Of a stretch of 64,000 nucleotides of DNA, positions 1-64,000 are shown one piece after another (position 1 is the stretch's first letter; every line of letters begins with the position of its first letter). The stretch is from Actinomycetota bacterium (lineage in GTDB: Bacteria > Actinomycetota > Acidimicrobiia > Actinomarinales > Actinomarinaceae): NCBI GenBank assembly GCA_014384285.1, contig JACNGE010000014.1:276513-340512 (forward strand). The letters are read 5' to 3'. The translations under genes and the position numbers were made by a program. A model generated the notes under the pieces. That model searched no databases. It was not told the DNA's origin and was given only the letters and a program-made list of their open reading frames with translations.

Positions 1-809
1 TGTATTCTTGGGCTTATTTGAGTGATTCTGTTGACTTATATCCTAAAGAAACTATTTTACCCAAAGGTGTATCTCCGAGTGAACTAACTGAAATTAGTTT
101 ACAAAACATGCAAACCTCAGAGAATGTTGCCATAGCTGTTGCTCTTAGCTCTCTTGGCTACAATGTCCAATCTGAAGGTGATGGTGTATTAGTAGTTGGA
201 ATTCTTGATAATTCACCAGTAAAAGATAAGTTATTAAAAAATGATCTAATTGTTTCACTTACTGGAAGAGAGAACATTACTTATAGTGTAAATTCTTCAA
301 CTCAATTTATATCTTTACTAAGAACCTTCTCTATAGGTGAGACAGTCTTAATCGGCATAGTTCGCAATAATAATGCTATTCAAATTGAAACTACACTTAT
401 TGAACATATTGAATACGAGGGGGAGCCAATGGTCGGTTTTTTAGCTTCAACACCAAATCAAAGATTTACTTTTCCAATAAATATTGACATTGACACAGGA
501 AGTGTTGGAGGACCATCAGCAGGACTCATGATGGCATTAAATGTATATAACAAACTTACTGAAAGAGATATAACTAAAAAAAATATTATCGCTGGAACAG
601 GAACTATTGAAATTGATGGATCGGTTGGTCCGGTAGGCGGAGTTAAACAAAAGGTCATCGCTGCAAAAAGGGAAGGAGCTACATTGATTCTTGTTCCTAC
701 ATCAAACTATGAAGATGCTAAATCTTTTGCAGATGAGAAAACTACTATCGTGGCAATTAAAACTTTTAATGACGCCCTGGAAGTAATTTCTGAGTATAGT
801 TCACGTTAA
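1..809 (+). CDS. YlbL-like PDZ / Lon-type (S16) serine protease, 5' truncated by window
   Basis: The reading frame is open from the first bases of the window, so the gene begins upstream; the TTG at 18 is not a credible start. About 268 residues are visible. Numbered from that TTG, a PDZ-like domain spans about residues 45-125 and a Lon-type S16 protease domain about 150-260. The S16 domain has the catalytic Ser in GGPSAGL (S167) and the Lys in GGVKQK (K212), the same dyad arrangement as Lon. There is no AAA+ ATPase domain. In the actinobacterial and Bacillus YlbL family an N-terminal membrane anchor precedes the PDZ, and that part is lost here. The likely role is ATP-independent proteolysis at the outer face of the membrane. 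The UPF0182 gene follows 28 nt downstream. The family call is firm; the substrate is unknown. Confidence 0.88.
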   Translation, partial: YSWAYLSDSVDLYPKETILPKGVSPSELTEISLQNMQTSENVAIAVALSSLGYNVQSEGDGVLVVGILDNSPVKDKLLKNDLIVSLTGRENITYSVNSSTQFISLLRTFSIGETVLIGIVRNNNAIQIETTLIEHIEYEGEPMVGFLASTPNQRFTFPINIDIDTGSVGGPSAGLMMALNVYNKLTERDITKKNIIAGTGTIEIDGSVGPVGGVKQKVIAAKREGATLILVPTSNYEDAKSFADEKTTIVAIKTFNDALEVISEYSSR

Positions 810-823
810 ACGCAGAACATAAA

Positions 824-829
824 TACAAT
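824..829 (+). promoter_or_regulatory. Candidate -10 box (TACAAT), near-leaderless start
   Basis: TACAAT lies 8 nt before the ATG at 838, in the 28-nt gap after the protease gene. Transcription from it would start at about 836-838, giving a leaderless or almost leaderless mRNA. No convincing -35 box is seen. Confidence 0.35.
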
Positions 830-837
830 AAATCTAC

Positions 838-3657
838 ATGGTAAATATTGGAAACGTAAGTAACACTGGATCGGAGAGAAGAGGACTTTCCTTTATAGTA
901 TTTATAGGAATTATTGGATTTTCTATTGCAAGGGGAGTCGCGACTTTCTTTACCAACTATCTTTGGTTTGATTCCGTAAATCTAAACGATGTTTGGGTAA
1001 AAATTCTCCTAACAAGACTTGGGCTTGTTGCAGCTACGACCACTATTGCATTTTTGTTTATCTTCATTAACTTGAGACTAGCGACACGTGCAACACCAGT
1101 GATTGACATATTTGAGGCGTTTGACACCCAAGATCCTTTAGCTCGATTTAGAAGTTGGGTAAGTGAAAGGTTTGCAAGATTCAGACTTACTGGAGCGTTA
1201 GGTCTTTCTTTATTTTTAGGGGCTGGTAGTTCCACACTCTGGGAGCAAGTGCTCTTATTTATCAACCAAGAGCAATTTAATATTTCAGATCCAGTTTTTA
1301 ATAATGATATTTCAAACTATATTTTCGGTCTGCCACTTTACAGGCTATTTGTATCATGGGGTTTTCAACTTATAACAATTACCTCTATAGTTGTTGTTCT
1401 CTACTTTATTGCCACAGGTGCTATGCAGCTGAGACCACAAAAGCTTCCAGAAGTTAGTAGTGGGGGAAAAGCACACTTATCAGTACTGTTAGCTTTCGTT
1501 GCTATTTTAAAAGCTGTCGCATACAGATTAGATGCTATGGAATTACTTTATTCTCCAAGAGGTAAAGTTTTTGGAGCCAGTTATACAGATGTAGTTGCAC
1601 ATTTGCCGGCGTTACAGTTGTTAATATTAATCTCATTATTTGGAGCAGTTCTACTACTTGTAAATATTCGCAGAAGAGGCTGGTTACTTCCTGCTACTGC
1701 ATTAGGGCTTTGGTTAGCAGTATCAATAGTTGTTGGAGGGATAGTACCAAGCGCTATTCAAAGGTTTCGAGTACTTCCTGATGAGTTAAATAAAGAGCTT
1801 CCATATGTTGAGGAACACATTAACTACACAAGGCTAGCTTATGGCCTGGATGCTATTGAAGAAAAGCCGTTTCAAGCGTCACCATCATTATCTAATGAAG
1901 ACATTAGTCAAAATGCACAAACAGTTAACAATATCAGACTGTGGGATCCCACTGTTTTAGCAGAAACATACAGTCAGCTTCAAGAAATTCGAGCATATTA
2001 TGCCCTCGATGAGGTAGATGTTGACAGATATACAATTGATGGAAAACTCACCCAAGTCATGGTTTCTGCCAGGGAATTAGATCAAACAAACTTGCCTGCT
2101 CAGGGTTGGGTCAATCAAAGATTGCAATACACACATGGTTATGGTGTTGTATTTAGTCCTGCTAATAATGTAGCGAGTCAAGGTCAACCAGATTTTTATG
2201 TCAAAGGCGTACCTGCTGCTACTACTGTTTCAGAACTTGAGGTATCTCAACCAAGGATTTATTTTGGAGAGTCTGCTGAATCTCAAGAATATGTAGTTGT
2301 GAATTCACTTCAAGAGGAAGTTGATTACCCACTTTCCACTGAAGGTCAATCAGTGGCTTATACAAATTATTCAGGTAAAGGTGGAGTTGGCATAGGAACA
2401 TTTTTCCAAAGACTTGGATTTTCTCTGAGGTATAGCGAATTAAATCTTATGATTTCTAATCAGCTCAGTGATGACTCTAAATTAATCATGGAGAGAAATA
2501 TTACTAGTAGGGTAAAAAAAGCTGCTCCATTTTTATACACTGACAACGATCCATACCTTGCATTGATAGATGGAAACCTTTTTTGGATTATTGACATGTA
2601 TACAGTTAGTGATAAGTATCCGTATGCCCAGCCTGCTGATACAAGAAGAATTAATGAGCGTTCAGGACTTCCAATGAGTTTTAACTACATTAGAAATTCT
2701 GTAAAAGCAGTAGTAAATGCTTATGACGGAACAATGGATTTTTATGTTTTTGATGAAACTGATCCACTTATTCAAACTTATGTGAAAATCTTTCCTTCAC
2801 TATTTTCAGATAAAAGTGAAATGTCTCCAAGTCTGCTTGATCACATAAGGTATCCAGAAGATTTATTTACAATCCAATCGGACATGTATAAAGATTATCA
2901 TATGATTGACCCCAGAGTTTTTTATGCTGACGAAGATCCTTGGGAGATACCAACTGATTCTTCTACAACACCAAGAGTTGCAACTTTAAGAGGTGAATTT
3001 ACTGAACTTGGTTATAAACCTATGCTTCCGTATTACCTTTTAATGACATTGCCTGAAGAAGATGACCTTAGTTATCTTATATTCCAACCATTTAATCCTG
3101 AAAATAGGCCTAATATGCAGTCATTTTTAGTTGCTGATGCAGATCCTGAAAATTACGGTCAGTTAATTGATTATAGGCTACCAAAAGGTGAGTTTGTTGA
3201 CGGTCCATCACAAGTTTCAACTAGAATTAATCAAGATCCGGATATTTCTCAGATATTTACTCTACTTGACCAACAGGGATCAAGTGTAATTAGAGGTAAC
3301 TTGTTTGTAGTTCCAATAAATCAATCCGTGTTGTATTACCAGCCAATATATTTACAAGGTGAACAAAATCCGCTTCCTGAATTCAAGTTCGTAGTTGTTA
3401 TTTTCCAAGATAAAATAATTATGGAAGAATCGTTAGGAGAGGCTCTCGAAGGTATCTTTGAAGGAGCATCCTTTGGCGAAAGTCAAGACAGAGATGCTGA
3501 TGGCGGCCTTGATATAATTGAGCTACTAGAGAAAGCCAACGCAGCATTTAACCGGGCCCAAAATTCTTTAATCGCTGGTGATTTAGGAAGATATCAAGAA
3601 TTAATAAAACTAGCGGAAGATTATGTATCTCTAGCTATTGAGGAATTAAACAAATAA
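838..3657 (+). CDS. UPF0182 family large membrane protein
   Basis: This 939-aa protein matches the UPF0182 family, typical of actinobacteria and cyanobacteria (usual length about 900-1000 aa). The first roughly 310 residues contain about seven hydrophobic segments. A long soluble, probably extracytoplasmic region follows (about 310-870) with family-like stretches such as LWDPTVL, then an acidic linker (ESQDRDADGG) and a C-terminal helix that begins NAAFNRAQ. The ATG at 838 has no Shine-Dalgarno sequence but has a TACAAT box in the leaderless position. The function of the family is not established and I do not assign one. It follows the YlbL-like protease, which also acts at the membrane, but a functional link is only a guess. 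Confidence 0.9.
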   Translation: MVNIGNVSNTGSERRGLSFIVFIGIIGFSIARGVATFFTNYLWFDSVNLNDVWVKILLTRLGLVAATTTIAFLFIFINLRLATRATPVIDIFEAFDTQDPLARFRSWVSERFARFRLTGALGLSLFLGAGSSTLWEQVLLFINQEQFNISDPVFNNDISNYIFGLPLYRLFVSWGFQLITITSIVVVLYFIATGAMQLRPQKLPEVSSGGKAHLSVLLAFVAILKAVAYRLDAMELLYSPRGKVFGASYTDVVAHLPALQLLILISLFGAVLLLVNIRRRGWLLPATALGLWLAVSIVVGGIVPSAIQRFRVLPDELNKELPYVEEHINYTRLAYGLDAIEEKPFQASPSLSNEDISQNAQTVNNIRLWDPTVLAETYSQLQEIRAYYALDEVDVDRYTIDGKLTQVMVSARELDQTNLPAQGWVNQRLQYTHGYGVVFSPANNVASQGQPDFYVKGVPAATTVSELEVSQPRIYFGESAESQEYVVVNSLQEEVDYPLSTEGQSVAYTNYSGKGGVGIGTFFQRLGFSLRYSELNLMISNQLSDDSKLIMERNITSRVKKAAPFLYTDNDPYLALIDGNLFWIIDMYTVSDKYPYAQPADTRRINERSGLPMSFNYIRNSVKAVVNAYDGTMDFYVFDETDPLIQTYVKIFPSLFSDKSEMSPSLLDHIRYPEDLFTIQSDMYKDYHMIDPRVFYADEDPWEIPTDSSTTPRVATLRGEFTELGYKPMLPYYLLMTLPEEDDLSYLIFQPFNPENRPNMQSFLVADADPENYGQLIDYRLPKGEFVDGPSQVSTRINQDPDISQIFTLLDQQGSSVIRGNLFVVPINQSVLYYQPIYLQGEQNPLPEFKFVVVIFQDKIIMEESLGEALEGIFEGASFGESQDRDADGGLDIIELLEKANAAFNRAQNSLIAGDLGRYQELIKLAEDYVSLAIEELNK

Positions 3658-3701
3658 ACAGCTTGAGTTTAATTCAATTTAAATTACTATTAATAATTCA
3701 G

Positions 3702-3775
3702 CGCGGGGTGGAGCAGTCTGGTAGCTCGCTGGGCTCATAACCCAGAGGTCGTAGGTTCAAATCCTACCCCCGCTA
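3702..3775 (+). tRNA. tRNA-fMet (CAT), initiator
   Basis: A full cloverleaf can be folded. Acceptor CGCGGGG pairs with CCCCGCT, leaving a C1.U72 mismatch, and the discriminator is A73. The anticodon loop CTCATAA (CAT at 3736-3738) is closed by three consecutive G:C pairs, the initiator hallmark. The T-arm GTAGG-TTCAAAT-CCTAC is perfect. The unpaired 1-72 position and the GGG/CCC stem identify the initiator rather than the elongator. CCA is not encoded. Confidence 0.95.
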
Positions 3776-3779
3776 CTAA

Positions 3780-3917
3780 TTACCGAATAAAAAAGTCTAG
3801 TATTCTTTTTCTTCCAGTAGATGCCGCTATCAACTTAAGAGTGAAAATACCCATTACTCCAAGAAAAGTAAGAATTCCACCTAATAAAAATATTCTCCAG
3901 AAAAGTATTGCGTCCAT
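3780..3917 (-). CDS. 45-aa single-span membrane microprotein (hypothetical)
   Basis: This small open frame starts at ATG (3917-3915) and stops at TAA (3782-3780). Its product begins MDAILFWRIF, has one hydrophobic span at about residues 3-31, and ends in a basic tail with the sequence TGRKRIL. It lies 30 nt downstream of the TlpA-like gene on the same strand and fills the whole gap up to tRNA-fMet, so it is probably cotranscribed with tlpA. I do not recognise the family. A membrane peptide accompanying a periplasmic thioredoxin could be a partner subunit, but that is inference. The continuous frame in an otherwise fully used region is the only coding evidence. Confidence 0.45.
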   Translation of the reverse strand: MDAILFWRIFLLGGILTFLGVMGIFTLKLIAASTGRKRILDFFIR

Positions 3918-3947
3918 AATTTATTATAAACATATCTGGAGTAACAC

Positions 3948-4439
3948 TTACTTTGCTATATCAGAAATCATTTCAAAACTTACAGGCCCATTGATTGTTT
4001 GAATAATATCGTAATCAAGGTTAAGTATGAGAGTTGTAGGTATGCCTGTCCAATTAAATTTAGCAAGGAGGTATTCAACGTGATCTTCATTAAGAATATT
4101 TTCATAGCTCACACCATATTCATTTATGAAATCTTGACCATTTTTCATAGAGTCATCAACCAACAATCCGATGACATAGTATTTGTTATTCTCAGAAATT
4201 TTTATTAGCTCATCAACTTCTTCTATACACGGTATGCACCAACTTGCCCATAAGTTGACCACAATAAGAGATTCATTAGTTAACCTATTGCCTATGTTGC
4301 TAACTTCACTCAGTGATGAAAGGTTGACATTAAAATTATTGTTTTCATTAGGTTTCTGAACCAAAGGACTCGTATAGGAAAAATATGTTATCGATAATAT
4401 TACAAATAAAATTGACAATATTGTATTTCTTTTCAACAT
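3948..4439 (-). CDS. TlpA/ResA-like membrane-anchored thioredoxin
   Basis: This 163-aa protein has an uncleaved-looking signal anchor (residues 5-22) followed by a thioredoxin fold. The redox motif is WCIPC (C68, C71) and the cis-proline segment is TGIPTT. Such AhpC/TSA-TlpA proteins act outside the membrane as disulfide reductases, often for cytochrome c maturation (ResA/CcmG type). No ccdA or ccm gene is present in the window, so the electron donor is unknown. The gene is divergent from mrp with 39 nt between start codons. A TAAATT box sits 7-12 nt upstream of its ATG, suggesting a leaderless mRNA. The 45-aa membrane ORF follows downstream. Confidence 0.85.
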   Translation of the reverse strand: MLKRNTILSILFVILSITYFSYTSPLVQKPNENNNFNVNLSSLSEVSNIGNRLTNESLIVVNLWASWCIPCIEEVDELIKISENNKYYVIGLLVDDSMKNGQDFINEYGVSYENILNEDHVEYLLAKFNWTGIPTTLILNLDYDIIQTINGPVSFEMISDIAK

Positions 4440-4466
4440 ATCCTTAATTTAATCACTAAATGAACA

Positions 4467-4472
4467 TAGTAT
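4467..4472 (+). promoter_or_regulatory. Candidate -10 box of mrp (TAGTAT), leaderless
   Basis: TAGTAT lies 6 nt before the ATG at 4479, in the 39-nt divergent gap with the TlpA-like gene. Initiation 7 nt after the box would fall on the start codon. No clear -35 box and no ribosome binding site are visible. Confidence 0.35.
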
Positions 4473-4478
4473 ATAAGT

Positions 4479-5507
4479 ATGAGTATGGAAGATATAATTT
4501 ATCCAGGTTTTAATAAGAGCTTAAAAGAGTTAAATTGTATAGAGAAAATTAGTAAAAACACCTACGGCATTATTGACTTTACAGATATTGAGTGGGTTCG
4601 ATCCGCACTCAGTGAATCTGCAAAATCTATTGATTCATCAATTAAATTCGATTTTAGAAAACCTACTCAAGAACAATTAGATCTTGTTCTTAATAAGGTC
4701 GGAGCAGACAAGACCCCAGAACAAATAAAAGATTCTTTTAACGATGGAAAGAGAGTCATTGGTATTTCATCCGGCAAAGGTGGGGTAGGCAAATCTACAG
4801 TTACTTCATTATTAGCTCTTGCATACGCCAGTAAGGGAAAAAAGGTGGGAATTGTTGATGCAGATATATGGGGTTATTCAATTCCAAAAATCTTAGGTGC
4901 AAAGTTTCCTCCAATTCCTTTTAGCAACAGAATATTTCCTTCAAAAATAAATGATATAAATGTTATCTCAATGGAATATTTTGTTAAGCAGGACGAAGCT
5001 GTAATTTGGAGAGGCCCTATGCTACATAAAGCTATTGAACAATTTCTATTCGAGGTAATTTGGGAAGATATAGATATTTTATTGATAGACATGCCTCCAG
5101 GCACTGGGGATGTATCTATATCATTATCACAACTATTAAATTTTTTTGAAACCATAATTGTGACAACACCTCAATCGAATGCGACCCTCGTTGCTGAAAG
5201 AGCAGGAATAATGTCCAAAAAGGTAAATTCAAGCATAATAGGAGTAATTGAGAATATGTCTTTTATGAAAGTAGATGATTCAATTATCCATCCATTTGGA
5301 CAAGGAGGAGGTTCATCACTAGCTGAAAAGCTGGAAGTTCCTCTTATAGGTCAAATGCCTTTAGATAACTTAATTGCTAAATATTGTGAAAAGGGAAGAT
5401 TACAAGATATAACATCTGATAAAATTTTCCACGATATAATCAAATTCTCCGACAAGATTGACAGTATAGCTCCAAAGAAAAAGCCAATAAGTTTAAAAAT
5501 TAATTAA
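4479..5507 (+). CDS. mrp: Mrp/NBP35-family P-loop ATPase
   Basis: This 342-aa protein has a short N-terminal DUF59/MIP18-like region (about 10-70) and a ParA/MinD-like ATPase domain. The deviant Walker A motif GKGGVGKS is at 99-106, DADIWGYS follows, and the DMPPGTGD signature is present. Mrp/ApbC proteins carry or insert Fe-S clusters. However, the CxxC cluster ligand pair normally found after the ENMS motif is missing: the segment reads ENMSFMKVDDS. To my knowledge actinobacterial Mrp proteins often lack it too. Start is ATG 4479 (a second in-frame ATG at 4485 is possible). Its last 8 nt overlap the end of convergent uppP. Confidence 0.9.
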   Translation: MSMEDIIYPGFNKSLKELNCIEKISKNTYGIIDFTDIEWVRSALSESAKSIDSSIKFDFRKPTQEQLDLVLNKVGADKTPEQIKDSFNDGKRVIGISSGKGGVGKSTVTSLLALAYASKGKKVGIVDADIWGYSIPKILGAKFPPIPFSNRIFPSKINDINVISMEYFVKQDEAVIWRGPMLHKAIEQFLFEVIWEDIDILLIDMPPGTGDVSISLSQLLNFFETIIVTTPQSNATLVAERAGIMSKKVNSSIIGVIENMSFMKVDDSIIHPFGQGGGSSLAEKLEVPLIGQMPLDNLIAKYCEKGRLQDITSDKIFHDIIKFSDKIDSIAPKKKPISLKIN

Positions 5508-6252
5508 TAAAACAAATAACCGATAAGGCTATACAGTAAAAAGCAAAATATTGGAGTTTTGAGTTTACAGTAATACTAATAAGAATTCTTATAGCTAATA
5601 TACCTGAAATAAATGCAACAATTGTAGGAGCTACTATATTTGTATTTACATTAAATGATGATTCAACAAAGGTTAATAACCACGCTCCAAAAATAGTAGG
5701 AATACCTAAAAGTAGTGAAAAGTAAATTGCTTCAGTTTTTTTAATTCCTAGGTACATTCCTGTTACAAGGGTTATTCCTGATCTAGATATACCTGGAACT
5801 AAGGCAAATGCCTGGGCAAGACCTATTATAAAAGACTGCTTTAAAGTGATTTGGTCAAAAGATATGGCACTTTCATTTTTTGAATTTAAAGAAACTAATA
5901 ATATAATTGAAAAAATTAAATAAGCTGCTCCTGTAATTTGTAATATGTTTTTGTTTGAATCTATTACCTCTTGTAAAGGGGATAGTAGTCCAACAGCTAC
6001 AGCGGGAATCAAAGCAACAGCAATTATTTTCATAGAATTTGTAAAAGTTTTCTTGTGAGAGAAAATATCAATAATTCTTTTTCTGTAATAAACAATTATT
6101 GAAAGTAAAGTCCCTACATGTAAGAAAGCTATATCATATGTGTTCAAATCAATTGAATCATTTAAAGAGGAGAAAATTACTAAATGTCCACTTGAGGATA
6201 CTGGAAGAAATTCAGTTACACCTTGTAACACACCTGCTAAAATTTCGTACAT
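5500..6252 (-). CDS. uppP: Undecaprenyl-diphosphatase UppP/BacA
   Basis: This 250-aa polytopic membrane protein removes a phosphate from undecaprenyl diphosphate and so regenerates the lipid carrier for peptidoglycan and surface polysaccharides. Both family signatures are present: LQGVTEFLPVSSSGHL at about residues 9-24 and PGISRSG at 153-159, which build the active site. The remainder is seven to eight hydrophobic spans. It is preceded by a 50-aa Cys-rich ORF with only 3 nt between stop and start, so the two form an operon. The 3' end overlaps mrp by 8 nt. It complements UppS near 60.7 kb and the glycan cluster at 45.6-51 kb, which consume the carrier. Confidence 0.95.
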   Translation of the reverse strand: MYEILAGVLQGVTEFLPVSSSGHLVIFSSLNDSIDLNTYDIAFLHVGTLLSIIVYYRKRIIDIFSHKKTFTNSMKIIAVALIPAVAVGLLSPLQEVIDSNKNILQITGAAYLIFSIILLVSLNSKNESAISFDQITLKQSFIIGLAQAFALVPGISRSGITLVTGMYLGIKKTEAIYFSLLLGIPTIFGAWLLTFVESSFNVNTNIVAPTIVAFISGILAIRILISITVNSKLQYFAFYCIALSVICFIN

Positions 6253-6255
6253 ATC

Positions 6256-6408
6256 TTACCTTATACTAGCTAAATGCCAGCCACTACAGCTTGAACATCC
6301 ATAAACGCTATATTTTTGTTTATTCTCTGACTCAAGCCATCCTCTATTTTTTCTTGCTTCAATTTCGGTTTCGTACCTAATTTTTGATTCACAATTATTT
6401 TGAGACAT
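6256..6408 (-). CDS. 50-aa Cys/His microprotein upstream of uppP (putative small zinc ribbon)
   Basis: A 50-aa frame runs from ATG (6408-6406) to TAA (6258-6256). The product starts MSQNNCESKIRYE, is rich in charged residues, and ends with the compact motif YGCSSCSGWHLASIR. The CxxC-x2-WHL pattern resembles small zinc-ribbon peptides of phages and actinobacteria (YRCPxCGxWHL type). C6, C38, C41 and H44 could together bind a metal. The stop lies 3 nt before the uppP ATG, so expression is almost certainly coupled to uppP. Its function is not known. The well-conserved C-terminal pattern makes a real gene more likely than chance. Confidence 0.6.
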   Translation of the reverse strand: MSQNNCESKIRYETEIEARKNRGWLESENKQKYSVYGCSSCSGWHLASIR

Positions 6409-6482
6409 AATTTATTCCAAACAGTAACATCTTTAATTATTTTATCGTGTGCATTCTTTAAAACACTTACGAATTAATTAAG

Positions 6483-6488
6483 TACAAT
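6483..6488 (+). promoter_or_regulatory. Candidate -10 box of plsY (TACAAT), leaderless
   Basis: TACAAT ends 7 nt before the plsY ATG at 6496, in the divergent gap 6409-6495 shared with the Cys/His microprotein-uppP operon. No ribosome binding site precedes the ATG. Confidence 0.4.
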
Positions 6489-6495
6489 TAACTGT

Positions 6496-7104
6496 ATGTT
6501 TTATATAATTTTGCTATTGAGCTATTTATTAGGATCAGTAAATTTTGCAATAATAATTGCAAAGCATAAAGGCATAAATATTACACAAGAAGGAAGTGGA
6601 AATCCTGGATCATCAAATGCTCTTAGGGTCCTCGGTAAAAAATATGCTTTAGGTGTTTTAATTGGAGATATGCTCAAGGGAGCAGTGTGCGTTCTTCTTG
6701 GTTTGTATTTCCATGAGTCAATTAACCCTTTTTTGTTTGGACTGGTAAGCGTTTTTGGTCACTGTTTTCCAGTGTTTTATCATTTTAAAGGAGGCAAAGG
6801 AGTTGCAACTTTTCTAGGATCATATTTAAGTTACTTAATTTTTGTACCTTCTGAAAATTATTCTGGAAGCTTTAAATTTTTAATATTCTTAATTCTATTA
6901 GCGACTTTTGTACTTATTGCAAAATTTTTTAAAGTCTCTGCAGTCGCAAGTTTAATTACAATTATTATTTCAAGTTTCTTTATAATCTCTGACACCAATG
7001 ATCAGTTAGTCAATTTAATGACAGTTCTAGTTGTTTTAATTATTATTTTTCAGCATCGTACGAATATAAAAAGATTACTTGAAGGTAAGGAAAATAAGTT
7101 TTAA
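6496..7104 (+). CDS. plsY: Glycerol-3-phosphate acyltransferase PlsY
   Basis: This 202-aa membrane enzyme transfers an acyl group from acyl-phosphate to glycerol 3-phosphate, the first committed step of phospholipid synthesis. The three PlsY motifs are visible: GSVNFAII near residue 13, GSGNPGSSNALRVLG at 33-47, and FKGGKGVAT at about 97-105. Five or more hydrophobic spans surround them. The start ATG has no Shine-Dalgarno and lies 7 nt after a TACAAT box. PlsX is not in the window. A small membrane protein of unknown role follows. Confidence 0.95.
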   Translation: MFYIILLLSYLLGSVNFAIIIAKHKGINITQEGSGNPGSSNALRVLGKKYALGVLIGDMLKGAVCVLLGLYFHESINPFLFGLVSVFGHCFPVFYHFKGGKGVATFLGSYLSYLIFVPSENYSGSFKFLIFLILLATFVLIAKFFKVSAVASLITIIISSFFIISDTNDQLVNLMTVLVVLIIIFQHRTNIKRLLEGKENKF

Positions 7105-7160
7105 ACCGAGAATATAAAATTTTTTTATGTAATATTAAATTAGAAAGTTGAGGCAGGGCA

Positions 7161-7526
7161 ATGAGTTCAACATTTGTATTAATTAGCTTATTATTATCTT
7201 TATCGATGGCAGTTTTGGTGCCAGAATTTCAAGACTCTAAAAAAGCTGTATTTTCTTTTTCACCACAGTATGACTTCATGGTAAATAAACAAAGAAAAGG
7301 ATTTTTGACAATAGGTCTTTTAGCTGTATCTACTTTTTTTATTTCGATTCAAACATTGTCAGTACCAATATTTATTTTTCATCTTATTCTTGATGTTTTG
7401 TTTGGAGTTTATGCATTTGTATCATTTCAAGTTAGAAGAGCAACTTTGTTGCAAAACTCACTAAATAATTCTACATTTGAGAATCAAGTTGACCACCAAG
7501 AAGGTTATCTCCAGGAAGCTAGTTGA
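7161..7526 (+). CDS. Hypothetical 121-aa membrane protein
   Basis: I do not recognise the family. The protein has an N-terminal hydrophobic segment (residues 4-20), a short polar stretch (FSPQYDFMVNKQRKG), two close hydrophobic segments (about 49-65 and 67-88), the motif FQVRRAT, and a polar Gln/Asn-rich tail. The topology looks like three spans with a cytoplasmic tail. A GAGG ribosome binding site lies about 10 nt before the ATG, and a TAATAT box lies further upstream, so this is a leadered mRNA unlike its neighbours. Length, composition and ribosome binding site support a real gene. It sits between plsY and a thioesterase, so a lipid or envelope role is possible but unproven. Confidence 0.65.
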   Translation: MSSTFVLISLLLSLSMAVLVPEFQDSKKAVFSFSPQYDFMVNKQRKGFLTIGLLAVSTFFISIQTLSVPIFIFHLILDVLFGVYAFVSFQVRRATLLQNSLNNSTFENQVDHQEGYLQEAS

Positions 7527-7594
7527 TATTTAAAATATTCAACTTACTCATAGCATTTTTTGGGTAAGAGTCGCTAAGATAGTAGCTTATTGTC

Positions 7595-8098
7595 ATGAAC
7601 TATAAATATATTACAGGAGAAGCACTTACGTTACCTTCTAATACTAGTTGGAAAGATGGGATGCTTTTACAGGACATTTATCCTGATTCATCTTTTGTCA
7701 GTGGTAGTAAGAACTCTGAAAGTATGAGAATGCAGCCAGTAATAAAAAAACATTTTGTTTATGCTAAATATATTTTTGAAGACCGGTTTGCTGGTGGTCC
7801 CGGTTTAGTACATGGTGGAATTTTATCCGCTGCTCTAGATGATTTAATGGGCTATGCAACAGTAATTCATAACAAATTGTGTGTGACGGCAAATCTAGAA
7901 GTAAATTACTTAATACCCGTACCCGTAGAGCAAGAGTACGAACTCTTTGCATGGGTTAAAGAGATTGATGGAAAAAAAATATCTACTGAATCTGTAATTA
8001 AAAAAGAAAATAATATTCACGTAGAATCAAAAGGTCTTTTTATTGATTTAGGGGAAAATGCATTTAAACATTTCGCTCCTGAGAAAAATTATCCTTAG
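7595..8098 (+). CDS. PaaI/YbgC-type hotdog-fold thioesterase
   Basis: This 167-aa single hotdog-fold protein carries the HGGILSAALDD signature (H73-G-G, with the acidic pair D82/D83), which forms the helix and catalytic region of acyl-CoA thioesterases. Strands following it (LEVNYLIPVP) match the family. The likely reaction is hydrolysis of an acyl-CoA or aryl-CoA thioester in the cytoplasm; the substrate cannot be read from sequence. It stops one base before the convergent GMC flavoprotein gene ends. A second, distinct PaaI-like gene lies at 20.2 kb next to acetyl-CoA synthetase. Confidence 0.85.
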   Translation: MNYKYITGEALTLPSNTSWKDGMLLQDIYPDSSFVSGSKNSESMRMQPVIKKHFVYAKYIFEDRFAGGPGLVHGGILSAALDDLMGYATVIHNKLCVTANLEVNYLIPVPVEQEYELFAWVKEIDGKKISTESVIKKENNIHVESKGLFIDLGENAFKHFAPEKNYP

Positions 8099-8099
8099 A

Positions 8100-9941
8100 T
8101 TAAATCTTACTCATCAAAAAGTGACTCATAGCTTGAATGGTAATCATTGGATTAACTCCTGAGCATCTAGGGAATGTTGAAGAATCAGTTATGTATACAT
8201 TTTCAAGTCCATGAACCTTGCCATTTAAATCTACAACACCTTCTTCTGGATTTGGATGAATTCTAGCAGTACCCATTTGATGAGCTGAACCAAGTAATAA
8301 CCTGTATTTTTGATTTTTTATTTTTTGAATGTTGCTAATGAACTCCTCAATATTTTGACCACTGCTTCTTTTCCAGTGCATAGTTGGTGAGGACGCAACC
8401 ATTATTTCATTTGCTTCCCCTAAATAGTAAGACCGCACAAGATCTATCAAGCCATCAATTAAGTGATTGTGGTCAAAATCATTAAAATTATAACTCCAGA
8501 GAGGATTATTTTTTTTGTTGATAATTTTCCCACTACTTGTATCAGAAGTTAAAACTATAGACCCTGACCAGAAATTATAATCTCTTATAAATCCATCGAA
8601 TGGATCGTTATTATTTGGAAAAAATGGAAAGAATAAACTAGGATGCATTGGAAGTCCTTCAAGCAAATATCCATAATTATTATTTTTAAATAAAGAGTCG
8701 TGAGAATAGATACCTTGCATACTTCCAGCCCAGGGTTTTTGTTCATTTTCAAACTTTCCAGCTACACCTGATACTGGGTGTAGCTTTAAATGTTTTCCAA
8801 GATGTTTGTTCTTGTAGCCACTATTTAGCAATATGCTGGGAGTGTTTAACGACCCTCCAGCCAGAACAACCTTATCAACACCGATAGTGTGAATCTCTGA
8901 ATTGTGCTCAACTTCAATGTGAGTTGCTTTGTCACCCCTTAAAATTAGTTTTTTAATTGTTGTTGAGCTGAAGATGTTATTCTGATCAAACTTATCTTTT
9001 CCAAACCAGGCAGAATAAGAGGTATTTCTACTATCGTAACCACATCCAAAAGTACAAAAACCACATTCTAAGCTATGTGAATTACTGACATTTGTGGGGA
9101 TAACTTCATAGTTGATATTATTAAGACTCATTCCTTTAGTAAGTTCGATCTCTTTTTGAGGAATGTGATTATTATTAGCTGAAACGTTTAATTTTTTACT
9201 AACAAAATCTAAACTCTGATTAAATTCAGATGAATTAAAATATCCCGTTTGTAATGATAAACTATCCCATTCCTGAAGTACCTGTTCAGGAGTTCTAAGA
9301 GATGTTGTCCAGTTAATACTAGTTCCACCTCCGATACTTTTTCCCGCAAGAAGTAATACATTGTAGTTTTTTGTTTGCTGCATAGCATAACTCTCGTAAA
9401 AATTGTGATAACCGAATGTTTCATTATTTGTTTCATTATTTAAAAAACTTCCCTTATCAAAGATGCCGACTTCATATTTATCTTTAAGTATATTGGCCGC
9501 AACACCACCTCCTGCACCGCTACCAACAACCGCAACCTCAATACTTTTTGGCAATTGATAATGATTTTTTTCAATTGTATTATTTTTATATTTGGGATAA
9601 TTAAAATAGTTATAAACAGCACTTGAACCCGTCAACGACCTTGCAGTACTTAACCCAAAGAGTGCGGTGATTGAAACACCTAATTTTCTATTCAGCATTA
9701 AGTTAGATTTTTGGAGCCTTTTTAAATAAGTAGCTATTCTTAGATCTTTTATAAAAATTTTCCTAATCTCAAAGGAAAAGAGTATTAAAAAAAGTCTAAG
9801 TTGAGCAATCTCTGTTTTATCAGGATAATTTTTCAAGATAAAGAAAAAATACTCCTCAGCATTCTTGGTTTCTTCTGCATTAAAATTTGGATATAAGCTT
9901 AAAAATATAGCTCTAAAACTTTTAACTATTCTCTTTTCCAT
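8100..9941 (-). CDS. GMC-family flavin oxidoreductase, long-chain-alcohol-oxidase-like
   Basis: This 613-aa protein has a roughly 130-residue N-terminal extension with no recognised catalytic motif, then an FAD-binding Rossmann motif VGSGAGGGVAANIL (about 139-152). A Cys-rich segment CGFCTFGC (C293, C296, C300) and the C-terminal GMC signature with GSAHQMGTARI and PCSGVNPM-like residues follow. The Cys segment and N-terminal extension resemble fatty-alcohol oxidases of plants and yeasts and related bacterial proteins rather than choline or glucose dehydrogenases. It probably oxidises a long-chain or sterol-like alcohol; the acceptor is unknown. A TAACAT box sits in leaderless position. It is divergent from the nuclease-like gene. 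Confidence 0.85.
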   Translation of the reverse strand: MEKRIVKSFRAIFLSLYPNFNAEETKNAEEYFFFILKNYPDKTEIAQLRLFLILFSFEIRKIFIKDLRIATYLKRLQKSNLMLNRKLGVSITALFGLSTARSLTGSSAVYNYFNYPKYKNNTIEKNHYQLPKSIEVAVVGSGAGGGVAANILKDKYEVGIFDKGSFLNNETNNETFGYHNFYESYAMQQTKNYNVLLLAGKSIGGGTSINWTTSLRTPEQVLQEWDSLSLQTGYFNSSEFNQSLDFVSKKLNVSANNNHIPQKEIELTKGMSLNNINYEVIPTNVSNSHSLECGFCTFGCGYDSRNTSYSAWFGKDKFDQNNIFSSTTIKKLILRGDKATHIEVEHNSEIHTIGVDKVVLAGGSLNTPSILLNSGYKNKHLGKHLKLHPVSGVAGKFENEQKPWAGSMQGIYSHDSLFKNNNYGYLLEGLPMHPSLFFPFFPNNNDPFDGFIRDYNFWSGSIVLTSDTSSGKIINKKNNPLWSYNFNDFDHNHLIDGLIDLVRSYYLGEANEIMVASSPTMHWKRSSGQNIEEFISNIQKIKNQKYRLLLGSAHQMGTARIHPNPEEGVVDLNGKVHGLENVYITDSSTFPRCSGVNPMITIQAMSHFLMSKI

Positions 9942-9947
9942 AATGTT

Positions 9948-9953
9948 ATGTTA
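9948..9953 (-). promoter_or_regulatory. Candidate -10 box of GMC flavoprotein (TAACAT), leaderless
   Basis: On the minus strand TAACAT occupies positions -12 to -7 relative to the ATG at 9941. There is no Shine-Dalgarno sequence. Confidence 0.35.
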
Positions 9954-10190
9954 GTAATTAGGTTCAAGAGAATCTTAAATATTTTTGGATACTTCTTACC
10001 TACCCCTATATACAGAAAAGAGAACTCTTTTGTCAGACTGTTATAAATCTAACGAATTCTCTTTTCCTCAAAGCTAAGTAAACATCTACTAAACTTTGTG
10101 ATACTTACCTTAAATAGGATTAATTTTTATGATTAACTGCACAAAAATTAAATTTATCATTTTATTACATAAACTTAAGTTTTAATTAGG

Positions 10191-10196
10191 TATCTT
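10191..10196 (+). promoter_or_regulatory. Candidate -10 box of nuclease-like gene (TATCTT), leaderless
   Basis: TATCTT lies at -12 to -7 relative to the GTG start at 10203. An ATG two bases upstream is followed at once by a stop in its own frame, so GTG is the only usable start and is preceded by no ribosome binding site. Confidence 0.35.
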
Positions 10197-10202
10197 TAAT
10201 AT

Positions 10203-11654
10203 GTGAGCGAAAAAAAATTAAATTTTTCTACAACAAAGATTAGAACAATCTCTGATTGCCCTGCTTCATTAGAAAAAGGTAAAACTTTAACTCCTAGAAC
10301 GAGCCTTACTAGATGGGAAAGACTTAATGATGCAATTGTAGAGTGGTTAATCAATGAGGCTCCTGAGGATGTTGCAATTGAAGAAGCCGAAAAAAACTTT
10401 TCATATTTTGATCAATTGCAACAAAAAATACTTAAAGATTTATTTTCTAGATTTAGAGACATATATGATAAAAATAACTCATCAATAAATGTAGATTATC
10501 CAAATTCAAGTATTTCAAAATTTATAGATGATGAAGAAGTCTTTATAAGTGCTTACACACAATATGAAATTTTAGATGATAACTCAACAGAGTACATCAA
10601 GTTAAAAGTTGGCAAGACTGGAGTAAGTGATTTGGATAAGGCAATTATTCAAAAAACAAAGGTTGAAAATGAAACTTTTTACATTGCTGACCTTCAAAAT
10701 AATGAATTAAGTGAAATTGATACAGTAGATAATCCAGATGAAATTATTGATGAGAGTTTCAAATTTTTAGATAAATATTTATCTGGATTAAGAGAGCCAA
10801 CTCCAGGGAATCATTGTTCTATGTGTAGTAGAACCGCAGTATGTGGACAGTATCCAGTTATTGGTGGTGAGCAAACTAAGCAAAACTATAGAGGTATCTT
10901 GATATCAAAAACAAATTTGCAGAATAAAGATAATTGTGAGAGGCAACTTGCTTGGAAAACATTATTTCATATTCCAAAAGAAGAGAGAGATTATGAATCA
11001 TCAGCAGGAATTATTGGTACTAAATTTCATGAATATTCACAAAGCATGCTGGTGAACAACAAACATCCGCACAAGCAAGGTGAGTTAAGTCGCCTAAAAG
11101 ACCTACTTATAAATGAAGATCAAGAAATTAGTGAGATGGTGTTAAGAAAGTACCAGCAATTATTAAGTGAGATTGAAGGACTTAATAATTTAGAAATTAC
11201 TTTAAGTGAACATGCCCTCGGATTCACCTGTATTACTGATGGCTTGGTGTTAAACGTGAGCCAAAAGCTTTATAAAGGTAAAGTTGCAACAACTTTTATG
11301 GGAAAGGCAGATTTACTTGGAAGGCTTGATGGAATTCCTCTAGTAGTCGAACTTAAAACGGGTGCACAGCTACCAGAACACGCAATAGAAGCAAAATTGT
11401 ATGCTTTAGGTGCGTTGATACAGACAAAAGAAGATGAGGTAGTAGTCCTTCATATTTATGCAAACGATAAAGATAAAAAAACTGTAGAGAGGAGATTCAC
11501 TTTAAAACAATTTGACTCCTTAGTAGAGGAATTTCAATTAATAGCTGAAAAGGTTGGAAATTGGGATCCCAGCGATTCCCTACAGCCCAAATACAACGTT
11601 GGTGAATGGTGTAATTTTTGTGACTTTCAGAATACATGCGTTGAATTTAGATAA
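10203..11654 (+). CDS. Two-module Fe-S PD-(D/E)XK (Cas4/AddB/RecB-like) nuclease family protein
   Basis: The 483-aa product appears to be two tandem Cas4/AddB-like modules. The C-terminal module has C245, a conserved GTKFHEYSQ (H276), GKADLL (D370), VELKTG (E383, K385) and a C-terminal cluster C470-x2-C473-x5-C479, the usual arrangement of a 4Fe-4S PD-(D/E)XK nuclease. The N-terminal half repeats the cysteine layout (C19 near the start, then C205-x2-C208-x5-C214) but lacks a recognisable D...ExK core. It therefore looks like a catalytically dead but cluster-binding copy. It has its own promoter and no helicase or cas neighbour. A role in DNA processing or repair is inferred from the family only. 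Start is GTG. Confidence 0.75.
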   Translation: MSEKKLNFSTTKIRTISDCPASLEKGKTLTPRTSLTRWERLNDAIVEWLINEAPEDVAIEEAEKNFSYFDQLQQKILKDLFSRFRDIYDKNNSSINVDYPNSSISKFIDDEEVFISAYTQYEILDDNSTEYIKLKVGKTGVSDLDKAIIQKTKVENETFYIADLQNNELSEIDTVDNPDEIIDESFKFLDKYLSGLREPTPGNHCSMCSRTAVCGQYPVIGGEQTKQNYRGILISKTNLQNKDNCERQLAWKTLFHIPKEERDYESSAGIIGTKFHEYSQSMLVNNKHPHKQGELSRLKDLLINEDQEISEMVLRKYQQLLSEIEGLNNLEITLSEHALGFTCITDGLVLNVSQKLYKGKVATTFMGKADLLGRLDGIPLVVELKTGAQLPEHAIEAKLYALGALIQTKEDEVVVLHIYANDKDKKTVERRFTLKQFDSLVEEFQLIAEKVGNWDPSDSLQPKYNVGEWCNFCDFQNTCVEFR

Positions 11655-11662
11655 GCTTATCT
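11649..11662. promoter_or_regulatory. 14-bp perfect palindrome upstream of aconitase promoter
   Basis: AGATAAGCTTATCT is a perfect 14-bp palindrome overlapping the stop codon of the nuclease-like gene. It is centred 25 nt upstream of the aconitase -10 box, at the -35 region. It could be an operator for a dimeric repressor or, less likely, a weak terminator stem, since no T-run follows. Confidence 0.35.
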
Positions 11663-11679
11663 TTAGATGAAAATAATAA

Positions 11680-11685
11680 TATAAT
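11680..11685 (+). promoter_or_regulatory. -10 box of aconitase gene (TATAAT), leaderless
   Basis: A consensus TATAAT ends 7 nt before the ATG at 11693, placing the transcription start at or next to the start codon. There is no ribosome binding site. Confidence 0.5.
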
Positions 11686-11692
11686 CATCACT

Positions 11693-13957
11693 ATGGATCT
11701 ATCAAAAACTCAAGTTGAGCTGGTTACTAACGCTTATGCCAAAATCATTAAAAATTTGGAGGTATTAAGACAAAGAAAAAATTCCCCTCTCACACTTGCT
11801 GAAAAATTACTATTTGGTCACGCTAAGGACATTAGTTCAATTTCTCTAGACAAAGGCGAAGATTTTGGTGATTTTTTACCGGACAGAGTTGCAATGCAAG
11901 ATGCAACTGCTCAAATGGCTATCTTGCAATTCATGCAAGCAGACTTACCAAAAACTGCAGTACCAACAACCGTACATTGCGACCACTTAATTCAAGCTTA
12001 TGAGGGTGCTAATAACGATTTACAAGTGGCTAATAAAACCCACAAAGAGGTATTCGATTTTCTGAGATCATCATCACAAAAATATGGGATTGGATTTTGG
12101 GGGCCAGGTGCTGGAATTATTCACCAGGTAGTCCTAGAGCAATACGCTTTTCCTGGAGGGATGATGATAGGTACAGATAGCCACACACCAAATGCAGGTG
12201 GAATCGGAATGATAGCAATCGGCGTAGGTGGTGCTGATGCTGTAGACGTAATGGCCGGAATGCCTTTTAATACAAAAATACCAAAACTGATTGGAGTGAA
12301 ACTAACAGGTTCACTCAATGGTTGGACTGCACCAAAAGATATTATTTTAAAAGTTGCAGAAATATTAACTGTTAAAGGTGGGACAAATGCAATTGTTGAA
12401 TATTTTGGGGAAGGGACAAAAACAATCTCAACGACAGGTAAAGCAACGATTACAAATATGGGTGCTGAAATTGGTGCGACATGCTCTATTTTTCCATTTG
12501 ATGAGAAAGGTAAAGATTACTTAATTGCTACTGATAGAAAAGAACTAGCTGAATTAGCGAGTGAGAATATGAATATACTCACAGCAGACAAAGAAGTTCT
12601 TGAATCACCAGATATTTTTTTTGACCAGGTTATTGAAATTGATCTTAATACTTTAGAGCCCCATATAGTAGGCCCGCATACTCCTGATTTAGCCAGACCT
12701 ATCTCAAAGCTTAAAGATGATGCAGTCGAAAACTCATATCCGTTGGAGATATCAAGTGCTCTTATTGGCTCATGTACAAACTCATCTTATGAAGATATAG
12801 GTAGGGCAGCATTTATAGCACGAGAAGCAGCAAAAAAAGGTCTAAAGTCAAAAGTTCCACTTATGGTAACTCCTGGATCTGAGCAAACCCGTGTAACAAT
12901 TGAAAGGGATGGATACTTGAAGGATTTGGAAGCAATTGGTGCAACAGTTCTTGCTAACGCATGTGGACCATGTATTGGGCAGTGGAAACGGGATGACATC
13001 AAAGAAGGTGAACGAAATTCAATAGTATCGTCCTACAATAGAAACTTTCCAGCTCGTAATGATGGCAATGCAGAAACCCTTTCATTCATTTGTTCCCCAG
13101 AAAGCGTTATTGGCCTAGCCCTAGGAGGATCATTAGATTTCGATTTTCTAACTGAATCATTAATCAATGATGAAGGAGAGGAGGTGAAGTTAACCCCACC
13201 TATCGCAGATGAATTACCTTCTGATGGTTTTGCTCAAACCCTTGAAGGGTTTATTCAGCCATCAGACTCAAATGAAGTTGTAGAAGTCATCATCGATCCA
13301 GAGTCTACAAGATTACAAATATTAGAACCTTTTAAAGAATTTAGCAAAGATAACTACGATTCACTTACAGTTTTGATGAAGGCGAAAGGTAAATGTACTA
13401 CTGACCATATATCCCCAGCTGGAAAATGGTTGCAATTTAGGGGACATTTAGAGAACATATCCCAAAATTTGTTTATTGGCGTAAACAATTCTTATACAAA
13501 CGATTCTGGAATGGGTAATAATTTACTCACAAATGAAATTATGTCACTACCTGAATTAGCAAAGAGCTATCACGAGAATTCAGTGAATTGGGTCGCAATT
13601 GGTGACGAAAACTATGGTGAAGGTTCCTCAAGAGAGCATGCTGCAATGGAGCCAAGATTCAGGGGTTGTAAGGTGGTAATTGTAAAAAGCTTTGCAAGAA
13701 TACACGAAGCTAATCTCAAAAAACAAGGAATACTTCCGTTAACATTTAACAATAAAGAAGACTATGAGTTAATTAACCAAGAAGACAAATTGACTATTCA
13801 AGATCCATCAAATATAAAACCAGACAAACAAGTTATTGTTGATATAGAAAAGCCTGACGGGGAAAAAATTTCAATTGTCACCAATCATTCCCTCTCTGAG
13901 GAACAGATTACATGGTTTAAGGCTGGTTCAGCCTTAAATTATATTAAGTCTAATTAA
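11693..13957 (+). CDS. acn: Aconitate hydratase (aconitase), mitochondrial-type length
   Basis: This 754-aa TCA-cycle enzyme interconverts citrate and isocitrate through a 4Fe-4S cluster. Cluster ligands are visible as C361 (GSCTNSSYED) and C424/C427 (ACGPCIGQW). The substrate loops GTDSHTPNAGG and GEGSSREHAAMEPR are intact. The length and wording of motifs fit the mitochondrial-type subfamily (about 750-790 aa) rather than the AcnA/IRP1 form of about 900 aa usual in actinobacteria. It begins an operon with pdxH, overlapping its ATG by 1 nt. A leaderless promoter and a palindrome precede it, which is compatible with its own regulation. Confidence 0.95.
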   Translation: MDLSKTQVELVTNAYAKIIKNLEVLRQRKNSPLTLAEKLLFGHAKDISSISLDKGEDFGDFLPDRVAMQDATAQMAILQFMQADLPKTAVPTTVHCDHLIQAYEGANNDLQVANKTHKEVFDFLRSSSQKYGIGFWGPGAGIIHQVVLEQYAFPGGMMIGTDSHTPNAGGIGMIAIGVGGADAVDVMAGMPFNTKIPKLIGVKLTGSLNGWTAPKDIILKVAEILTVKGGTNAIVEYFGEGTKTISTTGKATITNMGAEIGATCSIFPFDEKGKDYLIATDRKELAELASENMNILTADKEVLESPDIFFDQVIEIDLNTLEPHIVGPHTPDLARPISKLKDDAVENSYPLEISSALIGSCTNSSYEDIGRAAFIAREAAKKGLKSKVPLMVTPGSEQTRVTIERDGYLKDLEAIGATVLANACGPCIGQWKRDDIKEGERNSIVSSYNRNFPARNDGNAETLSFICSPESVIGLALGGSLDFDFLTESLINDEGEEVKLTPPIADELPSDGFAQTLEGFIQPSDSNEVVEVIIDPESTRLQILEPFKEFSKDNYDSLTVLMKAKGKCTTDHISPAGKWLQFRGHLENISQNLFIGVNNSYTNDSGMGNNLLTNEIMSLPELAKSYHENSVNWVAIGDENYGEGSSREHAAMEPRFRGCKVVIVKSFARIHEANLKKQGILPLTFNNKEDYELINQEDKLTIQDPSNIKPDKQVIVDIEKPDGEKISIVTNHSLSEEQITWFKAGSALNYIKSN

Positions 13958-14607
13958 TGGAAGAAATTTCAAATACATTAGCTTCCCTTAGACAAGAGTA
14001 TGGAAACAGAGAACTTGATAAAGGCAACCTAAAGAAAAATCCAATTGAACAATTTAAAGATTGGTTAGATGATGCAATTAAAATTGAAGCTAATGAACCA
14101 AATGCAATGGCAATTTCTACAGTCTCTAAAGAAAATAAGCCTAGATCAAGGTATGTTTTATTTAAAGATCTCATTAATGATGAAATAATATTTCACACTC
14201 ATTATGAGAGCCCTAAAGCACTTGAGATAATAGCGAACCCAAATGTGTCAGGGATTTTTTATTGGCCAGAGATACATCGTCAAATTAGATTTGAAGGAAA
14301 GTGCAAAAAGGCTTCTGTGGAAATTTCGGACTCCTATTTCAATTCTAGACCTAGAGGTGGCCAGCTAAGTGCTATTGTTTCTAAACAAAGTAAAGTAATT
14401 AAAAATAGAAAAGAAATTGAAGACAAAATCAATGAATTAGATGAGCAATTTAAAAATGTGGATATTAAAAGACCTGAAAACTGGGGTGGATTTAGTATAA
14501 AAATATCCTATTGGGAATTTTGGCAGGGCAGGAATAACAGAACACACGATAGGTTTTCTTATTCTTATAAGGGCAATGACTGGAACATAGAAAGGCTATC
14601 ACCATAA
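13957..14607 (+). CDS. pdxH: Pyridoxamine 5'-phosphate oxidase PdxH
   Basis: This 216-aa FMN enzyme oxidises pyridoxine or pyridoxamine 5'-phosphate to pyridoxal phosphate. Family landmarks are SRYVLFKD (FMN/phosphate binding), RQIRFEGKCKK, SYFNSRPRGGQLSA in the middle, and the C-terminal WEFWQGRNNRTHDR, which closes the active site. The length is normal (about 210-230 aa). Its ATG overlaps the aconitase stop (TAATG), so translation is coupled. No de novo PLP synthesis genes are in the window; PLP users nearby include SerC. Confidence 0.95.
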   Translation: MEEISNTLASLRQEYGNRELDKGNLKKNPIEQFKDWLDDAIKIEANEPNAMAISTVSKENKPRSRYVLFKDLINDEIIFHTHYESPKALEIIANPNVSGIFYWPEIHRQIRFEGKCKKASVEISDSYFNSRPRGGQLSAIVSKQSKVIKNRKEIEDKINELDEQFKNVDIKRPENWGGFSIKISYWEFWQGRNNRTHDRFSYSYKGNDWNIERLSP

Positions 14608-14609
14608 TT

Positions 14610-15275
14610 ATGAGAGAAGTAAAAGTAACAAAAGATTTTATAAATTCTAAAAATACATCAGTACTTTACGAATCTGGCAACACAAAAGTATTAATTACAG
14701 TATCAATATCAGATAGATTACCTCGATGGTTAGAGAACTCCGAATCAGGATGGGTAACAGCTGAATACAGTATGTTGCCAGGATCATCAGGAAGTAGGGT
14801 GCCAAGAAAATCTTACGAAGGAGGAAGATCAAAGGAAATATCACGATTGATAGGACGATCTTTAAGGTCAGTATGTAACTTAAAGCTTCTAAACGGATAT
14901 TCAGTAACAGTTGATTGTGATGTACTAGAGGCTGACGGAGGTACTAGAACTGCTTCAATCAATGGGTCATGGATAGCATTAAATGAGTCATTTAATAAAT
15001 TAGTTGAAAATGGTGAGATGAATCAAAACCCCTTAACAAACCATGTAGCCGCACTTTCGGTTGGGATTGTCAATGGAGAGTATGTAGTTGATCTTGATTA
15101 TGAAAATGATTCAAATGCACAAGTTGATTTAAATATAGTATTGAATGATAAATTTGAAATTCTTGAAATCCAGGGAACAGCTGAGAAGAAACCATTTTCG
15201 AAAGAAGATCTCGATAAATTATTTGATATAACTAAACCTGAAATTGAGAATATAATTAAAATTCAAAAAAGCTGA
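14610..15275 (+). CDS. rph: Ribonuclease PH
   Basis: This 221-aa phosphorolytic 3'-exonuclease trims tRNA 3' ends. The characteristic segments GWVTAEYSMLPGS, GRSKEISRLIGRSLR and DCDVLEADGGTRTASI are present, including the acidic residues used with phosphate and metal. It is slightly shorter than the usual 235-260 aa. It follows pdxH by 2 nt and overlaps rdgB by 1 nt (TGATG). The rph-rdgB pairing is common in actinobacteria and many other bacteria. Confidence 0.95.
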   Translation: MREVKVTKDFINSKNTSVLYESGNTKVLITVSISDRLPRWLENSESGWVTAEYSMLPGSSGSRVPRKSYEGGRSKEISRLIGRSLRSVCNLKLLNGYSVTVDCDVLEADGGTRTASINGSWIALNESFNKLVENGEMNQNPLTNHVAALSVGIVNGEYVVDLDYENDSNAQVDLNIVLNDKFEILEIQGTAEKKPFSKEDLDKLFDITKPEIENIIKIQKS

Positions 15276-15847
15276 TGAATATACTTCTTGCAACTAAAAA
15301 TAAAAACAAATTTGAAGAAATTTCTAAAATTTTTGACGAATCAGGAAATTTTCATCGACTTGTGTATAAGGAAGAACTAATAGATGTCGTCGAAGATGGT
15401 AAGACGATATTAGAAAATGCAAAAAAAAAGGCATTTGAAGTCCATCAAGAATACAAACTTCCTGTAATTGCAGATGATTCTGGTTTATTTGTTGACAGTC
15501 TCAATGGTTTACCTGGATTACGTTCTAAAAGATTTGCTGGAGAGCAGGCCACAGATCAAGAAAATATAGACAAATTACTTAAAAGTCTCACTGAACAAGA
15601 TTACAAGGCAGCATATTTTAAGACCGTATTATATTTTTATGACGGGACAGATGAAATATATACAGAAGGAACTTTAAAGGGAGAAATAACCCACTCCCAA
15701 AGAGGTTTAAATGGATTCGGTTATGACTCAGTATTTGAATATGAAAATAAAACTCTCGCAGAGTTAACTTCTTTAGAGAAAAATAAAATTAGTCATAGAA
15801 GAATTGCTGCAGAGAAATTAATAGGAATTTTAAATGAAAAGATATAA
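15275..15847 (+). CDS. rdgB: XTP/dITP pyrophosphatase RdgB (HAM1)
   Basis: This 190-aa house-cleaning enzyme hydrolyses non-canonical purine nucleoside triphosphates (ITP, XTP). Signature segments are ATKNKNKFEEI at the N-terminus, ADDSGLFVDSLNGLPG with the catalytic acidic pair, and GFGYDSVFEY and SHRRIAAEKL near the C-terminus. The length is typical. The gene overlaps rph by 1 nt and the following lipoprotein gene by 14 nt, so the three are translated from one mRNA. Confidence 0.95.
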   Translation: MNILLATKNKNKFEEISKIFDESGNFHRLVYKEELIDVVEDGKTILENAKKKAFEVHQEYKLPVIADDSGLFVDSLNGLPGLRSKRFAGEQATDQENIDKLLKSLTEQDYKAAYFKTVLYFYDGTDEIYTEGTLKGEITHSQRGLNGFGYDSVFEYENKTLAELTSLEKNKISHRRIAAEKLIGILNEKI

Positions 15848-16517
15848 AAATTTATTATTAATACTCTGCTTTCTCATATTTTCTGCTTGTGAAGCTACTT
15901 GGACAATGGAGATGCAATTAAATGAAAATAACTCAGGGAACTACAGAATAGCTATTCTGTTAGATCAAGAAGCCCAGCTGTATGCTGTAGAAACTGGTCA
16001 AACCTCAATCGGAGGATTAAATGCTATCTTAAATTCAATGCCAGAGGGGTTTGGCTCAACTATTTACGAAGATAAAGACAAATTAGGTATATTAATAAGA
16101 AATAACTTTAGCTCTATTGAGGAGTTTGAGAGTCAACTAGAAGTGTTGAGGCAAGATGAAAACACAGAATTGTTACTACTTCCACTCTCAGAAATTGAAA
16201 TAATCTCAGATGGTTCAGAAAAGACTATCTCCGGTTCTTTTGCAAAAATTTTAAATGGAGCAGATGAAGAAATAGAGGGTATTGAAAATATTTACTCTGG
16301 AAGTTTAAGTATTAAGCTTCCAGGAAGGGTTGTAGAGCCAAAAATAGAAAATATAAATAACAATACAGTAATTTTTCAACACTCAGGTCTACTAAAGCAA
16401 ACCTTTTTAATGTCGTCAACAACACAAGAGCTGCGAGACATCTATATAATTGGAGTTCTATTTTCACTTCTCTTGCTAGGATATATAATTGCTAGACAAC
16501 GCAACAATAAGAAGTAA
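15834..16517 (+). CDS. LppM-like lipoprotein (DUF3153-type) with C-terminal membrane span
   Basis: The 227-aa product starts with a lipoprotein signal peptide ending in a lipobox, LIFSAC (C19 lipidated). A beta-rich extracytoplasmic domain follows (about 22-190), then a C-terminal hydrophobic span (about 203-221) and a basic tail ending RNNKK. This architecture, a lipobox at one end and a transmembrane helix at the other, is that of actinobacterial LppM-type DUF3153 proteins. The role is unclear; mycobacterial LppM has been linked to envelope and host interaction. It overlaps rdgB by 14 nt. Its stop codon is 9 nt before the cimA leader peptide. Confidence 0.75.
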   Translation: MKRYKNLLLILCFLIFSACEATWTMEMQLNENNSGNYRIAILLDQEAQLYAVETGQTSIGGLNAILNSMPEGFGSTIYEDKDKLGILIRNNFSSIEEFESQLEVLRQDENTELLLLPLSEIEIISDGSEKTISGSFAKILNGADEEIEGIENIYSGSLSIKLPGRVVEPKIENINNNTVIFQHSGLLKQTFLMSSTTQELRDIYIIGVLFSLLLLGYIIARQRNNKK

Positions 16518-16526
16518 TATTGAAAC

Positions 16527-16553
16527 ATGATAAATATCATAATTATTAACTAA
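16527..16553 (+). CDS. cimA leader peptide (MINIIIIN)
   Basis: ATG at 16527 is followed by ATA AAT ATC ATA ATT ATT AAC TAA, encoding MINIIIIN. Five of eight codons are isoleucine, four consecutive, and they include the rare-type ATA. A weak purine stretch (AAGAAG, about 16510-16514) may serve as ribosome binding site. Position, Ile content and the hairpins immediately behind it support a regulatory leader peptide. AT-rich DNA produces Ile codons often, so the argument rests on the whole arrangement. Confidence 0.7.
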   Translation: MINIIIIN

Positions 16554-16576
16554 GGACAACGAGAATATCGTTGTTA

Positions 16577-16602
16577 CCCTTGCATGGCAGGGGTTTTTTT
16601 TT
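16577..16602 (+). terminator. Rho-independent terminator of cimA attenuator
   Basis: CCCTTGC (16577-16583) pairs with GCAGGGG (16587-16593) around an ATG loop, with one G.T wobble, and is followed directly by nine T (16594-16602). The cimA ATG is only 4 nt after the T-run. I saw no comparable GC-rich stem plus long T-run elsewhere in the window. Confidence 0.8.
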
Positions 16603-16606
16603 GGAT

Positions 16607-18163
16607 ATGAAAATAGATATATTTGACACAACTTTAAGAGATGGCTTTCAACAGGAGGGTATATCACCCTCTGTAAAAGATAAGCTTGCTATTGCTAAAT
16701 TACTTGATGATTTAGGAGTAAATTTCATAGAAGGTGGATGGCCCGGAGCCTCACCTAAAGAAGAAGAATTTTTTAGCAAAGCTAAAACAGAACTTACTCT
16801 TAAGAATGCAAAATTGGTGAGTTTTGGCTCTACTAGAAAACTTAATTCAAAAGTAGATGAAGATCCACAGGTTAAAGCACTGATCGATTCAGGAACTGAT
16901 TTTGTTTGCATAGTGGGCAAATCTTCAAAGCTTCATATAACAAAAGCATTACAAACGGATGTTGAAAGTGCAATTTCAATGGCAGTTGACACAATAGAAT
17001 ATCTTTCTTCGAATGGAAAAAGAGTCTTTTTTGATGCGGAACACTTTTTTGATGGGTACAAGGAAGATCCAAATACAAGTTTCAAAATAATGGATGCTGT
17101 AATAACAACTGGTGTCGATTGCTTTATATTTTGTGACACGAATGGGGGAACACTTCCTTCAGAAGTCGAACAAATCTTATCTGAAGTGCTTCCAAAGTAT
17201 AAAATTCAAAAGTTTGGGGTACATTTTCAAAATGACAACGGTTGCGCTGTTCCTAATTCAATGGTTGCAGTTAATTTAGGAGTTGATCATGTTCAAGGAA
17301 CAATGAATGGTTATGGTGAAAGAACAGGAAACGCCGACTTGTGTACTTTATTGCCTAACCTCTCTTTGAAAATGGGACATGAATCAATAAGCGTAGAATC
17401 TTTAAAATTGCTTACACCAATAGCTACCCATATTGCGGAATTAGTCAATGTTTCAATTGACTCTAGACATCCATATGTAGGTTCAGCGGCATTTACTCAT
17501 AAAGCAGGTCTTCATGCATCTGGAATGGCTAAAGACAGTTCACTCTATGAACACATTGACTCTTCGTTAGTAGGAAATTATACACGGACTACAGTTTCAG
17601 AATTAGCAGGTAGAGCCAGTGTTATAACAAAGGCAAATGAATTCGGATTAGAGTTCTCTAATGAAGATGCCAGAGAGTTAATCAATGAAGTTCAAAATCT
17701 TGAACATGCTGGTTATCAATTCGAAGCTGCAGATGCCTCACTTTATTTACTTATGAACAAAGTAAAAAGTAATGTGCCTAAATTCTTTACATTTGAAAGC
17801 TTCAGAGTATTTTCTGAAAGAAGAAATTCTGAAAACGTCATATCAGAAGCAGTGACTAAATTAAGAGTCAATGAAAATAGATATGTAACAACTGGTGAAG
17901 GTGTTGGTCCTGTGGATGCTCTAAGCAAAGCACTTGTAACAGCTTTACAAATAGACTATCCAAATGTTACAACAATCAAGCTTGTTGACTATAAAGTGAG
18001 GATTATTGACTCTACTGATGGTACTGAAGCTAAAACAAGAGTATTAGTTGAGTTTACTGACTCAACTAAAAACTGGAGTACAATTGGTGTCCACAAAAAT
18101 ATTATAAATGCCTCTTGGAATGCACTTTGTGACGGATTTAATTACTACTTTATGACAAGCTAA
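16607..18163 (+). CDS. cimA: (R)-citramalate synthase
   Basis: This 518-aa member of the HMGL-like/2-isopropylmalate synthase family condenses pyruvate with acetyl-CoA to citramalate, the first step of the threonine-independent route to isoleucine. Motifs include DTTLRDGFQQEG at the N-terminus and FQNDNGCAVPNS and NGYGERTGNADL in the barrel. The C-terminal regulatory domain (about 385-518) is of the LeuA dimer/allosteric type. The long form of about 520 aa with GGWPGASPKE distinguishes CimA from LeuA. An upstream TTG (16571) in frame would translate the terminator and is rejected; ATG 16607 gives the normal MKIDIFDTT N-terminus. It is preceded by the Ile attenuator and followed by acs. Confidence 0.93.
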   Translation: MKIDIFDTTLRDGFQQEGISPSVKDKLAIAKLLDDLGVNFIEGGWPGASPKEEEFFSKAKTELTLKNAKLVSFGSTRKLNSKVDEDPQVKALIDSGTDFVCIVGKSSKLHITKALQTDVESAISMAVDTIEYLSSNGKRVFFDAEHFFDGYKEDPNTSFKIMDAVITTGVDCFIFCDTNGGTLPSEVEQILSEVLPKYKIQKFGVHFQNDNGCAVPNSMVAVNLGVDHVQGTMNGYGERTGNADLCTLLPNLSLKMGHESISVESLKLLTPIATHIAELVNVSIDSRHPYVGSAAFTHKAGLHASGMAKDSSLYEHIDSSLVGNYTRTTVSELAGRASVITKANEFGLEFSNEDARELINEVQNLEHAGYQFEAADASLYLLMNKVKSNVPKFFTFESFRVFSERRNSENVISEAVTKLRVNENRYVTTGEGVGPVDALSKALVTALQIDYPNVTTIKLVDYKVRIIDSTDGTEAKTRVLVEFTDSTKNWSTIGVHKNIINASWNALCDGFNYYFMTS

Positions 18164-18214
18164 GTAGATATTTTTCATCTTTTATATTTATACTTAAATA
18201 AAAGGAGTGTTTCT

Positions 18215-20161
18215 TTGAATGAAAGAATAGAAAATTTACTAGAAGAGAATAGAAAATTTAGTCCATCAAAATCATTAGCAAATAATGCAAATGCTACTAG
18301 TGATTGGTTTACGCAAGCTAATGAAAATCGGTTAGATTTCTGGAAAAAGCAAGCCTTAGAAAGAATTACTTGGTTCAAAGAACCTACAGAAGTGCTAGAC
18401 GACTCAAATGCCCCCTTTTATAAATGGTTTAAAGATGGTGAATTAAACCTTTCATATAACTGCCTAGACAGACATCTCGAAAGTGATGGAGATAGAGTCG
18501 CATTTTACTGGGAGGGCGAACCTGGCGACACACAAGAAATTACATATCGTGATCTATATGAAAGAGTTTGTAAATTATCAAATGCGTTAAAAAAGTTAAA
18601 TGTTGAAAAAGGAGATAGAGTTGCTATCTATCTAGGCATGACTCCAGAGATCGTAGTGTCAATGCTCGCATGTGCAAGAATAGGAGCAGTCCATTCAGTA
18701 GTATTTGGTGGATTCTCATCTGAAGCATTGGCAGATAGAATTAATGACGCTCAAGCAAAATTAGTCATCACTGCTGACGGAGCATGGAGAAGGGGAGAAA
18801 TTGTACCACTAAAGGAAAATGTTGACGGCTCCTTAGAGCTTACAAAGTATATTGAGAATGTAATTGTAGTAAAAAGAACTAACCAAGTCATTCACATGGA
18901 AGCTGGAAGAGATCATTGGTATGAAGAAATTACTGCAAACGAATCAACTGAATGTGAACCCGAAATAATGAACGCTGAAGATATGTTATATATTCTTTAC
19001 ACTTCTGGAACAACTGCTAAACCCAAAGGGATAGTTCACACTCAGGCCGGATACTTGACCGGAGTCACAACTACCCACCATGAAGTATTTGATATTAAGG
19101 ACGACGATATATATTGGTGCGCGGCAGATTGTGGTTGGGTCACAGGGCATAGTTATATTGTTTATGGACCTCTTGCAAACAAGACAACAAGCGTAATGTA
19201 CGAAGGAGCTCCAAATGCCCCAGATGAAAAAAGATTATGGAATATTATTGAGAAGTATAAAGTAAATATTTTCTACACAGCACCTACTGCTATTCGAGCA
19301 TTTATGAAGTGGGGGGCAGAACACCCTCAAGCGCATGACCTATCGTCGTTAAGATTACTTGGTACAGTAGGTGAGCCAATAAACCCTGAGGCATGGATGT
19401 GGTACCACGAATATATTGGTAGTGAAAAATGTGCAATTGTTGATACTTGGTGGCAAACAGAAACTGGTTCGATAATGATTTCACCTTTACCTGGAGTAAC
19501 TGAGACTAAGCCAGGATCGGCATGTGGACCTCTCCCAGGTATAGAAACAGTCATAATAGATGAAAATAGTAATGAAGTTGGAAAAGGTGAAGGTGGATAT
19601 TTAGCTATTAAGTCACCATGGCCATCAATGTTAAGAACGGTATATGGCGATGATCAGCGATATATAGACACCTATTGGTCTCAACACGAAGGGATTTATT
19701 TTGCCGGTGACGGGGCAAAGTATGACGATGATGGCTATATATGGTTATTAGGTCGAGTAGATGATGTAATGAATATTTCAGGACATAGAATTTCTACAGC
19801 AGAGGTCGAGAGTGCATTAGTATCTCACAAGTTAGTTGCCGAAGCTGCTGTGATTGGAAGGTCTGATGAGATATCAGGTGAAGCAATAGCAGCTTTTGTA
19901 TCATTAATTGGTACTGATCAAGGTGATGAAAATCTGATTTCTGAACTAAGGCAACATGTCAGTGATAAAATTGGGCCAATAGCAAAACCAAAAAGCATAG
20001 TTATAACTCCAGATTTGCCAAAGACCAGAAGTGGTAAAATTATGAGAAGATTGCTTAAAGACATTTCAGAGGAAAGAAAGTTAGGAGACGTCACAACTCT
20101 TGCAAATGCTGACATAGTATCAGAACTTCAATCTAGAGCTTCAGATTCAGATGACGAATGA
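18215..20161 (+). CDS. acs: Acetyl-CoA synthetase (AMP-forming)
   Basis: This 648-aa adenylate-forming enzyme activates acetate to acetyl-CoA. The phosphate-binding loop YTSGTTAKPKG, the conserved GWVTGHSYIVYGPL and WWQTETGS segments, the hinge region GRVDDVMNISGHR and the C-terminal acetylatable-lysine motif TRSGKIMRRLL are all present. The length is standard (about 650 aa). Start is TTG with a good AAGGAG ribosome binding site 8 nt upstream; the nearby ATG at 18219 is out of frame. Its last 11 nt overlap a hotdog thioesterase gene. Acetyl-CoA made here also feeds citramalate synthase upstream. Confidence 0.97.
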   Translation: MNERIENLLEENRKFSPSKSLANNANATSDWFTQANENRLDFWKKQALERITWFKEPTEVLDDSNAPFYKWFKDGELNLSYNCLDRHLESDGDRVAFYWEGEPGDTQEITYRDLYERVCKLSNALKKLNVEKGDRVAIYLGMTPEIVVSMLACARIGAVHSVVFGGFSSEALADRINDAQAKLVITADGAWRRGEIVPLKENVDGSLELTKYIENVIVVKRTNQVIHMEAGRDHWYEEITANESTECEPEIMNAEDMLYILYTSGTTAKPKGIVHTQAGYLTGVTTTHHEVFDIKDDDIYWCAADCGWVTGHSYIVYGPLANKTTSVMYEGAPNAPDEKRLWNIIEKYKVNIFYTAPTAIRAFMKWGAEHPQAHDLSSLRLLGTVGEPINPEAWMWYHEYIGSEKCAIVDTWWQTETGSIMISPLPGVTETKPGSACGPLPGIETVIIDENSNEVGKGEGGYLAIKSPWPSMLRTVYGDDQRYIDTYWSQHEGIYFAGDGAKYDDDGYIWLLGRVDDVMNISGHRISTAEVESALVSHKLVAEAAVIGRSDEISGEAIAAFVSLIGTDQGDENLISELRQHVSDKIGPIAKPKSIVITPDLPKTRSGKIMRRLLKDISEERKLGDVTTLANADIVSELQSRASDSDDE

Positions 20162-20648
20162 GAGAACTTTTTCGTGGAATCTTTCTAATGACACAGTCCA
20201 AGATTTAGTTAGTTTAGATAAGCAACAGCGAATTAAATTTTTTGAAAATCTTCCTATGGAAAATGTTCCAATAGGTGCATTAATGGATTTTTCAAGAATA
20301 ACAGTCGACAATAAGGGACAAGTATCTTTTTATATAATTCCTCAGGAATTTCATTACAATCCTCTCGGAACAGTACATGGAGGTCTAGCAGCAACTGTTT
20401 TAGATTCATGCAATAGCATTTCCGCTAATTGCCAGCTAGATAGGGGATTCCTAACAATGACAACAGATATAAGAGTGAATTACTTAAGACCCATTACTGT
20501 TTTGACAGGTGAGATTACTGCAACTGCGAAAATTGAAAAAATAGGAAAAAAAGTAATTTTTGTAAATGGCTCACTATATGACAAAAGTGGCAAAGTTTAT
20601 GCCACTGCTAGTTCTACGGAACTTGTTGTCAAAGTTCCAAATGATTAA
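20151..20648 (+). CDS. PaaI-family hotdog thioesterase
   Basis: This 165-aa single hotdog-domain protein contains the family signature NPLGTVHGGLAATVLDS (HGG at about residues 76-78) and the following strand DIRVNYLRPI. The predicted function is hydrolysis of acyl-CoA thioesters. It overlaps acs by 11 nt, so an activity that limits or recycles CoA esters made by Acs or imported acids is plausible, but no specific substrate can be named. It ends 15 nt before the convergent tRNA-Leu. Confidence 0.85.
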   Translation: MTNERTFSWNLSNDTVQDLVSLDKQQRIKFFENLPMENVPIGALMDFSRITVDNKGQVSFYIIPQEFHYNPLGTVHGGLAATVLDSCNSISANCQLDRGFLTMTTDIRVNYLRPITVLTGEITATAKIEKIGKKVIFVNGSLYDKSGKVYATASSTELVVKVPND

Positions 20649-20663
20649 CATATTAATTTAAAG

Positions 20664-20746
20664 TGCGGATGAGAGGACTCGAACCTCCACGAGCAAAGCT
20701 CACTGGATCCTAAATCCAGCGCGTCTACCAGTTCCGCCACATCCGC
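20664..20746 (-). tRNA. tRNA-Leu (TAG)
   Basis: A class II tRNA of 83 nt with a long variable arm. Acceptor GCGGATG pairs with CATCCGC and the discriminator is A. The anticodon stem CTGGA/TCCAG closes loop TTTAGGA (TAG, complement of 20710-20712). The T-arm GGAGG-TTCGAGT-CCTCT is close to perfect. It lies downstream of tRNA-Lys on the same strand. Confidence 0.95.
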
Positions 20747-20758
20747 TAAAATGTCGCG

Positions 20759-20831
20759 TGGGTCGCCGGGGACTTGAACCCCGAACCTGCGGATTAAGAG
20801 TCCGATGCTCTGCCAGTTGAGCTAGCGACCC
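20759..20831 (-). tRNA. tRNA-Lys (CTT)
   Basis: A 73-nt cloverleaf. Acceptor GGGTCGC pairs with GCGACCC and the discriminator is A. The anticodon loop is CTCTTAA (CTT, complement of 20796-20798) and the T-arm is CGGGG-TTCAAGT-CCCCG. It is 12 nt from tRNA-Leu, so both probably share a transcript. Confidence 0.95.
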
Positions 20832-20926
20832 TTTTATACAGATTAACCGAACTAAGATTACTTAACTATTATTTTTTTATTTATTGTTTCCATAAAACCA
20901 GTATCATGGAACAATAATTAGACATA
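20832..20926. promoter_or_regulatory. Divergent promoter region between the two tRNA groups
   Basis: This 95-nt AT-rich gap separates the minus-strand Leu/Lys pair from the plus-strand Pro-Gly-Arg-His run. A TATCAT (20902-20907) is a candidate -10 for the plus-strand tRNAs, with the mature tRNA-Pro beginning 19 nt later. No convincing -35 box was found for either side. Confidence 0.35.
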
Positions 20927-21001
20927 CGGGCTGTGGCTCAGCTTGGCTAGAGCGCCTGCTTTGGGAGCAGGAGGTCGTGAGTTCGAATCTCACCAGCCCG
21001 A
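20927..21001 (+). tRNA. tRNA-Pro (TGG)
   Basis: A 75-nt cloverleaf. Acceptor CGGGCTG pairs with CAGCCCG and the discriminator is A. The anticodon stem CCTGC/GCAGG encloses TTTGGGA (TGG at 20962-20964) and the T-arm is GTGAG-TTCGAAT-CTCAC. First of four plus-strand tRNAs. Confidence 0.95.
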
Positions 21002-21015
21002 CTAACTGCATTATT

Positions 21016-21086
21016 GCGGGTGTAGCTTAATGGCAAAGCTCCAGCCTTCCAAGCTGGCTATGAGGGTTCGATTCCCTTCACCCGCT
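21016..21086 (+). tRNA. tRNA-Gly (TCC)
   Basis: A 71-nt cloverleaf. Acceptor GCGGGTG pairs with CACCCGC and the discriminator is T. The anticodon loop is CTTCCAA (TCC) within CCAGC/GCTGG, and the T-arm is GAGGG-TTCGATT-CCCTT with a terminal wobble. Confidence 0.95.
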
Positions 21087-21090
21087 CGAG

Positions 21091-21164
21091 GCTCTCGTAG
21101 CTCAAATGGATAGAGCAACAGACTTCTAATCTGTAGGTTATAGGTTCGAGTCCTATCGAGAGCG
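21091..21164 (+). tRNA. tRNA-Arg (TCT)
   Basis: A 74-nt cloverleaf. Acceptor GCTCTCG pairs with CGAGAGC and the discriminator is G. The anticodon loop is CTTCTAA (TCT) in an AGA/TCT stem, and the T-arm is ATAGG-TTCGAGT-CCTAT. It reads AGA, the dominant Arg codon in the genes around it. Confidence 0.94.
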
Positions 21165-21169
21165 CGCGT

Positions 21170-21244
21170 GGTGGTCGTAGCTCAGTTGGTTAGAGCACCT
21201 GGTTGTGGTCCAGGATGTCGCGGGTTCGAATCCCGTCGATCACC
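21170..21244 (+). tRNA. tRNA-His (GTG)
   Basis: Acceptor GTGGTCG pairs with CGATCAC (one G.T wobble). The extra G-1 (21170) opposite C73 (21244), the identity pair of tRNA-His, is encoded in the DNA. The anticodon loop is TTGTGGT (GTG) and the T-arm is GCGGG-TTCGAAT-CCCGT. It is 25 nt upstream of the tig start codon with no promoter in between, so tig may be cotranscribed with the tRNA run. Confidence 0.95.
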
Positions 21245-21268
21245 CAAGCTTTATTAATAAGGAGAAAA

Positions 21269-22588
21269 TTGAAATATAAGATTAAAAAAGAGTCAGAATT
21301 TGAGAAAATTCTTGAAATTAAAGTTGAACTAGAAGATCTTGACACACATAAAGATGAAGCTGTAAAAAAAATTGGTAAACAAATTAAAGTTGCTGGTTTT
21401 AGACCGGGTAAAATACCTGCAAATATCGTAACGAGGGAAGTTGGTGAAGATTATATAAATGAAGAAGCTATTGAATTATTTTTGCCACAAACATTATTTT
21501 CAATACTTAATGATGAGGAAATTTCACCAGCAACAAGACCTGCTATTAAAGAGATAAAAAAACAAAAAAATCATTTCGATGTTGAAGTTTTAATTACACT
21601 ATGGCCAAAACTTTCAAAATCACCAAAACTTTCACAAACAGTTGAAGTAGAATCAATCAAACCTTCAGATGAAGAGATAGAGGGGCAAATAGAGAGAATA
21701 AAATCACAATTTGCTGAAGTTTCAAAAGTAGAAAGACCTTTAAACTCAGGAGACTATGCAATGATGAATCTATCCGCTACTAAAAATAATGTTGATTTAA
21801 AAGATTTCACTTATAATGACTATCTGTATGAGGTAGGAAGCGGTTCTCTAACTCCAGCTTTGGATTCTAAACTTGAGGGAGTTGCTCCAGGAGCAATTAT
21901 TAAATTTACAGATTCTATCCCTCAAATTAATGAAGAAAATGTTGAATTAACAGTATTGGTAAAAGAGGTAAGGGAAAAAATACTACCCGAGTTGACTGAT
22001 GAATGGGTTGCTGACACAACCGAGTTTGAAAATATTGATTCGCTTAAAAAAGAACTTATTATCAATATAGAAAATGTAAAAAAACAGCAGATTGCTTCAC
22101 AGTATCAAGCAGAACTAACAAATAAACTTATTGAGGAAGTAGATATGAAACTTCCCGAGCAACTCGTCATAGCTGAGATGGATAGCATCCTACAAAATTT
22201 TCTTAATGAATTAAAGCAAAGCAACATACAGCTTGAAGATTATTTTAAAATAACGGGCTTAACAGAAGAGACATTAAGAGATGATCTTAATAAACAAGCT
22301 TCTAGAAATCTAACGATGGTACTAATTCTAGACAAGGTTATAGAAGATTTAGATATGAAGCTAGATGATAAAGATTTAGCTCTTGTTGATGAACATATGC
22401 AAACTCACAATGATGACGAAGATGATTCTGATCAGAGTAGTCACAGATTAAATCTAGAGGCAGAGTCTTTACGAAATAAAGCAATGCTCCATGTTTTACA
22501 ACAAGGTGTCTCTGTTGATAAAGACGGTGAAAAAGTATACCTACAAGACGTGTACAATAGAAGTACAGATTTAGGAGAGGAAGAATAA
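21269..22588 (+). CDS. tig: Trigger factor
   Basis: This 439-aa ribosome-associated chaperone has three regions: an N-terminal ribosome-binding domain with the GFRPGKIP motif (about residues 45-52), a peptidyl-prolyl isomerase domain (about 140-235) and a helical C-terminal chaperone domain. It ends in an acidic tail. The start is set by an AAGGAGA ribosome binding site (21259-21265) before TTG 21269. Reading further upstream runs through tRNA-His and gives a meaningless N-terminus. It is followed 1 nt later by clpP and then clpX, the conserved tig-clpP-clpX order for folding and degradation of new proteins. Confidence 0.95.
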
Positions 22589-22589
22589 A

Positions 22590-23207
22590 ATGGAAAAATT
22601 ACCTTCAAATTATGTAATACCTACAGTAATTGAAAATACTAATAGGGGAGAAAGAGCTTTTGATATATATTCAAGATTATTGAAAGATAGGATTATTTTT
22701 CTTGGCACACCAATTGATGATGGTGTAGCAAACTCTATTATGGCCCAACTTTTGCATTTAGAGTCAGAAGATCCTGAGAAAGATATCTTCATGTATATAA
22801 ATTCACCTGGTGGATCAATAACATCACTTTTTACTATCTTTGACACAATGAACTATATAAGACCAGATATTTCAACAGTTTGCATGGGACTAGCAGCATC
22901 TGCAGCTTCTGTGATATTAGCTGGTGGTAAAAAGGGTAAAAGGTATAGCTTGCCTAATGCGAGAATAATGCTTCACCAACCATCTGGAGGCATGGAGGGA
23001 ACTGTAGCTGATATGGAAAGAAACTTTGACCTAATTGTTTCAATGAGAACACAGCTGAATCAATTATTGGCAGATTTTACCAATCAAGATGTAGAAAAAG
23101 TAACTTCGGACACTGATAGAGATTTTTGGATGACCGCACAAGAAGCTCTAGAATACGGTATAGTAGATGAAGTACTAACTCAAAGGGAGTTAGTAGACAA
23201 AAAATAA
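22590..23207 (+). CDS. clpP: ATP-dependent Clp protease proteolytic subunit
   Basis: This 205-aa serine protease forms the barrel that degrades substrates fed by ClpX. The catalytic triad can be placed: S104 in [10 protein letters not shown]129 in MLHQPSGG and D178 in [15 protein letters not shown] shapes the substrate-binding strand. Only one clpP copy is seen here, whereas most actinobacteria have a tandem clpP1-clpP2 at this place. It starts 1 nt after the tig stop, and clpX follows 18 nt downstream. Confidence 0.97.
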
Positions 23208-23225
23208 AATAACAGGGTACTAAAT

Positions 23226-24494
23226 ATGGCTAATAAAGAATCGTCATCTGAACCTCTAAAATGTAGTTTCTGTGGAAAATCCCAGAAGCAAGTTATAAAA
23301 TTAATCGCTGGTCCCGGTGTATATATTTGTGATGAGTGCATTGAGCTTTGTACTGAAATCATTGAAGAAGAAAAAATTGACACTATAGACAACATTGATG
23401 AAGTTAACCTTCCTTTGCCAAAAGAAATAAACCATTCACTTAACGAATTTGTTATTGGTCAAAATGAAGCTAAAAAAACATTGGCTGTAGCTGTTTACAA
23501 TCACTACAAAAGAATTTATAAAGATGATAATTCAAACGATGATTTAGAAATTCAAAAGTCAAACGTTCTAATCCTTGGGCCAACAGGAAGTGGAAAAACA
23601 TTACTTGCTCAGACGCTTGCAAAAATATTAAACGTCCCCTTTGCAATTGCTGATGCCACAACACTTACAGAGGCTGGATATGTAGGTGAAGATGTTGAAA
23701 ACATATTACTGTCACTTATTAATGCTGCTGACTTTGATATTAAGAAAGCAGAAAAAGGAATAATCTATATTGATGAAATCGATAAAATCACAAGAAAATC
23801 AGATAATCCATCAATAACTAGAGATGTATCTGGAGAAGGAGTCCAACAGGCTCTTTTAAAAATATTAGAAGGTACAGTTGCACAGGTTCCTCCACAAGGC
23901 GGAAGGAAGCACCCGCAACAAGAATATCTTCAAATTGATACAACAAATATCTTGTTTATTGTAGGAGGCGCATTTGACGGGCTTGAAGAAATAATTACGA
24001 AGAGACTAGGAGAAAATTCTATTGGGTTTTCAGCTTCTCTAGAGGGTTCTAGTAAAATAAACCAAAACGAAGTATTCCAAAATGTAGAAACGAAGGACCT
24101 TATTAAGTTTGGTTTAATTCCCGAGTTCATTGGAAGACTGCCTATTGTTACAAATGTAAATGAACTAGAAAAAGATTCACTAATAAAAATTTTAACGGAG
24201 CCAAAAAATGCAATCATAAAACAATTTCAAAAAATGTTTGCACTTGACGATATTGAATTGGTCTTCACAGATGATTCCTTAGAAGCTCTTGCTGAACTAG
24301 CACTCAAAAGAAACACTGGGGCAAGGGGACTTAGGTCCATACTCGAAAAGATTCTATTAAATGAGATGTACGAGTCTCCTTCGCGTAAAGATATAGATCA
24401 AATCATTGTAGATAAAGAAAACGTCCTAGAAGGTATTCAACCCAAGATGGTTTTAAATCAAAGTAAAGATTCAAAAGACTCAAAACCTGCATAA
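23226..24494 (+). CDS. clpX: Clp protease ATP-binding subunit ClpX
   Basis: This 422-aa AAA+ unfoldase partners ClpP. The N-terminal zinc-binding domain has C13, C16, C35 and C38. The Walker A motif GPTGSGKT is at 118-125, Walker B is [10 protein letters not shown], and sensor and arginine-finger motifs ([17 protein letters not shown]) are intact. The pore loop GYVGEDVE is visible. The length is typical. The valS start follows 4 nt after the stop. Confidence 0.97.
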
Positions 24495-24498
24495 CTTC

Positions 24499-27093
24499 AT
24501 GCAAGATGAACAATACGAACCTGTAAAGCTAGAAAAAAAATGGCAAAAAATCTGGGAAGAAAATAGTAAATTTCGCCCAACTCCTTCAGAAAAAAAGTTT
24601 TCTATTGTAATCCCACCACCTAATGTAACAGGGTCTCTTCACATGGGCCATGCATTAGAACATTCAATTATTGATGTGATCGTAAGATATATGAGACTCA
24701 AAGGATTTGAAACTTTATGGGTTCCAGGGACTGATCATGCTGGAATTATTACCCAATTATTAGTTGAAAAAGAACTAGCCAAAGATGGGATTGATAAGAA
24801 CACATTAGGAAGAGATAAATTTATTGATGAAGTATGGAAATGGAAAGAAGAGTCTGGAGAAAATATCTCCAACCAAATGAAAACACTTGGGATGAGTTGT
24901 GATTGGAGTATGGAAAGATTCACTATGGATGATGGCCTATCTCAGGCAGTACAGCAAGTTTTTGTTGAATTATATGAAAAAGATCTAATTTACAAAGGAA
25001 CCAGGATGGTTAATTGGGATACGGAGTTAATGTCAGCAGTTTCTGATCTTGAAGTTAATATGACTTCAAAGCAAGGAAAACTATGGAATCTCCGGTATCA
25101 GGTGGGAGATGAATATTTAGTTATCGCAACCACTCGTCCAGAAACCTTACTGGGTGATACTGCAATTGCTGTTAATCCTGATGACGACAGGTATCAAAAT
25201 CTGATTGGAAAAGAAGCAATTGTTCCAATTGTGAACAGAAAGGTACCAATAATAGCCGACGAATATGTTGATATTGATTTTGGGTCAGGTTGTGTAAAAA
25301 TTACTCCAGCACATGACTTCAATGATTATGAAATAGGAGTCAAACACTCTTTGGATTTAATTAGTTGTATGGACCTTGATGGATCAATCCTAAATGAAAA
25401 CTTCATACCAGAGCAATACAGGGGGTTGGATAGATTTGATGCAAGAAAAAAAATTATTAAGGAGTTAGAGGGGTTAAATCAAGTAGTAAAAATTGAAGAC
25501 TACACCATACAGATTCCAATAGGCGATAGGTCCAAAAGCATTCTTGAACCAATGATTACTGAGCAGTGGTTTGTAAAAACTAAAGAAATAGCTCAAAAAG
25601 CAATAGATGCTGTCGAGGGTGATGAAATTCAATTTATCCCTAAGAATTGGGAAAAAACGTACTTTGAGTGGATGTACAACATTCAGGATTGGTGTATATC
25701 ACGACAGATTTGGTGGGGACATAGAATTCCGGCCTGGTATGACCAATCAGGAAATGTATATGTCGGCTTAACTGAAGATGAAGTTCGTAATGAAAATAAT
25801 CTCTCTGAAAATGAAAAACTAAACCAAGATGAAGACGTTCTTGATACCTGGTTCTCTTCTGCCTTATGGCCATTTTCAACATTTGGTTGGCCAAATGACA
25901 CTGATGAATTAAATAAGTACTATCCAACTTCTTTACTTGTGACTGGTTTTGATATTATTTTCTTTTGGGTAGCAAGAATGATAATGATGGGGATGCACTT
26001 TAAGAAAGCAGTACCTTTTAAAGATATCCTCATACATGGTTTAGTTAGAGATTCACAAGGCCGAAAGATGTCAAAAAGTTTAGGCAATACAATAGATCCA
26101 TTAGAGCTTTCGCAAAATCATGGTGCTGATGCATTAAGGTTTTCACTTATTGAAAAGGCTTCACCAGGTCAGGATGTTCCCTTTGATGAGGAGTGGACAG
26201 TTGCTGCTAAAAAGTTTGGTAATAAAATATGGAATGCTGCGAAATTTGTACATCTATATACTGACGATATTGAAAATTTAAAACCCAAAGAAATTAAAAG
26301 TCCAGAAAATATATGGATATTAGAAAGGTTTAATAACACTTTAAGTGACTTTGATTCACTATTTGAGGAATATAAAGTTTCTGAAGCATATAAAGTATTT
26401 TATAACTTTTTGTGGTCAGATCTTTTTGACTGGTACTTTGAGTTATCAAAAAACTTAATTCTCAATGATTCAAACAAACAGGAGACCGCGTATGTTCTTC
26501 GTTCCGTGTTCCTGAATTCTCTAAAAATTTTAAACCCTGCAATGCCACATATAACTGAAGAAATTTGGAGTTCATTTGATGAAAACTTACTTATTGATAA
26601 TAAGTGGCCATCTCACTATCCATCAATCATCGATGAAAAAAATGAAATAGAGATTCTAAAAAAACTAATTACACAAATAAGAAATTTTAAATTGACATAT
26701 GGAATCAAAAATTCTCAGATTGTCGAAATGTATACAGAGGAGTCAATGGAACGGTGGGTAAAGCTTCAGATAGAACTTTTTACAAAATCGAAAATTAATA
26801 CTAATTTGCAAATCTTTTCAAATCATGAAAATTTGATAATTTTTCAAAATCAAAATTACAAAATTGGCTTAGTCCCTGGAGAGTATATTGATTTCGACAT
26901 CGAAAAGAAAAAACTATCTAAAAAACTTGTTGAGCTTAATAAATCTATAGAAATTTCAGAATCTAGATTAAAAAATAAAAAATTTATTGAAAATGCTAAA
27001 AAAGAACTAATTGAAAAAGAAAAAAATAATTTAGAAACTCTAACAATAGAAATCCAAACAATTAATGAAACTTTAAAAACACTTAATGGATAA
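24499..27093 (+). CDS. valS: Valyl-tRNA synthetase
   Basis: This 864-aa class I synthetase charges tRNA-Val. The nucleotide-binding motifs are PPPNVTGSLHMGH near residues 39-51 and KMSKS at about 523-527. The editing (CP1) domain contains ATTRPETLLGDTA and the W-rich active-site region IQDWCISRQIWWGHRIPAW is present. The C-terminus ends in a Lys/Glu-rich coiled coil (about 800-864) that contacts tRNA. It starts directly after clpX and overlaps folC by 8 nt. Confidence 0.97.
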   Translation: MQDEQYEPVKLEKKWQKIWEENSKFRPTPSEKKFSIVIPPPNVTGSLHMGHALEHSIIDVIVRYMRLKGFETLWVPGTDHAGIITQLLVEKELAKDGIDKNTLGRDKFIDEVWKWKEESGENISNQMKTLGMSCDWSMERFTMDDGLSQAVQQVFVELYEKDLIYKGTRMVNWDTELMSAVSDLEVNMTSKQGKLWNLRYQVGDEYLVIATTRPETLLGDTAIAVNPDDDRYQNLIGKEAIVPIVNRKVPIIADEYVDIDFGSGCVKITPAHDFNDYEIGVKHSLDLISCMDLDGSILNENFIPEQYRGLDRFDARKKIIKELEGLNQVVKIEDYTIQIPIGDRSKSILEPMITEQWFVKTKEIAQKAIDAVEGDEIQFIPKNWEKTYFEWMYNIQDWCISRQIWWGHRIPAWYDQSGNVYVGLTEDEVRNENNLSENEKLNQDEDVLDTWFSSALWPFSTFGWPNDTDELNKYYPTSLLVTGFDIIFFWVARMIMMGMHFKKAVPFKDILIHGLVRDSQGRKMSKSLGNTIDPLELSQNHGADALRFSLIEKASPGQDVPFDEEWTVAAKKFGNKIWNAAKFVHLYTDDIENLKPKEIKSPENIWILERFNNTLSDFDSLFEEYKVSEAYKVFYNFLWSDLFDWYFELSKNLILNDSNKQETAYVLRSVFLNSLKILNPAMPHITEEIWSSFDENLLIDNKWPSHYPSIIDEKNEIEILKKLITQIRNFKLTYGIKNSQIVEMYTEESMERWVKLQIELFTKSKINTNLQIFSNHENLIIFQNQNYKIGLVPGEYIDFDIEKKKLSKKLVELNKSIEISESRLKNKKFIENAKKELIEKEKNNLETLTIEIQTINETLKTLNG

Positions 27094-28300
27094 CCTTCAA
27101 TATTTATACAAAAAATCATTATCTCGTTCAAATAAAAATTTAGAAGTTATAAGAAAATTTTTTACTACTGATCAGCTTCAATATTTAAGTTATAGATCTG
27201 TTTCAATAATCGGTACAAATGGTAAAACCTCCACAGCAACAGTGTTAAATGAATTACTTCATGCAGAGGGTCTAAAAACATGTTTATTTACTTCACCTCA
27301 TTTAGTAACTTTAAATGAGAGAATTCAAATCAATAAAGACCTGATTAATAATACTGATTTAGAAAAGTACCTTAGCAAGATAATCTCTTTCGAGAAAAAA
27401 CATAAAATTACTCTCGGTTATTTTGAATCCTTATTTTTAATTGCTGCAAGTTATTTTATTGATAATGAACTTGATATCTTCATTGTAGAAGCGGGCATAG
27501 GAGGAAGATTAGACACAACTTCCATAATTAGTAGTCGAATTGTTTGTTTGACGAATGTTAGCTTAGATCATACTGAATTACTGGGAAATTCTATCCAGGA
27601 GATTCTTCTTGAAAAAATACTTATATCTCAAAAAATTGACACTTTTATTGTTGGAAGTCCTGAAATCCATCAAAAATATGAAAACTTTATTAAAGATACA
27701 TTAAATATTAAAAATGAACAATATATATTGGGATTTGGTTCAAAAGATAAAAATAATTCTACGAATACAAATCTAAAGAATTTCGTAAGGACTAATCAAG
27801 ATACAGCAATAGCTGCTGCTAAAAAAATACTCCAAACTAACAATTTGAAAAATATAAAGATTCCCATTGATCAAATAGACAATAACTTAAGCTACATAAA
27901 ACCTAGTGGAAGATTCCAAATCCTTAATGGCGAACATAATATAAAAATAATTGATGGAGCTCATAACCCAGGAGGTATAGAAGCCTTTTTTAATTTATTT
28001 GAAGACACATATTCTATGGAAGAGATTACTAAATTAAATTGTTATATTGGTTTTAACAAAAACAAAGACTTTAAACAAATGCTTGATATTATTTGGTCGA
28101 AAAAATATGTAAAGATAAAAGTACTCGAAAAAGATACATTTCATAATCAATTAGATCCTCAAAGTATTGAAACTTATTTCGATTCTTCCAGTAAACAATT
28201 TAAAAAAGCAACTCTTCAGGAATTTCACATAACTAATGAGCCATCTATTTTGTTAGGTAGTTTATATTTAGTTGGAGAATATATAAAGGAATACAAATGA
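27086..28300 (+). CDS. folC: Folylpolyglutamate / dihydrofolate synthase
   Basis: This 404-aa Mur-ligase-fold enzyme adds glutamate to folates, and in bacteria usually also makes dihydrofolate. The P-loop SIIGTNGKTSTATVL is at about residues 38-52, followed by the TSPHL signature and the DGAHNPGG motif of the C-terminal domain (about 290-297). The length is typical. It overlaps valS by 8 nt and ndk by 4 nt (ATGA), consistent with the actinobacterial valS-folC-ndk operon. Confidence 0.95.
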   Translation: MDNLQYLYKKSLSRSNKNLEVIRKFFTTDQLQYLSYRSVSIIGTNGKTSTATVLNELLHAEGLKTCLFTSPHLVTLNERIQINKDLINNTDLEKYLSKIISFEKKHKITLGYFESLFLIAASYFIDNELDIFIVEAGIGGRLDTTSIISSRIVCLTNVSLDHTELLGNSIQEILLEKILISQKIDTFIVGSPEIHQKYENFIKDTLNIKNEQYILGFGSKDKNNSTNTNLKNFVRTNQDTAIAAAKKILQTNNLKNIKIPIDQIDNNLSYIKPSGRFQILNGEHNIKIIDGAHNPGGIEAFFNLFEDTYSMEEITKLNCYIGFNKNKDFKQMLDIIWSKKYVKIKVLEKDTFHNQLDPQSIETYFDSSSKQFKKATLQEFHITNEPSILLGSLYLVGEYIKEYK

Positions 28301-28692
28301 AAACATTTTTTATGATCAAACCTGATGGGGTTAAAAGAAATATTATTGGTGATGTTATAAATAGAGTCGAAAGAAAAGATTTTGTAATTACAAAAATGAA
28401 AATGATGCAAATTACTCCAGAGCTAGCAGAGAAGCATTATGGTGAGCATTCAGAGAAACCATTTTTTAATGATTTAGTGAACTTTATTACCAGCGGTCCA
28501 GTTGTGGCTATGGAAGTTGAAGGTGAAAATGCTGTCCTTGCAATTAGAGAACTAATGGGGGCAACAAACCCTGCTGATGCTGATCCCGGAACAATCAGAG
28601 GCGATCTAGCATCTAAATTAGAAGAAAATGTAGTCCACGGATCTGACTCCGAGGAGAGTGCAGACAGGGAATTAGCCCTATTTTTTAACTAG
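28297..28692 (+). CDS. ndk: Nucleoside diphosphate kinase
   Basis: This 131-aa enzyme transfers phosphate between nucleoside di- and triphosphates. The phospho-accepting His is H114 in NVVHGSDS, and MIKPDGVKRN and TNPADADPGTIRGD are the other conserved segments. Nearly the minimal length of the family. ATGA overlap with folC. Confidence 0.97.
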   Translation: MKTFFMIKPDGVKRNIIGDVINRVERKDFVITKMKMMQITPELAEKHYGEHSEKPFFNDLVNFITSGPVVAMEVEGENAVLAIRELMGATNPADADPGTIRGDLASKLEENVVHGSDSEESADRELALFFN

Positions 28693-28739
28693 AAAATTTC
28701 TATTTCACTTGATTATTTTCTCTATTAGTCTGAACATAC

Positions 28740-29783
28740 ATGGCAGGATTAAACCTTAGAAGAACTTTATTTGGCGGTAATGACATCGCAATAGATCTTG
28801 GTACAGCAAATACTCTTATTTATGTAAAGGGTGTGGGTATTGTTGTAGACGAGCCTACAATTTTGGCCATTAACAAAATTGATGGAAGTATTTTAGCTGT
28901 TGGGAGAGAGGCAAAAAAACTAGTTGGACGTGTTCCAGACTCTATTGAACTCGTAAAGCCATTACGTGATGGTGTTATTTCTGAAATTGAAATGGCAGAG
29001 GAACTAGTAAAGACTCTACTTTCAAGAGCAATTGGACGTGCTTACTCTAAACCAAGAATAATAATTTGTGTCCCCAATGGTGTTACAAGTGTTGAGCAAA
29101 GGTCAATTGAAACAGCAGCACATGCTACAGGTGCATCCGAAGTTTTTACAATTGAGGAACCTATGGCTGCTTCAATAGGTGCCGGACTACCGGTGTTCGA
29201 ACCTGTTGGAAATATGATTATAGACATTGGTGGAGGAACAACGGAGATTGCTGTAATTTCTATGGGGGATGTAGTAAATGCTAATTCCGTACGTGTCGGC
29301 GGTGAGGACATGACTGAGCGATTAATTGAGTTTCTTAGAAGTGAACATGCAATGTTGATAGATGAAGGTATCGCAGAATCATTAAAGCATGCAGTTGGTT
29401 CTGCGTTTCAGTTTGACAAGGAGCCGCAGGTCACTGTTACTGGTCGAGATATTGTAAAAGGGGTTCCTAAACAAGTTTTATTGGAGGCATCGGATGTTCG
29501 TGATGCATTGGCACCAATTGTTAATGAAATTATTGAAGCTATTAGAATTTCATTGTCAAAAACCCCTCCAGCTTTAGTTTTAGATATAGATAAAGATGGA
29601 GCATGGTTGACCGGTGGTGGGTCAATTCTAAAACAACTTGATAGAAAAATAGCTGAAGAACTCGGAATTCCTATAAATATGACTGAAGACCCGTTAAGCA
29701 CAGTTGTAGTTGGCTCAGGATTTTGTTTGGAACGATTTGAGGATTATAGATCGGTATTAAAGGCCTCACCTAAACCTAGTTAA
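28740..29783 (+). CDS. mreB: Rod-shape actin homologue MreB
   Basis: This 347-aa actin-fold ATPase polymerises under the membrane and directs lateral cell-wall synthesis. Phosphate and adenosine motifs are visible: DLGTANTLIY, DIGGGTTEIAVISMG and TGGGSILKQLD. The length is standard. It opens a block mreB-mreC-mreD-PBP2-rodA with spacing of 3 nt or overlaps, so it is one operon. Most actinobacteria that grow from the poles have lost or repurposed MreB; its presence with the full set suggests classical rod elongation here. Confidence 0.97.
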   Translation: MAGLNLRRTLFGGNDIAIDLGTANTLIYVKGVGIVVDEPTILAINKIDGSILAVGREAKKLVGRVPDSIELVKPLRDGVISEIEMAEELVKTLLSRAIGRAYSKPRIIICVPNGVTSVEQRSIETAAHATGASEVFTIEEPMAASIGAGLPVFEPVGNMIIDIGGGTTEIAVISMGDVVNANSVRVGGEDMTERLIEFLRSEHAMLIDEGIAESLKHAVGSAFQFDKEPQVTVTGRDIVKGVPKQVLLEASDVRDALAPIVNEIIEAIRISLSKTPPALVLDIDKDGAWLTGGGSILKQLDRKIAEELGIPINMTEDPLSTVVVGSGFCLERFEDYRSVLKASPKPS

Positions 29784-29786
29784 TTC

Positions 29787-30584
29787 ATGATTGATAACTA
29801 TAATCCGAACAAAAGAAAATATGTTTATTACTTTTTAGCTATTCTGCTTAGTTTGACAGTTTTAACAATAGATGTTTTTTCAGAGAAAAATTTATCTAGA
29901 TATTTAAGTGAACAGTTAAATGCAGTATTTCCAGAACCCGAAGTGATTAATAATAATTTTAATTTTACATCTTTAAGCATTTTTAAAACCAAGAGTAATC
30001 TAATAAATGAAAATATTAGATTAAAAAATGAAGTTATTGAATTAAGGAAACTTAAAATAGAAAATGAAAAACTTAGAGAGGAAAATAAAAGTAACAACTT
30101 GGTTGTCAAAGAAGTTGATACTTCAACCTATAATATTTTAGAATCTTCGATTATTTTCAAAACGCCTTCTGAAGAATATCTAATTTCTGGAGGCGAAAAC
30201 ATCAATTTAAAAGTGAAAGATTTAGTAATTGATGAAAGTTCATATGTTGTGGGTGTAGTTTCTAATGTGAGGCAAAATAGATCTATTATATCAACTTTAG
30301 AAAATGCTAATTTTTCAATCCAGGGAATTGATAAATATGGGAATGAATACCTAATAACATCAGACAGTGAGTCTCTTTTAATTAATTCAGTAAAACTTAG
30401 ATCGACCAATACAGATATCAAATTAATTTATACTGATGTTTCATTTGGTCACCCAGGGCAGTTTCCAATTGTAGATTTATCAACAATCCCAATTACTATC
30501 TCTAATGATAAATTAAGAGTCCAGATTCCTATTGATTTTAGTTTGAGTTATTTCTCTAATTTGTATTTAGTTCAAACAAAATGA
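29787..30584 (+). CDS. mreC: Rod-shape-determining protein MreC
   Basis: This 265-aa protein has one N-terminal membrane span (about residues 13-30), a coiled coil (about 67-100, rich in Leu/Lys/Glu) and a beta-barrel MreC domain. Segments like VGVVSNVRQNRSIIS and the GHPGQFP region correspond to the conserved core. It links MreB inside the cell with PBP2 and RodA outside. It starts 3 nt after mreB, and its stop overlaps the mreD start (ATGA). Confidence 0.93.
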   Translation: MIDNYNPNKRKYVYYFLAILLSLTVLTIDVFSEKNLSRYLSEQLNAVFPEPEVINNNFNFTSLSIFKTKSNLINENIRLKNEVIELRKLKIENEKLREENKSNNLVVKEVDTSTYNILESSIIFKTPSEEYLISGGENINLKVKDLVIDESSYVVGVVSNVRQNRSIISTLENANFSIQGIDKYGNEYLITSDSESLLINSVKLRSTNTDIKLIYTDVSFGHPGQFPIVDLSTIPITISNDKLRVQIPIDFSLSYFSNLYLVQTK

Positions 30585-31051
30585 AATTTCTAAGAAAGAT
30601 ATTATTAATATTCTTAACTTTTTTATTGATATTTACTGAAGCAAGGGTAAATACATTATTAAGTGATATTGACTATATAGAGATGCTTCCTTTTTTGATT
30701 TATATTTTTTATGTATCTCTGTATTCTTTTTCTAGTGGTTCATCGTTAGTTTTAGTATTAAGTGGATTTTATTTTGACCTTTTTCTTACCGATAACTTTT
30801 TAGGATATACCTCAATAAAATTCTTACTAATTTGTACAATTATTCATTACCTATACACGAGACTAAGTAGCGGGATAGTCACTGAATTTACCCTATTTTA
30901 CCTCTCAGCACTTATTTATAAATTTGAAGTAATTTCTTCTAGTTTGGGAATCAACTTCATTTATATAATAATTATTTGTTTACCCAATTACTTTTTATTT
31001 AAAATATTGGCCAGTACTCTAAGAAGAGATGTTTTTTCAACAAAAATTTAG
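30581..31051 (+). CDS. mreD: Rod-shape-determining protein MreD
   Basis: This 156-aa, very hydrophobic protein has about five membrane spans, matching MreD in size and profile. Sequence motifs of MreD are weak in general, so the call rests on length, hydropathy and its fixed place between mreC and the PBP2 gene. The 3' end overlaps the PBP2 gene by 23 nt. Confidence 0.85.
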   Translation: MKFLRKILLIFLTFLLIFTEARVNTLLSDIDYIEMLPFLIYIFYVSLYSFSSGSSLVLVLSGFYFDLFLTDNFLGYTSIKFLLICTIIHYLYTRLSSGIVTEFTLFYLSALIYKFEVISSSLGINFIYIIIICLPNYFLFKILASTLRRDVFSTKI

Positions 31052-32864
31052 AATACTTTCTTTTTTAATAGTTATTAGCTTCATCGGGTTGTTAATCAAT
31101 ATCTATAATTTACAAATTTTAGATAGAGAAAATTCTATTATTTCTGTGAATCAACAAACATTAGATATTGTTTATCTCCCATCTCCGAGAGGAGAAATTT
31201 ACGATGTTAACAATATTAAGCTAGCTTCTTCTTCTTTACAGCCACACCTGTTTTTAAATCTTCGAAAAATTAACGATAATAATCAAGATACCTATGAACA
31301 ATATTTAAGGTATAATTTTCCCAATCTAGAGACTAAATTTATTAAAGAACTTTTTGAGAAAAATGAATTACTTGTAAAAGTTATTAATATTCAAGAACTT
31401 GATTTTGATGACAGGCAAAGCCTTTCATCCCTAGATGCTTTTGAAATATTTGATTTCCCTATTCGTCTATATGAGTATGAAAATATTGCTTCACACGTTA
31501 TAGGTTATCTAGGGGAACCTTCTTTAGAAGATGCTCAGACATTCCCTTTGTCACTCAATGTTAATATTGTTGGTAAGAGCGGTTTAGAAAGATACTATGA
31601 AAATGATTTATCGGGGGAGCCCACTCAGATAATATTTAAAGGTAGTGAAATAGAAAAAATTGTAGAAGGTAGCTCTGGTAAGGATATTAAGACAAGTTTA
31701 AATATAAATCTCCAGATGATTGCCACCGAATCATTACTGCAGGGTATGGATTTAGCAAATGATAAATTTGAATCTAGAGAAGAAATTCGAAAAGGCGCTG
31801 TAGTGGTGATAAATATACAAACTAATGAAGTTGTCTCAATGGTATCTTTACCAGATTATGATCCTAATAACTTTATGGAAGGTATTTCTAAAAGGAAGTT
31901 TAATGAACTTAATATTGCTGGAGCTTTTAATAACTATCCTATTCAAGGACAGTATCCTCCTGGATCAGTTTTTAAAGTTGTTGCTTATTGGTTAGCAGAA
32001 GGTGAAAATATTTATCCTGAAGGACTATCTTCTCGTAATGGCAGAATAGACTGCAAAGGAAGCCTATCATTTGGTTTTAATGATGGATCTAAACAAGTTT
32101 ACAACGACTGGAAAGAGGATGGTCATGGGAGAGTTAACTTAGGTTCTTCTATAAAAGAATCCTGCAATGTATATTTTTGGGATATAGCTCTAAAAATATG
32201 GAGAGAATACGAAGGTACATCAGCAGAATCAATCCTTCAGGAATATGCAAGAAATCTAGGCTTTGGTGAAACCACTAATATAGATCTGCCTTATGAGGCG
32301 TCTGGAGTAGTGCCAGACAGAAATCTTTTTGAGGAATGGACTGTATCTCAACCTGAAAGAGTCAGGCCTGAAGGATGGTTAGGTGGAGATTTAATGAACT
32401 TAATTATTGGACAGGGAGCAATTACGGCAACTCCAATTCAAGTTGCAAATGCATATAGATCTTTAATTTCTGGAAAGTTGTCTAGTCCACGCATAAATGT
32501 AGAACAAAAAAGCGAAAATGAGAAATTACTGAACGTGAGTGAAGACTTTATTAATTTTTTATTACAAGATCTTAACTCTGTAACAAATGAAGGCGGCACG
32601 GCTCATGCTTCTTTTTCAGTACTTGGAAGTGAAGTTGAAGATGTTGGTGGAAAAACTGGAACTGCACAAAACTCAGGAGATAAAAATAATACCTCTTGGT
32701 TTGTTGGAATAGATTCAATCAGTAACCCAAAATATGTGATTGCCACAGTTGTAGAAGAAGGTGGTTCTGGTAGTGCTATAGCAGCTCCCGTTACACGAAG
32801 AGTAATTCAATCCTTAAGAGGTTTAGAGCTAACACCAGTAAAGTTTGGAGAAATAACTGAATGA
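31029..32864 (+). CDS. mrdA: Penicillin-binding protein 2 (elongasome transpeptidase)
   Basis: This 611-aa class B PBP has one N-terminal span (about 8-24), a pedestal/dimerisation domain beginning with SPRGEIYD, and a transpeptidase domain. Active-site motifs are S313-V-F-K316 (PGSVFK), SCN beginning at S378, and KTGT at 542-545. It cross-links peptidoglycan during side-wall growth together with RodA. It overlaps mreD by 23 nt and rodA by 4 nt. Confidence 0.95.
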   Translation: MFFQQKFRILSFLIVISFIGLLINIYNLQILDRENSIISVNQQTLDIVYLPSPRGEIYDVNNIKLASSSLQPHLFLNLRKINDNNQDTYEQYLRYNFPNLETKFIKELFEKNELLVKVINIQELDFDDRQSLSSLDAFEIFDFPIRLYEYENIASHVIGYLGEPSLEDAQTFPLSLNVNIVGKSGLERYYENDLSGEPTQIIFKGSEIEKIVEGSSGKDIKTSLNINLQMIATESLLQGMDLANDKFESREEIRKGAVVVINIQTNEVVSMVSLPDYDPNNFMEGISKRKFNELNIAGAFNNYPIQGQYPPGSVFKVVAYWLAEGENIYPEGLSSRNGRIDCKGSLSFGFNDGSKQVYNDWKEDGHGRVNLGSSIKESCNVYFWDIALKIWREYEGTSAESILQEYARNLGFGETTNIDLPYEASGVVPDRNLFEEWTVSQPERVRPEGWLGGDLMNLIIGQGAITATPIQVANAYRSLISGKLSSPRINVEQKSENEKLLNVSEDFINFLLQDLNSVTNEGGTAHASFSVLGSEVEDVGGKTGTAQNSGDKNNTSWFVGIDSISNPKYVIATVVEEGGSGSAIAAPVTRRVIQSLRGLELTPVKFGEITE

Positions 32865-33931
32865 ATACTAGAAAGATTACACTTTTAGGTCCGGAAGGCA
32901 CAAACTTAACTTTATTGACAATTTTTTTAATGCTAAATTTTGTTTCCTGGTTAACTTTATTTACACTTTCAGATGGTTTAACTTTTGACACGCAGAATAC
33001 AGTTTTTAGACAGATGACTTTTTCAATAATTGCAATAATTATATTTTTCGGAATAACCTACGTTTCTTTAGAACAAATTAATAAATATTCATACATTTTT
33101 TTCTACATAGTATCAATGTTGTTAATTTTATTATTTGCAACAGACCCAAAAGAAGGGGTTAGAAGGTGGTTCGATCTTGGTCTAGTCGATTTCCAACCTT
33201 CTGAGTATATAAAAATTGCTCTTGTGTTGTTTATTTCTAAATCGTTTACTGAAAAATATAACAAAATCTATGTCGGAACTATTTCATTTTTAGCTATAGG
33301 ATTAGTATTTTTCCAACCGGACCTGGGAACTACTACTTTATTAATTGCTATTACTTTGTGTATGTTTTTCGTATCTGATATTAAGACACGACATTTATTG
33401 ACATTGGCACTTATTGGTGGCGTTGGCTTTTTTGGGCTTCTAGAAATAGGTCTCATAAATAATTATCAGCTTAATCGTATTACCAGTTTTTTTGACTCAG
33501 TAGACTTTGCTCAATCACAAAGTAGATTAGCTATTTCTACAGGTGGTTTAACGGGCCAGTTTTTTGAAGTTGATAAAGTTAATCTAATTTTTATCCCAGT
33601 TCAGAGTACTGATTTTATTTTTTCAGCTTATGCATATCAATTTGGATTTTTAGGCGTAGTTTTTCTATCTGCTTTATGGGCATTTTTCTTTTATAGAGTT
33701 GGAAGAATTATATTAAGCACACAGTCGGATTTTGAAAAATTTTTACTTGCTGGTTTTTCCGCATCTCTTATATTTCAGATATTTATTAATATCTCAACAG
33801 TAATCGGAATCATACCAGTGACTGGAATGCCCTTTCCTTTGTTAAGCCTTGGAGGATCTTCTATTGTTGCAACAGCAGTTATTTTTGGAATAATAAATAG
33901 AATATTTATTGAAAATAACGTAGTTATTTAA
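32861..33931 (+). CDS. rodA: RodA peptidoglycan glycosyltransferase (SEDS family)
   Basis: This 356-aa polytopic SEDS protein polymerises glycan strands from lipid II. Recognisable segments are RWFDLGLVDFQPSE with the conserved Glu, FFQPDLGTT, and the C-terminal GMPFPLLSLGGSS. About ten membrane spans. Its partner PBP2 is encoded directly upstream (ATGA overlap). An 8-bp AT-only inverted repeat overlaps the stop codon. Confidence 0.95.
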   Translation: MNTRKITLLGPEGTNLTLLTIFLMLNFVSWLTLFTLSDGLTFDTQNTVFRQMTFSIIAIIIFFGITYVSLEQINKYSYIFFYIVSMLLILLFATDPKEGVRRWFDLGLVDFQPSEYIKIALVLFISKSFTEKYNKIYVGTISFLAIGLVFFQPDLGTTTLLIAITLCMFFVSDIKTRHLLTLALIGGVGFFGLLEIGLINNYQLNRITSFFDSVDFAQSQSRLAISTGGLTGQFFEVDKVNLIFIPVQSTDFIFSAYAYQFGFLGVVFLSALWAFFFYRVGRIILSTQSDFEKFLLAGFSASLIFQIFINISTVIGIIPVTGMPFPLLSLGGSSIVATAVIFGIINRIFIENNVVI

Positions 33932-33944
33932 TATTTAATAACTA
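33921..33944 (+). other. 8-bp inverted repeat at the end of rodA
   Basis: TAGTTATT (33921-33928) and AATAACTA (33937-33944) form a perfect 8-bp stem around an 8-nt loop that spans the rodA stop codon. No long T-run follows directly. It may be a weak terminator or 3' stabiliser at the end of the mre operon. Confidence 0.3.
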
Positions 33945-33966
33945 CTATCCTTGTCTCATGAGTTTT

Positions 33967-33972
33967 TATAAT
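33967..33972 (+). promoter_or_regulatory. Candidate -10 box (TATAAT) for the RNase E/G-rplU-rpmA-obg operon
   Basis: A consensus TATAAT lies in the 69-nt gap between rodA and the RNase gene. A start at about 33979 would give a 20-nt leader carrying the GGAGG ribosome binding site (33991-33995). The -35 region is not recognisable. Confidence 0.45.
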
Positions 33973-34000
33973 ATATTTTCACATCAATATGGAGGTTTTA

Positions 34001-35485
34001 ATGTTTGGATTATTCAAAAAAGCAAAAGTAACACGAAAAAGTGATGAACAGTTAAATAAGACTGAAACTAAGTGGTTCAAAGGCCAAAAGGTTAAAATTA
34101 AGACTGGAACAACTTCCAGCCGTCCTAATAAAAAAAATTATAGAAGTAATAAATCAAATAGAACTAACAATCAAACTTGGTTCAAAGAAGCACCTTTGCC
34201 AGTACCAAATGTTGAAAAAAAACAAATGCTTATAAGTTCAACAGGAGGGTCTTCAAAAATAGCAATTTTAGAAGGAGCATCATTAGTTGAGTACTATTCT
34301 GACCAAAATAAAAAACAGTCCTTAGTTGGAAATATTTATCTTGGAAAAGTAAAAAACATACTTCCAGGCATGGAAGCTGCTTTCGTTTCTTTTGGAGAAG
34401 AGAAAAATGGTGTTATATATGTTGCTGATATATCAAATTCAAAAAGAAATTCAAAAATTGAACATTTGTTGAAACCAGAACAAGAAATCTTGGTACAAGT
34501 AGTAAAAGATGCAATGGGTGAAAAGGGTGCAAGGCTAACTGGTCAAATCTCATTCCCAGGAAGATATCTTGTTTTAATACCAAACTCTAGTACAACAGGC
34601 ATATCCAGAAGACTTCCAGAACAAGAGAGGACGAGGTTGGATAGGATAATTAGAAAAATTCAACCAGAAGGTTTTGGTGTGATTGTTAGAACAGCTGCTG
34701 AGGGAGTATCAGAAAGTTCTTTAAAAAATGATATCGATAAATTAGTAGAGGAGTGGACCGTCGTGTCTTCAAACAACCAAGGGTCAGCACCAGTTCTAAT
34801 TCATGAGGAGCCAGATGTCTCAATAAAAGTTATAAGAGAGCACTTAAATTCCAACTTTAAAAAATTATTGATAGAAAATAATAAAAATTTTGATGAAGTA
34901 AAAAAGTACGTTGAAGACACTTCACCAGAATTGTCTAGCATTATTGAAAGCTATGATGACAAGCTGAATCTTTTTGAGAGATACCACATAGAAGATCAAA
35001 TCCAAAAGGCATTGGATAGAAAAGTATGGCTACCCTCTGGAGGTCATTTAATTATTGATCCTACAGAAGCTCTTACTGTGATAGATGTAAACACAGGAAA
35101 ATTTGTCGGCAAAGATAGCTTAGAGGAGACTGTTTATGAAAATAACCTAGAAGCAGCTGAAGAAATTGCTCGACAACTTCGCTTAAGAGATATAGGTGGA
35201 ATTATTGTTATAGATTTCATAGATATGGAGTCAGTAAAGAAACAGCAAAACCTGCTGATCAAACTAAAGCAAGAATTGGCAAAAGATAAGACAAGAACAC
35301 AAGTATTTGAAGTTTCCAGACTAGGTCTTGTAGAAATGACTAGAAAAAATGTAGCTGCAGGTTTAATTGAAACATTCTCAGAAGAATGCGAAGAATGCCA
35401 AGGAAGAGGGCTAATTATCAATGATATATTTTCAAATAATTCACAAGAAAATAATATACTTGAATCCGAAGCCGTAGTAGAGTGA
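34001..35485 (+). CDS. rng: Ribonuclease E/G family endoribonuclease
   Basis: This 494-aa RNase E/G processes rRNA and mRNA. A basic, disordered N-terminus (about 1-65) precedes the S1 RNA-binding region (about 85-170). The catalytic domain follows, with the metal-binding DVNTGKFVG segment, and then the zinc-link CEECQGRG. The first ATG of the frame (33989) overlaps a GGAGG ribosome binding site that fits ATG 34001, so the later start is used. Actinobacterial RNase E often has about 1000 aa with long flanking extensions; this one is little more than the core. The rng-rplU-rpmA-obg order is conserved. Confidence 0.93.
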   Translation: MFGLFKKAKVTRKSDEQLNKTETKWFKGQKVKIKTGTTSSRPNKKNYRSNKSNRTNNQTWFKEAPLPVPNVEKKQMLISSTGGSSKIAILEGASLVEYYSDQNKKQSLVGNIYLGKVKNILPGMEAAFVSFGEEKNGVIYVADISNSKRNSKIEHLLKPEQEILVQVVKDAMGEKGARLTGQISFPGRYLVLIPNSSTTGISRRLPEQERTRLDRIIRKIQPEGFGVIVRTAAEGVSESSLKNDIDKLVEEWTVVSSNNQGSAPVLIHEEPDVSIKVIREHLNSNFKKLLIENNKNFDEVKKYVEDTSPELSSIIESYDDKLNLFERYHIEDQIQKALDRKVWLPSGGHLIIDPTEALTVIDVNTGKFVGKDSLEETVYENNLEAAEEIARQLRLRDIGGIIVIDFIDMESVKKQQNLLIKLKQELAKDKTRTQVFEVSRLGLVEMTRKNVAAGLIETFSEECEECQGRGLIINDIFSNNSQENNILESEAVVE

Positions 35486-35492
35486 TTTAGTT

Positions 35493-35819
35493 ATGAGTAT
35501 ATATGCAGTAATAAAAGTTGGAGCAGTCCAACAAAGAGTATCAGTAGGAGACACTGTTGAAGTGCCTCACAACTTCCCTGAGGAAGCCGTACAGCCTATT
35601 TTTATGGGCTCTAGTCGAGGCAGTATTAAAGCAGACGAAACTTCCTTAAAAGATTCCTTAGTTGAATTTGAAACTATGGGAACTACTAAATCAAAAAAAA
35701 TCAATATTTTTCAATATAAAAACAAGACTGGCAACAGAAGAAAAATGGGTTATAGAGAAGATAAGAAAATAATCAAAATAACTTCTATTACTAACTCTGA
35801 ATTTGGAGAAGAGGAGTAG
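35493..35819 (+). CDS. rplU: Ribosomal protein bL21
   Basis: This 108-aa protein of the large subunit binds 23S rRNA. The N-terminal [17 protein letters not shown] and the C-terminal [13 protein letters not shown] segments are those of bL21. It starts 7 nt after the RNase gene and lies 2 nt before rpmA. Confidence 0.95.
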
Positions 35820-35821
35820 AT

Positions 35822-36073
35822 ATGTCAAAAACAAAAGCTGGTGGCTCAACAAGGAATGGTAGAGATTCAGAATCCAAACGTTTAGGAACTAAAGTATTTG
35901 ATGGACAAGATATTTCTGCTGGTTCAATTGTAATCAGACAACGTGGAACAAAAATTCATCCCGGAGAGAATGTTTCTAAAGGTGGAGATGACACCCTTTT
36001 TGCAAAAGTAGATGGAGTAGTCAAATATTCTTCAAGGAATGGTAGAAAACTAGTAAATATCATTCCAAAATGA
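35822..36073 (+). CDS. rpmA: Ribosomal protein bL27
   Basis: This 83-aa protein lies near the peptidyl transferase centre. The N-terminal motif [14 protein letters not shown] and the [10 protein letters not shown] segment are diagnostic. The N-terminus is of the short type without the Firmicutes pre-sequence that needs cleavage. It follows rplU directly, and obg starts 4 nt after its stop. Confidence 0.97.
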
Positions 36074-36077
36074 AGCA

Positions 36078-37277
36078 ATGTTCGTCGACAAGATTAATCT
36101 AACTTTATTTTCAGGTTCTGGGGGATCAGGATCAATTAGTTATAATTCAAAGAGTTCAAAAACCTCACCAAATGGTGCTAGTGGCGGTGATGGCGGGTCA
36201 ATAATAGTTAAAACAAACAAAGATTTATTTGACTTCAGTCACATCTTTTCAAAAAGTATTTTTAAGGCAGATAATGGCGGAGATGCTTCTAAAAATCTTC
36301 AGTCAGGTAAAAAAGCTGACGATTTAATAATTGAGCTCCCATTAGGAACAAGTATTTTTGATCAGCAGGGCCTAGTTGCTGTATTGCTTAATGAAAATCA
36401 GGAGTTAACGCTACTCAATGGAGGGAAAGGTGGTTTGGGTAATAAAGATTTAAAATCAGCAAGAAATCCAAACCCCGGAATTGCTGAACAAGGGCAGAAA
36501 AGAATTAAAAAAGAAGTTACCTTCGAATTAAGTTTAATTACAGATATTGCTATTTTGGGTTTACCCAATTCAGGTAAAAGTACTCTTATTAAGAAAATTA
36601 CAAATTCAAATGCAAAAACAGATTCTTATCCTTTTACTACAATTTCTCCAAATCTTGGAGTCATAGAAAATTTAGAAGATAATTACATAATTTGTGATCT
36701 TCCTGGCTTAATAAAGGGAGCATCAACTGGAGTAGGGCTTGGTAAATCAATACTAAAACATCTCATAAATACAAAAGTTTTGATTTTCCTTTTAGATCCT
36801 TCAAATATTGAGTTAAATATAGATGAACAAATTAATTTATTACAAAATGAAGTGTATAGCTATGAAGAAAGACTGAGACAGCTACCTGTTTTACTTGTTT
36901 CAAATAAATCAGATCTTATTAAATATGATAATGACATGATAAATATTTCAGCACTTGAAGAAGAGGGTATTGATATATTGTTAGATAAAATTCGAGAACT
37001 TAATATCAATACATTAAAAAACGTGAATAAAAGTTTTTTAAGAACTGACTTTATGAAGAATGATTTCATAATTGAAAATTATTCCGATGATTATTGGGAA
37101 GTAACTGGAAACGACGTCGATCGGATTATAAATTTAACAGGAAGTGAGATTGATGTGTTCAATGAAATTTCCCACAGGTTTGAAAATTCAGGTATTCCTG
37201 ACGAGTTAAAATTGTTAGGAGTAAAGAAAGGCAGTACTATCAAATTAGGAAAATTCGAATTTATCTATGAAGAATAA
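36078..37277 (+). CDS. obg: GTPase Obg (CgtA)
   Basis: This 399-aa protein has the glycine-rich Obg fold (about 1-155) and a GTPase domain with GLPNSGKST, DLPGLIKGA and NKSD motifs. A C-terminal OCT domain (about 325-399) ends LGKFEFIYEE. The OCT domain is typical of actinobacteria and Firmicutes. It acts in large-subunit assembly and stress response. It overlaps proB by 11 nt. Confidence 0.96.
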   Translation: MFVDKINLTLFSGSGGSGSISYNSKSSKTSPNGASGGDGGSIIVKTNKDLFDFSHIFSKSIFKADNGGDASKNLQSGKKADDLIIELPLGTSIFDQQGLVAVLLNENQELTLLNGGKGGLGNKDLKSARNPNPGIAEQGQKRIKKEVTFELSLITDIAILGLPNSGKSTLIKKITNSNAKTDSYPFTTISPNLGVIENLEDNYIICDLPGLIKGASTGVGLGKSILKHLINTKVLIFLLDPSNIELNIDEQINLLQNEVYSYEERLRQLPVLLVSNKSDLIKYDNDMINISALEEEGIDILLDKIRELNINTLKNVNKSFLRTDFMKNDFIIENYSDDYWEVTGNDVDRIINLTGSEIDVFNEISHRFENSGIPDELKLLGVKKGSTIKLGKFEFIYEE

Positions 37278-38319
37278 AAAAAATATAGTAATTAAGTTAG
37301 GAACAACTTCAATAATTCAAGACAACATGCTCGATATTCAATTTATTGAATCACTTGCTAAATGTATAAAAACATTGTATGAAGAGGGTGTAAGCACTCT
37401 AATCGTTACTTCAGGGGCAGTTCAACTTGGAGCTAACGAACTTAATTTACAAAAAAGACCAACTAATTTAAAATCTCTTCAGGTTGCCTCATCTATTGGT
37501 CAAATAGAATTAATAAACTCATATAAAGAAATTTTTCAAAAATATGGCTTGAGAGTGGGACAAGTCCTTATGTCAAAGAATGTTTTAGAAGATAGATCTC
37601 AGTTTGTAAATACAACTGCTGCACTAAATGAATTAATTAATCAAGAAATAGTTCCTGTAATTAACGAAAATGACATAGTTGCAACTGAAGAACTAAAATT
37701 TGGAGATAACGATAGACTTTCAGCAATTGTTGCCATTATCACTAAAGCTGACAAACTTATAATCGTTACAGACCAAGAAGGCTTATTTAACACTGATCCA
37801 ACTTCCAGTAGTGAGGCTAAAAAAATAGATTTTATTGAGTTCGACTCAGAAGAACTTATAGATCTAATCGAAAAATCTACCTCCGGAACAGGAATGGGTG
37901 GTTTTTCCACAAAAATAATGGCAGCTCAAATGGCAGGATTTTCAGGTATACCAACACAGATAATTTCATGGAGTGACAACGCTGTGATGGATTTAGTTAA
38001 AGGCAAGAAAATAGGAACTCTTATAAATCCATCAATTAAAAAGGTAAAACTGAAAAAGCTCTGGATCGCTTATGGACTTCAGGTTACTGGAAAAATTCTA
38101 ATTGACGATGGTGCTATCAATGCATTAAATTCAAATGCATCCTTATTATCAATCGGCATCAAGGAAATAATTAATGATTTTGATGTAGGTGAAGGTGTTG
38201 AAATAATTGACGATCATAATAAAGTTGTTGCAAAAGGTCTTTCTAGATTAAGAAGTACAGAAATTTCTAAAGAAAGTAGTGATATAGTCATTCATAAGGA
38301 TAATTTATTAATCTTATAA
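37267..38319 (+). CDS. proB: Glutamate 5-kinase
   Basis: This 350-aa enzyme phosphorylates glutamate in the first step of proline synthesis. The amino-acid-kinase domain (about 1-245) shows KLGTTSI, TSGAVQLG, NENDIVATEELKFGDND and GTGMGGFSTK. A C-terminal PUA domain (about 265-345) follows. It overlaps obg and is 41 nt upstream of proA, matching the obg-proB-proA order. Confidence 0.96.
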   Translation: MKNKKNIVIKLGTTSIIQDNMLDIQFIESLAKCIKTLYEEGVSTLIVTSGAVQLGANELNLQKRPTNLKSLQVASSIGQIELINSYKEIFQKYGLRVGQVLMSKNVLEDRSQFVNTTAALNELINQEIVPVINENDIVATEELKFGDNDRLSAIVAIITKADKLIIVTDQEGLFNTDPTSSSEAKKIDFIEFDSEELIDLIEKSTSGTGMGGFSTKIMAAQMAGFSGIPTQIISWSDNAVMDLVKGKKIGTLINPSIKKVKLKKLWIAYGLQVTGKILIDDGAINALNSNASLLSIGIKEIINDFDVGEGVEIIDDHNKVVAKGLSRLRSTEISKESSDIVIHKDNLLIL

Positions 38320-38360
38320 AAATGATTTTTATTACTGAGATAATCAAATAAACTTGATAT

Positions 38361-39602
38361 GTGTTAAAAGATATTGGAATTAAAGCTCAAAAAGCATCTC
38401 AGGATCTAAAGAATCTTGACTCAGAATTAAAAAATCAAATTATTCACGATATGTCTCAACAACTTTTACATGACAAAGAAGAAATTTTAGAGGCCAACAG
38501 CTCAGATATAAAAAATGCAAACAATTTAGAGCTTTCAAGCGCTCTTCTTGATAGATTAACATTATCTGAAGAAAGGCTAAAAGCCATGAGTTTAGGTCTT
38601 CAAAAAATTATATCCTTACCAGATCCTGTTAATTCGATAAGTTCATCTTGGAAAACTAAAGAAGGGCTAAATATAAATAAGATAAGATCACCTTTTGGAG
38701 TTATTGGAGTAATTTATGAAGCTAGGCCGAATGTTACAAGTGATGTTTCAGCTCTATGTATAAAGTCTGGAAATGCAGTCATATTGAAGGGATCAAGCTA
38801 TTGTTTGGATTCAAATAGTCAAATATTAAATTCCTTACAAGCTGCTTTAAAATCAAATGATGTTGATATTAATTCAGTCCAGCTTATCAAAAGTAAAAAT
38901 AGAGAGGACGCTATCAAGTTTATGCAAATGAAAGAATACATTGACTTAATCGTCCCAAGAGGAGGAAGAGGATTAATTGATACATTAGTAGAAAATGCCA
39001 AAGTCCCATTCATTTTAGATGGTGATGGCAATGTTCATTTGTACATACATGAAGATGCTAAAAGAGAATATATAAACAATATAGTTATTAATGCAAAAGT
39101 TCAAAGACCTGGAGTTTGTAATGCACTAGAAACACTTCTTATTCATCGTAAAATTTATGAGGAAGTTGGCCACGAAATAATCTCTACGTTAATAGAAAAT
39201 CAAGTTCAATTATTTGTAGATAAAGACATTCTTAAAGACTTCCCTTCATTACAAGAAGTGACACAGGAACATTTTGAAACGGAATTTCATGATCTTAAGT
39301 TAGCCATTGGCATAGTAGGTACTCTAGAAGAAGCAATTAATCATGTTCAAAAATACTCTTCTGGCCACACAGAGGGAATTCTTACAGAGTCAACAGACGT
39401 ATCAAGTAAATTCTCGAGTAGTATTGATTCCTCAGTGATATTTATTAATACGTCAACCAGATTCACAGATGGTGAAATGTTTGGTTTTGGGGCTGAAGTT
39501 GGTATAAGTACACAAAAACTCCATGTAAGAGGACCTATGGGATTAGAAGCACTAACAACTGAGCGTTATGTAATAGAAACAGAGGGGATAATTAGAGAGT
39601 GA
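38361..39602 (+). CDS. proA: Gamma-glutamyl phosphate reductase
   Basis: This 413-aa NADPH-dependent aldehyde-dehydrogenase-fold enzyme makes glutamate semialdehyde for proline. Landmarks are FGVIGVIYEARPNVT, LIVPRGGRGLI, the catalytic cysteine in QRPGVCNALET and the C-terminal GPMGLEALTT. Start is GTG; a nearby ATG at 38359 is out of frame. It ends in a 4-nt overlap (GTGA) with the MoxR-type gene. Confidence 0.96.
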   Translation: MLKDIGIKAQKASQDLKNLDSELKNQIIHDMSQQLLHDKEEILEANSSDIKNANNLELSSALLDRLTLSEERLKAMSLGLQKIISLPDPVNSISSSWKTKEGLNINKIRSPFGVIGVIYEARPNVTSDVSALCIKSGNAVILKGSSYCLDSNSQILNSLQAALKSNDVDINSVQLIKSKNREDAIKFMQMKEYIDLIVPRGGRGLIDTLVENAKVPFILDGDGNVHLYIHEDAKREYINNIVINAKVQRPGVCNALETLLIHRKIYEEVGHEIISTLIENQVQLFVDKDILKDFPSLQEVTQEHFETEFHDLKLAIGIVGTLEEAINHVQKYSSGHTEGILTESTDVSSKFSSSIDSSVIFINTSTRFTDGEMFGFGAEVGISTQKLHVRGPMGLEALTTERYVIETEGIIRE

Positions 39603-40429
39603 ATACTAAAGATTTGAGTATTGATCAGTTAGAAGAAAATGGTTACTACACCAACCAAAATTTAGTTGACGTAGTAAATGCGGCTCGTTTTTTAAATAAA
39701 CCTCTTTTGATTGAGGGCCCTGCTGGGACTGGAAAAACATATTTAGCTAAAACTTTATCAAAAATACTAGATTTAGAATTAATTCGACTTCAATGCCATG
39801 AAGGCATAGACGAAGATAGGGCAGTGTATGAATGGAATTATAAAAAGCAACTCTTATCAATACAGAGTAAAGACGATACAAGTAATTTATTTGGTGAAGA
39901 TTATCTTATTAAAAGACCACTATTGTCTGCCTTAACTTCACAAGATGATAATTTATTACTTATTGACGAAATAGATAGAGCAGATGAAGAATTCGAAGCT
40001 TTACTGCTTGAAATTCTGGCAGAAAATCAAATTACAATACCAGAGATGGGAACGATAACGGGCGCAGAAAATAAAGTTATCATACTTACCTCTAACAACA
40101 CAAGAGAACTCTCTGACGCATTAAGAAGAAGGTGTATATATTTGTATTTGGACTTTCCAACAATAGATATTGAAAAGAAAGTATTAATCAATACTATTGA
40201 CGAAATCACTGAAGATGAAGCCATAAAGTATGCGTCTCTAATTGCTTTTATAAGAAATCTAAATTTGAATAAAATACCATCCCTAATTGAGTCAGTTGAG
40301 TGGGTAAAGTTCAATATTTTTAATAAGAGTGATACAAATCAAAACCTTGGTATTTTATTGAAAGATAAGTCAGATCATAAACTTTATCTAGAAAGTATAG
40401 AAAATTTAAATGAATCTAACGACAACTGA
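39599..40429 (+). CDS. MoxR-type AAA+ ATPase
   Basis: This 276-aa AAA+ protein has Walker A GPAGTGKT (about 40-47), a Walker B LLLIDEIDRAD and a sensor region ILTSNNTRELSDALRRR. It belongs to the MoxR/CoxD class that works with a von Willebrand factor A (VWA) partner to mature or activate other protein complexes. The VWA/CoxE gene overlaps it by 20 nt. Start is GTG in GTGA overlap with proA. Its target is unknown here; no molybdenum dehydrogenase genes are in the window. Confidence 0.9.
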   Translation: MNTKDLSIDQLEENGYYTNQNLVDVVNAARFLNKPLLIEGPAGTGKTYLAKTLSKILDLELIRLQCHEGIDEDRAVYEWNYKKQLLSIQSKDDTSNLFGEDYLIKRPLLSALTSQDDNLLLIDEIDRADEEFEALLLEILAENQITIPEMGTITGAENKVIILTSNNTRELSDALRRRCIYLYLDFPTIDIEKKVLINTIDEITEDEAIKYASLIAFIRNLNLNKIPSLIESVEWVKFNIFNKSDTNQNLGILLKDKSDHKLYLESIENLNESNDN

Positions 40430-41768
40430 GTTAGCAAATTTTTCAGAATTCTGTAAAGAAAATAATTATTATATACCAGTAGAGTCAACTGAAAGTTTTT
40501 TAAGATACCGCATATTAAAAAAAATTGATTCTCTAGAAGATAATCTGAAGTATTTATTTTATTTACTGCCAAAAGATAGAGAAAGTCAGAATACTTTAAA
40601 AAGCTTAATTTATAGATATTTTCATTACTCGCTTGAAGAATCTGAAGAGAACACATTCTATATGATTGAAGAGTATTACAAAGATAATGGGAACCTTTTT
40701 GAAACCCTACAGGAAATAAATTTGGGGAATTTATCTAAAGTTAAAAAAATTACTAATGATTTAATCAATAATGCTATCGAAGTTGACTTTACTAGACCAG
40801 TGTCTGATTTATATTGGCTAAATCAAATTAAAAAATCAGAGAAATATAAAACTTTTTTTAATATGTTTGATCTTCTCGACATCTCAAATTTTTCAAAACT
40901 TACAAATGAATTAAATAAACGAAATATGGAAAGATTATTGGACACTTCAATATTAGAAAAGATAAGAGAAGAAAGAAATAAACAAAAGGCTGCTTATGAG
41001 CCATCTGAACTAGAACCAAGAACAGAATTAAATGAAACCGACTTTCTGTTCACCAACCAACAAGAAAGGCAGCAACTTCTTGAACAAACATATCAGCTAG
41101 GTAATAAACTTGCTGTTAAATATAAAAGATTTATAAAGGAGTCTAGTAAGGGTAGATTATTTTTTAGAAGGACAATAAGAAAATCTTTGGAGACGGGTGG
41201 CGCGATTCAAAACATTATTTTAAAACCAAAACTAAGAAAAAAACCAAAACTAACAATTGTATGCGACATCAGTGGATCTATGGCTTTAAACTCTTTATTT
41301 GGAGTCACCTTACTATATGGCATGATTAATAAGTTTTCATCTATAAAAGCTTATGTATTTATTGATGGAATCACAGAGATTACAAAAGCATTAAGATCTA
41401 TCAAAAAAAACGAGATTGAATCAATATTTTCCAGGTGGAATGAGTTTGTTAAGTCTGACGGTCATTCTGATTATCAGAAATCTTTCGAAGAACTCATTGA
41501 GCTTGATGAAACTAAAAATGGTACATTAATTGTTATTGGTGATGCAAGAAATAATTACAGAAATATTTCTCAAGAACTCATTTCCAATCTGGCTGAAAAA
41601 TATAATAAAATATTTTGGATTAACCCAGAGCAAAAAAAATATTGGAATACTGGTGATAGTCAGATGAATAAGTTTGAAGTTATTAATTTAAGAACAGTTG
41701 AAGTTAGAAACTATAAACAACTTAAGAAATTTATTCAAGAATTGGATTTTAAGAAAGTATTAGCTTAA
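40410..41768 (+). CDS. VWA domain protein, CoxE-like
   Basis: This 452-aa protein has a helical, charged N-terminal half and a C-terminal VWA domain. The domain contains a MIDAS metal site DISGSMALN and the later GDARNNYRN segment. That combination is the CoxE-like VWA family, normally encoded next to a MoxR ATPase. The two would act as a chaperone pair. It overlaps the ATPase gene by 20 nt and nadD by 1 nt, so it is built into the proA-nadD operon. Substrate unknown. Confidence 0.88.
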   Translation: MNLTTTELANFSEFCKENNYYIPVESTESFLRYRILKKIDSLEDNLKYLFYLLPKDRESQNTLKSLIYRYFHYSLEESEENTFYMIEEYYKDNGNLFETLQEINLGNLSKVKKITNDLINNAIEVDFTRPVSDLYWLNQIKKSEKYKTFFNMFDLLDISNFSKLTNELNKRNMERLLDTSILEKIREERNKQKAAYEPSELEPRTELNETDFLFTNQQERQQLLEQTYQLGNKLAVKYKRFIKESSKGRLFFRRTIRKSLETGGAIQNIILKPKLRKKPKLTIVCDISGSMALNSLFGVTLLYGMINKFSSIKAYVFIDGITEITKALRSIKKNEIESIFSRWNEFVKSDGHSDYQKSFEELIELDETKNGTLIVIGDARNNYRNISQELISNLAEKYNKIFWINPEQKKYWNTGDSQMNKFEVINLRTVEVRNYKQLKKFIQELDFKKVLA

Positions 41769-42331
41769 TGAGCATCGGCATACTAGGAGGTACATTTGAT
41801 CCTCCGCATCAAGCACATTGTGAAATTTCGATTAGAGCAATTGAACAATATAGCTTAGACAAGGTATTGTTTATTCCTTCAAAAAATCCATGGCAAAAAA
41901 CTGTAAGTACTTCATATAAAGATAGATATATAATGACAAATCTTCTTATTGAAGAATACCCTTCTTTTGAAGTGAGTGATGTAGAGGCTGGTAATTTACA
42001 GCAAACCTATACGGTTGACACTCTCACAAAATTATCAATTCCGAAGAATGAATTATTTTTTATACTTGGTGCTGATGTTGCTATAAAGGTCAGCACGTGG
42101 AGCAGGTATCAAGAGCTAAATAAACTTACTAACTTTTTAATAGCACCCAGAAATCATATTAAAGATGATACTCTTCAAATTAAATTTCCATTTAAGTATC
42201 AGATCATAACAGGAGAAGAGCTAGACATAAGTTCCACAAATATAAGAAATAAATTTAATGAAGGAGCTGATATGACACAGTCAGTTCCAGAAAGTCTTTT
42301 GGAGTATATTGTAAAAAATAAAATTTATTAA
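41768..42331 (+). CDS. nadD: Nicotinate-nucleotide adenylyltransferase
   Basis: This 187-aa enzyme makes nicotinate adenine dinucleotide in NAD synthesis. The nucleotidyltransferase motifs GGTFDPPHQAH at residues 6-16 and ISSTNIRNKF near the C-terminus are intact. In actinobacteria nadD is followed by rsfS; here the trkH-trkA pair on the opposite strand lies between. The last 4 nt overlap the end of convergent trkH. Confidence 0.96.
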   Translation: MSIGILGGTFDPPHQAHCEISIRAIEQYSLDKVLFIPSKNPWQKTVSTSYKDRYIMTNLLIEEYPSFEVSDVEAGNLQQTYTVDTLTKLSIPKNELFFILGADVAIKVSTWSRYQELNKLTNFLIAPRNHIKDDTLQIKFPFKYQIITGEELDISSTNIRNKFNEGADMTQSVPESLLEYIVKNKIY

Positions 42332-43779
42332 TTCTTCCAAGTCTTTTTGTAAAAGAGAATAGCTATCGGAAAAATTTCAAGCCTTCCAACAATCATTAAA
42401 AAGCAAAAAACTAATTTAGACATTGGATCCATAAATGAGTAATTTTGCATTGGACCTACCTCACTTAATCCTGGACCGATATTATTAATTGCAGTAGCAA
42501 CACTACTTAAAATACCTTCAAATGATATGTTTGTTCCATAAAATGTTGTAGTTGCACTTAATGCAAATGTTCCAAGAACAAAGATTGCTACATACAGGAT
42601 GAAAAACGTTTGAACGGACTCAATCATTTTTTCAGGTAAAGCAGAGCGGGACATTCTAATTTTAAAAATTGCATTTGGATATATTATCTTTCGAATCTCA
42701 TTTCTTACTGACTTTAATAATGCAATAACTCGAATTGTCTTAAGACCTCCAGCAGTGGATCCAGCCATACCCCCTAAAAACATTAGGCCTAAAATAAATG
42801 CTCTATAATCAACACTCCAAAGTTCATAATCTGCATTGGAATACCCTGTACTAGTCACCAATGTCAAAGCTGTAAACATAGCTGTATTAACAGCTTCGGG
42901 CAATGAATCACTTATAGATAATGTTTTAGGTATAAAAATTAATGATGTAGAAATCACAATAAAGGAATAAAATTTAAACTCTGTACTCTCAAATAAACTC
43001 TTAATGTTTTGAAAACTTTTAAATATAAGTGTAAAAGAGGTGCCAGCTATAAACATAAAAATTATGATCACCCATTTCGCTGATTGGGTCATTTCAGAAA
43101 CAGAAGTGTTTAAGACGCTAAAACCACCTGTTGAAAGAGTTGTCAGCGAATGGTTTAATGCTGAGTAAAAACTTAAACCACTCATATACAACAGGACAGT
43201 TTCTATCAATGTAAGTCCAGAGTAAACACCCCACAACAATTTTGCTGTATCTTGGAATCTAGGAGTCAATCTATCTGCAGTAGGTCCAGGAGATTCAGCT
43301 TTAAATAAATTTATTCCACCAGATCCTAAAAGCGGCAGTACAGTTATTGTTAATACGATTATCCCCATTCCTCCAAGCCATTGTGTTGTTGATCTCCATA
43401 GAAGTAGGGAGGAGTTTATAGATTCTATATTTGTCAATATAGATGCACCTGTTGTTGTAAAACCAGACACAGTTTCAAATAAAATATCAGTAAAGGATAA
43501 TTTAACATTTGCAAATAGATAGGGGATAGTGCCATAAATTGAAATCAAAATCCATGAAATTCCAACAGCACCAAATCCCTGAATAGTTGAAAGTTTTCTT
43601 GTAGGGAGTACTTTCTTTCTAACAAAGAAAGATACAAGAAGAGTTAATGCTGATAATACTAATAGTGAATTCGCAAATAAATAATCTTTTTTATAATAAG
43701 CGTGAATTATGGTCGGCACAAGAGATGCTGCAAGTACTGGGTAAACAGCAGAGCTGATAAAGATAATTATTTTTAACAT
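42328..43779 (-). CDS. trkH: TrkH/KtrB-type potassium transporter subunit
   Basis: This 483-aa membrane protein has the fourfold pore-loop design of Trk/Ktr channels. Four filter-like segments can be seen, TTGAS, STGGFS, STGYSN and NNIGPG, along with the conserved GGMAGSTAGGLKTIR loop. It carries K+ (possibly with Na+ or H+) and is gated by the TrkA protein encoded 7 nt upstream on the same strand. The 3' end overlaps nadD by 4 nt. Confidence 0.94.
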   Translation of the reverse strand: MLKIIIFISSAVYPVLAASLVPTIIHAYYKKDYLFANSLLVLSALTLLVSFFVRKKVLPTRKLSTIQGFGAVGISWILISIYGTIPYLFANVKLSFTDILFETVSGFTTTGASILTNIESINSSLLLWRSTTQWLGGMGIIVLTITVLPLLGSGGINLFKAESPGPTADRLTPRFQDTAKLLWGVYSGLTLIETVLLYMSGLSFYSALNHSLTTLSTGGFSVLNTSVSEMTQSAKWVIIIFMFIAGTSFTLIFKSFQNIKSLFESTEFKFYSFIVISTSLIFIPKTLSISDSLPEAVNTAMFTALTLVTSTGYSNADYELWSVDYRAFILGLMFLGGMAGSTAGGLKTIRVIALLKSVRNEIRKIIYPNAIFKIRMSRSALPEKMIESVQTFFILYVAIFVLGTFALSATTTFYGTNISFEGILSSVATAINNIGPGLSEVGPMQNYSFMDPMSKLVFCFLMIVGRLEIFPIAILFYKKTWKN

Positions 43780-43786
43780 TTAAAAA

Positions 43787-45118
43787 TTAGCAGAATATTT
43801 TTTCAACATCTTCTATGCTTTCTGGATGCGTGAACACGACGAGCTTATCTTTAGCTGCGAATTTCCAATTTCCAGAAGGTATGTATGTATTCTCTCTTCT
43901 AGTTACACCTGCAATAAGACAATTATTTGGTAACTCTAGTTGAGAAATTGATTTGTCTAAAATTTCACATTTTTCGCTAATAATAATTTCCAATGCTTCA
44001 ATATCAGTATCTTCAAAAGTTAGAGCGGATGTAACTTGAGAAGATCGTACATCTTTTAGAATTGAATTTGCAGCAGAAATTCTTGTGGAAATTGTTGCTT
44101 GTATTGACGAATCTTTTAGTAATTCTAAGTAGTCAATTTTATTGACCCTCGTAATAATCTCAGTTGCACCAAGAGCCTTGCCAACTAATGAACAGACTAT
44201 ATTTTTAGAATCATCTTTACTCAAAGCAACAATTGCAGATTCATCATCTACACCAATATCAATTAAATTCTTAGGAACTTTAGGATCATTACATACAACA
44301 ATGACATGTGAGTTATTTTCAGCTATTCTATTGCAGTCTTTTTCATCATCGTCAACTACAACAACATCATATTTTTTATGTATTCTATGGGCTAGTAATT
44401 CTGAAGCACGTGATGCTCCTATGATAATGACTTTTCGGAGCTCCTTTTTTTCCTCGACACCAAGGAGAGATAGGGCAGTTTGAACGTCGCCATTTTTAAC
44501 GATTATTTTTACATGATCATCCATTTCTAGTTGAGTGTCTCCATTAGCTAAATTAGATACAGTATCCCTAACATAAGCAGTGACCAACCAATTCTCTCTT
44601 CCTCCAAATTCATGAATATTACTTAATTTATTGCTAAGTAGGGGGGATGATTCTGAAACAACTCCACCAATAGAAAGAAGTTTGCCATCACCAAATTCAT
44701 GAATATCATAAATACCGGCTCTAGAGAGTAGTTTTTCGATTTCATCACACGCTGAATCTGATGGATCAATAATTTGATCTATTTTAAGTTCATCAAGCTC
44801 ATTTTTCATTGAGTTGTCTTGTACTCTGGCGAAAGATTTTTTTGTTCCCATGTTTTTTGCTAAATAACAACTAAGCATATTTACATTTTCATTATCAGTC
44901 ACAGCAATTATTAAATCTGCATCTTCTGCTCCTGCTTGCATTAAGGAACTAGGGCTGCCACCATTTCCATGTATAACAAGAGCATCTAGCGTAGAGTTAA
45001 GTTCTTCTACTTTGTTAAGATTTTCTTCTATAAGAGTCACGTCATGTTGTTCGCCAGAGAGTTTAGTTGCCAAAAAGTTTCCAACTTCTCCAGCTCCAAT
45101 GATGATTATTTTTTTCAA
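43787..45118 (-). CDS. trkA: TrkA potassium uptake regulatory protein
   Basis: This 443-aa cytoplasmic gating subunit has two tandem RCK modules. The first Rossmann motif is IIIGAGEVGNFLATKL near the N-terminus; the second half starts VIIIGASRASELLAHRI at about residue 230. Each is followed by a TrkA-C domain. Start is TTG with a GAGG ribosome binding site (complement of 45124-45127) 8 nt upstream. It is the first gene of a trkA-trkH operon, divergent from rsfS. Confidence 0.94.
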   Translation of the reverse strand: MKKIIIIGAGEVGNFLATKLSGEQHDVTLIEENLNKVEELNSTLDALVIHGNGGSPSSLMQAGAEDADLIIAVTDNENVNMLSCYLAKNMGTKKSFARVQDNSMKNELDELKIDQIIDPSDSACDEIEKLLSRAGIYDIHEFGDGKLLSIGGVVSESSPLLSNKLSNIHEFGGRENWLVTAYVRDTVSNLANGDTQLEMDDHVKIIVKNGDVQTALSLLGVEEKKELRKVIIIGASRASELLAHRIHKKYDVVVVDDDEKDCNRIAENNSHVIVVCNDPKVPKNLIDIGVDDESAIVALSKDDSKNIVCSLVGKALGATEIITRVNKIDYLELLKDSSIQATISTRISAANSILKDVRSSQVTSALTFEDTDIEALEIIISEKCEILDKSISQLELPNNCLIAGVTRRENTYIPSGNWKFAAKDKLVVFTHPESIEDVEKIFC

Positions 45119-45144
45119 ATTAGCCTCATTATTAAGGATAGTGT

Positions 45145-45150
45145 CATTAT
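45145..45150 (+). promoter_or_regulatory. Candidate -10 box of rsfS (CATTAT), leaderless
   Basis: CATTAT ends 7 nt before ATG 45158 in the 39-nt divergent gap with trkA. Its position supports ATG 45158 as the rsfS start and a leaderless mRNA. Confidence 0.35.
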
Positions 45151-45157
45151 TTATTAC

Positions 45158-45529
45158 ATGGTAATATATTTATTAGTGTCTAATAATATATACAAAAATA
45201 AAAATGTAATCTTAGACTCAATAATTGATATTTTATTGATTCAGAATATAAAAGATATCAAAGTTTATGAACCTAAAGCTGATGTTTACAGTGATTATGC
45301 AATTATCTCAACAGCATCATCGAATATCCAAATGAATTCAGCTTTAAGGAAAGTTTCATCTTTTCTTAAAGTAAACGGAAGAGAAGATTTGTCAGAGGGC
45401 TTAAATTCTTCTTGGATCTTACTTCAGTCTGAAGGTTTATCGTTGCATATCTTTTCAGAAGAGGCTAGAAAATATTATTCAATAGATGATCTGTATTTTG
45501 ATAGCAATTTAGTGAATCAATATGGTTAA
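45158..45529 (+). CDS. rsfS: Ribosomal silencing factor RsfS (Iojap/YbeB)
   Basis: The product of about 123 aa binds uL14 on the large subunit and blocks subunit joining in starved cells. Family features are DYAIISTASSNIQMNSALRKVSSF in the middle (given here as DYAIISTAS...), SSWILLQSEGLSLHIFS and EARKYYSIDDLY at the end. An open frame extends upstream to 45044, but that part is antisense to trkA and unlike RsfS. ATG 45158 fits a leaderless promoter; GTG 45176 is an alternative. It normally follows nadD, from which the trk genes separate it. Confidence 0.85.
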   Translation: MVIYLLVSNNIYKNKNVILDSIIDILLIQNIKDIKVYEPKADVYSDYAIISTASSNIQMNSALRKVSSFLKVNGREDLSEGLNSSWILLQSEGLSLHIFSEEARKYYSIDDLYFDSNLVNQYG

Positions 45530-45543
45530 AATTTTATCTATTA

Positions 45544-45616
45544 GGGGCTGTAGCTCAGCTGGCAGAGCACCTGCATGGCATGCAGGGGGTCAGGGGTTCA
45601 AATCCCCTCAGCTCCA
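45544..45616 (+). tRNA. tRNA-Ala (GGC)
   Basis: A 73-nt cloverleaf. Acceptor GGGGCTG pairs with CAGCTCC, including the G3.U70 wobble that is the alanine identity element. The anticodon stem CCTGC/GCAGG encloses ATGGCAT (GGC at 45577-45579). The T-arm is CAGGGG-TTCAAAT-CCCCT. It lies 14 nt after rsfS and 9 nt before the flippase gene. Confidence 0.96.
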
Positions 45617-45625
45617 CTTAACAAA

Positions 45626-46852
45626 ATGAATATTTCATTTGTTAGAGAAATTCTTAAACAAACTAAGGATTTAATACTTTCTCAATTTTTTGTTGCCGCA
45701 GTATCTCTTTTACAAGTATCTCTTGTAGTTAAATTGCTTGGTGTTGAAAAATATGGAATTGTAACATTAATCGTGACACTACCAAGCTTAGTTTTTAGAG
45801 CTCTACACTCAAAAAATAGCGACGTAACACTGTTGACTCTTAATGAAAAATCATCAGTTCTATACTCGTATCTATTTGATATGTTAATTGGCTTGGTTGC
45901 TTTTTTGATTTGTCTAAGTGCATTAAATCTTCCAATAAAAAACTATTTTGGAATCCCGAAAATTGAAACATATATCGTAATATATTTTGGTTCACGGATA
46001 TTACAGACCTTTTCCGAGACTTCAAAAGCTTGGCTCATTAGCAGCAATAGTTTAAGAAAATTTTCAGTTCTAGAATCTTTGTCAGTTGCCGTAAGATTTA
46101 TTGCCATAGTAAGCCTTATTTCTATTACCCCATCTGTTGAGAACTATATAATAGGCCAAACTGTTTACTCAATTTTTTATGGAGTCAGCAGTCTCTTTTA
46201 TGTAGTAAACAATATTAAGATTCACAGATTTGTATTTAAGGATTTCAAAAAGTATCTGAGATCTACCTTCTCACATTATAAGTCAATTCGCCTTAATCAA
46301 ATTATTGGTTTGATACCCCAACATTTTGATGTGATAGTTATTTCAATAATAAGTGATTATTCTTCAGTTGGAATTTATAGATTTGCAAAAAGATTAATAG
46401 AACCAGTTAACTATATTGTTGCAATTTTTAATCCGTGGATTCAAAGTAAATTAAGCAGAGTTGAAGAAAACTTTGATATTCAAACATTTTTTATAAAATT
46501 TTTAATACCCGTTGCTTCTGTGGTAACTCTTTTTTATGTATTATTTGGAAAAACTTTTATTGAAATTGTTGGCTCTGAAGAATTTCTAAAATCTTATGAA
46601 CCTTTGGTAATTCTTCTAATTGGATACGTTACATTTTTATTAACTTTTTGGGTTAGACAGTTATTACTTTTTAATAACTTAATTATTTTTCATACTTACG
46701 GAAAGTTGATTTACACATTCTCATTTATATTCTTTTCTTTAATTCTTTCTCCAGCATATGGATATAACGGCATTGCTTTGTCTTTGACCATAGCTATCAT
46801 TTTTCAGAAATTATTTGAGATAAGGATATATAGAAAAAAAGTAATTCAATAA
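45626..46852 (+). CDS. Polysaccharide flippase (Wzx/MOP superfamily)
   Basis: This 408-aa membrane protein has about 12 hydrophobic spans. It begins with the typical LSQFFVAAVSLLQVSLVVKLLG segment (abbreviated LSQFFVAA...VKLLG) and contains the mid-protein LIPQHFDVIVIS and YRFAKRLIEP motifs of lipid-linked oligosaccharide flippases. It would move an undecaprenyl-linked glycan across the membrane. The frame extends back into tRNA-Ala, but that N-terminus is an artefact; ATG 45626 is the start. First gene of a surface-glycan cluster running to 51.06 kb. Confidence 0.85.
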   Translation: MNISFVREILKQTKDLILSQFFVAAVSLLQVSLVVKLLGVEKYGIVTLIVTLPSLVFRALHSKNSDVTLLTLNEKSSVLYSYLFDMLIGLVAFLICLSALNLPIKNYFGIPKIETYIVIYFGSRILQTFSETSKAWLISSNSLRKFSVLESLSVAVRFIAIVSLISITPSVENYIIGQTVYSIFYGVSSLFYVVNNIKIHRFVFKDFKKYLRSTFSHYKSIRLNQIIGLIPQHFDVIVISIISDYSSVGIYRFAKRLIEPVNYIVAIFNPWIQSKLSRVEENFDIQTFFIKFLIPVASVVTLFYVLFGKTFIEIVGSEEFLKSYEPLVILLIGYVTFLLTFWVRQLLLFNNLIIFHTYGKLIYTFSFIFFSLILSPAYGYNGIALSLTIAIIFQKLFEIRIYRKKVIQ

Positions 46853-46898
46853 AAATAAAGATTACATCTATTTTGAAAACTTTAATTATGATTAACTT

Positions 46899-48230
46899 AT
46901 GGTAAATAAAAACCAAATTAAAAATTTATCTCTGTTCTTATGCTTATTTTTTTACTGTTTAGATGCTTATTCTTTTTTTAATGTACCATTTTCTTGGATT
47001 GGGCTTATAGGAATTTCTTTAATTGCTGTGATTAGTGATTACAGGATTTTACTCAACACTAATTTCTATATCATTATTTTTATTCTACTAGTACCAAGCA
47101 TTGCCAACTCTATCTTGATGCAGTCTTTCGATAATAATCTTAACCTTTTACTTAGATCATTTAATGTTGTATCTTTTCTTGTAGTTTTAATTTTTTCCTT
47201 GAAATTTTTTAATATTTCTGAAAATATTGAATTTATGAACATATTACAAAAATTGATTCTTGCCCTTTCAATTTTTGCTATATATTCATACTTTGCACAA
47301 ATTTATGACCTACCAGAATTTTTAAGAAACAGATCAAATACTGGATTATTAGGCGATGCCTCTCAAACTACTTTTTGGAAAAATGAACCTCACAGAATGG
47401 TAGGGACGTTTAGGGAGCCTGTTTTACTTGTATCAACAGTTCTACCATTATTTTATTTGTATTTGTTTTCTACTAAAAAAATGCATTTATTTACAGTGTT
47501 AACCGCCTCACTAGTTATTGGCTTAACTCGTAGCGACTTAGTGAGAGTTTACTTTTTTATTACCTTTATAGTTTTATTTCTCTCTTCCTTAAAAAGAAAA
47601 AGAATTAATAAAGTAATTTATCCGGTAATTTTAGTTTTAATATTTTCTTTAATTGGTATCAGGGAATGTGATTTAAACCCAAAAAGTAGTGATTGCATAA
47701 GCTCAGATACAGTACCCTCAGTACTTGAGCCATTAGTATTTAGCGATGTTGAGAATACTCTCCAAATAGGAAATGACAGGAATGCAGTGGTTGAATATGC
47801 AATTTATTCATTTACTAGATTTTCGCCACAGGGAATTACATCAGTAAACCAAGGGTTTGGTTTATTTCTTTCTGAGGAGATAAGTAATGAAATGTACTTT
47901 ACTAACAGAACTTTACCAAAGCATTTACTCACTAGGTATGAAGCCAAAAATTTTGGTACAGGTAATTATTCACTTCTTAGTTATTATCCAAATGTCCAAA
48001 ATTTATTTGTTAATGCATCTCTGTCTTTTGGAGCATCATTTATTGCCTTTTTATTTTTAGTTTTGTTACATATTTTTACTTCTTCCAAAAAGAATTTAGA
48101 ACTCTATTTATTTTTACTATTTGCTCTTTTTTTCTTCTTAACACCTATTGAAGAATTTAATGCTTTTACAGCACTTGTTATTGGAGCTGGGTATAACATG
48201 ATTACTAGTAATAAAAAAGATTCATCATAA
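46899..48230 (+). CDS. Wzy/O-antigen-polymerase-like membrane protein
   Basis: This 443-aa protein has about ten membrane spans and one large extracytoplasmic loop (about 260-355) with two cysteines (CDLNPKSSDC), which may form a disulfide. The segment MVGTFREPVLLVS before a span resembles the conserved region of O-antigen ligase/polymerase proteins. Wzy proteins vary widely, so the call rests on topology, that loop and the neighbouring flippase and glycosyltransferase. It probably polymerises or ligates the glycan outside the membrane. Its TAA stop overlaps the proposed serC start. Confidence 0.7.
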   Translation: MVNKNQIKNLSLFLCLFFYCLDAYSFFNVPFSWIGLIGISLIAVISDYRILLNTNFYIIIFILLVPSIANSILMQSFDNNLNLLLRSFNVVSFLVVLIFSLKFFNISENIEFMNILQKLILALSIFAIYSYFAQIYDLPEFLRNRSNTGLLGDASQTTFWKNEPHRMVGTFREPVLLVSTVLPLFYLYLFSTKKMHLFTVLTASLVIGLTRSDLVRVYFFITFIVLFLSSLKRKRINKVIYPVILVLIFSLIGIRECDLNPKSSDCISSDTVPSVLEPLVFSDVENTLQIGNDRNAVVEYAIYSFTRFSPQGITSVNQGFGLFLSEEISNEMYFTNRTLPKHLLTRYEAKNFGTGNYSLLSYYPNVQNLFVNASLSFGASFIAFLFLVLLHIFTSSKKNLELYLFLLFALFFFLTPIEEFNAFTALVIGAGYNMITSNKKDSS

Positions 48231-49291
48231 CAAAATATAACTTTTCTCCAGGACCAGCAAAACTGAATAGGGAAGTGCTCGAAGTGGTTGAAAAAAATAT
48301 TTTAGAATATAAAGCTGAAGGTATTTCAATACTTGAACTTTCACACAGAAGTAATAGTTTTCAAGAGATTCTTGATAAAACTAAGGACAACCTGCAACAA
48401 TTACTAGACATACCTTCAAATTACAGGATATTGTTTCTTCAAGGTGGTGCAACTTTTCAAAATGCTTTCATTCCGCACAACATCGACGATAATAAAAGCC
48501 TATCCAATTTAGTTACGGGTACATGGGGGGCTAAAACATATGAAGACTTTGTAAAAATTAGAAAAATACAAAAGATAGATTTAGATGTTTCACAAATTAA
48601 AGATTTTCTAGAGCAAGGCACTGATAAATATTCTGATATGACAGATTATATGCACATTACTTCAAACGAAACTATCGAAGGTGTGCAGATTAGAAACTTT
48701 AACCTAATTAATCAGAACCTTATAATAGACAGCTCCTCTGACATAGGTTCGTATAAATTCGATTGGAATAATGTTGCATATCTTTATGCAGGTGCTCAAA
48801 AAAATCTAGGAATACCTGGTGTGACAATTTCAATAATAAGGGAAGACTTAATTAACGAGAATCAGAATCCTATTTATTTAAATTTAAAAAAATTGGTAGA
48901 TAAAGACTCTATTCTAAATACACCCCCAACATTTTCAATCTACGTTCTAAAACTTGTGACCGATTGGATGTTAGAAACTGGTGGTGTTGATTATTTTGAA
49001 CAACAATCAATACAAAATTCTAAAACTGTTTATTCATTTCTTGAAAATTATGAAGATCATGTTGTATTACCAATTCCAGAATATTCAAGAAGTAGGATGA
49101 ATATAGTATTTAAATTTAAGAATGAGATGAATGAAGATTCATTCATCAAAAAATCCCTTGAAAGAAACATAATAGGAATAAAGGGACACCGGAGTGTAGG
49201 CGGAATAAGAGTAAGTTTGTATAACTCTATCGACAAGTCTTCAGTGGAATATTTATTGGAATTTATGAAATCTTTTTTTGAAGAATTATGA
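48227..49291 (+). CDS. serC: Phosphoserine aminotransferase with non-canonical start
   Basis: This PLP enzyme converts 3-phosphohydroxypyruvate to phosphoserine. The PLP lysine lies in YAGAQKNLGIPG, and SHRS and FLQGGATFQ are other SerC motifs. The first usual start codon is GTG 48275, but the 16 codons before it encode KYNFSPGPAKLNREV, the conserved SerC N-terminus. The frame is open back to the stop at 48212 and contains no ATG, GTG or TTG there. The likely start is therefore ATA 48227 (or ATC 48224), overlapping the upstream TAA. That gives about 354 aa, normal for the family. A single G-to-A change at 48229 of an ATGA overlap would explain it. Sequencing error is the alternative. Confidence 0.85.
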   Translation: MTKYNFSPGPAKLNREVLEVVEKNILEYKAEGISILELSHRSNSFQEILDKTKDNLQQLLDIPSNYRILFLQGGATFQNAFIPHNIDDNKSLSNLVTGTWGAKTYEDFVKIRKIQKIDLDVSQIKDFLEQGTDKYSDMTDYMHITSNETIEGVQIRNFNLINQNLIIDSSSDIGSYKFDWNNVAYLYAGAQKNLGIPGVTISIIREDLINENQNPIYLNLKKLVDKDSILNTPPTFSIYVLKLVTDWMLETGGVDYFEQQSIQNSKTVYSFLENYEDHVVLPIPEYSRSRMNIVFKFKNEMNEDSFIKKSLERNIIGIKGHRSVGGIRVSLYNSIDKSSVEYLLEFMKSFFEEL

Positions 49292-49953
49292 AAAATTACA
49301 GTTTTGAAAATTATTATTTCAACAACTCAGATGTAAAGGGAGTTAAAACAGAGATAAACTTCTCAAAAAAAAATAGTTTTAAAATAATTTTGCATGAAGA
49401 AACTCAAAACTATTATGAAACAACTAAGGATATCGAAATTGTCAAAGAATTTCCACCCCTATTATTTTCAGTTAATGTAGACCCAAAAGAAATACTTTCA
49501 TTGAAAAGCTTTGATGAGATTAATGAATTAACACTCTTGGATGGACACCATCGATTTGAACATCTAAATTTATACTCTTATGATCTTGCAGTTCCAATCG
49601 TTCTAATTTCAAATAATGATGTAAGGGTTGAAAGTTATAATTCAATAATTAATGTCAGTGAAAAACAGTTAAATGATATTCTCATAGAAAATGAGTTTAA
49701 ATTATCTAGCTCCCCAGACTTTTTTTTATATTTTCAAAATAAAAAATATTCTAACAATGAGATTACGAGCGTGTACGACTTGTATGACTTCAAGCGCAAA
49801 CTTATAAGTTCAGAAATAATCACTCCCATTCAAAATGATATCAGAGCAGATGAAAACAAAATCTTAAATTTTACACCGCTTAAATTAAGTGATTTTAAAA
49901 AAGAGAATTATTTATTTCCACCAAAGTCGACTTGGATATCACCTAGAATTTAA
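49288..49953 (+). CDS. SerK/SbnI- or DUF1015-like protein with DGHHR motif
   Basis: This 221-aa protein has the central motif LLDGHHRFEHL (about residues 89-99) and a C-terminal FPPKSTWISP. The same two landmarks occur in ParB-fold free-serine kinases (archaeal SerK, staphylococcal SbnI) and in DUF1015 proteins, which often neighbour ser genes. It overlaps serC by 4 nt (ATGA), so the two are translated together. I infer serine or phosphoserine metabolism. If it is a kinase, it would make O-phosphoserine from free serine, the same product as SerC. The rest of the sequence is divergent, so the exact activity is open. Confidence 0.6.
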   Translation: MKNYSFENYYFNNSDVKGVKTEINFSKKNSFKIILHEETQNYYETTKDIEIVKEFPPLLFSVNVDPKEILSLKSFDEINELTLLDGHHRFEHLNLYSYDLAVPIVLISNNDVRVESYNSIINVSEKQLNDILIENEFKLSSSPDFFLYFQNKKYSNNEITSVYDLYDFKRKLISSEIITPIQNDIRADENKILNFTPLKLSDFKKENYLFPPKSTWISPRI

Positions 49954-49960
49954 TTTGATT

Positions 49961-51058
49961 ATGAAAGTATGTCATGTAATTAATACATTAAATAGGGGTG
50001 GAGCAGAAACTCATTTACTAGATTTAGTTAAAGAACAGAACAACAGAGGATATGCGATTAGTTTAGTAGTGATAGGCTCTGACAATCCAAATATTATATC
50101 TCTTGAAAATGAATTCATTAATCTTGAAATACAAATAAAAAGATTAAATGGCCCTAGGATGTTTAATTTAAGATCTTATATGAAATTACATAGATTTATC
50201 AATGAAAATAATTACAATGTAGTCCATTCACATCAACCTCGAAGTGATTTTATGATGCATATTTTAAAAAAATTCTCAGGAAATTTTAAGTGGATTGTAA
50301 GTGTACATGGAAAATATGATACTTATTTAGAAAGTACAAAATTGTCAAATAGGCTGAAGAAAAAATTTATGATATCTTTAGCAGGCTATTGGGATCATGC
50401 AGATACAATAATTGCAATCTCAGATTCAGTTAGCGAATGGATTGTGAATCTAAATAGTAATCTTGAGCCAAAAGTAATTCCTTATTGGGTTGAGCAAAAT
50501 AATTTAAATTCTAATTATTCAACTAAAGAAGACATTACCATAGGCTTTCTTGGTCGGATAAACAAAAATAAAGGAATAGAAGATTTATTAGAAGTATTTA
50601 ATAATCTTGATGAGAATAATTTGAATTTGGTGATTGGGGGACATGCTGACGAACAATACCTAGAATATCTGAATTCAATTTCCCAACAGACAAAAAAGGA
50701 ATCTATAAAATATTTAGGTTATGTTGAAAATAGAAAGTTATTTTTTGATGAGATTGATATATTTATTTTCCCATCATTTTCTGAAGGATTAGGACTTGTT
50801 TTATTAGAAGCAATGAGTTTTTCAAAAATATGTGTAACAAGAGATATACCCCCAATGAATAATTATTTGAATCTAGACAGTGGCTATTTATTTACGGATA
50901 ACACTACGATGTTAAATTCTCTTAATGAGGCTATCCAAGACATGAGAAAAGATAAAAATAAAATAAAATCTAAATTGTTTAGTATTGAAGAGGTGGTTAA
51001 GAATGCAAGTGTGGCTTCTATATTTCCACTTTTAGAACAGGTCTATAATTATGAGTGA
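49961..51058 (+). CDS. Glycosyltransferase family 4 (GT-B)
   Basis: This 365-aa glycosyltransferase starts MKVCHVINTLNRGGAETHLL, the usual N-terminus of GT4 proteins. It has the C-terminal donor site FGLGRINKNKG-like segment and SEGLGLVLLEAMS with the E-x7-E motif. It adds a sugar from a nucleotide or lipid donor at the cytoplasmic face. A longer frame from 49889 overlaps the previous gene and is rejected; ATG 49961 is 7 nt after that gene's stop. It belongs with the flippase and Wzy-like genes to one glycan pathway. It overlaps leuS by 8 nt. Confidence 0.9.
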   Translation: MKVCHVINTLNRGGAETHLLDLVKEQNNRGYAISLVVIGSDNPNIISLENEFINLEIQIKRLNGPRMFNLRSYMKLHRFINENNYNVVHSHQPRSDFMMHILKKFSGNFKWIVSVHGKYDTYLESTKLSNRLKKKFMISLAGYWDHADTIIAISDSVSEWIVNLNSNLEPKVIPYWVEQNNLNSNYSTKEDITIGFLGRINKNKGIEDLLEVFNNLDENNLNLVIGGHADEQYLEYLNSISQQTKKESIKYLGYVENRKLFFDEIDIFIFPSFSEGLGLVLLEAMSFSKICVTRDIPPMNNYLNLDSGYLFTDNTTMLNSLNEAIQDMRKDKNKIKSKLFSIEEVVKNASVASIFPLLEQVYNYE

Positions 51059-53483
51059 TTACAAATTTTTAGAAATTGAAAAAAAATGGCAGAAAAATTG
51101 GGATGAATCAAATCTTGGAAAGTGCGATTTAAATTCTTCAAAGCCCAAATTTTATAATTTATGTATGTATCCTTACCCATCTGGTGACCTACACATGGGT
51201 CATATACGAAACTACACAATCGGTGATGTGATCACAAGATACAAAAAACTAACTGGTCATAATGTATTATCTCCCATGGGATGGGATTCATTTGGACTAC
51301 CTGCTGAAAATGCTGCAATAAAAACTGGTATCCACCCTAAAGAATTTACTGAGAACAGAATGAAAAATATGAAAAACCAAATTATTAGATTAGGTTCTTT
51401 GTATGATTGGGACCGTGAAGTCGCTGCGCATACAGAGGAATACTATAAATGGACTCAGTACTTATTTATACAATTTTTCAATAACAACCTTGCTTATAAA
51501 AAAGATGCACCTGTTAATTGGTGCACATCTTGTAAAACTGTGCTTGCCAACGAGCAGGTAATTGAAGGAAATTGCGATAGATGTGATTCAGTTGTAACTC
51601 AGAAAAATCTAAATCAATGGTTTTTAAAAATTTCAAAATACTCCGAAGAGCTTTTAGTAGGACTTGATGAGATTGGTGAATGGCCTGAAAATGTCAAAGC
51701 AATGCAACAGAACTGGATTGGTAAATCTGTAGGTGCACAATTTAAACTGAATATAAGTAATAGCGATATAAGTTTTGAAGTTTTTACAACACGACCTGAT
51801 ACATTATTTGGAATGACTTTTGCAGTTATTTCTCCTGAGCATTCTTTAATGGAAGAGATTTTAGAGATTTCGGAAAACAAAGAAGAGATAAAAAAATATA
51901 TTACAGCTGCTGCAACAAAGTCTGAGTTTGAAAGAATGTCAATAACAAAAGAAAAAACAGGTGTTGATTCCGGATTACTTGTAATTAATCCACTAACTAA
52001 TGAGAAAATTCCTCTTTGGATTGCAGATTATGTATTAGTCAATTATGGCACAGGTGCCATAATGGCTGTTCCCGCTCATGACCAGAGAGATTATGATTTT
52101 GCAAAGAAATACAATATCGAAATTAGACAAGTAATTTCTGAAGACACTTTAGATTCAGGTATTGATAAAGAAGCGTTTATTGACAGAGGTAAGCTTGTAA
52201 ATTCAGGAGAATTTAACGGCCTAAATTCTCATGATGAAGCTTCTTCAAAAATAATTGAAAAATTAGTGGATATGAAAAGTGGTGAGGGTAAAACAACCTA
52301 CAGATTAAGAGATTGGTTAATTAGCAGGCAAAGATATTGGGGTTGCCCTATACCTCTAGTGAATTGTACAGATTGTGGACTAGTTCCTGAAAAACTAGAA
52401 AATCTTCCGGTAAAGCTTCCAGAAATCGAAGACTATCTAAATACTGATGGATCGCCATTATCTAAAAGTGAAAGTTTTGTAAATACGGATTGTCCAATGT
52501 GTGGAAACCCTGCAAAAAGAGAAACTGATACGATGGACACTTTTGTGGATTCATCGTGGTATTTTATGAGATATCTGGATGCCTCTAATTCAGAAATACC
52601 ATTTGATATTGAAAATGTTAATAATTGGCTTCCTGTAGATCAATATATTGGTGGCGTTGAACACGCAATCTTACATCTTCTTTACTCCAGATTTTTCATT
52701 AAGGCATTAAGAGACTTAAATATGGTCGATATTAACGAACCATTTCAGAATCTTTTTTCACAAGGAATGATAAATTTTGAGGGATCAAAAATGTCTAAAT
52801 CAAAGGGTAATATTGTAGATCCTGAGGGCTACTTCAAAACACATGGTGCAGATTCTTTAAGATTATATATATTATTTATGGCACCGCCTAGTGATGGAGT
52901 TGAATGGAATGATGGAGGGATTGAAGGAACAAGAAGATTTTTATATAAATTATGGGATAATATGAATACTTTTTCAGATTTGGCCACCAGAGAAATTAAA
53001 AATTCAGATGAAGAAAAACTAGAGATTTATTTGAATCAAACTATAGAATCAATAACCAACCATCTTGAAAAATTTGAATTTAATACTGCAGTTTCTGACT
53101 TGATGAAGTTGAATAATGAGTTATCAACATTTGTAAAAAACAATAAAGAAATTACAGATGAAATTAAAAAAAAGACGATCCAAACAACCTGTATATTGGT
53201 TAATCCATTTGCGCCACATATATCATCAGAGTTATTTTTTAAAAACTTTAAATCTGATATTACTGAATTGACTTGGCCGGAAGTAGATTCTAGTAAAATA
53301 GAAAATCCTACATATGAATTAGTCATACAAATTAATGGCAAAAAAAAGCATGCAACTGAAGTCGTATCAGGATTGGAACAAAGTGAGATTGAAAAAATAT
53401 GTTTTGAAAAATTTCAACTATCAGCATCCGAATATAAAAAAATAATATTCGTAAAAGATAAAATAATAAACTTTGTTGGTTGA
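51051..53483 (+). CDS. leuS: Leucyl-tRNA synthetase
   Basis: This 810-aa class I synthetase charges tRNA-Leu. Motifs are YPSGDLHMGHIRNYT near residue 42, the editing-domain TTRPDTLFGMTF, the zinc region CPMCGNPAKRETDTMDTFVD (shortened here: CPMCGNP) and KMSKSKGN at about 580. The length is normal. It overlaps the glycosyltransferase by 8 nt and the next gene by 1 nt. In most actinobacteria comEA and comEC lie between leuS and holA; they are absent here. Confidence 0.97.
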   Translation: MSDYKFLEIEKKWQKNWDESNLGKCDLNSSKPKFYNLCMYPYPSGDLHMGHIRNYTIGDVITRYKKLTGHNVLSPMGWDSFGLPAENAAIKTGIHPKEFTENRMKNMKNQIIRLGSLYDWDREVAAHTEEYYKWTQYLFIQFFNNNLAYKKDAPVNWCTSCKTVLANEQVIEGNCDRCDSVVTQKNLNQWFLKISKYSEELLVGLDEIGEWPENVKAMQQNWIGKSVGAQFKLNISNSDISFEVFTTRPDTLFGMTFAVISPEHSLMEEILEISENKEEIKKYITAAATKSEFERMSITKEKTGVDSGLLVINPLTNEKIPLWIADYVLVNYGTGAIMAVPAHDQRDYDFAKKYNIEIRQVISEDTLDSGIDKEAFIDRGKLVNSGEFNGLNSHDEASSKIIEKLVDMKSGEGKTTYRLRDWLISRQRYWGCPIPLVNCTDCGLVPEKLENLPVKLPEIEDYLNTDGSPLSKSESFVNTDCPMCGNPAKRETDTMDTFVDSSWYFMRYLDASNSEIPFDIENVNNWLPVDQYIGGVEHAILHLLYSRFFIKALRDLNMVDINEPFQNLFSQGMINFEGSKMSKSKGNIVDPEGYFKTHGADSLRLYILFMAPPSDGVEWNDGGIEGTRRFLYKLWDNMNTFSDLATREIKNSDEEKLEIYLNQTIESITNHLEKFEFNTAVSDLMKLNNELSTFVKNNKEITDEIKKKTIQTTCILVNPFAPHISSELFFKNFKSDITELTWPEVDSSKIENPTYELVIQINGKKKHATEVVSGLEQSEIEKICFEKFQLSASEYKKIIFVKDKIINFVG

Positions 53484-54160
53484 TGACAAAATTATTAATT
53501 ACTGAAAAACTTATCACTACAAAAAGAGAATTTACAGATTTTTCAAATCTTCCGGATAGTGTAGATTTTATTAAGTATGAAGATTTCACTTCAAATACAA
53601 CATTATCTTTATTTACAGAGAACCAGGCAAAATTTATCTATGATAAATATGTAACTTATAGTGAATTGGTTTCAAATGATTACAATTTCTCATCAGATTT
53701 CATATTTCAGATTAAAAAAAACAATTTGAGCAAATTTTCTGAAGTTTCTTCTGATATTGAAGTGATTCATGGATCTAACCACAACAGTGTTGATTTTCTA
53801 CCTTGGGATTTGTCTAATATAATTTTTAATAAAAAAGATTTTTTAACTTTTCATATTATGTCTGAATTTTGCGAAAACGAAAATCTTTTTCGACAGTTTA
53901 TTGCTTATTTGAATAAAGAATTATCTAGAGTGAATCTATTAATTGATAATGATTTGGCTAATACATCGAAACTCTTCAATGAAAAAACGGATTATAAATA
54001 CGAACTTGCAAATAGAAGATTACAAAATATAAGTAAAGAAAATCTTGAAAAGTCTTTCGAACAGATTCATAAAATTGAAAAACTGATGAATCAAACAGGA
54101 TTCAATCAGGAAAATGCAAAAAGATTTGTAGTTGGTATTAAAAAACTATTAGAGTTTTGA
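53483..54160 (+). CDS. Short HolA-like protein (putative DNA polymerase III delta subunit)
   Basis: The 225-aa product has no strong motif, but its position between leuS and rpsT is that of holA in actinobacteria. The C-terminal part (YELANRRLQNISKENLEKSFEQI, abbreviated YELANRRLQ...) has the helical pattern of the delta C-terminal collar domain (R-LA..A...S.EEL...L..I..ie..mK). Typical HolA has about 320-340 aa, so about 100 residues are missing, mainly from the N-terminal clamp-opening and AAA-like region. TGATG overlap with leuS sets ATG 53483 as start. It overlaps convergent rpsT by 12 nt. If true, this is a strongly reduced clamp-loader subunit; otherwise it is of unknown function. Confidence 0.5.
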   Translation: MTKLLITEKLITTKREFTDFSNLPDSVDFIKYEDFTSNTTLSLFTENQAKFIYDKYVTYSELVSNDYNFSSDFIFQIKKNNLSKFSEVSSDIEVIHGSNHNSVDFLPWDLSNIIFNKKDFLTFHIMSEFCENENLFRQFIAYLNKELSRVNLLIDNDLANTSKLFNEKTDYKYELANRRLQNISKENLEKSFEQIHKIEKLMNQTGFNQENAKRFVVGIKKLLEF

Positions 54161-54385
54161 AATTCGCGATTTGTTTCTATCACGATAATTTTTTGAAATA
54201 ATTCCATCAGTGAAGGCTTTGTCTAGCTTTTTTAATACTGAGACTTTGTTTTCAGCTATTAACTCACCATTTTCACTATACAAAGATTTTAAAGAAGATT
54301 TCAATTCTGTTTTGATTGATTTGTTGCGCAAGTTTCTCTTAGCATCTTGTCTTATTCTTTTCTTTTGTGATTTAATATTTGCCAT
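54149..54385 (-). CDS. rpsT: Ribosomal protein bS20
   Basis: This 78-aa basic helical protein of the small subunit starts MANIKSQKKRIRQD, the standard bS20 N-terminus. A weak AGAGG ribosome binding site precedes the ATG (complement of the CCTCT region near 54391-54395). It is on the minus strand, opposite to holA and lepA, as is usual in actinobacteria. The 3' end overlaps the holA-like gene by 12 nt. Confidence 0.96.
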   Translation of the reverse strand: MANIKSQKKRIRQDAKRNLRNKSIKTELKSSLKSLYSENGELIAENKVSVLKKLDKAFTDGIISKNYRDRNKSRISKL

Positions 54386-54424
54386 CTAAAACCTCTTGGT
54401 ATATAAGATAATAACTTAATAAAG

Positions 54425-56203
54425 ATGTTAACTAATAAAAATATAAGAAATATTTCGATCATAGCCCATGTTGATCATGGTAAATCCACTTTGGCTGACA
54501 GGTTAATTGAAACTTCTGGATTAATAAAACCTGGAGATCATGTTGACCAAATATTAGACACTATGGACCTCGAAAGAGAACGCGGGATTACTATTAAATC
54601 CCAACCAATTCGTTTAGATTTTGGAGATTTGCAAATTAATCTTATCGACACACCTGGCCATGTTGATTTTTCATATGAAGTATCTAGAGCACTAATAGCC
54701 TGTGATGGAGCTCTACTACTAGTAGATGGCACACAGGGTGTTCAGGCCCAAACATTTGCTCACTCTTACGCAGCAATAGAAGCTGGACTCGACATCATAC
54801 CAGTCATCAACAAGGTGGACTCAATTGATGTAGACATCAACAATGTTTCTAAACAAATATTTAATTTAATTGGAGCAAGAGAAGATGAAATTTTTAAAAT
54901 TTCTGCAAAAAGTGGTTTAGGTGTAGATAATTTATTAAAAAAAATACCAGATTTAATAAGTTCCCCCGTAAATAAAGCAGACAATACTAATGCTTTGATA
55001 TTTGATTCTTATTTTGATCCCTATAGAGGAGTAATAGCATCGGTAAGAGTTTTCGGAGGTACAATAGAAACAAACTCAAAACTTAAGTTAATAAACTCAA
55101 AGTTTGATTTTGAAGCTTCAGAAATCGGGTATTTCGATTTAAAACTTTCTCCTTCAGATACACTTTCTTCTGGAGAGGTAGGCTATATCGTTACAGGAGC
55201 GAAAGAACTATCTCAAATTAGAGTAGGGGATACTTTAGTTAACCAAGAAGATGAAAAACCAATCGTAGTTTCAGGATATAAAGAACCTCAACCCACCGTT
55301 TTTTCAAGTATCTATCCTGCGGACTCTGATGATTATGCAAAATTAAGGGACTCACTAGATAAGTATGTCCTTAACGATGCAAGTTTTTTTTATGAACCAG
55401 AAACATCTTCTGCTTTTGGATTTGGATTTAGATGCGGATTCTTAGGACTACTCCATCTGGAAATTGTAATAGAAAGATTAGAGAGAGAGTTCAATCTTTC
55501 TTTAATAGTTACACCACCATCTGTTGAATTTAAAATAGTTAGAAATAATGATGAAGAAATAGTAATTAGAAATCCATCAAAAATTGAAGAATATACAGAT
55601 ATAAAGTCTATTCATGAAAGGATTTGTGAGTTGGACTTACTTTTTCCAAAGGAATATCTTGGCTCAATAATGAATTTACTAAATGAAAAAAGGGGTGTGC
55701 AGATAGATCTGAATTATTTGAGTACCTCAATGGTCAAACTTAAATACAGAATGCCTCTTCTTGAGCTAGTTAGTGGATTCTATGATTCATTAAAGTCTAT
55801 TTCACAAGGCTTTGCTTCACTTGACTATCAAATTTTAGAGTTCGAAATTGGAGATTTAGTGAAACTTGATATTCTTGTTAACGGTACTCCAATTGATTCT
55901 TTTAGCTCGATTCTCGCAAGAGAAAATGCTGAGTTTATTGGTAGGAGCAGAGTAAAAAAATTAGCTGAGTTGATACCAAGACAGCAGTTTGACATCCCGA
56001 TACAAGCTGCAGTTGGTTCAAGAATTATTGCTAGAGAGACAATTAAAGCGCTCAGAAAAGATGTAACAGCAAAATTATATGGAGGAGACATTACAAGAAA
56101 AAGAAAACTTTTAGAAAAGCAAAAAGAGGGTAAGAAGAAAATGCGTAACATTGGTAAGGTTGCTGTGCCAAAAGATGCCTTTAAAGAATTTCTTAAACAA
56201 TAA
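54425..56203 (+). CDS. lepA: Elongation factor 4 (LepA)
   Basis: This 592-aa translational GTPase has G1 AHVDHGKST, G3 DTPGHVDF, G4 NKVDS and the LepA-specific C-terminal domain rich in Lys (KKMRNIGKVAVPK). It acts on stalled or maturing ribosomes. It is divergent from rpsT with 39 nt between. The stop overlaps the rsmE start (TAATG). In other actinobacteria hemW, hrcA and dnaJ lie between lepA and rsmE; none is here. Confidence 0.97.
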   Translation: MLTNKNIRNISIIAHVDHGKSTLADRLIETSGLIKPGDHVDQILDTMDLERERGITIKSQPIRLDFGDLQINLIDTPGHVDFSYEVSRALIACDGALLLVDGTQGVQAQTFAHSYAAIEAGLDIIPVINKVDSIDVDINNVSKQIFNLIGAREDEIFKISAKSGLGVDNLLKKIPDLISSPVNKADNTNALIFDSYFDPYRGVIASVRVFGGTIETNSKLKLINSKFDFEASEIGYFDLKLSPSDTLSSGEVGYIVTGAKELSQIRVGDTLVNQEDEKPIVVSGYKEPQPTVFSSIYPADSDDYAKLRDSLDKYVLNDASFFYEPETSSAFGFGFRCGFLGLLHLEIVIERLEREFNLSLIVTPPSVEFKIVRNNDEEIVIRNPSKIEEYTDIKSIHERICELDLLFPKEYLGSIMNLLNEKRGVQIDLNYLSTSMVKLKYRMPLLELVSGFYDSLKSISQGFASLDYQILEFEIGDLVKLDILVNGTPIDSFSSILARENAEFIGRSRVKKLAELIPRQQFDIPIQAAVGSRIIARETIKALRKDVTAKLYGGDITRKRKLLEKQKEGKKKMRNIGKVAVPKDAFKEFLKQ

Positions 56204-56835
56204 TGCACACTCCAACTATTTTCGACAGGAATTACGAAGTAGAAGTTGATAAATATTCAATACCAGAGGACAAGCTTCATCATTTAGAAAATGTCCTTAG
56301 AATCAAACAAGATTCATTAATTAAAGTTACAAATGGAAGAGGACTTGTATCTACTGGAGTAAAATTTAATGAATATATTAATGTCTCAGAAACAAATTTG
56401 ATGGAAAGAGATAGTGAAATAAATATCTTTATTTCAAAATTACAAGATAAAACAAGAATGAGATTAGTAATTGAAAAATTAACAGAGCTGGGTGTAAATA
56501 GTATCACCATTGGCCCAACAGAGAATTCTCAAAAAATGAATATAAACATTAACAAAATAAATAAATGGATAGTGGGTGCAATTGAACAGTCTGGAATTGC
56601 CTTTGCCCCAGAAGTAATAATTGAAAACAAGCTGGATTTCAATAAATTCAACCATTCTTTCGATATTTCTGGAGCAAATGTAACAACTAATAGTGGTTAC
56701 AAGAATTTTGCTATTGGCCCTGAAGGTGGCTGGAGTCAGAAAGAATTAGATAGTTTCAGACATATCTCCAAATTAAGCAATTTTACCCTCAGATCTGATA
56801 CAGCAGCCTTAGTTGTTGTATCCTTAATGATGTAA
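56203..56835 (+). CDS. rsmE: 16S rRNA m3U1498 methyltransferase RsmE
   Basis: This 210-aa SPOUT methyltransferase carries the knot signature AIGPEGGWSQKEL and the final LRSDTAALVVVSL segment. The N-terminal PUA-like domain (HHLENVLRIKQDS) binds RNA. It is somewhat shorter than the usual 235-250 aa. It is translationally coupled to lepA and lies 8 nt before the HIT gene. Confidence 0.94.
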   Translation: MHTPTIFDRNYEVEVDKYSIPEDKLHHLENVLRIKQDSLIKVTNGRGLVSTGVKFNEYINVSETNLMERDSEINIFISKLQDKTRMRLVIEKLTELGVNSITIGPTENSQKMNININKINKWIVGAIEQSGIAFAPEVIIENKLDFNKFNHSFDISGANVTTNSGYKNFAIGPEGGWSQKELDSFRHISKLSNFTLRSDTAALVVVSLMM

Positions 56836-56843
56836 TATTAAAT

Positions 56844-57185
56844 ATGGTAGAAAAGTCAGTTTTTGAGATGATACTCAACAAGGAGATTGAATCTGAGATC
56901 ATCTATGAGGATGAAGAAATTTTTGCAATTAATGACATCAACCCTGTAGCACCAGTGCACATATTAATTATTCCAAAAAAGAAGGTTGCAACAATGAATG
57001 ATTTAACTGAAGAGGATGAGCTTTTAGTTGGGAAAATGGTAATAGTTGCAAAAAATCTTGCCAAAAGTAGGAACATTGATGAATCAGGGTATAGATTGTT
57101 ATGGAACACAAATAAGGATGCAATGCAAACCGTATTCCATATCCATCTTCATTTAATTGGCGGTACAATGCTTAAGGGTATTTAA
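56844..57185 (+). CDS. HIT-family (histidine triad) nucleotide-binding protein
   Basis: This 113-aa protein has the histidine triad FHIHLHLIGG near the C-terminus and the N-terminal IIYEDEEIFAINDINPVAPVH (shortened IIYEDEEIFAIND). It is a Hint-type nucleoside phosphoramidase or hydrolase; the physiological substrate is not known. rsmE-HIT-phoH is a conserved actinobacterial order. It overlaps phoH by 1 nt. Confidence 0.94.
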   Translation: MVEKSVFEMILNKEIESEIIYEDEEIFAINDINPVAPVHILIIPKKKVATMNDLTEEDELLVGKMVIVAKNLAKSRNIDESGYRLLWNTNKDAMQTVFHIHLHLIGGTMLKGI

Positions 57186-58117
57186 TGAGTTTTGAAAAAC
57201 AAATTCCATCAAATGTTGAAGTAGTTAATATCTTAGGTATTAATGACAAAAATCTGAAGTATATAAAATCAGTATTTCCTAATGTCAAAATTAATGTAAG
57301 AGGAAATACAATTTACATTGATGGCAATAATACTGAAGCTAATGAGATTATTCGTATATTTGATGAGATGCTTTTAATGCATAATAATAATGAAAACATT
57401 GAAGAAACTGACATTGCTCTACTTTCAAATATGAAAGAAAACCAAAACCATGAAGGAAAAAAAATAAGCTCTATTTCAATAATTGAAAATAAGACAATAA
57501 AAGTTAAAAATATTAATCAGTTTAAATATATGGATTTAATTCAAAATTCAACAATAACTTTTGGTATTGGCCCTGCTGGAACTGGAAAAACTTTTCTAGC
57601 AGTTGCTAGTGCAGTTAAAATGTATTCAGATCAAAAAATTAAAAAAATAGTATTAACTCGACCTGCAGTAGAAGCAGGAGAGAGGCTTGGTTACCTTCCC
57701 GGAGATTTATCGCAAAAAATAGATCCTTACTTAGTCCCACTATTTGACTCTTTAGAATATTTCTTTGGTAATGAAAATTTGGCTTATCTTATAGAAAAGC
57801 GAAATATTGAAATAGTTCCATTAGCTTATATGAGAGGTAGAACTCTAAATAATGCGTGTATAATTTTAGACGAAGCTCAAAATGCTACAATCAGTCAAAT
57901 TAAAATGTTTTTAACTAGATTAGGTGAAAATTCTAAAATAATTATTACCGGAGATGAATCTCAGATTGATTTATACAACAATGATAAATCTGGTCTTATG
58001 AAAACAAGAAAAATACTTTCTAAGATAGATGAAATTTCAGTTATGGAGTTTCAAAATACAGATATTGTTAGAAACCCTATAGTTTCTAAAATTCTAGAAA
58101 TATTTCCGGATAAATGA
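57185..58117 (+). CDS. phoH: PhoH-like ATPase
   Basis: This 310-aa P-loop protein has Walker A GIGPAGTGKTFLA (about residues 121-133), the family-specific TRPAVEAGERLGYLPGDL and a Walker B ILDEAQNAT. An N-terminal KH-like region precedes it. PhoH proteins are RNA-linked ATPases, usually encoded next to ybeY; here an HD phosphohydrolase gene lies between them. 4-nt overlap (ATGA) with that gene. Confidence 0.95.
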   Translation: MSFEKQIPSNVEVVNILGINDKNLKYIKSVFPNVKINVRGNTIYIDGNNTEANEIIRIFDEMLLMHNNNENIEETDIALLSNMKENQNHEGKKISSISIIENKTIKVKNINQFKYMDLIQNSTITFGIGPAGTGKTFLAVASAVKMYSDQKIKKIVLTRPAVEAGERLGYLPGDLSQKIDPYLVPLFDSLEYFFGNENLAYLIEKRNIEIVPLAYMRGRTLNNACIILDEAQNATISQIKMFLTRLGENSKIIITGDESQIDLYNNDKSGLMKTRKILSKIDEISVMEFQNTDIVRNPIVSKILEIFPDK

Positions 58118-60285
58118 TTTCAAATTATTTACTTCATGCAAGGAAGCTTCTTTACATAGTAATTTTTGGAGGCTTAGTTTGGTTTATTTCTTTTACAATT
58201 TTTCCAGAAAATCAAATTATAAAAATTAGTGTTGGAGATATTGCCCCAATTTCATTTAAAGCTCCAAATTATATAGAAATAATTGATGAGGAGCAAACAG
58301 AGGCAAATAAAGAAAGCGCTATTGAATCAGTAAATCCAATTTATTCAATAGATTCGTCAATTAATGATTCAGTTATAAAAGGTATTAAGGATATGTTTCT
58401 TGGTGTAATTGAAGCCAGGACTACTGAAATATTAATTGTAAATGAAACAGATATAGTTGAAGAGGATACAGAGCCTGAAGTGCAAATTATCAACTTATCA
58501 AAAATACAGCAGATAGAGAATATAACTGAATTACTTCTTTTCTCAACTATTTCAACTTCAACTATAGAAGTCTTGGTAGAAATTTCTAATTACGATTTCC
58601 AAAATAAAACAAATTATCTTGCACAGCTCGAATTAGAAGCGAAAAGTCAAGCTAACGAGATATTAAATAAAGGCATTAGTAATGAAAATTTAAATGGGGT
58701 ACGACAAAGTATTGTCTCAAATCCACCCTATTTAGACTTAACAAGTGATTTGTTTCTATTGATTCCAGAAAATAGATTAAGGTCTGCTGTTTCAGAAATT
58801 ATTGCTGAAAATCTTGTGTCAAATCAAAAACTAGAAGAAGATTTATGGAGTGAGCAAAAACAGAAAATTGCAGATTCTGTAGAACCTGTAATAGTTAAAT
58901 TTTTTGAAAATGATCTAATTATTCAAGAGGGAACTATTGTTAATCAAATCCAATATCAAGCCCTTGACAATTTTGGCTACTTGTCTGGCGAGTCAAGGAC
59001 AATACAAACTGCAGCTATACCAGTTATCTTTTCAATATTTTTGTTAATCTATTTCTTATTTTGGAGGTTCAATGATTCAGTTTGGAATAACGATAAAGAA
59101 TTTTTATTGTTACTAACTCTTATCCTGATAGCTTCAGTATTTTTAAGAGGGACGTCATATTTCTCTCAAACACTTGAGCTTGATTACCTAAAATATGGTG
59201 TACCGATCTCTTTTGTCGGAGTAGTTTCTGCTACATTACTAAATTTAAGAGCAAGTCTTGTACTATCACTTTCCAGTGCTCTACTAGCACTTGCTGGGGG
59301 TGGGAATGTTGGCCTTTTTGCTCTAGGTGGTATTCTTTCTATTCTGCCATCTGTATTCATTTCTGAAAAAATTGATAGACGACTCTTAAGAGAACGGATT
59401 ATATATATTTCGTTAACCCAGCCATTAATTTCATTTGGCATCTACTTTTTCCTCAGAGAGGACTTCAGCTTATTTGAAGTTTTAATTACTGGCTTAATAG
59501 GAGGGCTAGTCTCCAATTTAGCTGCGTTTTCACTTATTACCTATATTGAAGCTATATTTAAAATAACTACAAATTTTAGACTTTCAGAGCTTGCAGACAG
59601 AAACCATCCGGGGTTAAGATATCTAGAAGAAAAAGCTTTAGGCACGTTTAATCACTCACTTGTGGTGGGAACTTTAGCTGATAGAGCTTCAAACGTAATT
59701 AATGCAAATTCACAATTAGCTAGAGCGATGGCATACTTTCATGATTTAGGCAAGACAGAGAATCCAACCATGTTTATTGAAAATCAATTTGGATCATCTA
59801 ATCCCCACGACAATTTATCAACTTATGAATCGTCTCAAATCATTAGATCACACGTAACAGATGGTGTGAAGCTAGCTAAAAAATTTAAAATTCCTGAAAT
59901 AGTTTATAAAGGAATTTTAGAACATCATGGAGATTCAATAATGAGATTCTTTTATGAAAAAGAAAAAATGAATAACCCTAATGTTGAAAAAAGCGAATTT
60001 AGACACCTTGGTCAGAAACCTACTTCAAAAGAAACAGTAATTCTTATGTTTGCAGACGCACTAGAGGGTGCTTGTAGAGCAAGATTTTTGAATGAGGATG
60101 CGGATGAAGAAAAAATTCGTAGTGTAATTGAGGAAATCTTTACTGAAAAAATATCCGATGGTCAATTAGAAAATGCTCCAATAACCTTTTCTGATATTGA
60201 CAAGATTAAACAATCTTTTCAAAAAAGTTTAGAGGGCTTATATCACCAAAGGGTGATGTACCCAGAAATATCAGAAGAAGAATAA
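58114..60285 (+). CDS. 7TM receptor with HD phosphohydrolase domain (7TMR-HD, PgpH-like)
   Basis: This 723-aa protein has one N-terminal span, an extracytoplasmic 7TMR-HD sensor domain (about 40-290), a block of about seven spans (about 300-485), and a C-terminal HD domain. HD residues are in FNHSLVVGTLADRA, YFHDLGKTENP and LEHHGDS. PgpH of this family degrades cyclic di-AMP. In the phoH-ybeY neighbourhood that is the most likely activity, but no diadenylate cyclase gene is in the window to test it. It sits 1 nt before ybeY. Confidence 0.9.
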   Translation: MISNYLLHARKLLYIVIFGGLVWFISFTIFPENQIIKISVGDIAPISFKAPNYIEIIDEEQTEANKESAIESVNPIYSIDSSINDSVIKGIKDMFLGVIEARTTEILIVNETDIVEEDTEPEVQIINLSKIQQIENITELLLFSTISTSTIEVLVEISNYDFQNKTNYLAQLELEAKSQANEILNKGISNENLNGVRQSIVSNPPYLDLTSDLFLLIPENRLRSAVSEIIAENLVSNQKLEEDLWSEQKQKIADSVEPVIVKFFENDLIIQEGTIVNQIQYQALDNFGYLSGESRTIQTAAIPVIFSIFLLIYFLFWRFNDSVWNNDKEFLLLLTLILIASVFLRGTSYFSQTLELDYLKYGVPISFVGVVSATLLNLRASLVLSLSSALLALAGGGNVGLFALGGILSILPSVFISEKIDRRLLRERIIYISLTQPLISFGIYFFLREDFSLFEVLITGLIGGLVSNLAAFSLITYIEAIFKITTNFRLSELADRNHPGLRYLEEKALGTFNHSLVVGTLADRASNVINANSQLARAMAYFHDLGKTENPTMFIENQFGSSNPHDNLSTYESSQIIRSHVTDGVKLAKKFKIPEIVYKGILEHHGDSIMRFFYEKEKMNNPNVEKSEFRHLGQKPTSKETVILMFADALEGACRARFLNEDADEEKIRSVIEEIFTEKISDGQLENAPITFSDIDKIKQSFQKSLEGLYHQRVMYPEISEEE

Positions 60286-60286
60286 T

Positions 60287-60736
60287 TTGCAAGTCATCTG
60301 TAATGGATATTTCTATAAGGATGAAAAGTCAAAGATTTTAGATGCAGTGGGAGTATTCAATTCATTTTTTGATATTTCTGACAACTTTTACTTCTCGTTA
60401 AATTCAGTCACAGATAGTGAAATATCAAAAATAAATGCTGACCACTTTAATAAAGATTACTCAACTGATGTGTTGTCTTTTCCACTATTTTCAAATTATG
60501 ATGAAATTACAAATTTAAAATCAGACTATGAGGAATCACTCGGAGATATGTTTGTTTGTAGACCTGTATTAAAAAAGAATGCTGCTCATTATGGTAAAGA
60601 TTTTATAGATGAATTACAGTTAGTATTAGTTCATGGCCTATTACATTTAGTTGGGTATTCGCATTCTGATGAAGTCAAAATGCGCGAAAAAGAAAATAAA
60701 ATATTACACAAGGTTTGGAATGAATTTAAAAGATAA
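60287..60736 (+). CDS. ybeY: Endoribonuclease YbeY
   Basis: This 149-aa metalloprotein takes part in 16S rRNA 3' maturation and ribosome quality control. The zinc site HGLLHLVGYSH (H-x3-H-x5-H) and the STDVLSFPL segment are diagnostic. Start is TTG directly after the previous stop. The last 17 nt overlap the uppS start. The era and recO genes often found between ybeY and uppS are absent. Confidence 0.95.
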   Translation: MQVICNGYFYKDEKSKILDAVGVFNSFFDISDNFYFSLNSVTDSEISKINADHFNKDYSTDVLSFPLFSNYDEITNLKSDYEESLGDMFVCRPVLKKNAAHYGKDFIDELQLVLVHGLLHLVGYSHSDEVKMREKENKILHKVWNEFKR

Positions 60737-61430
60737 CAATCTTGACCACATAGCAATAATTATGGATGGTAATGGGCGGTGGGCAGAGAAAAAAGGTTTG
60801 GAAAGAACAGCAGGCCACGCAGCAGGTGAAGAGTCACTTTCAAAATCTATTCACTGGGCACTGAGTAATAATTTAAAGTGGTTAACGGTCTACGCTTTTT
60901 CAACTGAAAATTGGATGAGAAGCTCAGACGAGGTAGAATTTTTGATGTTCTTCAACAGAGATCTTCTAAAAAGAAGAAGAGAAGAATTTAACAAACTTGG
61001 TGTCCGTTTTCATTTTTTAGGAGATTTAAATGATGAAAAAATTCCTGAAGAAAACAAACTTTTAATGTCAGAAACTGAAGAAATGACATCTTCAAACACT
61101 AAATTAAACTTAGTATTTGCTTTCAACTATGGGTCATACAATGAAATTCATAATGGTATTACAAATTTCATTAATGAAAATAAACAAAATGTGGATATAG
61201 ACTATGTAAATAAACAATTTCGAGATTATTTATATATTCCGCAGATGCCGGACCCAGACTTATTGATAAGAACAGCAGGTGAACAAAGATTAAGTAACTT
61301 TCTACTATATCAACTTAGCTACACTGAACTTATGTTTTTTGAAACGTTATGGCCAGAGTTTAGCGAAAAAGATCTTAATAAAGCTGTAGAGGAGTTTTCA
61401 AAAAGAAAGAGAACATATGGAAAAGCCTGA
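60720..61430 (+). CDS. uppS: Isoprenyl (undecaprenyl) diphosphate synthase
   Basis: This 236-aa cis-prenyltransferase builds the C55-type lipid carrier. The pyrophosphate-binding motif IIMDGNGRWAEKKG, the FSTENWMRS segment and the C-terminal PDPDLLIRTAGEQRLSNF (shortened PDLLIRTAGE) are intact. The frame extends upstream to 60651 within ybeY, but ATG 60720 gives the normal N-terminus. It overlaps glyS by 14 nt. Its product is recycled by UppP (5.5 kb). Confidence 0.95.
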   Translation: MNLKDNNLDHIAIIMDGNGRWAEKKGLERTAGHAAGEESLSKSIHWALSNNLKWLTVYAFSTENWMRSSDEVEFLMFFNRDLLKRRREEFNKLGVRFHFLGDLNDEKIPEENKLLMSETEEMTSSNTKLNLVFAFNYGSYNEIHNGITNFINENKQNVDIDYVNKQFRDYLYIPQMPDPDLLIRTAGEQRLSNFLLYQLSYTELMFFETLWPEFSEKDLNKAVEEFSKRKRTYGKA

Positions 61431-62715
61431 TAAAGAATTATTTGAAAAGATTGTGAAAATTGCACAAAACAGAGGTTTTGTATTCAATGCTTCCTCAATA
61501 TACGGAGGGTTAAGAAGTTCATATGACTACGGTCCATTAGGAAAGCTATTGAAAGATAATATTTCAAAACTTTGGTGGGAATCCTTAAAAACATCTGATA
61601 TAAGAATTTATCCAGTGGACACAGCAATTATCCAAAGTACAGATGTTTGGAGGGCCTCAGGCCATTTAAGTGAATTCTCAGATCCAATGGTTGAATGCAA
61701 AAATTGTAATTCTAGGTTCAGAAGTGATATTGTTTTAGACCCCCCTTGCTGTGATCAGCAAGATTTGACTAGTCCAAAAAACTTTAATTTAATGTTTGAA
61801 ACCAATATTGGACCAGTGAAAAATGAAAATTCACAAGTTTTTTTAAGGCCAGAAACTGCTCAAGGTATTTTTGTAAATTTTGAAAATGTTCTTAGAACCA
61901 TGAGAGCTAAGCTTCCATTTGGAATAGCCAATATAGGTAAATCTTTTAGAAATGAAATAACTCCTGGTCAGTTTATCTTCAGAACAAGAGAATTCGAACA
62001 AATGGAAATTGAATTCTTTTGTAAAGAAGAGGATGCAGCAGAGTGGAAGCAGTACTGGACAGATAAAAGACTTGATTGGTATATAAACCTTGGATTAAGA
62101 AAAGACTTTTTAAGATTAAGACCTCATGAACCAGATGAATTGGCTCACTATGCTAAATCAACAACGGATATTGAATATCTTTATCCCTGGGGATGGGGAG
62201 AGCTTGAAGGTATTGCAGATCGTGGTAATTATGATCTCATGGCTCATCAGGAAAAGAGTGGAAAAGACCTAACCTATTTTGACTCAAAAGATAACACAAA
62301 GCACCTTCCATCTGTTATTGAACCTGCAGGTGGATTGACAAGAACAGTCTTCGCGTTATTACTTTCTACCTATAAAGAAGAGCAGCTTGAAAACGGAGAG
62401 ACAAGAACTCTCTTTAAAATGAATTTTGACGTGGCTCCAATCCAAATAGCAATTTTACCTCTCAGTAAAAAAGATGAATTAATAATTATATGTAATCAAA
62501 TAAACAGTCTTCTCTCAACTCAATTTCGAACTGAAATTGATGTAACTCAGTCAATTGGTAAAAGATATAGAAGACAAGATGAAATTGGTACCCCAAGTTG
62601 TATAACTGTTGATTTTGAATCATTGAGTGACAATTGTGTAACTGTAAGAAACAGAGACACAATGGAACAAGAACGTATTGAAATAAATTCCTTAGTTAAA
62701 TATTTTAAGAATTGA
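61417..62715 (+). CDS. glyS: Glycyl-tRNA synthetase, alpha2 (eukaryote/archaeal-like) type
   Basis: This 432-aa class II synthetase is the single-chain dimeric form found in actinobacteria rather than the alpha2beta2 GlyQ/GlyS type. Motifs are SIYGGLRSSYDYGPLG at the N-terminus, a Cys pair region CKNCNSRF and CC that may bind zinc, FRPETAQG-like LRPETAQGIF, FRNEITPGQF and GLTRTVFALL. The anticodon-binding domain occupies the last 100 residues. It overlaps uppS and stops 1 nt before dnaG. Confidence 0.95.
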   Translation: MEKPDKELFEKIVKIAQNRGFVFNASSIYGGLRSSYDYGPLGKLLKDNISKLWWESLKTSDIRIYPVDTAIIQSTDVWRASGHLSEFSDPMVECKNCNSRFRSDIVLDPPCCDQQDLTSPKNFNLMFETNIGPVKNENSQVFLRPETAQGIFVNFENVLRTMRAKLPFGIANIGKSFRNEITPGQFIFRTREFEQMEIEFFCKEEDAAEWKQYWTDKRLDWYINLGLRKDFLRLRPHEPDELAHYAKSTTDIEYLYPWGWGELEGIADRGNYDLMAHQEKSGKDLTYFDSKDNTKHLPSVIEPAGGLTRTVFALLLSTYKEEQLENGETRTLFKMNFDVAPIQIAILPLSKKDELIIICNQINSLLSTQFRTEIDVTQSIGKRYRRQDEIGTPSCITVDFESLSDNCVTVRNRDTMEQERIEINSLVKYFKN

Positions 62716-62716
62716 T

Positions 62717-64000
62717 ATGGGTATTGCCAAAGATTCCATAGAATCCCTAAAACTAAAAGCAAAAATTAGTGACTTCATTCTCAGTTCAACAACAGGAAAG
62801 TTACGAGGGAACAAAGGAATGGCCCTCTGCCCATTTCATGGAGAGAAAACGGCGAGCATGAGTTTTACAGATGAAGAGAATCTATTTCACTGCTTTGGGT
62901 GTAAAGAGGGTGGTGATATTTTTAAATATATACAACTAATCAATAATGTTGAATTTCAAGAATCAGTTGAAATTGTTGCAGAAAAGTATGCTTTCAATTT
63001 AAGATATACAGATTCACAATATGAATCAAATCAAAAAAACTTAATCCAAAAACTGAAAATAATTTCGGATTATTTTTTAGAAAATATGAATAAATCAAGC
63101 TCTGCAAATCCTAAAAAATATCTAGCTACCAGAAAAATTGATAATCATGATATAAAAAATTTTAAGTTAGGTTATGCAGAACTTGATGAAAAACTATTTT
63201 ATGAATTCTGTGAAACAAACCAAATTAATAAACAAAATCTTCAATCTTTAGGATTATTAAGTGAAAAACAAAATTTATTATTCAGAGACAGGATATTATT
63301 TCCAATAACTAATTTCAGAAATGAGACAGTTGCTTTTGGCGGAAGAGCTTTAAGTGACTTTGGTCCTAAATATCTTAACTCTGCAGAATCTCAAATCTAT
63401 AAAAAAAATAGGACTCTTTACTTTACCAGTAATTTTTTAAAAAGCGTTAAAGAGTCAAATGAGATAATTATTGCAGAAGGGTATTTTGACGTTATTGCTT
63501 TCAATCTCTTAGGGTATAGTAACGCCGCCTCTCCTTCAGGAACAGCGTTAACGGTTCAACAGTTGGAACAGTTATCTAAATATTCTACGAATATAATATT
63601 ATCCTTTGATAACGATACCGCTGGTGTAAACGCAACAAAAAGAATCCTTGAATTGAAAGATTCCATAAGTAGAGATTTAAATTTGACATGTATTGTTCTT
63701 CCCGATGAGTATAAAGATATCGGTGAATATTATGAAAAAGGTAATTTAAATGTTGAAGAATTAATTCAAAACAAAGTAGATTTAATTGAGTTCTGTATTG
63801 ATGCATTATTAGATGAGGTTTCAGATAATGATAAAAGAAAAATATTTACTGAGTTTAAAAATCTAATTTCATCATTAGGCCCCTTAGATCAAGACTATGC
63901 TTTTGACAAGCTTTCAGTAAAGATTGACACACCTAAAGATGTTCTAATTAAAGAGTTAAAACATAAGCAATTAAATAAAATTACAAAAGAAAATCTCTCT
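62717..64000 (+). CDS. dnaG: DNA primase DnaG, 3' truncated by window
   Basis: The frame is open from ATG 62717 to the window end (428 codons). The N-terminal CHC2 zinc domain has C38, H41, C59 and C62 (CPFH and CFGC). The TOPRIM catalytic core shows IIIAEGYFDVIAF and DNDTAG. The C-terminal DnaB-interacting domain lies beyond the window. It makes RNA primers for replication. glyS-dnaG proximity is usual in actinobacteria, often with dgt between, which is missing here. The only marker of a start is its position 1 nt after the glyS stop. Confidence 0.95.
   Translation, partial: MGIAKDSIESLKLKAKISDFILSSTTGKLRGNKGMALCPFHGEKTASMSFTDEENLFHCFGCKEGGDIFKYIQLINNVEFQESVEIVAEKYAFNLRYTDSQYESNQKNLIQKLKIISDYFLENMNKSSSANPKKYLATRKIDNHDIKNFKLGYAELDEKLFYEFCETNQINKQNLQSLGLLSEKQNLLFRDRILFPITNFRNETVAFGGRALSDFGPKYLNSAESQIYKKNRTLYFTSNFLKSVKESNEIIIAEGYFDVIAFNLLGYSNAASPSGTALTVQQLEQLSKYSTNIILSFDNDTAGVNATKRILELKDSISRDLNLTCIVLPDEYKDIGEYYEKGNLNVEELIQNKVDLIEFCIDALLDEVSDNDKRKIFTEFKNLISSLGPLDQDYAFDKLSVKIDTPKDVLIKELKHKQLNKITKENLS

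Follow-up and report, generated by a model that had tools for sequence, protein, structure and literature searches.

The locus and the predicted cimA leader

The stretch of DNA analysed here, which we call the window, comprises 64,000 nt of a Candidatus Actinomarina genome (assembly of 1.1 Mb in 17 contigs). The regulated gene, cimA, occupies positions 16607-18163 of the forward strand and its product scored 617 bits against TIGR00977, the equivalog model for citramalate synthase (cut-off 450). All leader features described below are on the same strand, as is the small gene that precedes them (15834-16517 in the ORF list), which provides context and encodes a probable lipoprotein. For the threonine deaminase family TIGR01127 (ilvA) there was no match in 41 Actinomarina genomes, with 14 of 14 control genomes positive, and for this reason CimA looks like the only known entry into isoleucine synthesis seen in the genus, the assemblies being incomplete. 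Elsewhere in the window six tRNA genes are clustered at 20664-21244, on both strands.

Ahead of cimA a leader ORF encoding MINIIIIN, conserved in congeners, extends from the ATG at 16527 to the TAA at 16553. Five of its codons specify isoleucine, namely ATA, ATC, ATA, ATT and ATT at 16530, 16536, 16539, 16542 and 16545. The promoter scan placed a −35-like element (TAGACA, 16493-16498) within the 3' end of the upstream gene, followed by the −10-like element TAATAT at 16515-16520 (alternatively AATATT at 16516-16521). The latter is a TANTAT-type hexamer with the same spacing in congeners and the stop codon of the upstream gene sits inside it. It ends 6 nt before the leader ATG, and transcription is predicted to start approximately at that ATG. 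In all nine sampled Actinomarina cimA leaders the promoter score near the leader ATG was at least 9 out of 12, compared to 3% of random positions, and none of the nine had a Shine-Dalgarno-like 4-mer at −12 to −4 of the leader ORF. For 31 other cimA leaders we observed a score of at least 9 out of 12 in 68%, compared to 0% at random positions, the typical promoter being TTGACN-17-CATACT with 6-11 nt between its end and the ATG; a Shine-Dalgarno-like 4-mer occurred in 3 of these 31. Based on the promoter spacing we infer that the leader ORF is probably leaderless, with a transcript beginning at the ATG or a few nt from it. Published marine 5'-end data were searched for Actinomarina start sites and none were obtained. 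Reported examples are the leaderless leader peptides of Streptomyces lividans (PMC8079986) and one in C. glutamicum that is nearly leaderless (PMC11857589).

Two hairpins fill the interval between the leader ORF and cimA. A single nucleotide separates the leader stop codon from hairpin A (16555-16575, 8 bp, closed by a G-U pair), the 5' arm of which would be occluded by a ribosome positioned on that codon. Hairpin A is directly followed, with a gap of 0 nt, by terminator hairpin T (16576-16594, 8 bp, loop of 3), in which the stem 16577-16593 gains one A-U pair, 16576:16594. Both hairpins are part of the minimum-energy fold, keep their pairing in congeners and covary across the class. The U-tract consists of nine T at 16594-16602, the first of which is also part of the basal pair of T, and the run is invariant in 25 aligned congeners. 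The four nucleotides GGAT separate it from the cimA ATG at 16607. The leader folded more stably than its dinucleotide shuffles (z = −4.06; 0 of 200 equally stable) and a longer stretch around it gave z = −3.75. The first-pass annotation of this DNA had placed the ORF, a pairing over 16552-16581 discussed below, the terminator, the nine T and the cimA ATG correctly to the base.

When both strands of the 64 kb were scanned for stems with a minimum of 6 bp and 4 GC pairs ahead of six or more T, terminator T was the sole match, and the same criteria found nothing in 20 shuffled windows. The first-pass annotation had stated that almost no other intrinsic terminator is kept, which within the window agrees with T being the only strong candidate. 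A looser scan of the window for promoters and terminators showed no excess over shuffles, and the terminator result is that of the stricter scan.

Conservation in Actinomarina and across Acidimicrobiia

Full-length cimA loci were found 28 times among 42 Actinomarina genomes. All 28 carry an Ile-rich ORF, hairpin A, terminator T and about nine T directly before cimA, and none of these loci lacks the Ile run or the stems. The order is also the same in 28 of 28: TAGACA, 16-17 nt, a TANTAT-like hexamer, 6-7 nt, ATG, the Ile-rich ORF, A, T and cimA. At one locus (L006) the distance from hexamer to ATG is 9 nt and the earlier ATG reads ATA. Among the congener leaders are MMNIIIIN, MNIIIII, MKKIIIII, MINFIIII, MINFIIIT and MKKIIIIV, and the congener terminator has the form CCCUUGC-NNN-GCARGGG with about nine T. 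Across the 25 distinct congener rows 99.3% of cells were paired overall, with 99.5% for hairpin A, including one A-U/U-A double change, and 99% for terminator T. As variation within Actinomarina is limited, it is the class and not the genus that bears the covariation argument.

Acidimicrobiia in which CimA has ~50% protein identity show the same layout of stop codon, hairpin A, terminator and U-tract, with leaders such as MTTNPTWTIIIIE, MHHFFDGIIIID and MNCHTGIIID. The 25 distinct Actinomarina elements and the first 22 Acidimicrobiia elements were located by gene neighbourhood and not by a model. A covariance model (R1) trained on seven Acidimicrobiia elements, with Actinomarina left out, recovered the window element with 24.1 bits (E about 1e-3); further matches were elements that precede leuB and lie ~2 kb before cimA. 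The refined model R2 gave a single match in each of 29 Actinomarina genomes. It matched 318 of 395 class genomes (153 of 184 genera) as well as 73 of the 397 genomes sampled across the phylum, some of which belong to the class; these counts are not corrected for phylogeny and the sequences are related, hence not independent. Five model matches (L177, L182, L189, L190 and L203) lacked a leader peptide or a branched-chain amino acid gene and were treated as likely false positives. Judged by its sequence matches the predicted element is class-wide across Acidimicrobiia and not specific to Actinomarina.

In an alignment of 56 elements we observed compensatory changes at 18 of the 19 base pairs, 10 of 10 in hairpin A and 8 of 9 in terminator T. 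The first-pass annotation had proposed aligning relatives in search of conserved Ile codons and covariation in both stems, and both were found. Altogether 97.8% of the cells were paired, compared to 79% after shuffling and 34-59% after sliding, and the observed level of covariation was reached in 0 of 500 shuffles; as this alignment was fitted to the structure, it leans towards it. In all 124 typed elements the stop codon is separated from hairpin A by 0-1 nt and A from T by 0-7 nt (0 nt in Actinomarina), matches found by the model sharing its geometry by construction. In the elements examined the T-rich tract after terminator T has a median of 5-6 U in 8 nt.

A structured, conserved leader preceding a biosynthetic gene could also be a riboswitch, a T-box or a protein-bound leader that senses its effector directly. 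We regard this as extremely improbable. Neither the window element nor any of 16 further loci carrying the element matched an Rfam family at gathering thresholds, and searches near the window element at E up to 10 returned nothing relevant. Furthermore, the interval from stop codon to T is too short for an aptamer, and the conservation is chiefly in codons and pairing. Another possibility is translational control, in which T, or A together with T, hides the cimA start and stalling opens it, with no role for transcription termination. The U-tract does end 4 nt before the cimA ATG in the window, and some actinobacterial leaders act on translation, for example the ileS T-boxes (PMC1262725) and the Cys leaders of M. 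smegmatis (PMC13236596). However, a T-rich tract follows the terminator throughout the elements examined, up to the nine T of Actinomarina, and cimA begins tens of nt further downstream of the element in other Acidimicrobiia than it does in the window. Control at the level of translation is thus improbable in our view.

Leader codons and the genes downstream

We assigned the downstream genes to types through their resemblance to exemplars, NCBIfam confirming most of them, and counted residue composition over the last six leader residues. The cimA leaders (n = 41) contained 57% Ile, 2% Val and 2% Leu. For the ilvB leaders (n = 32) the rates were 12% Ile, 29% Val and 34% Leu. In other Actinomycetota the element type occurs with Leu-codon leaders before leuA (n = 3; L179, L181, L187; Leu 61%) and leuS (n = 2; L176, L193; Leu 42%). 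In many Acidimicrobiia (L071, L082, L084, L094 and others; positions ~760-1010 in the locus) the element precedes a leuB-first operon with cimA ~2 kb downstream. The leaders of these operons (n = 46) carry Ile and Val codons (39% and 21%) and not Leu (2%), although leuB leads. Since R1 was trained on Ile leaders, its bias counts against recovering Val/Leu leaders.

The same association was observed within genomes. Seven genomes have both elements, with cimA leaders like TTTIIIT compared to ilvB leaders like PLVVLIT. The contrast of Val/Leu ilvB leaders and Ile cimA leaders holds inside Actinomarina too: the source genome has an attenuator-like element ahead of ilvB (G000:C17, just upstream of base 53749 on the minus strand; L210) with the leader MKKLYVFITLLVLVLT, a stop codon abutting the hairpin, a terminator CCTCCC..GGGAGG and nine T. 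All 16 Actinomarina ilvB loci examined had leaders such as MKKLYVFITLLVLVLT, in which the stop codon is likewise followed by a hairpin and then a terminator. At the level of single codons, isoleucine is preserved at codons −2 to −4 of the cimA leaders by exchange among ATT, ATC and ATA. Codon −3 was ATT in 29 of the 41 leaders, ATC in 10 and another codon in 2, i.e. 39 of 41 encode Ile at this position. As the leader codons track the downstream gene both within genomes and between lineages, sequence alone supports amino-acid specificity.

By itself the Ile run is weak evidence. Tiny ORFs with four consecutive Ile codons arise by chance at 0-3 per shuffled window, and the window contains two. 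The second is found at 8643 (MHWKSFKQISIIIIFK), where a strong terminator is absent nearby, and looks like chance. T might simply serve to end transcription of the upstream gene, with the Ile-rich ORF being fortuitous in such AT-rich DNA. This reading was already disfavoured in the analysis and we give it almost no weight: in GC-rich members of the class the Ile codons persist as ATC and ATT, and the codons change to Val/Leu or to Leu along with the gene.

The Actinomarinales genome paper described auxotrophy for Arg, His and Trp together with a limited capacity for regulation (PMC7771536), and the retention of attenuation in branched-chain synthesis is in line with this. The view of the cimA leader as a lone retained regulator did not survive, as the same genome has the putative Val/Leu sister attenuator before ilvB. 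A genome-reduced ocean bacterium reported to be poor in regulation (PMC7771536) thus appears to retain two putative branched-chain attenuators.

Proposed operation of the leader and relation to known attenuators

We consider it very likely that cimA is controlled by a ribosome-mediated transcription attenuator sensing charged tRNA-Ile. The first-pass annotation had put forward such an attenuator, and its proposal has gained strong comparative support from the conservation of the element, the synonymous exchange of Ile codons, the match between codons and gene, the covariation and CimA as the sole isoleucine entry seen. Three features by which an attenuator is recognised are present in the leader: an Ile-rich ORF, an intrinsic terminator before the gene and, according to the geometry, a hairpin whose formation depends on the position of the ribosome. 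Transcription would start at or next to the leader ATG and the leader peptide would be translated without a Shine-Dalgarno site. If isoleucine is ample the ribosome would reach the stop codon and its leading edge would cover the 5' arm of hairpin A. With A blocked, T would fold and RNA polymerase would halt 4 nt before cimA. If isoleucine is scarce the ribosome would stall on the Ile run, a position that would leave most or all of the 5' arm of A free. Hairpin A would then form and hinder the directly abutting T, and cimA would be transcribed. Such a switch would probably turn cimA on only when isoleucine is scarce.

The manner in which A would oppose T differs from the original proposal of two mutually exclusive hairpins. 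There, an extended antiterminator was drawn over 16552-16581, with 7 bp (16556-16562:16568-16574), a further 4 bp (16552-16555:16578-16581) and a 3-nt bulge at 16575-16577. This pairing is possible and its outer 4 bp compete with T, so the exclusion stands only for the structure as drawn. The minimum-energy fold, however, holds the 8-bp hairpin A and T side by side, adjacent and non-overlapping, at −21.2 kcal/mol compared to −10.6 kcal/mol for the drawn antiterminator, which is the best fold solely for transcripts ending at 16582-16590. The extension is also poorly conserved, one pair of the outer 4 bp being lost in 16 of 25 congeners, and strict exclusion by an 11-bp antiterminator lacks support. 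An extension of A into T reached −1.9 kcal/mol in native Actinomarina cimA leaders and −2.6 kcal/mol with a shuffled right flank, i.e. it was no better than shuffled. With the outer pair lost and no gain over the shuffled flank, it found no support as a conserved exclusion in this group, and base sharing is not established for the window element. In the leuB and ilvB groups the extension does beat the shuffled flank. We rejected an in-ORF hairpin (AUGAU/AUCAU) as a protector, as it is missing from the MKKIIIII group.

The folding with a masked leader that had been suggested as a check gave a divided answer. Masking to stop+12 abolished hairpin A and kept T in the predicted folds, as the geometry implies, and at equilibrium T was predicted at a probability of ~0.99 or more in every ribosome state folded. 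The switch would thus have to be kinetic or steric. By elimination hairpin A would have to oppose T, because the switch would otherwise not run in a sensible direction. The two could compete for a few junction bases, as in C. glutamicum ilvBNC, or, as an alternative of our own, A may crowd against the base of T inside the RNA exit channel.

One could instead read hairpin A as a device for pausing or timing by which a ribosome on the leaderless ORF gains time to catch up, with something else blocking T on stalling. The lack of overlap between A and T, and the folding of both at equilibrium, are in keeping with this, and a pausing role has been proposed for a leader hairpin in C. glutamicum ilvBNC (PMC11857589). 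We judge this unlikely, though less so than the readings above, as another conserved antiterminator candidate is absent from these leaders of ~75 nt and the fixed distance of 0-1 nt between stop codon and A suits ribosome-position-dependent formation.

In the Gram-negative ilvL/ilvG and trp leaders scarce charged tRNA leads to stalling and readthrough by way of four-segment, mutually exclusive pairing. The attenuator proposed for cimA would share the stall-readthrough logic, but the element lacks a conserved protector 1:2 hairpin and an extensive shared strand, and an untranslated cimA leader would for that reason form hairpin A. Tentatively, the elements could represent an actinobacterial attenuator subclass in which a hairpin at the stop codon blocks the terminator by abutment rather than by strand sharing, the leader is leaderless and readthrough is the default when no ribosome is present; we hold this to be possible but doubtful.

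Closer parallels are found among Actinobacteria. The M. tuberculosis ilvB1NC leader likewise has regulatory codons, an antiterminator blocked by a ribosome at the stop codon and a Rho-independent terminator, and a change of LVVI to AAAA abolished induction of ilvB1 (PMC13236596). It differs in the gene, which is ilvB1 and not cimA, in its length of 166 nt compared to ~80 nt here, and in that its antiterminator and terminator are described as mutually exclusive (PMC13236596), whereas A and T coexist in our minimum-energy fold. The nearest tested case is C. glutamicum ilvBNC, in which abutting hairpin bases compete for three nucleotides (PMC11857589). This leader, which carries the ilvB-II motif, resembles the cimA element in its ORF of branched-chain amino acid codons with a start adjoining the transcript start, in the abutting bases of antiterminator and terminator and in the intrinsic terminator before a branched-chain amino acid gene (PMC11857589, PMC10272879). 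Its gene is ilvB, and it has three hairpins, including an anti-antiterminator that covers the ORF, and a GCC trinucleotide shared between hairpins (PMC11857589, PMC10272879); the cimA element has two, with A starting at the stop codon, and they share little or no sequence. Compared by description only, the ilvB-II motif of Corynebacterium has its uORF inside P1, and terminator and antiterminator share part of P2.

Short, amino-acid-rich leaders, several with terminators, were also described as candidate attenuators of leuS, trp and ilvB in Actinobacteria, the mode of action at ilvB being unclear (Seliverstov 2005, PMC1262725). The S. lividans leader peptides are similarly short and often leaderless, and stand before biosynthetic or tRNA-synthetase genes (PMC8079986). 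Neither of these two studies reported cimA or Acidimicrobiia, and our literature search, which reached few of the subscription journals, brought up no publication describing attenuation of cimA or any attenuator in Acidimicrobiia. The class of mechanism is already known, and the predicted cimA element is a new, class-wide addition to the actinobacterial attenuators of branched-chain amino acid synthesis. With it, cimA and the synthesis of isoleucine from pyruvate would have a cis-regulatory switch for which no description was found, conserved over most of a class with mostly uncultured members. At some positions the ilvB leaders collected here (L164-L202) most often use CTT and GTA, which have been named as control codons of C. 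glutamicum ilvBNC.
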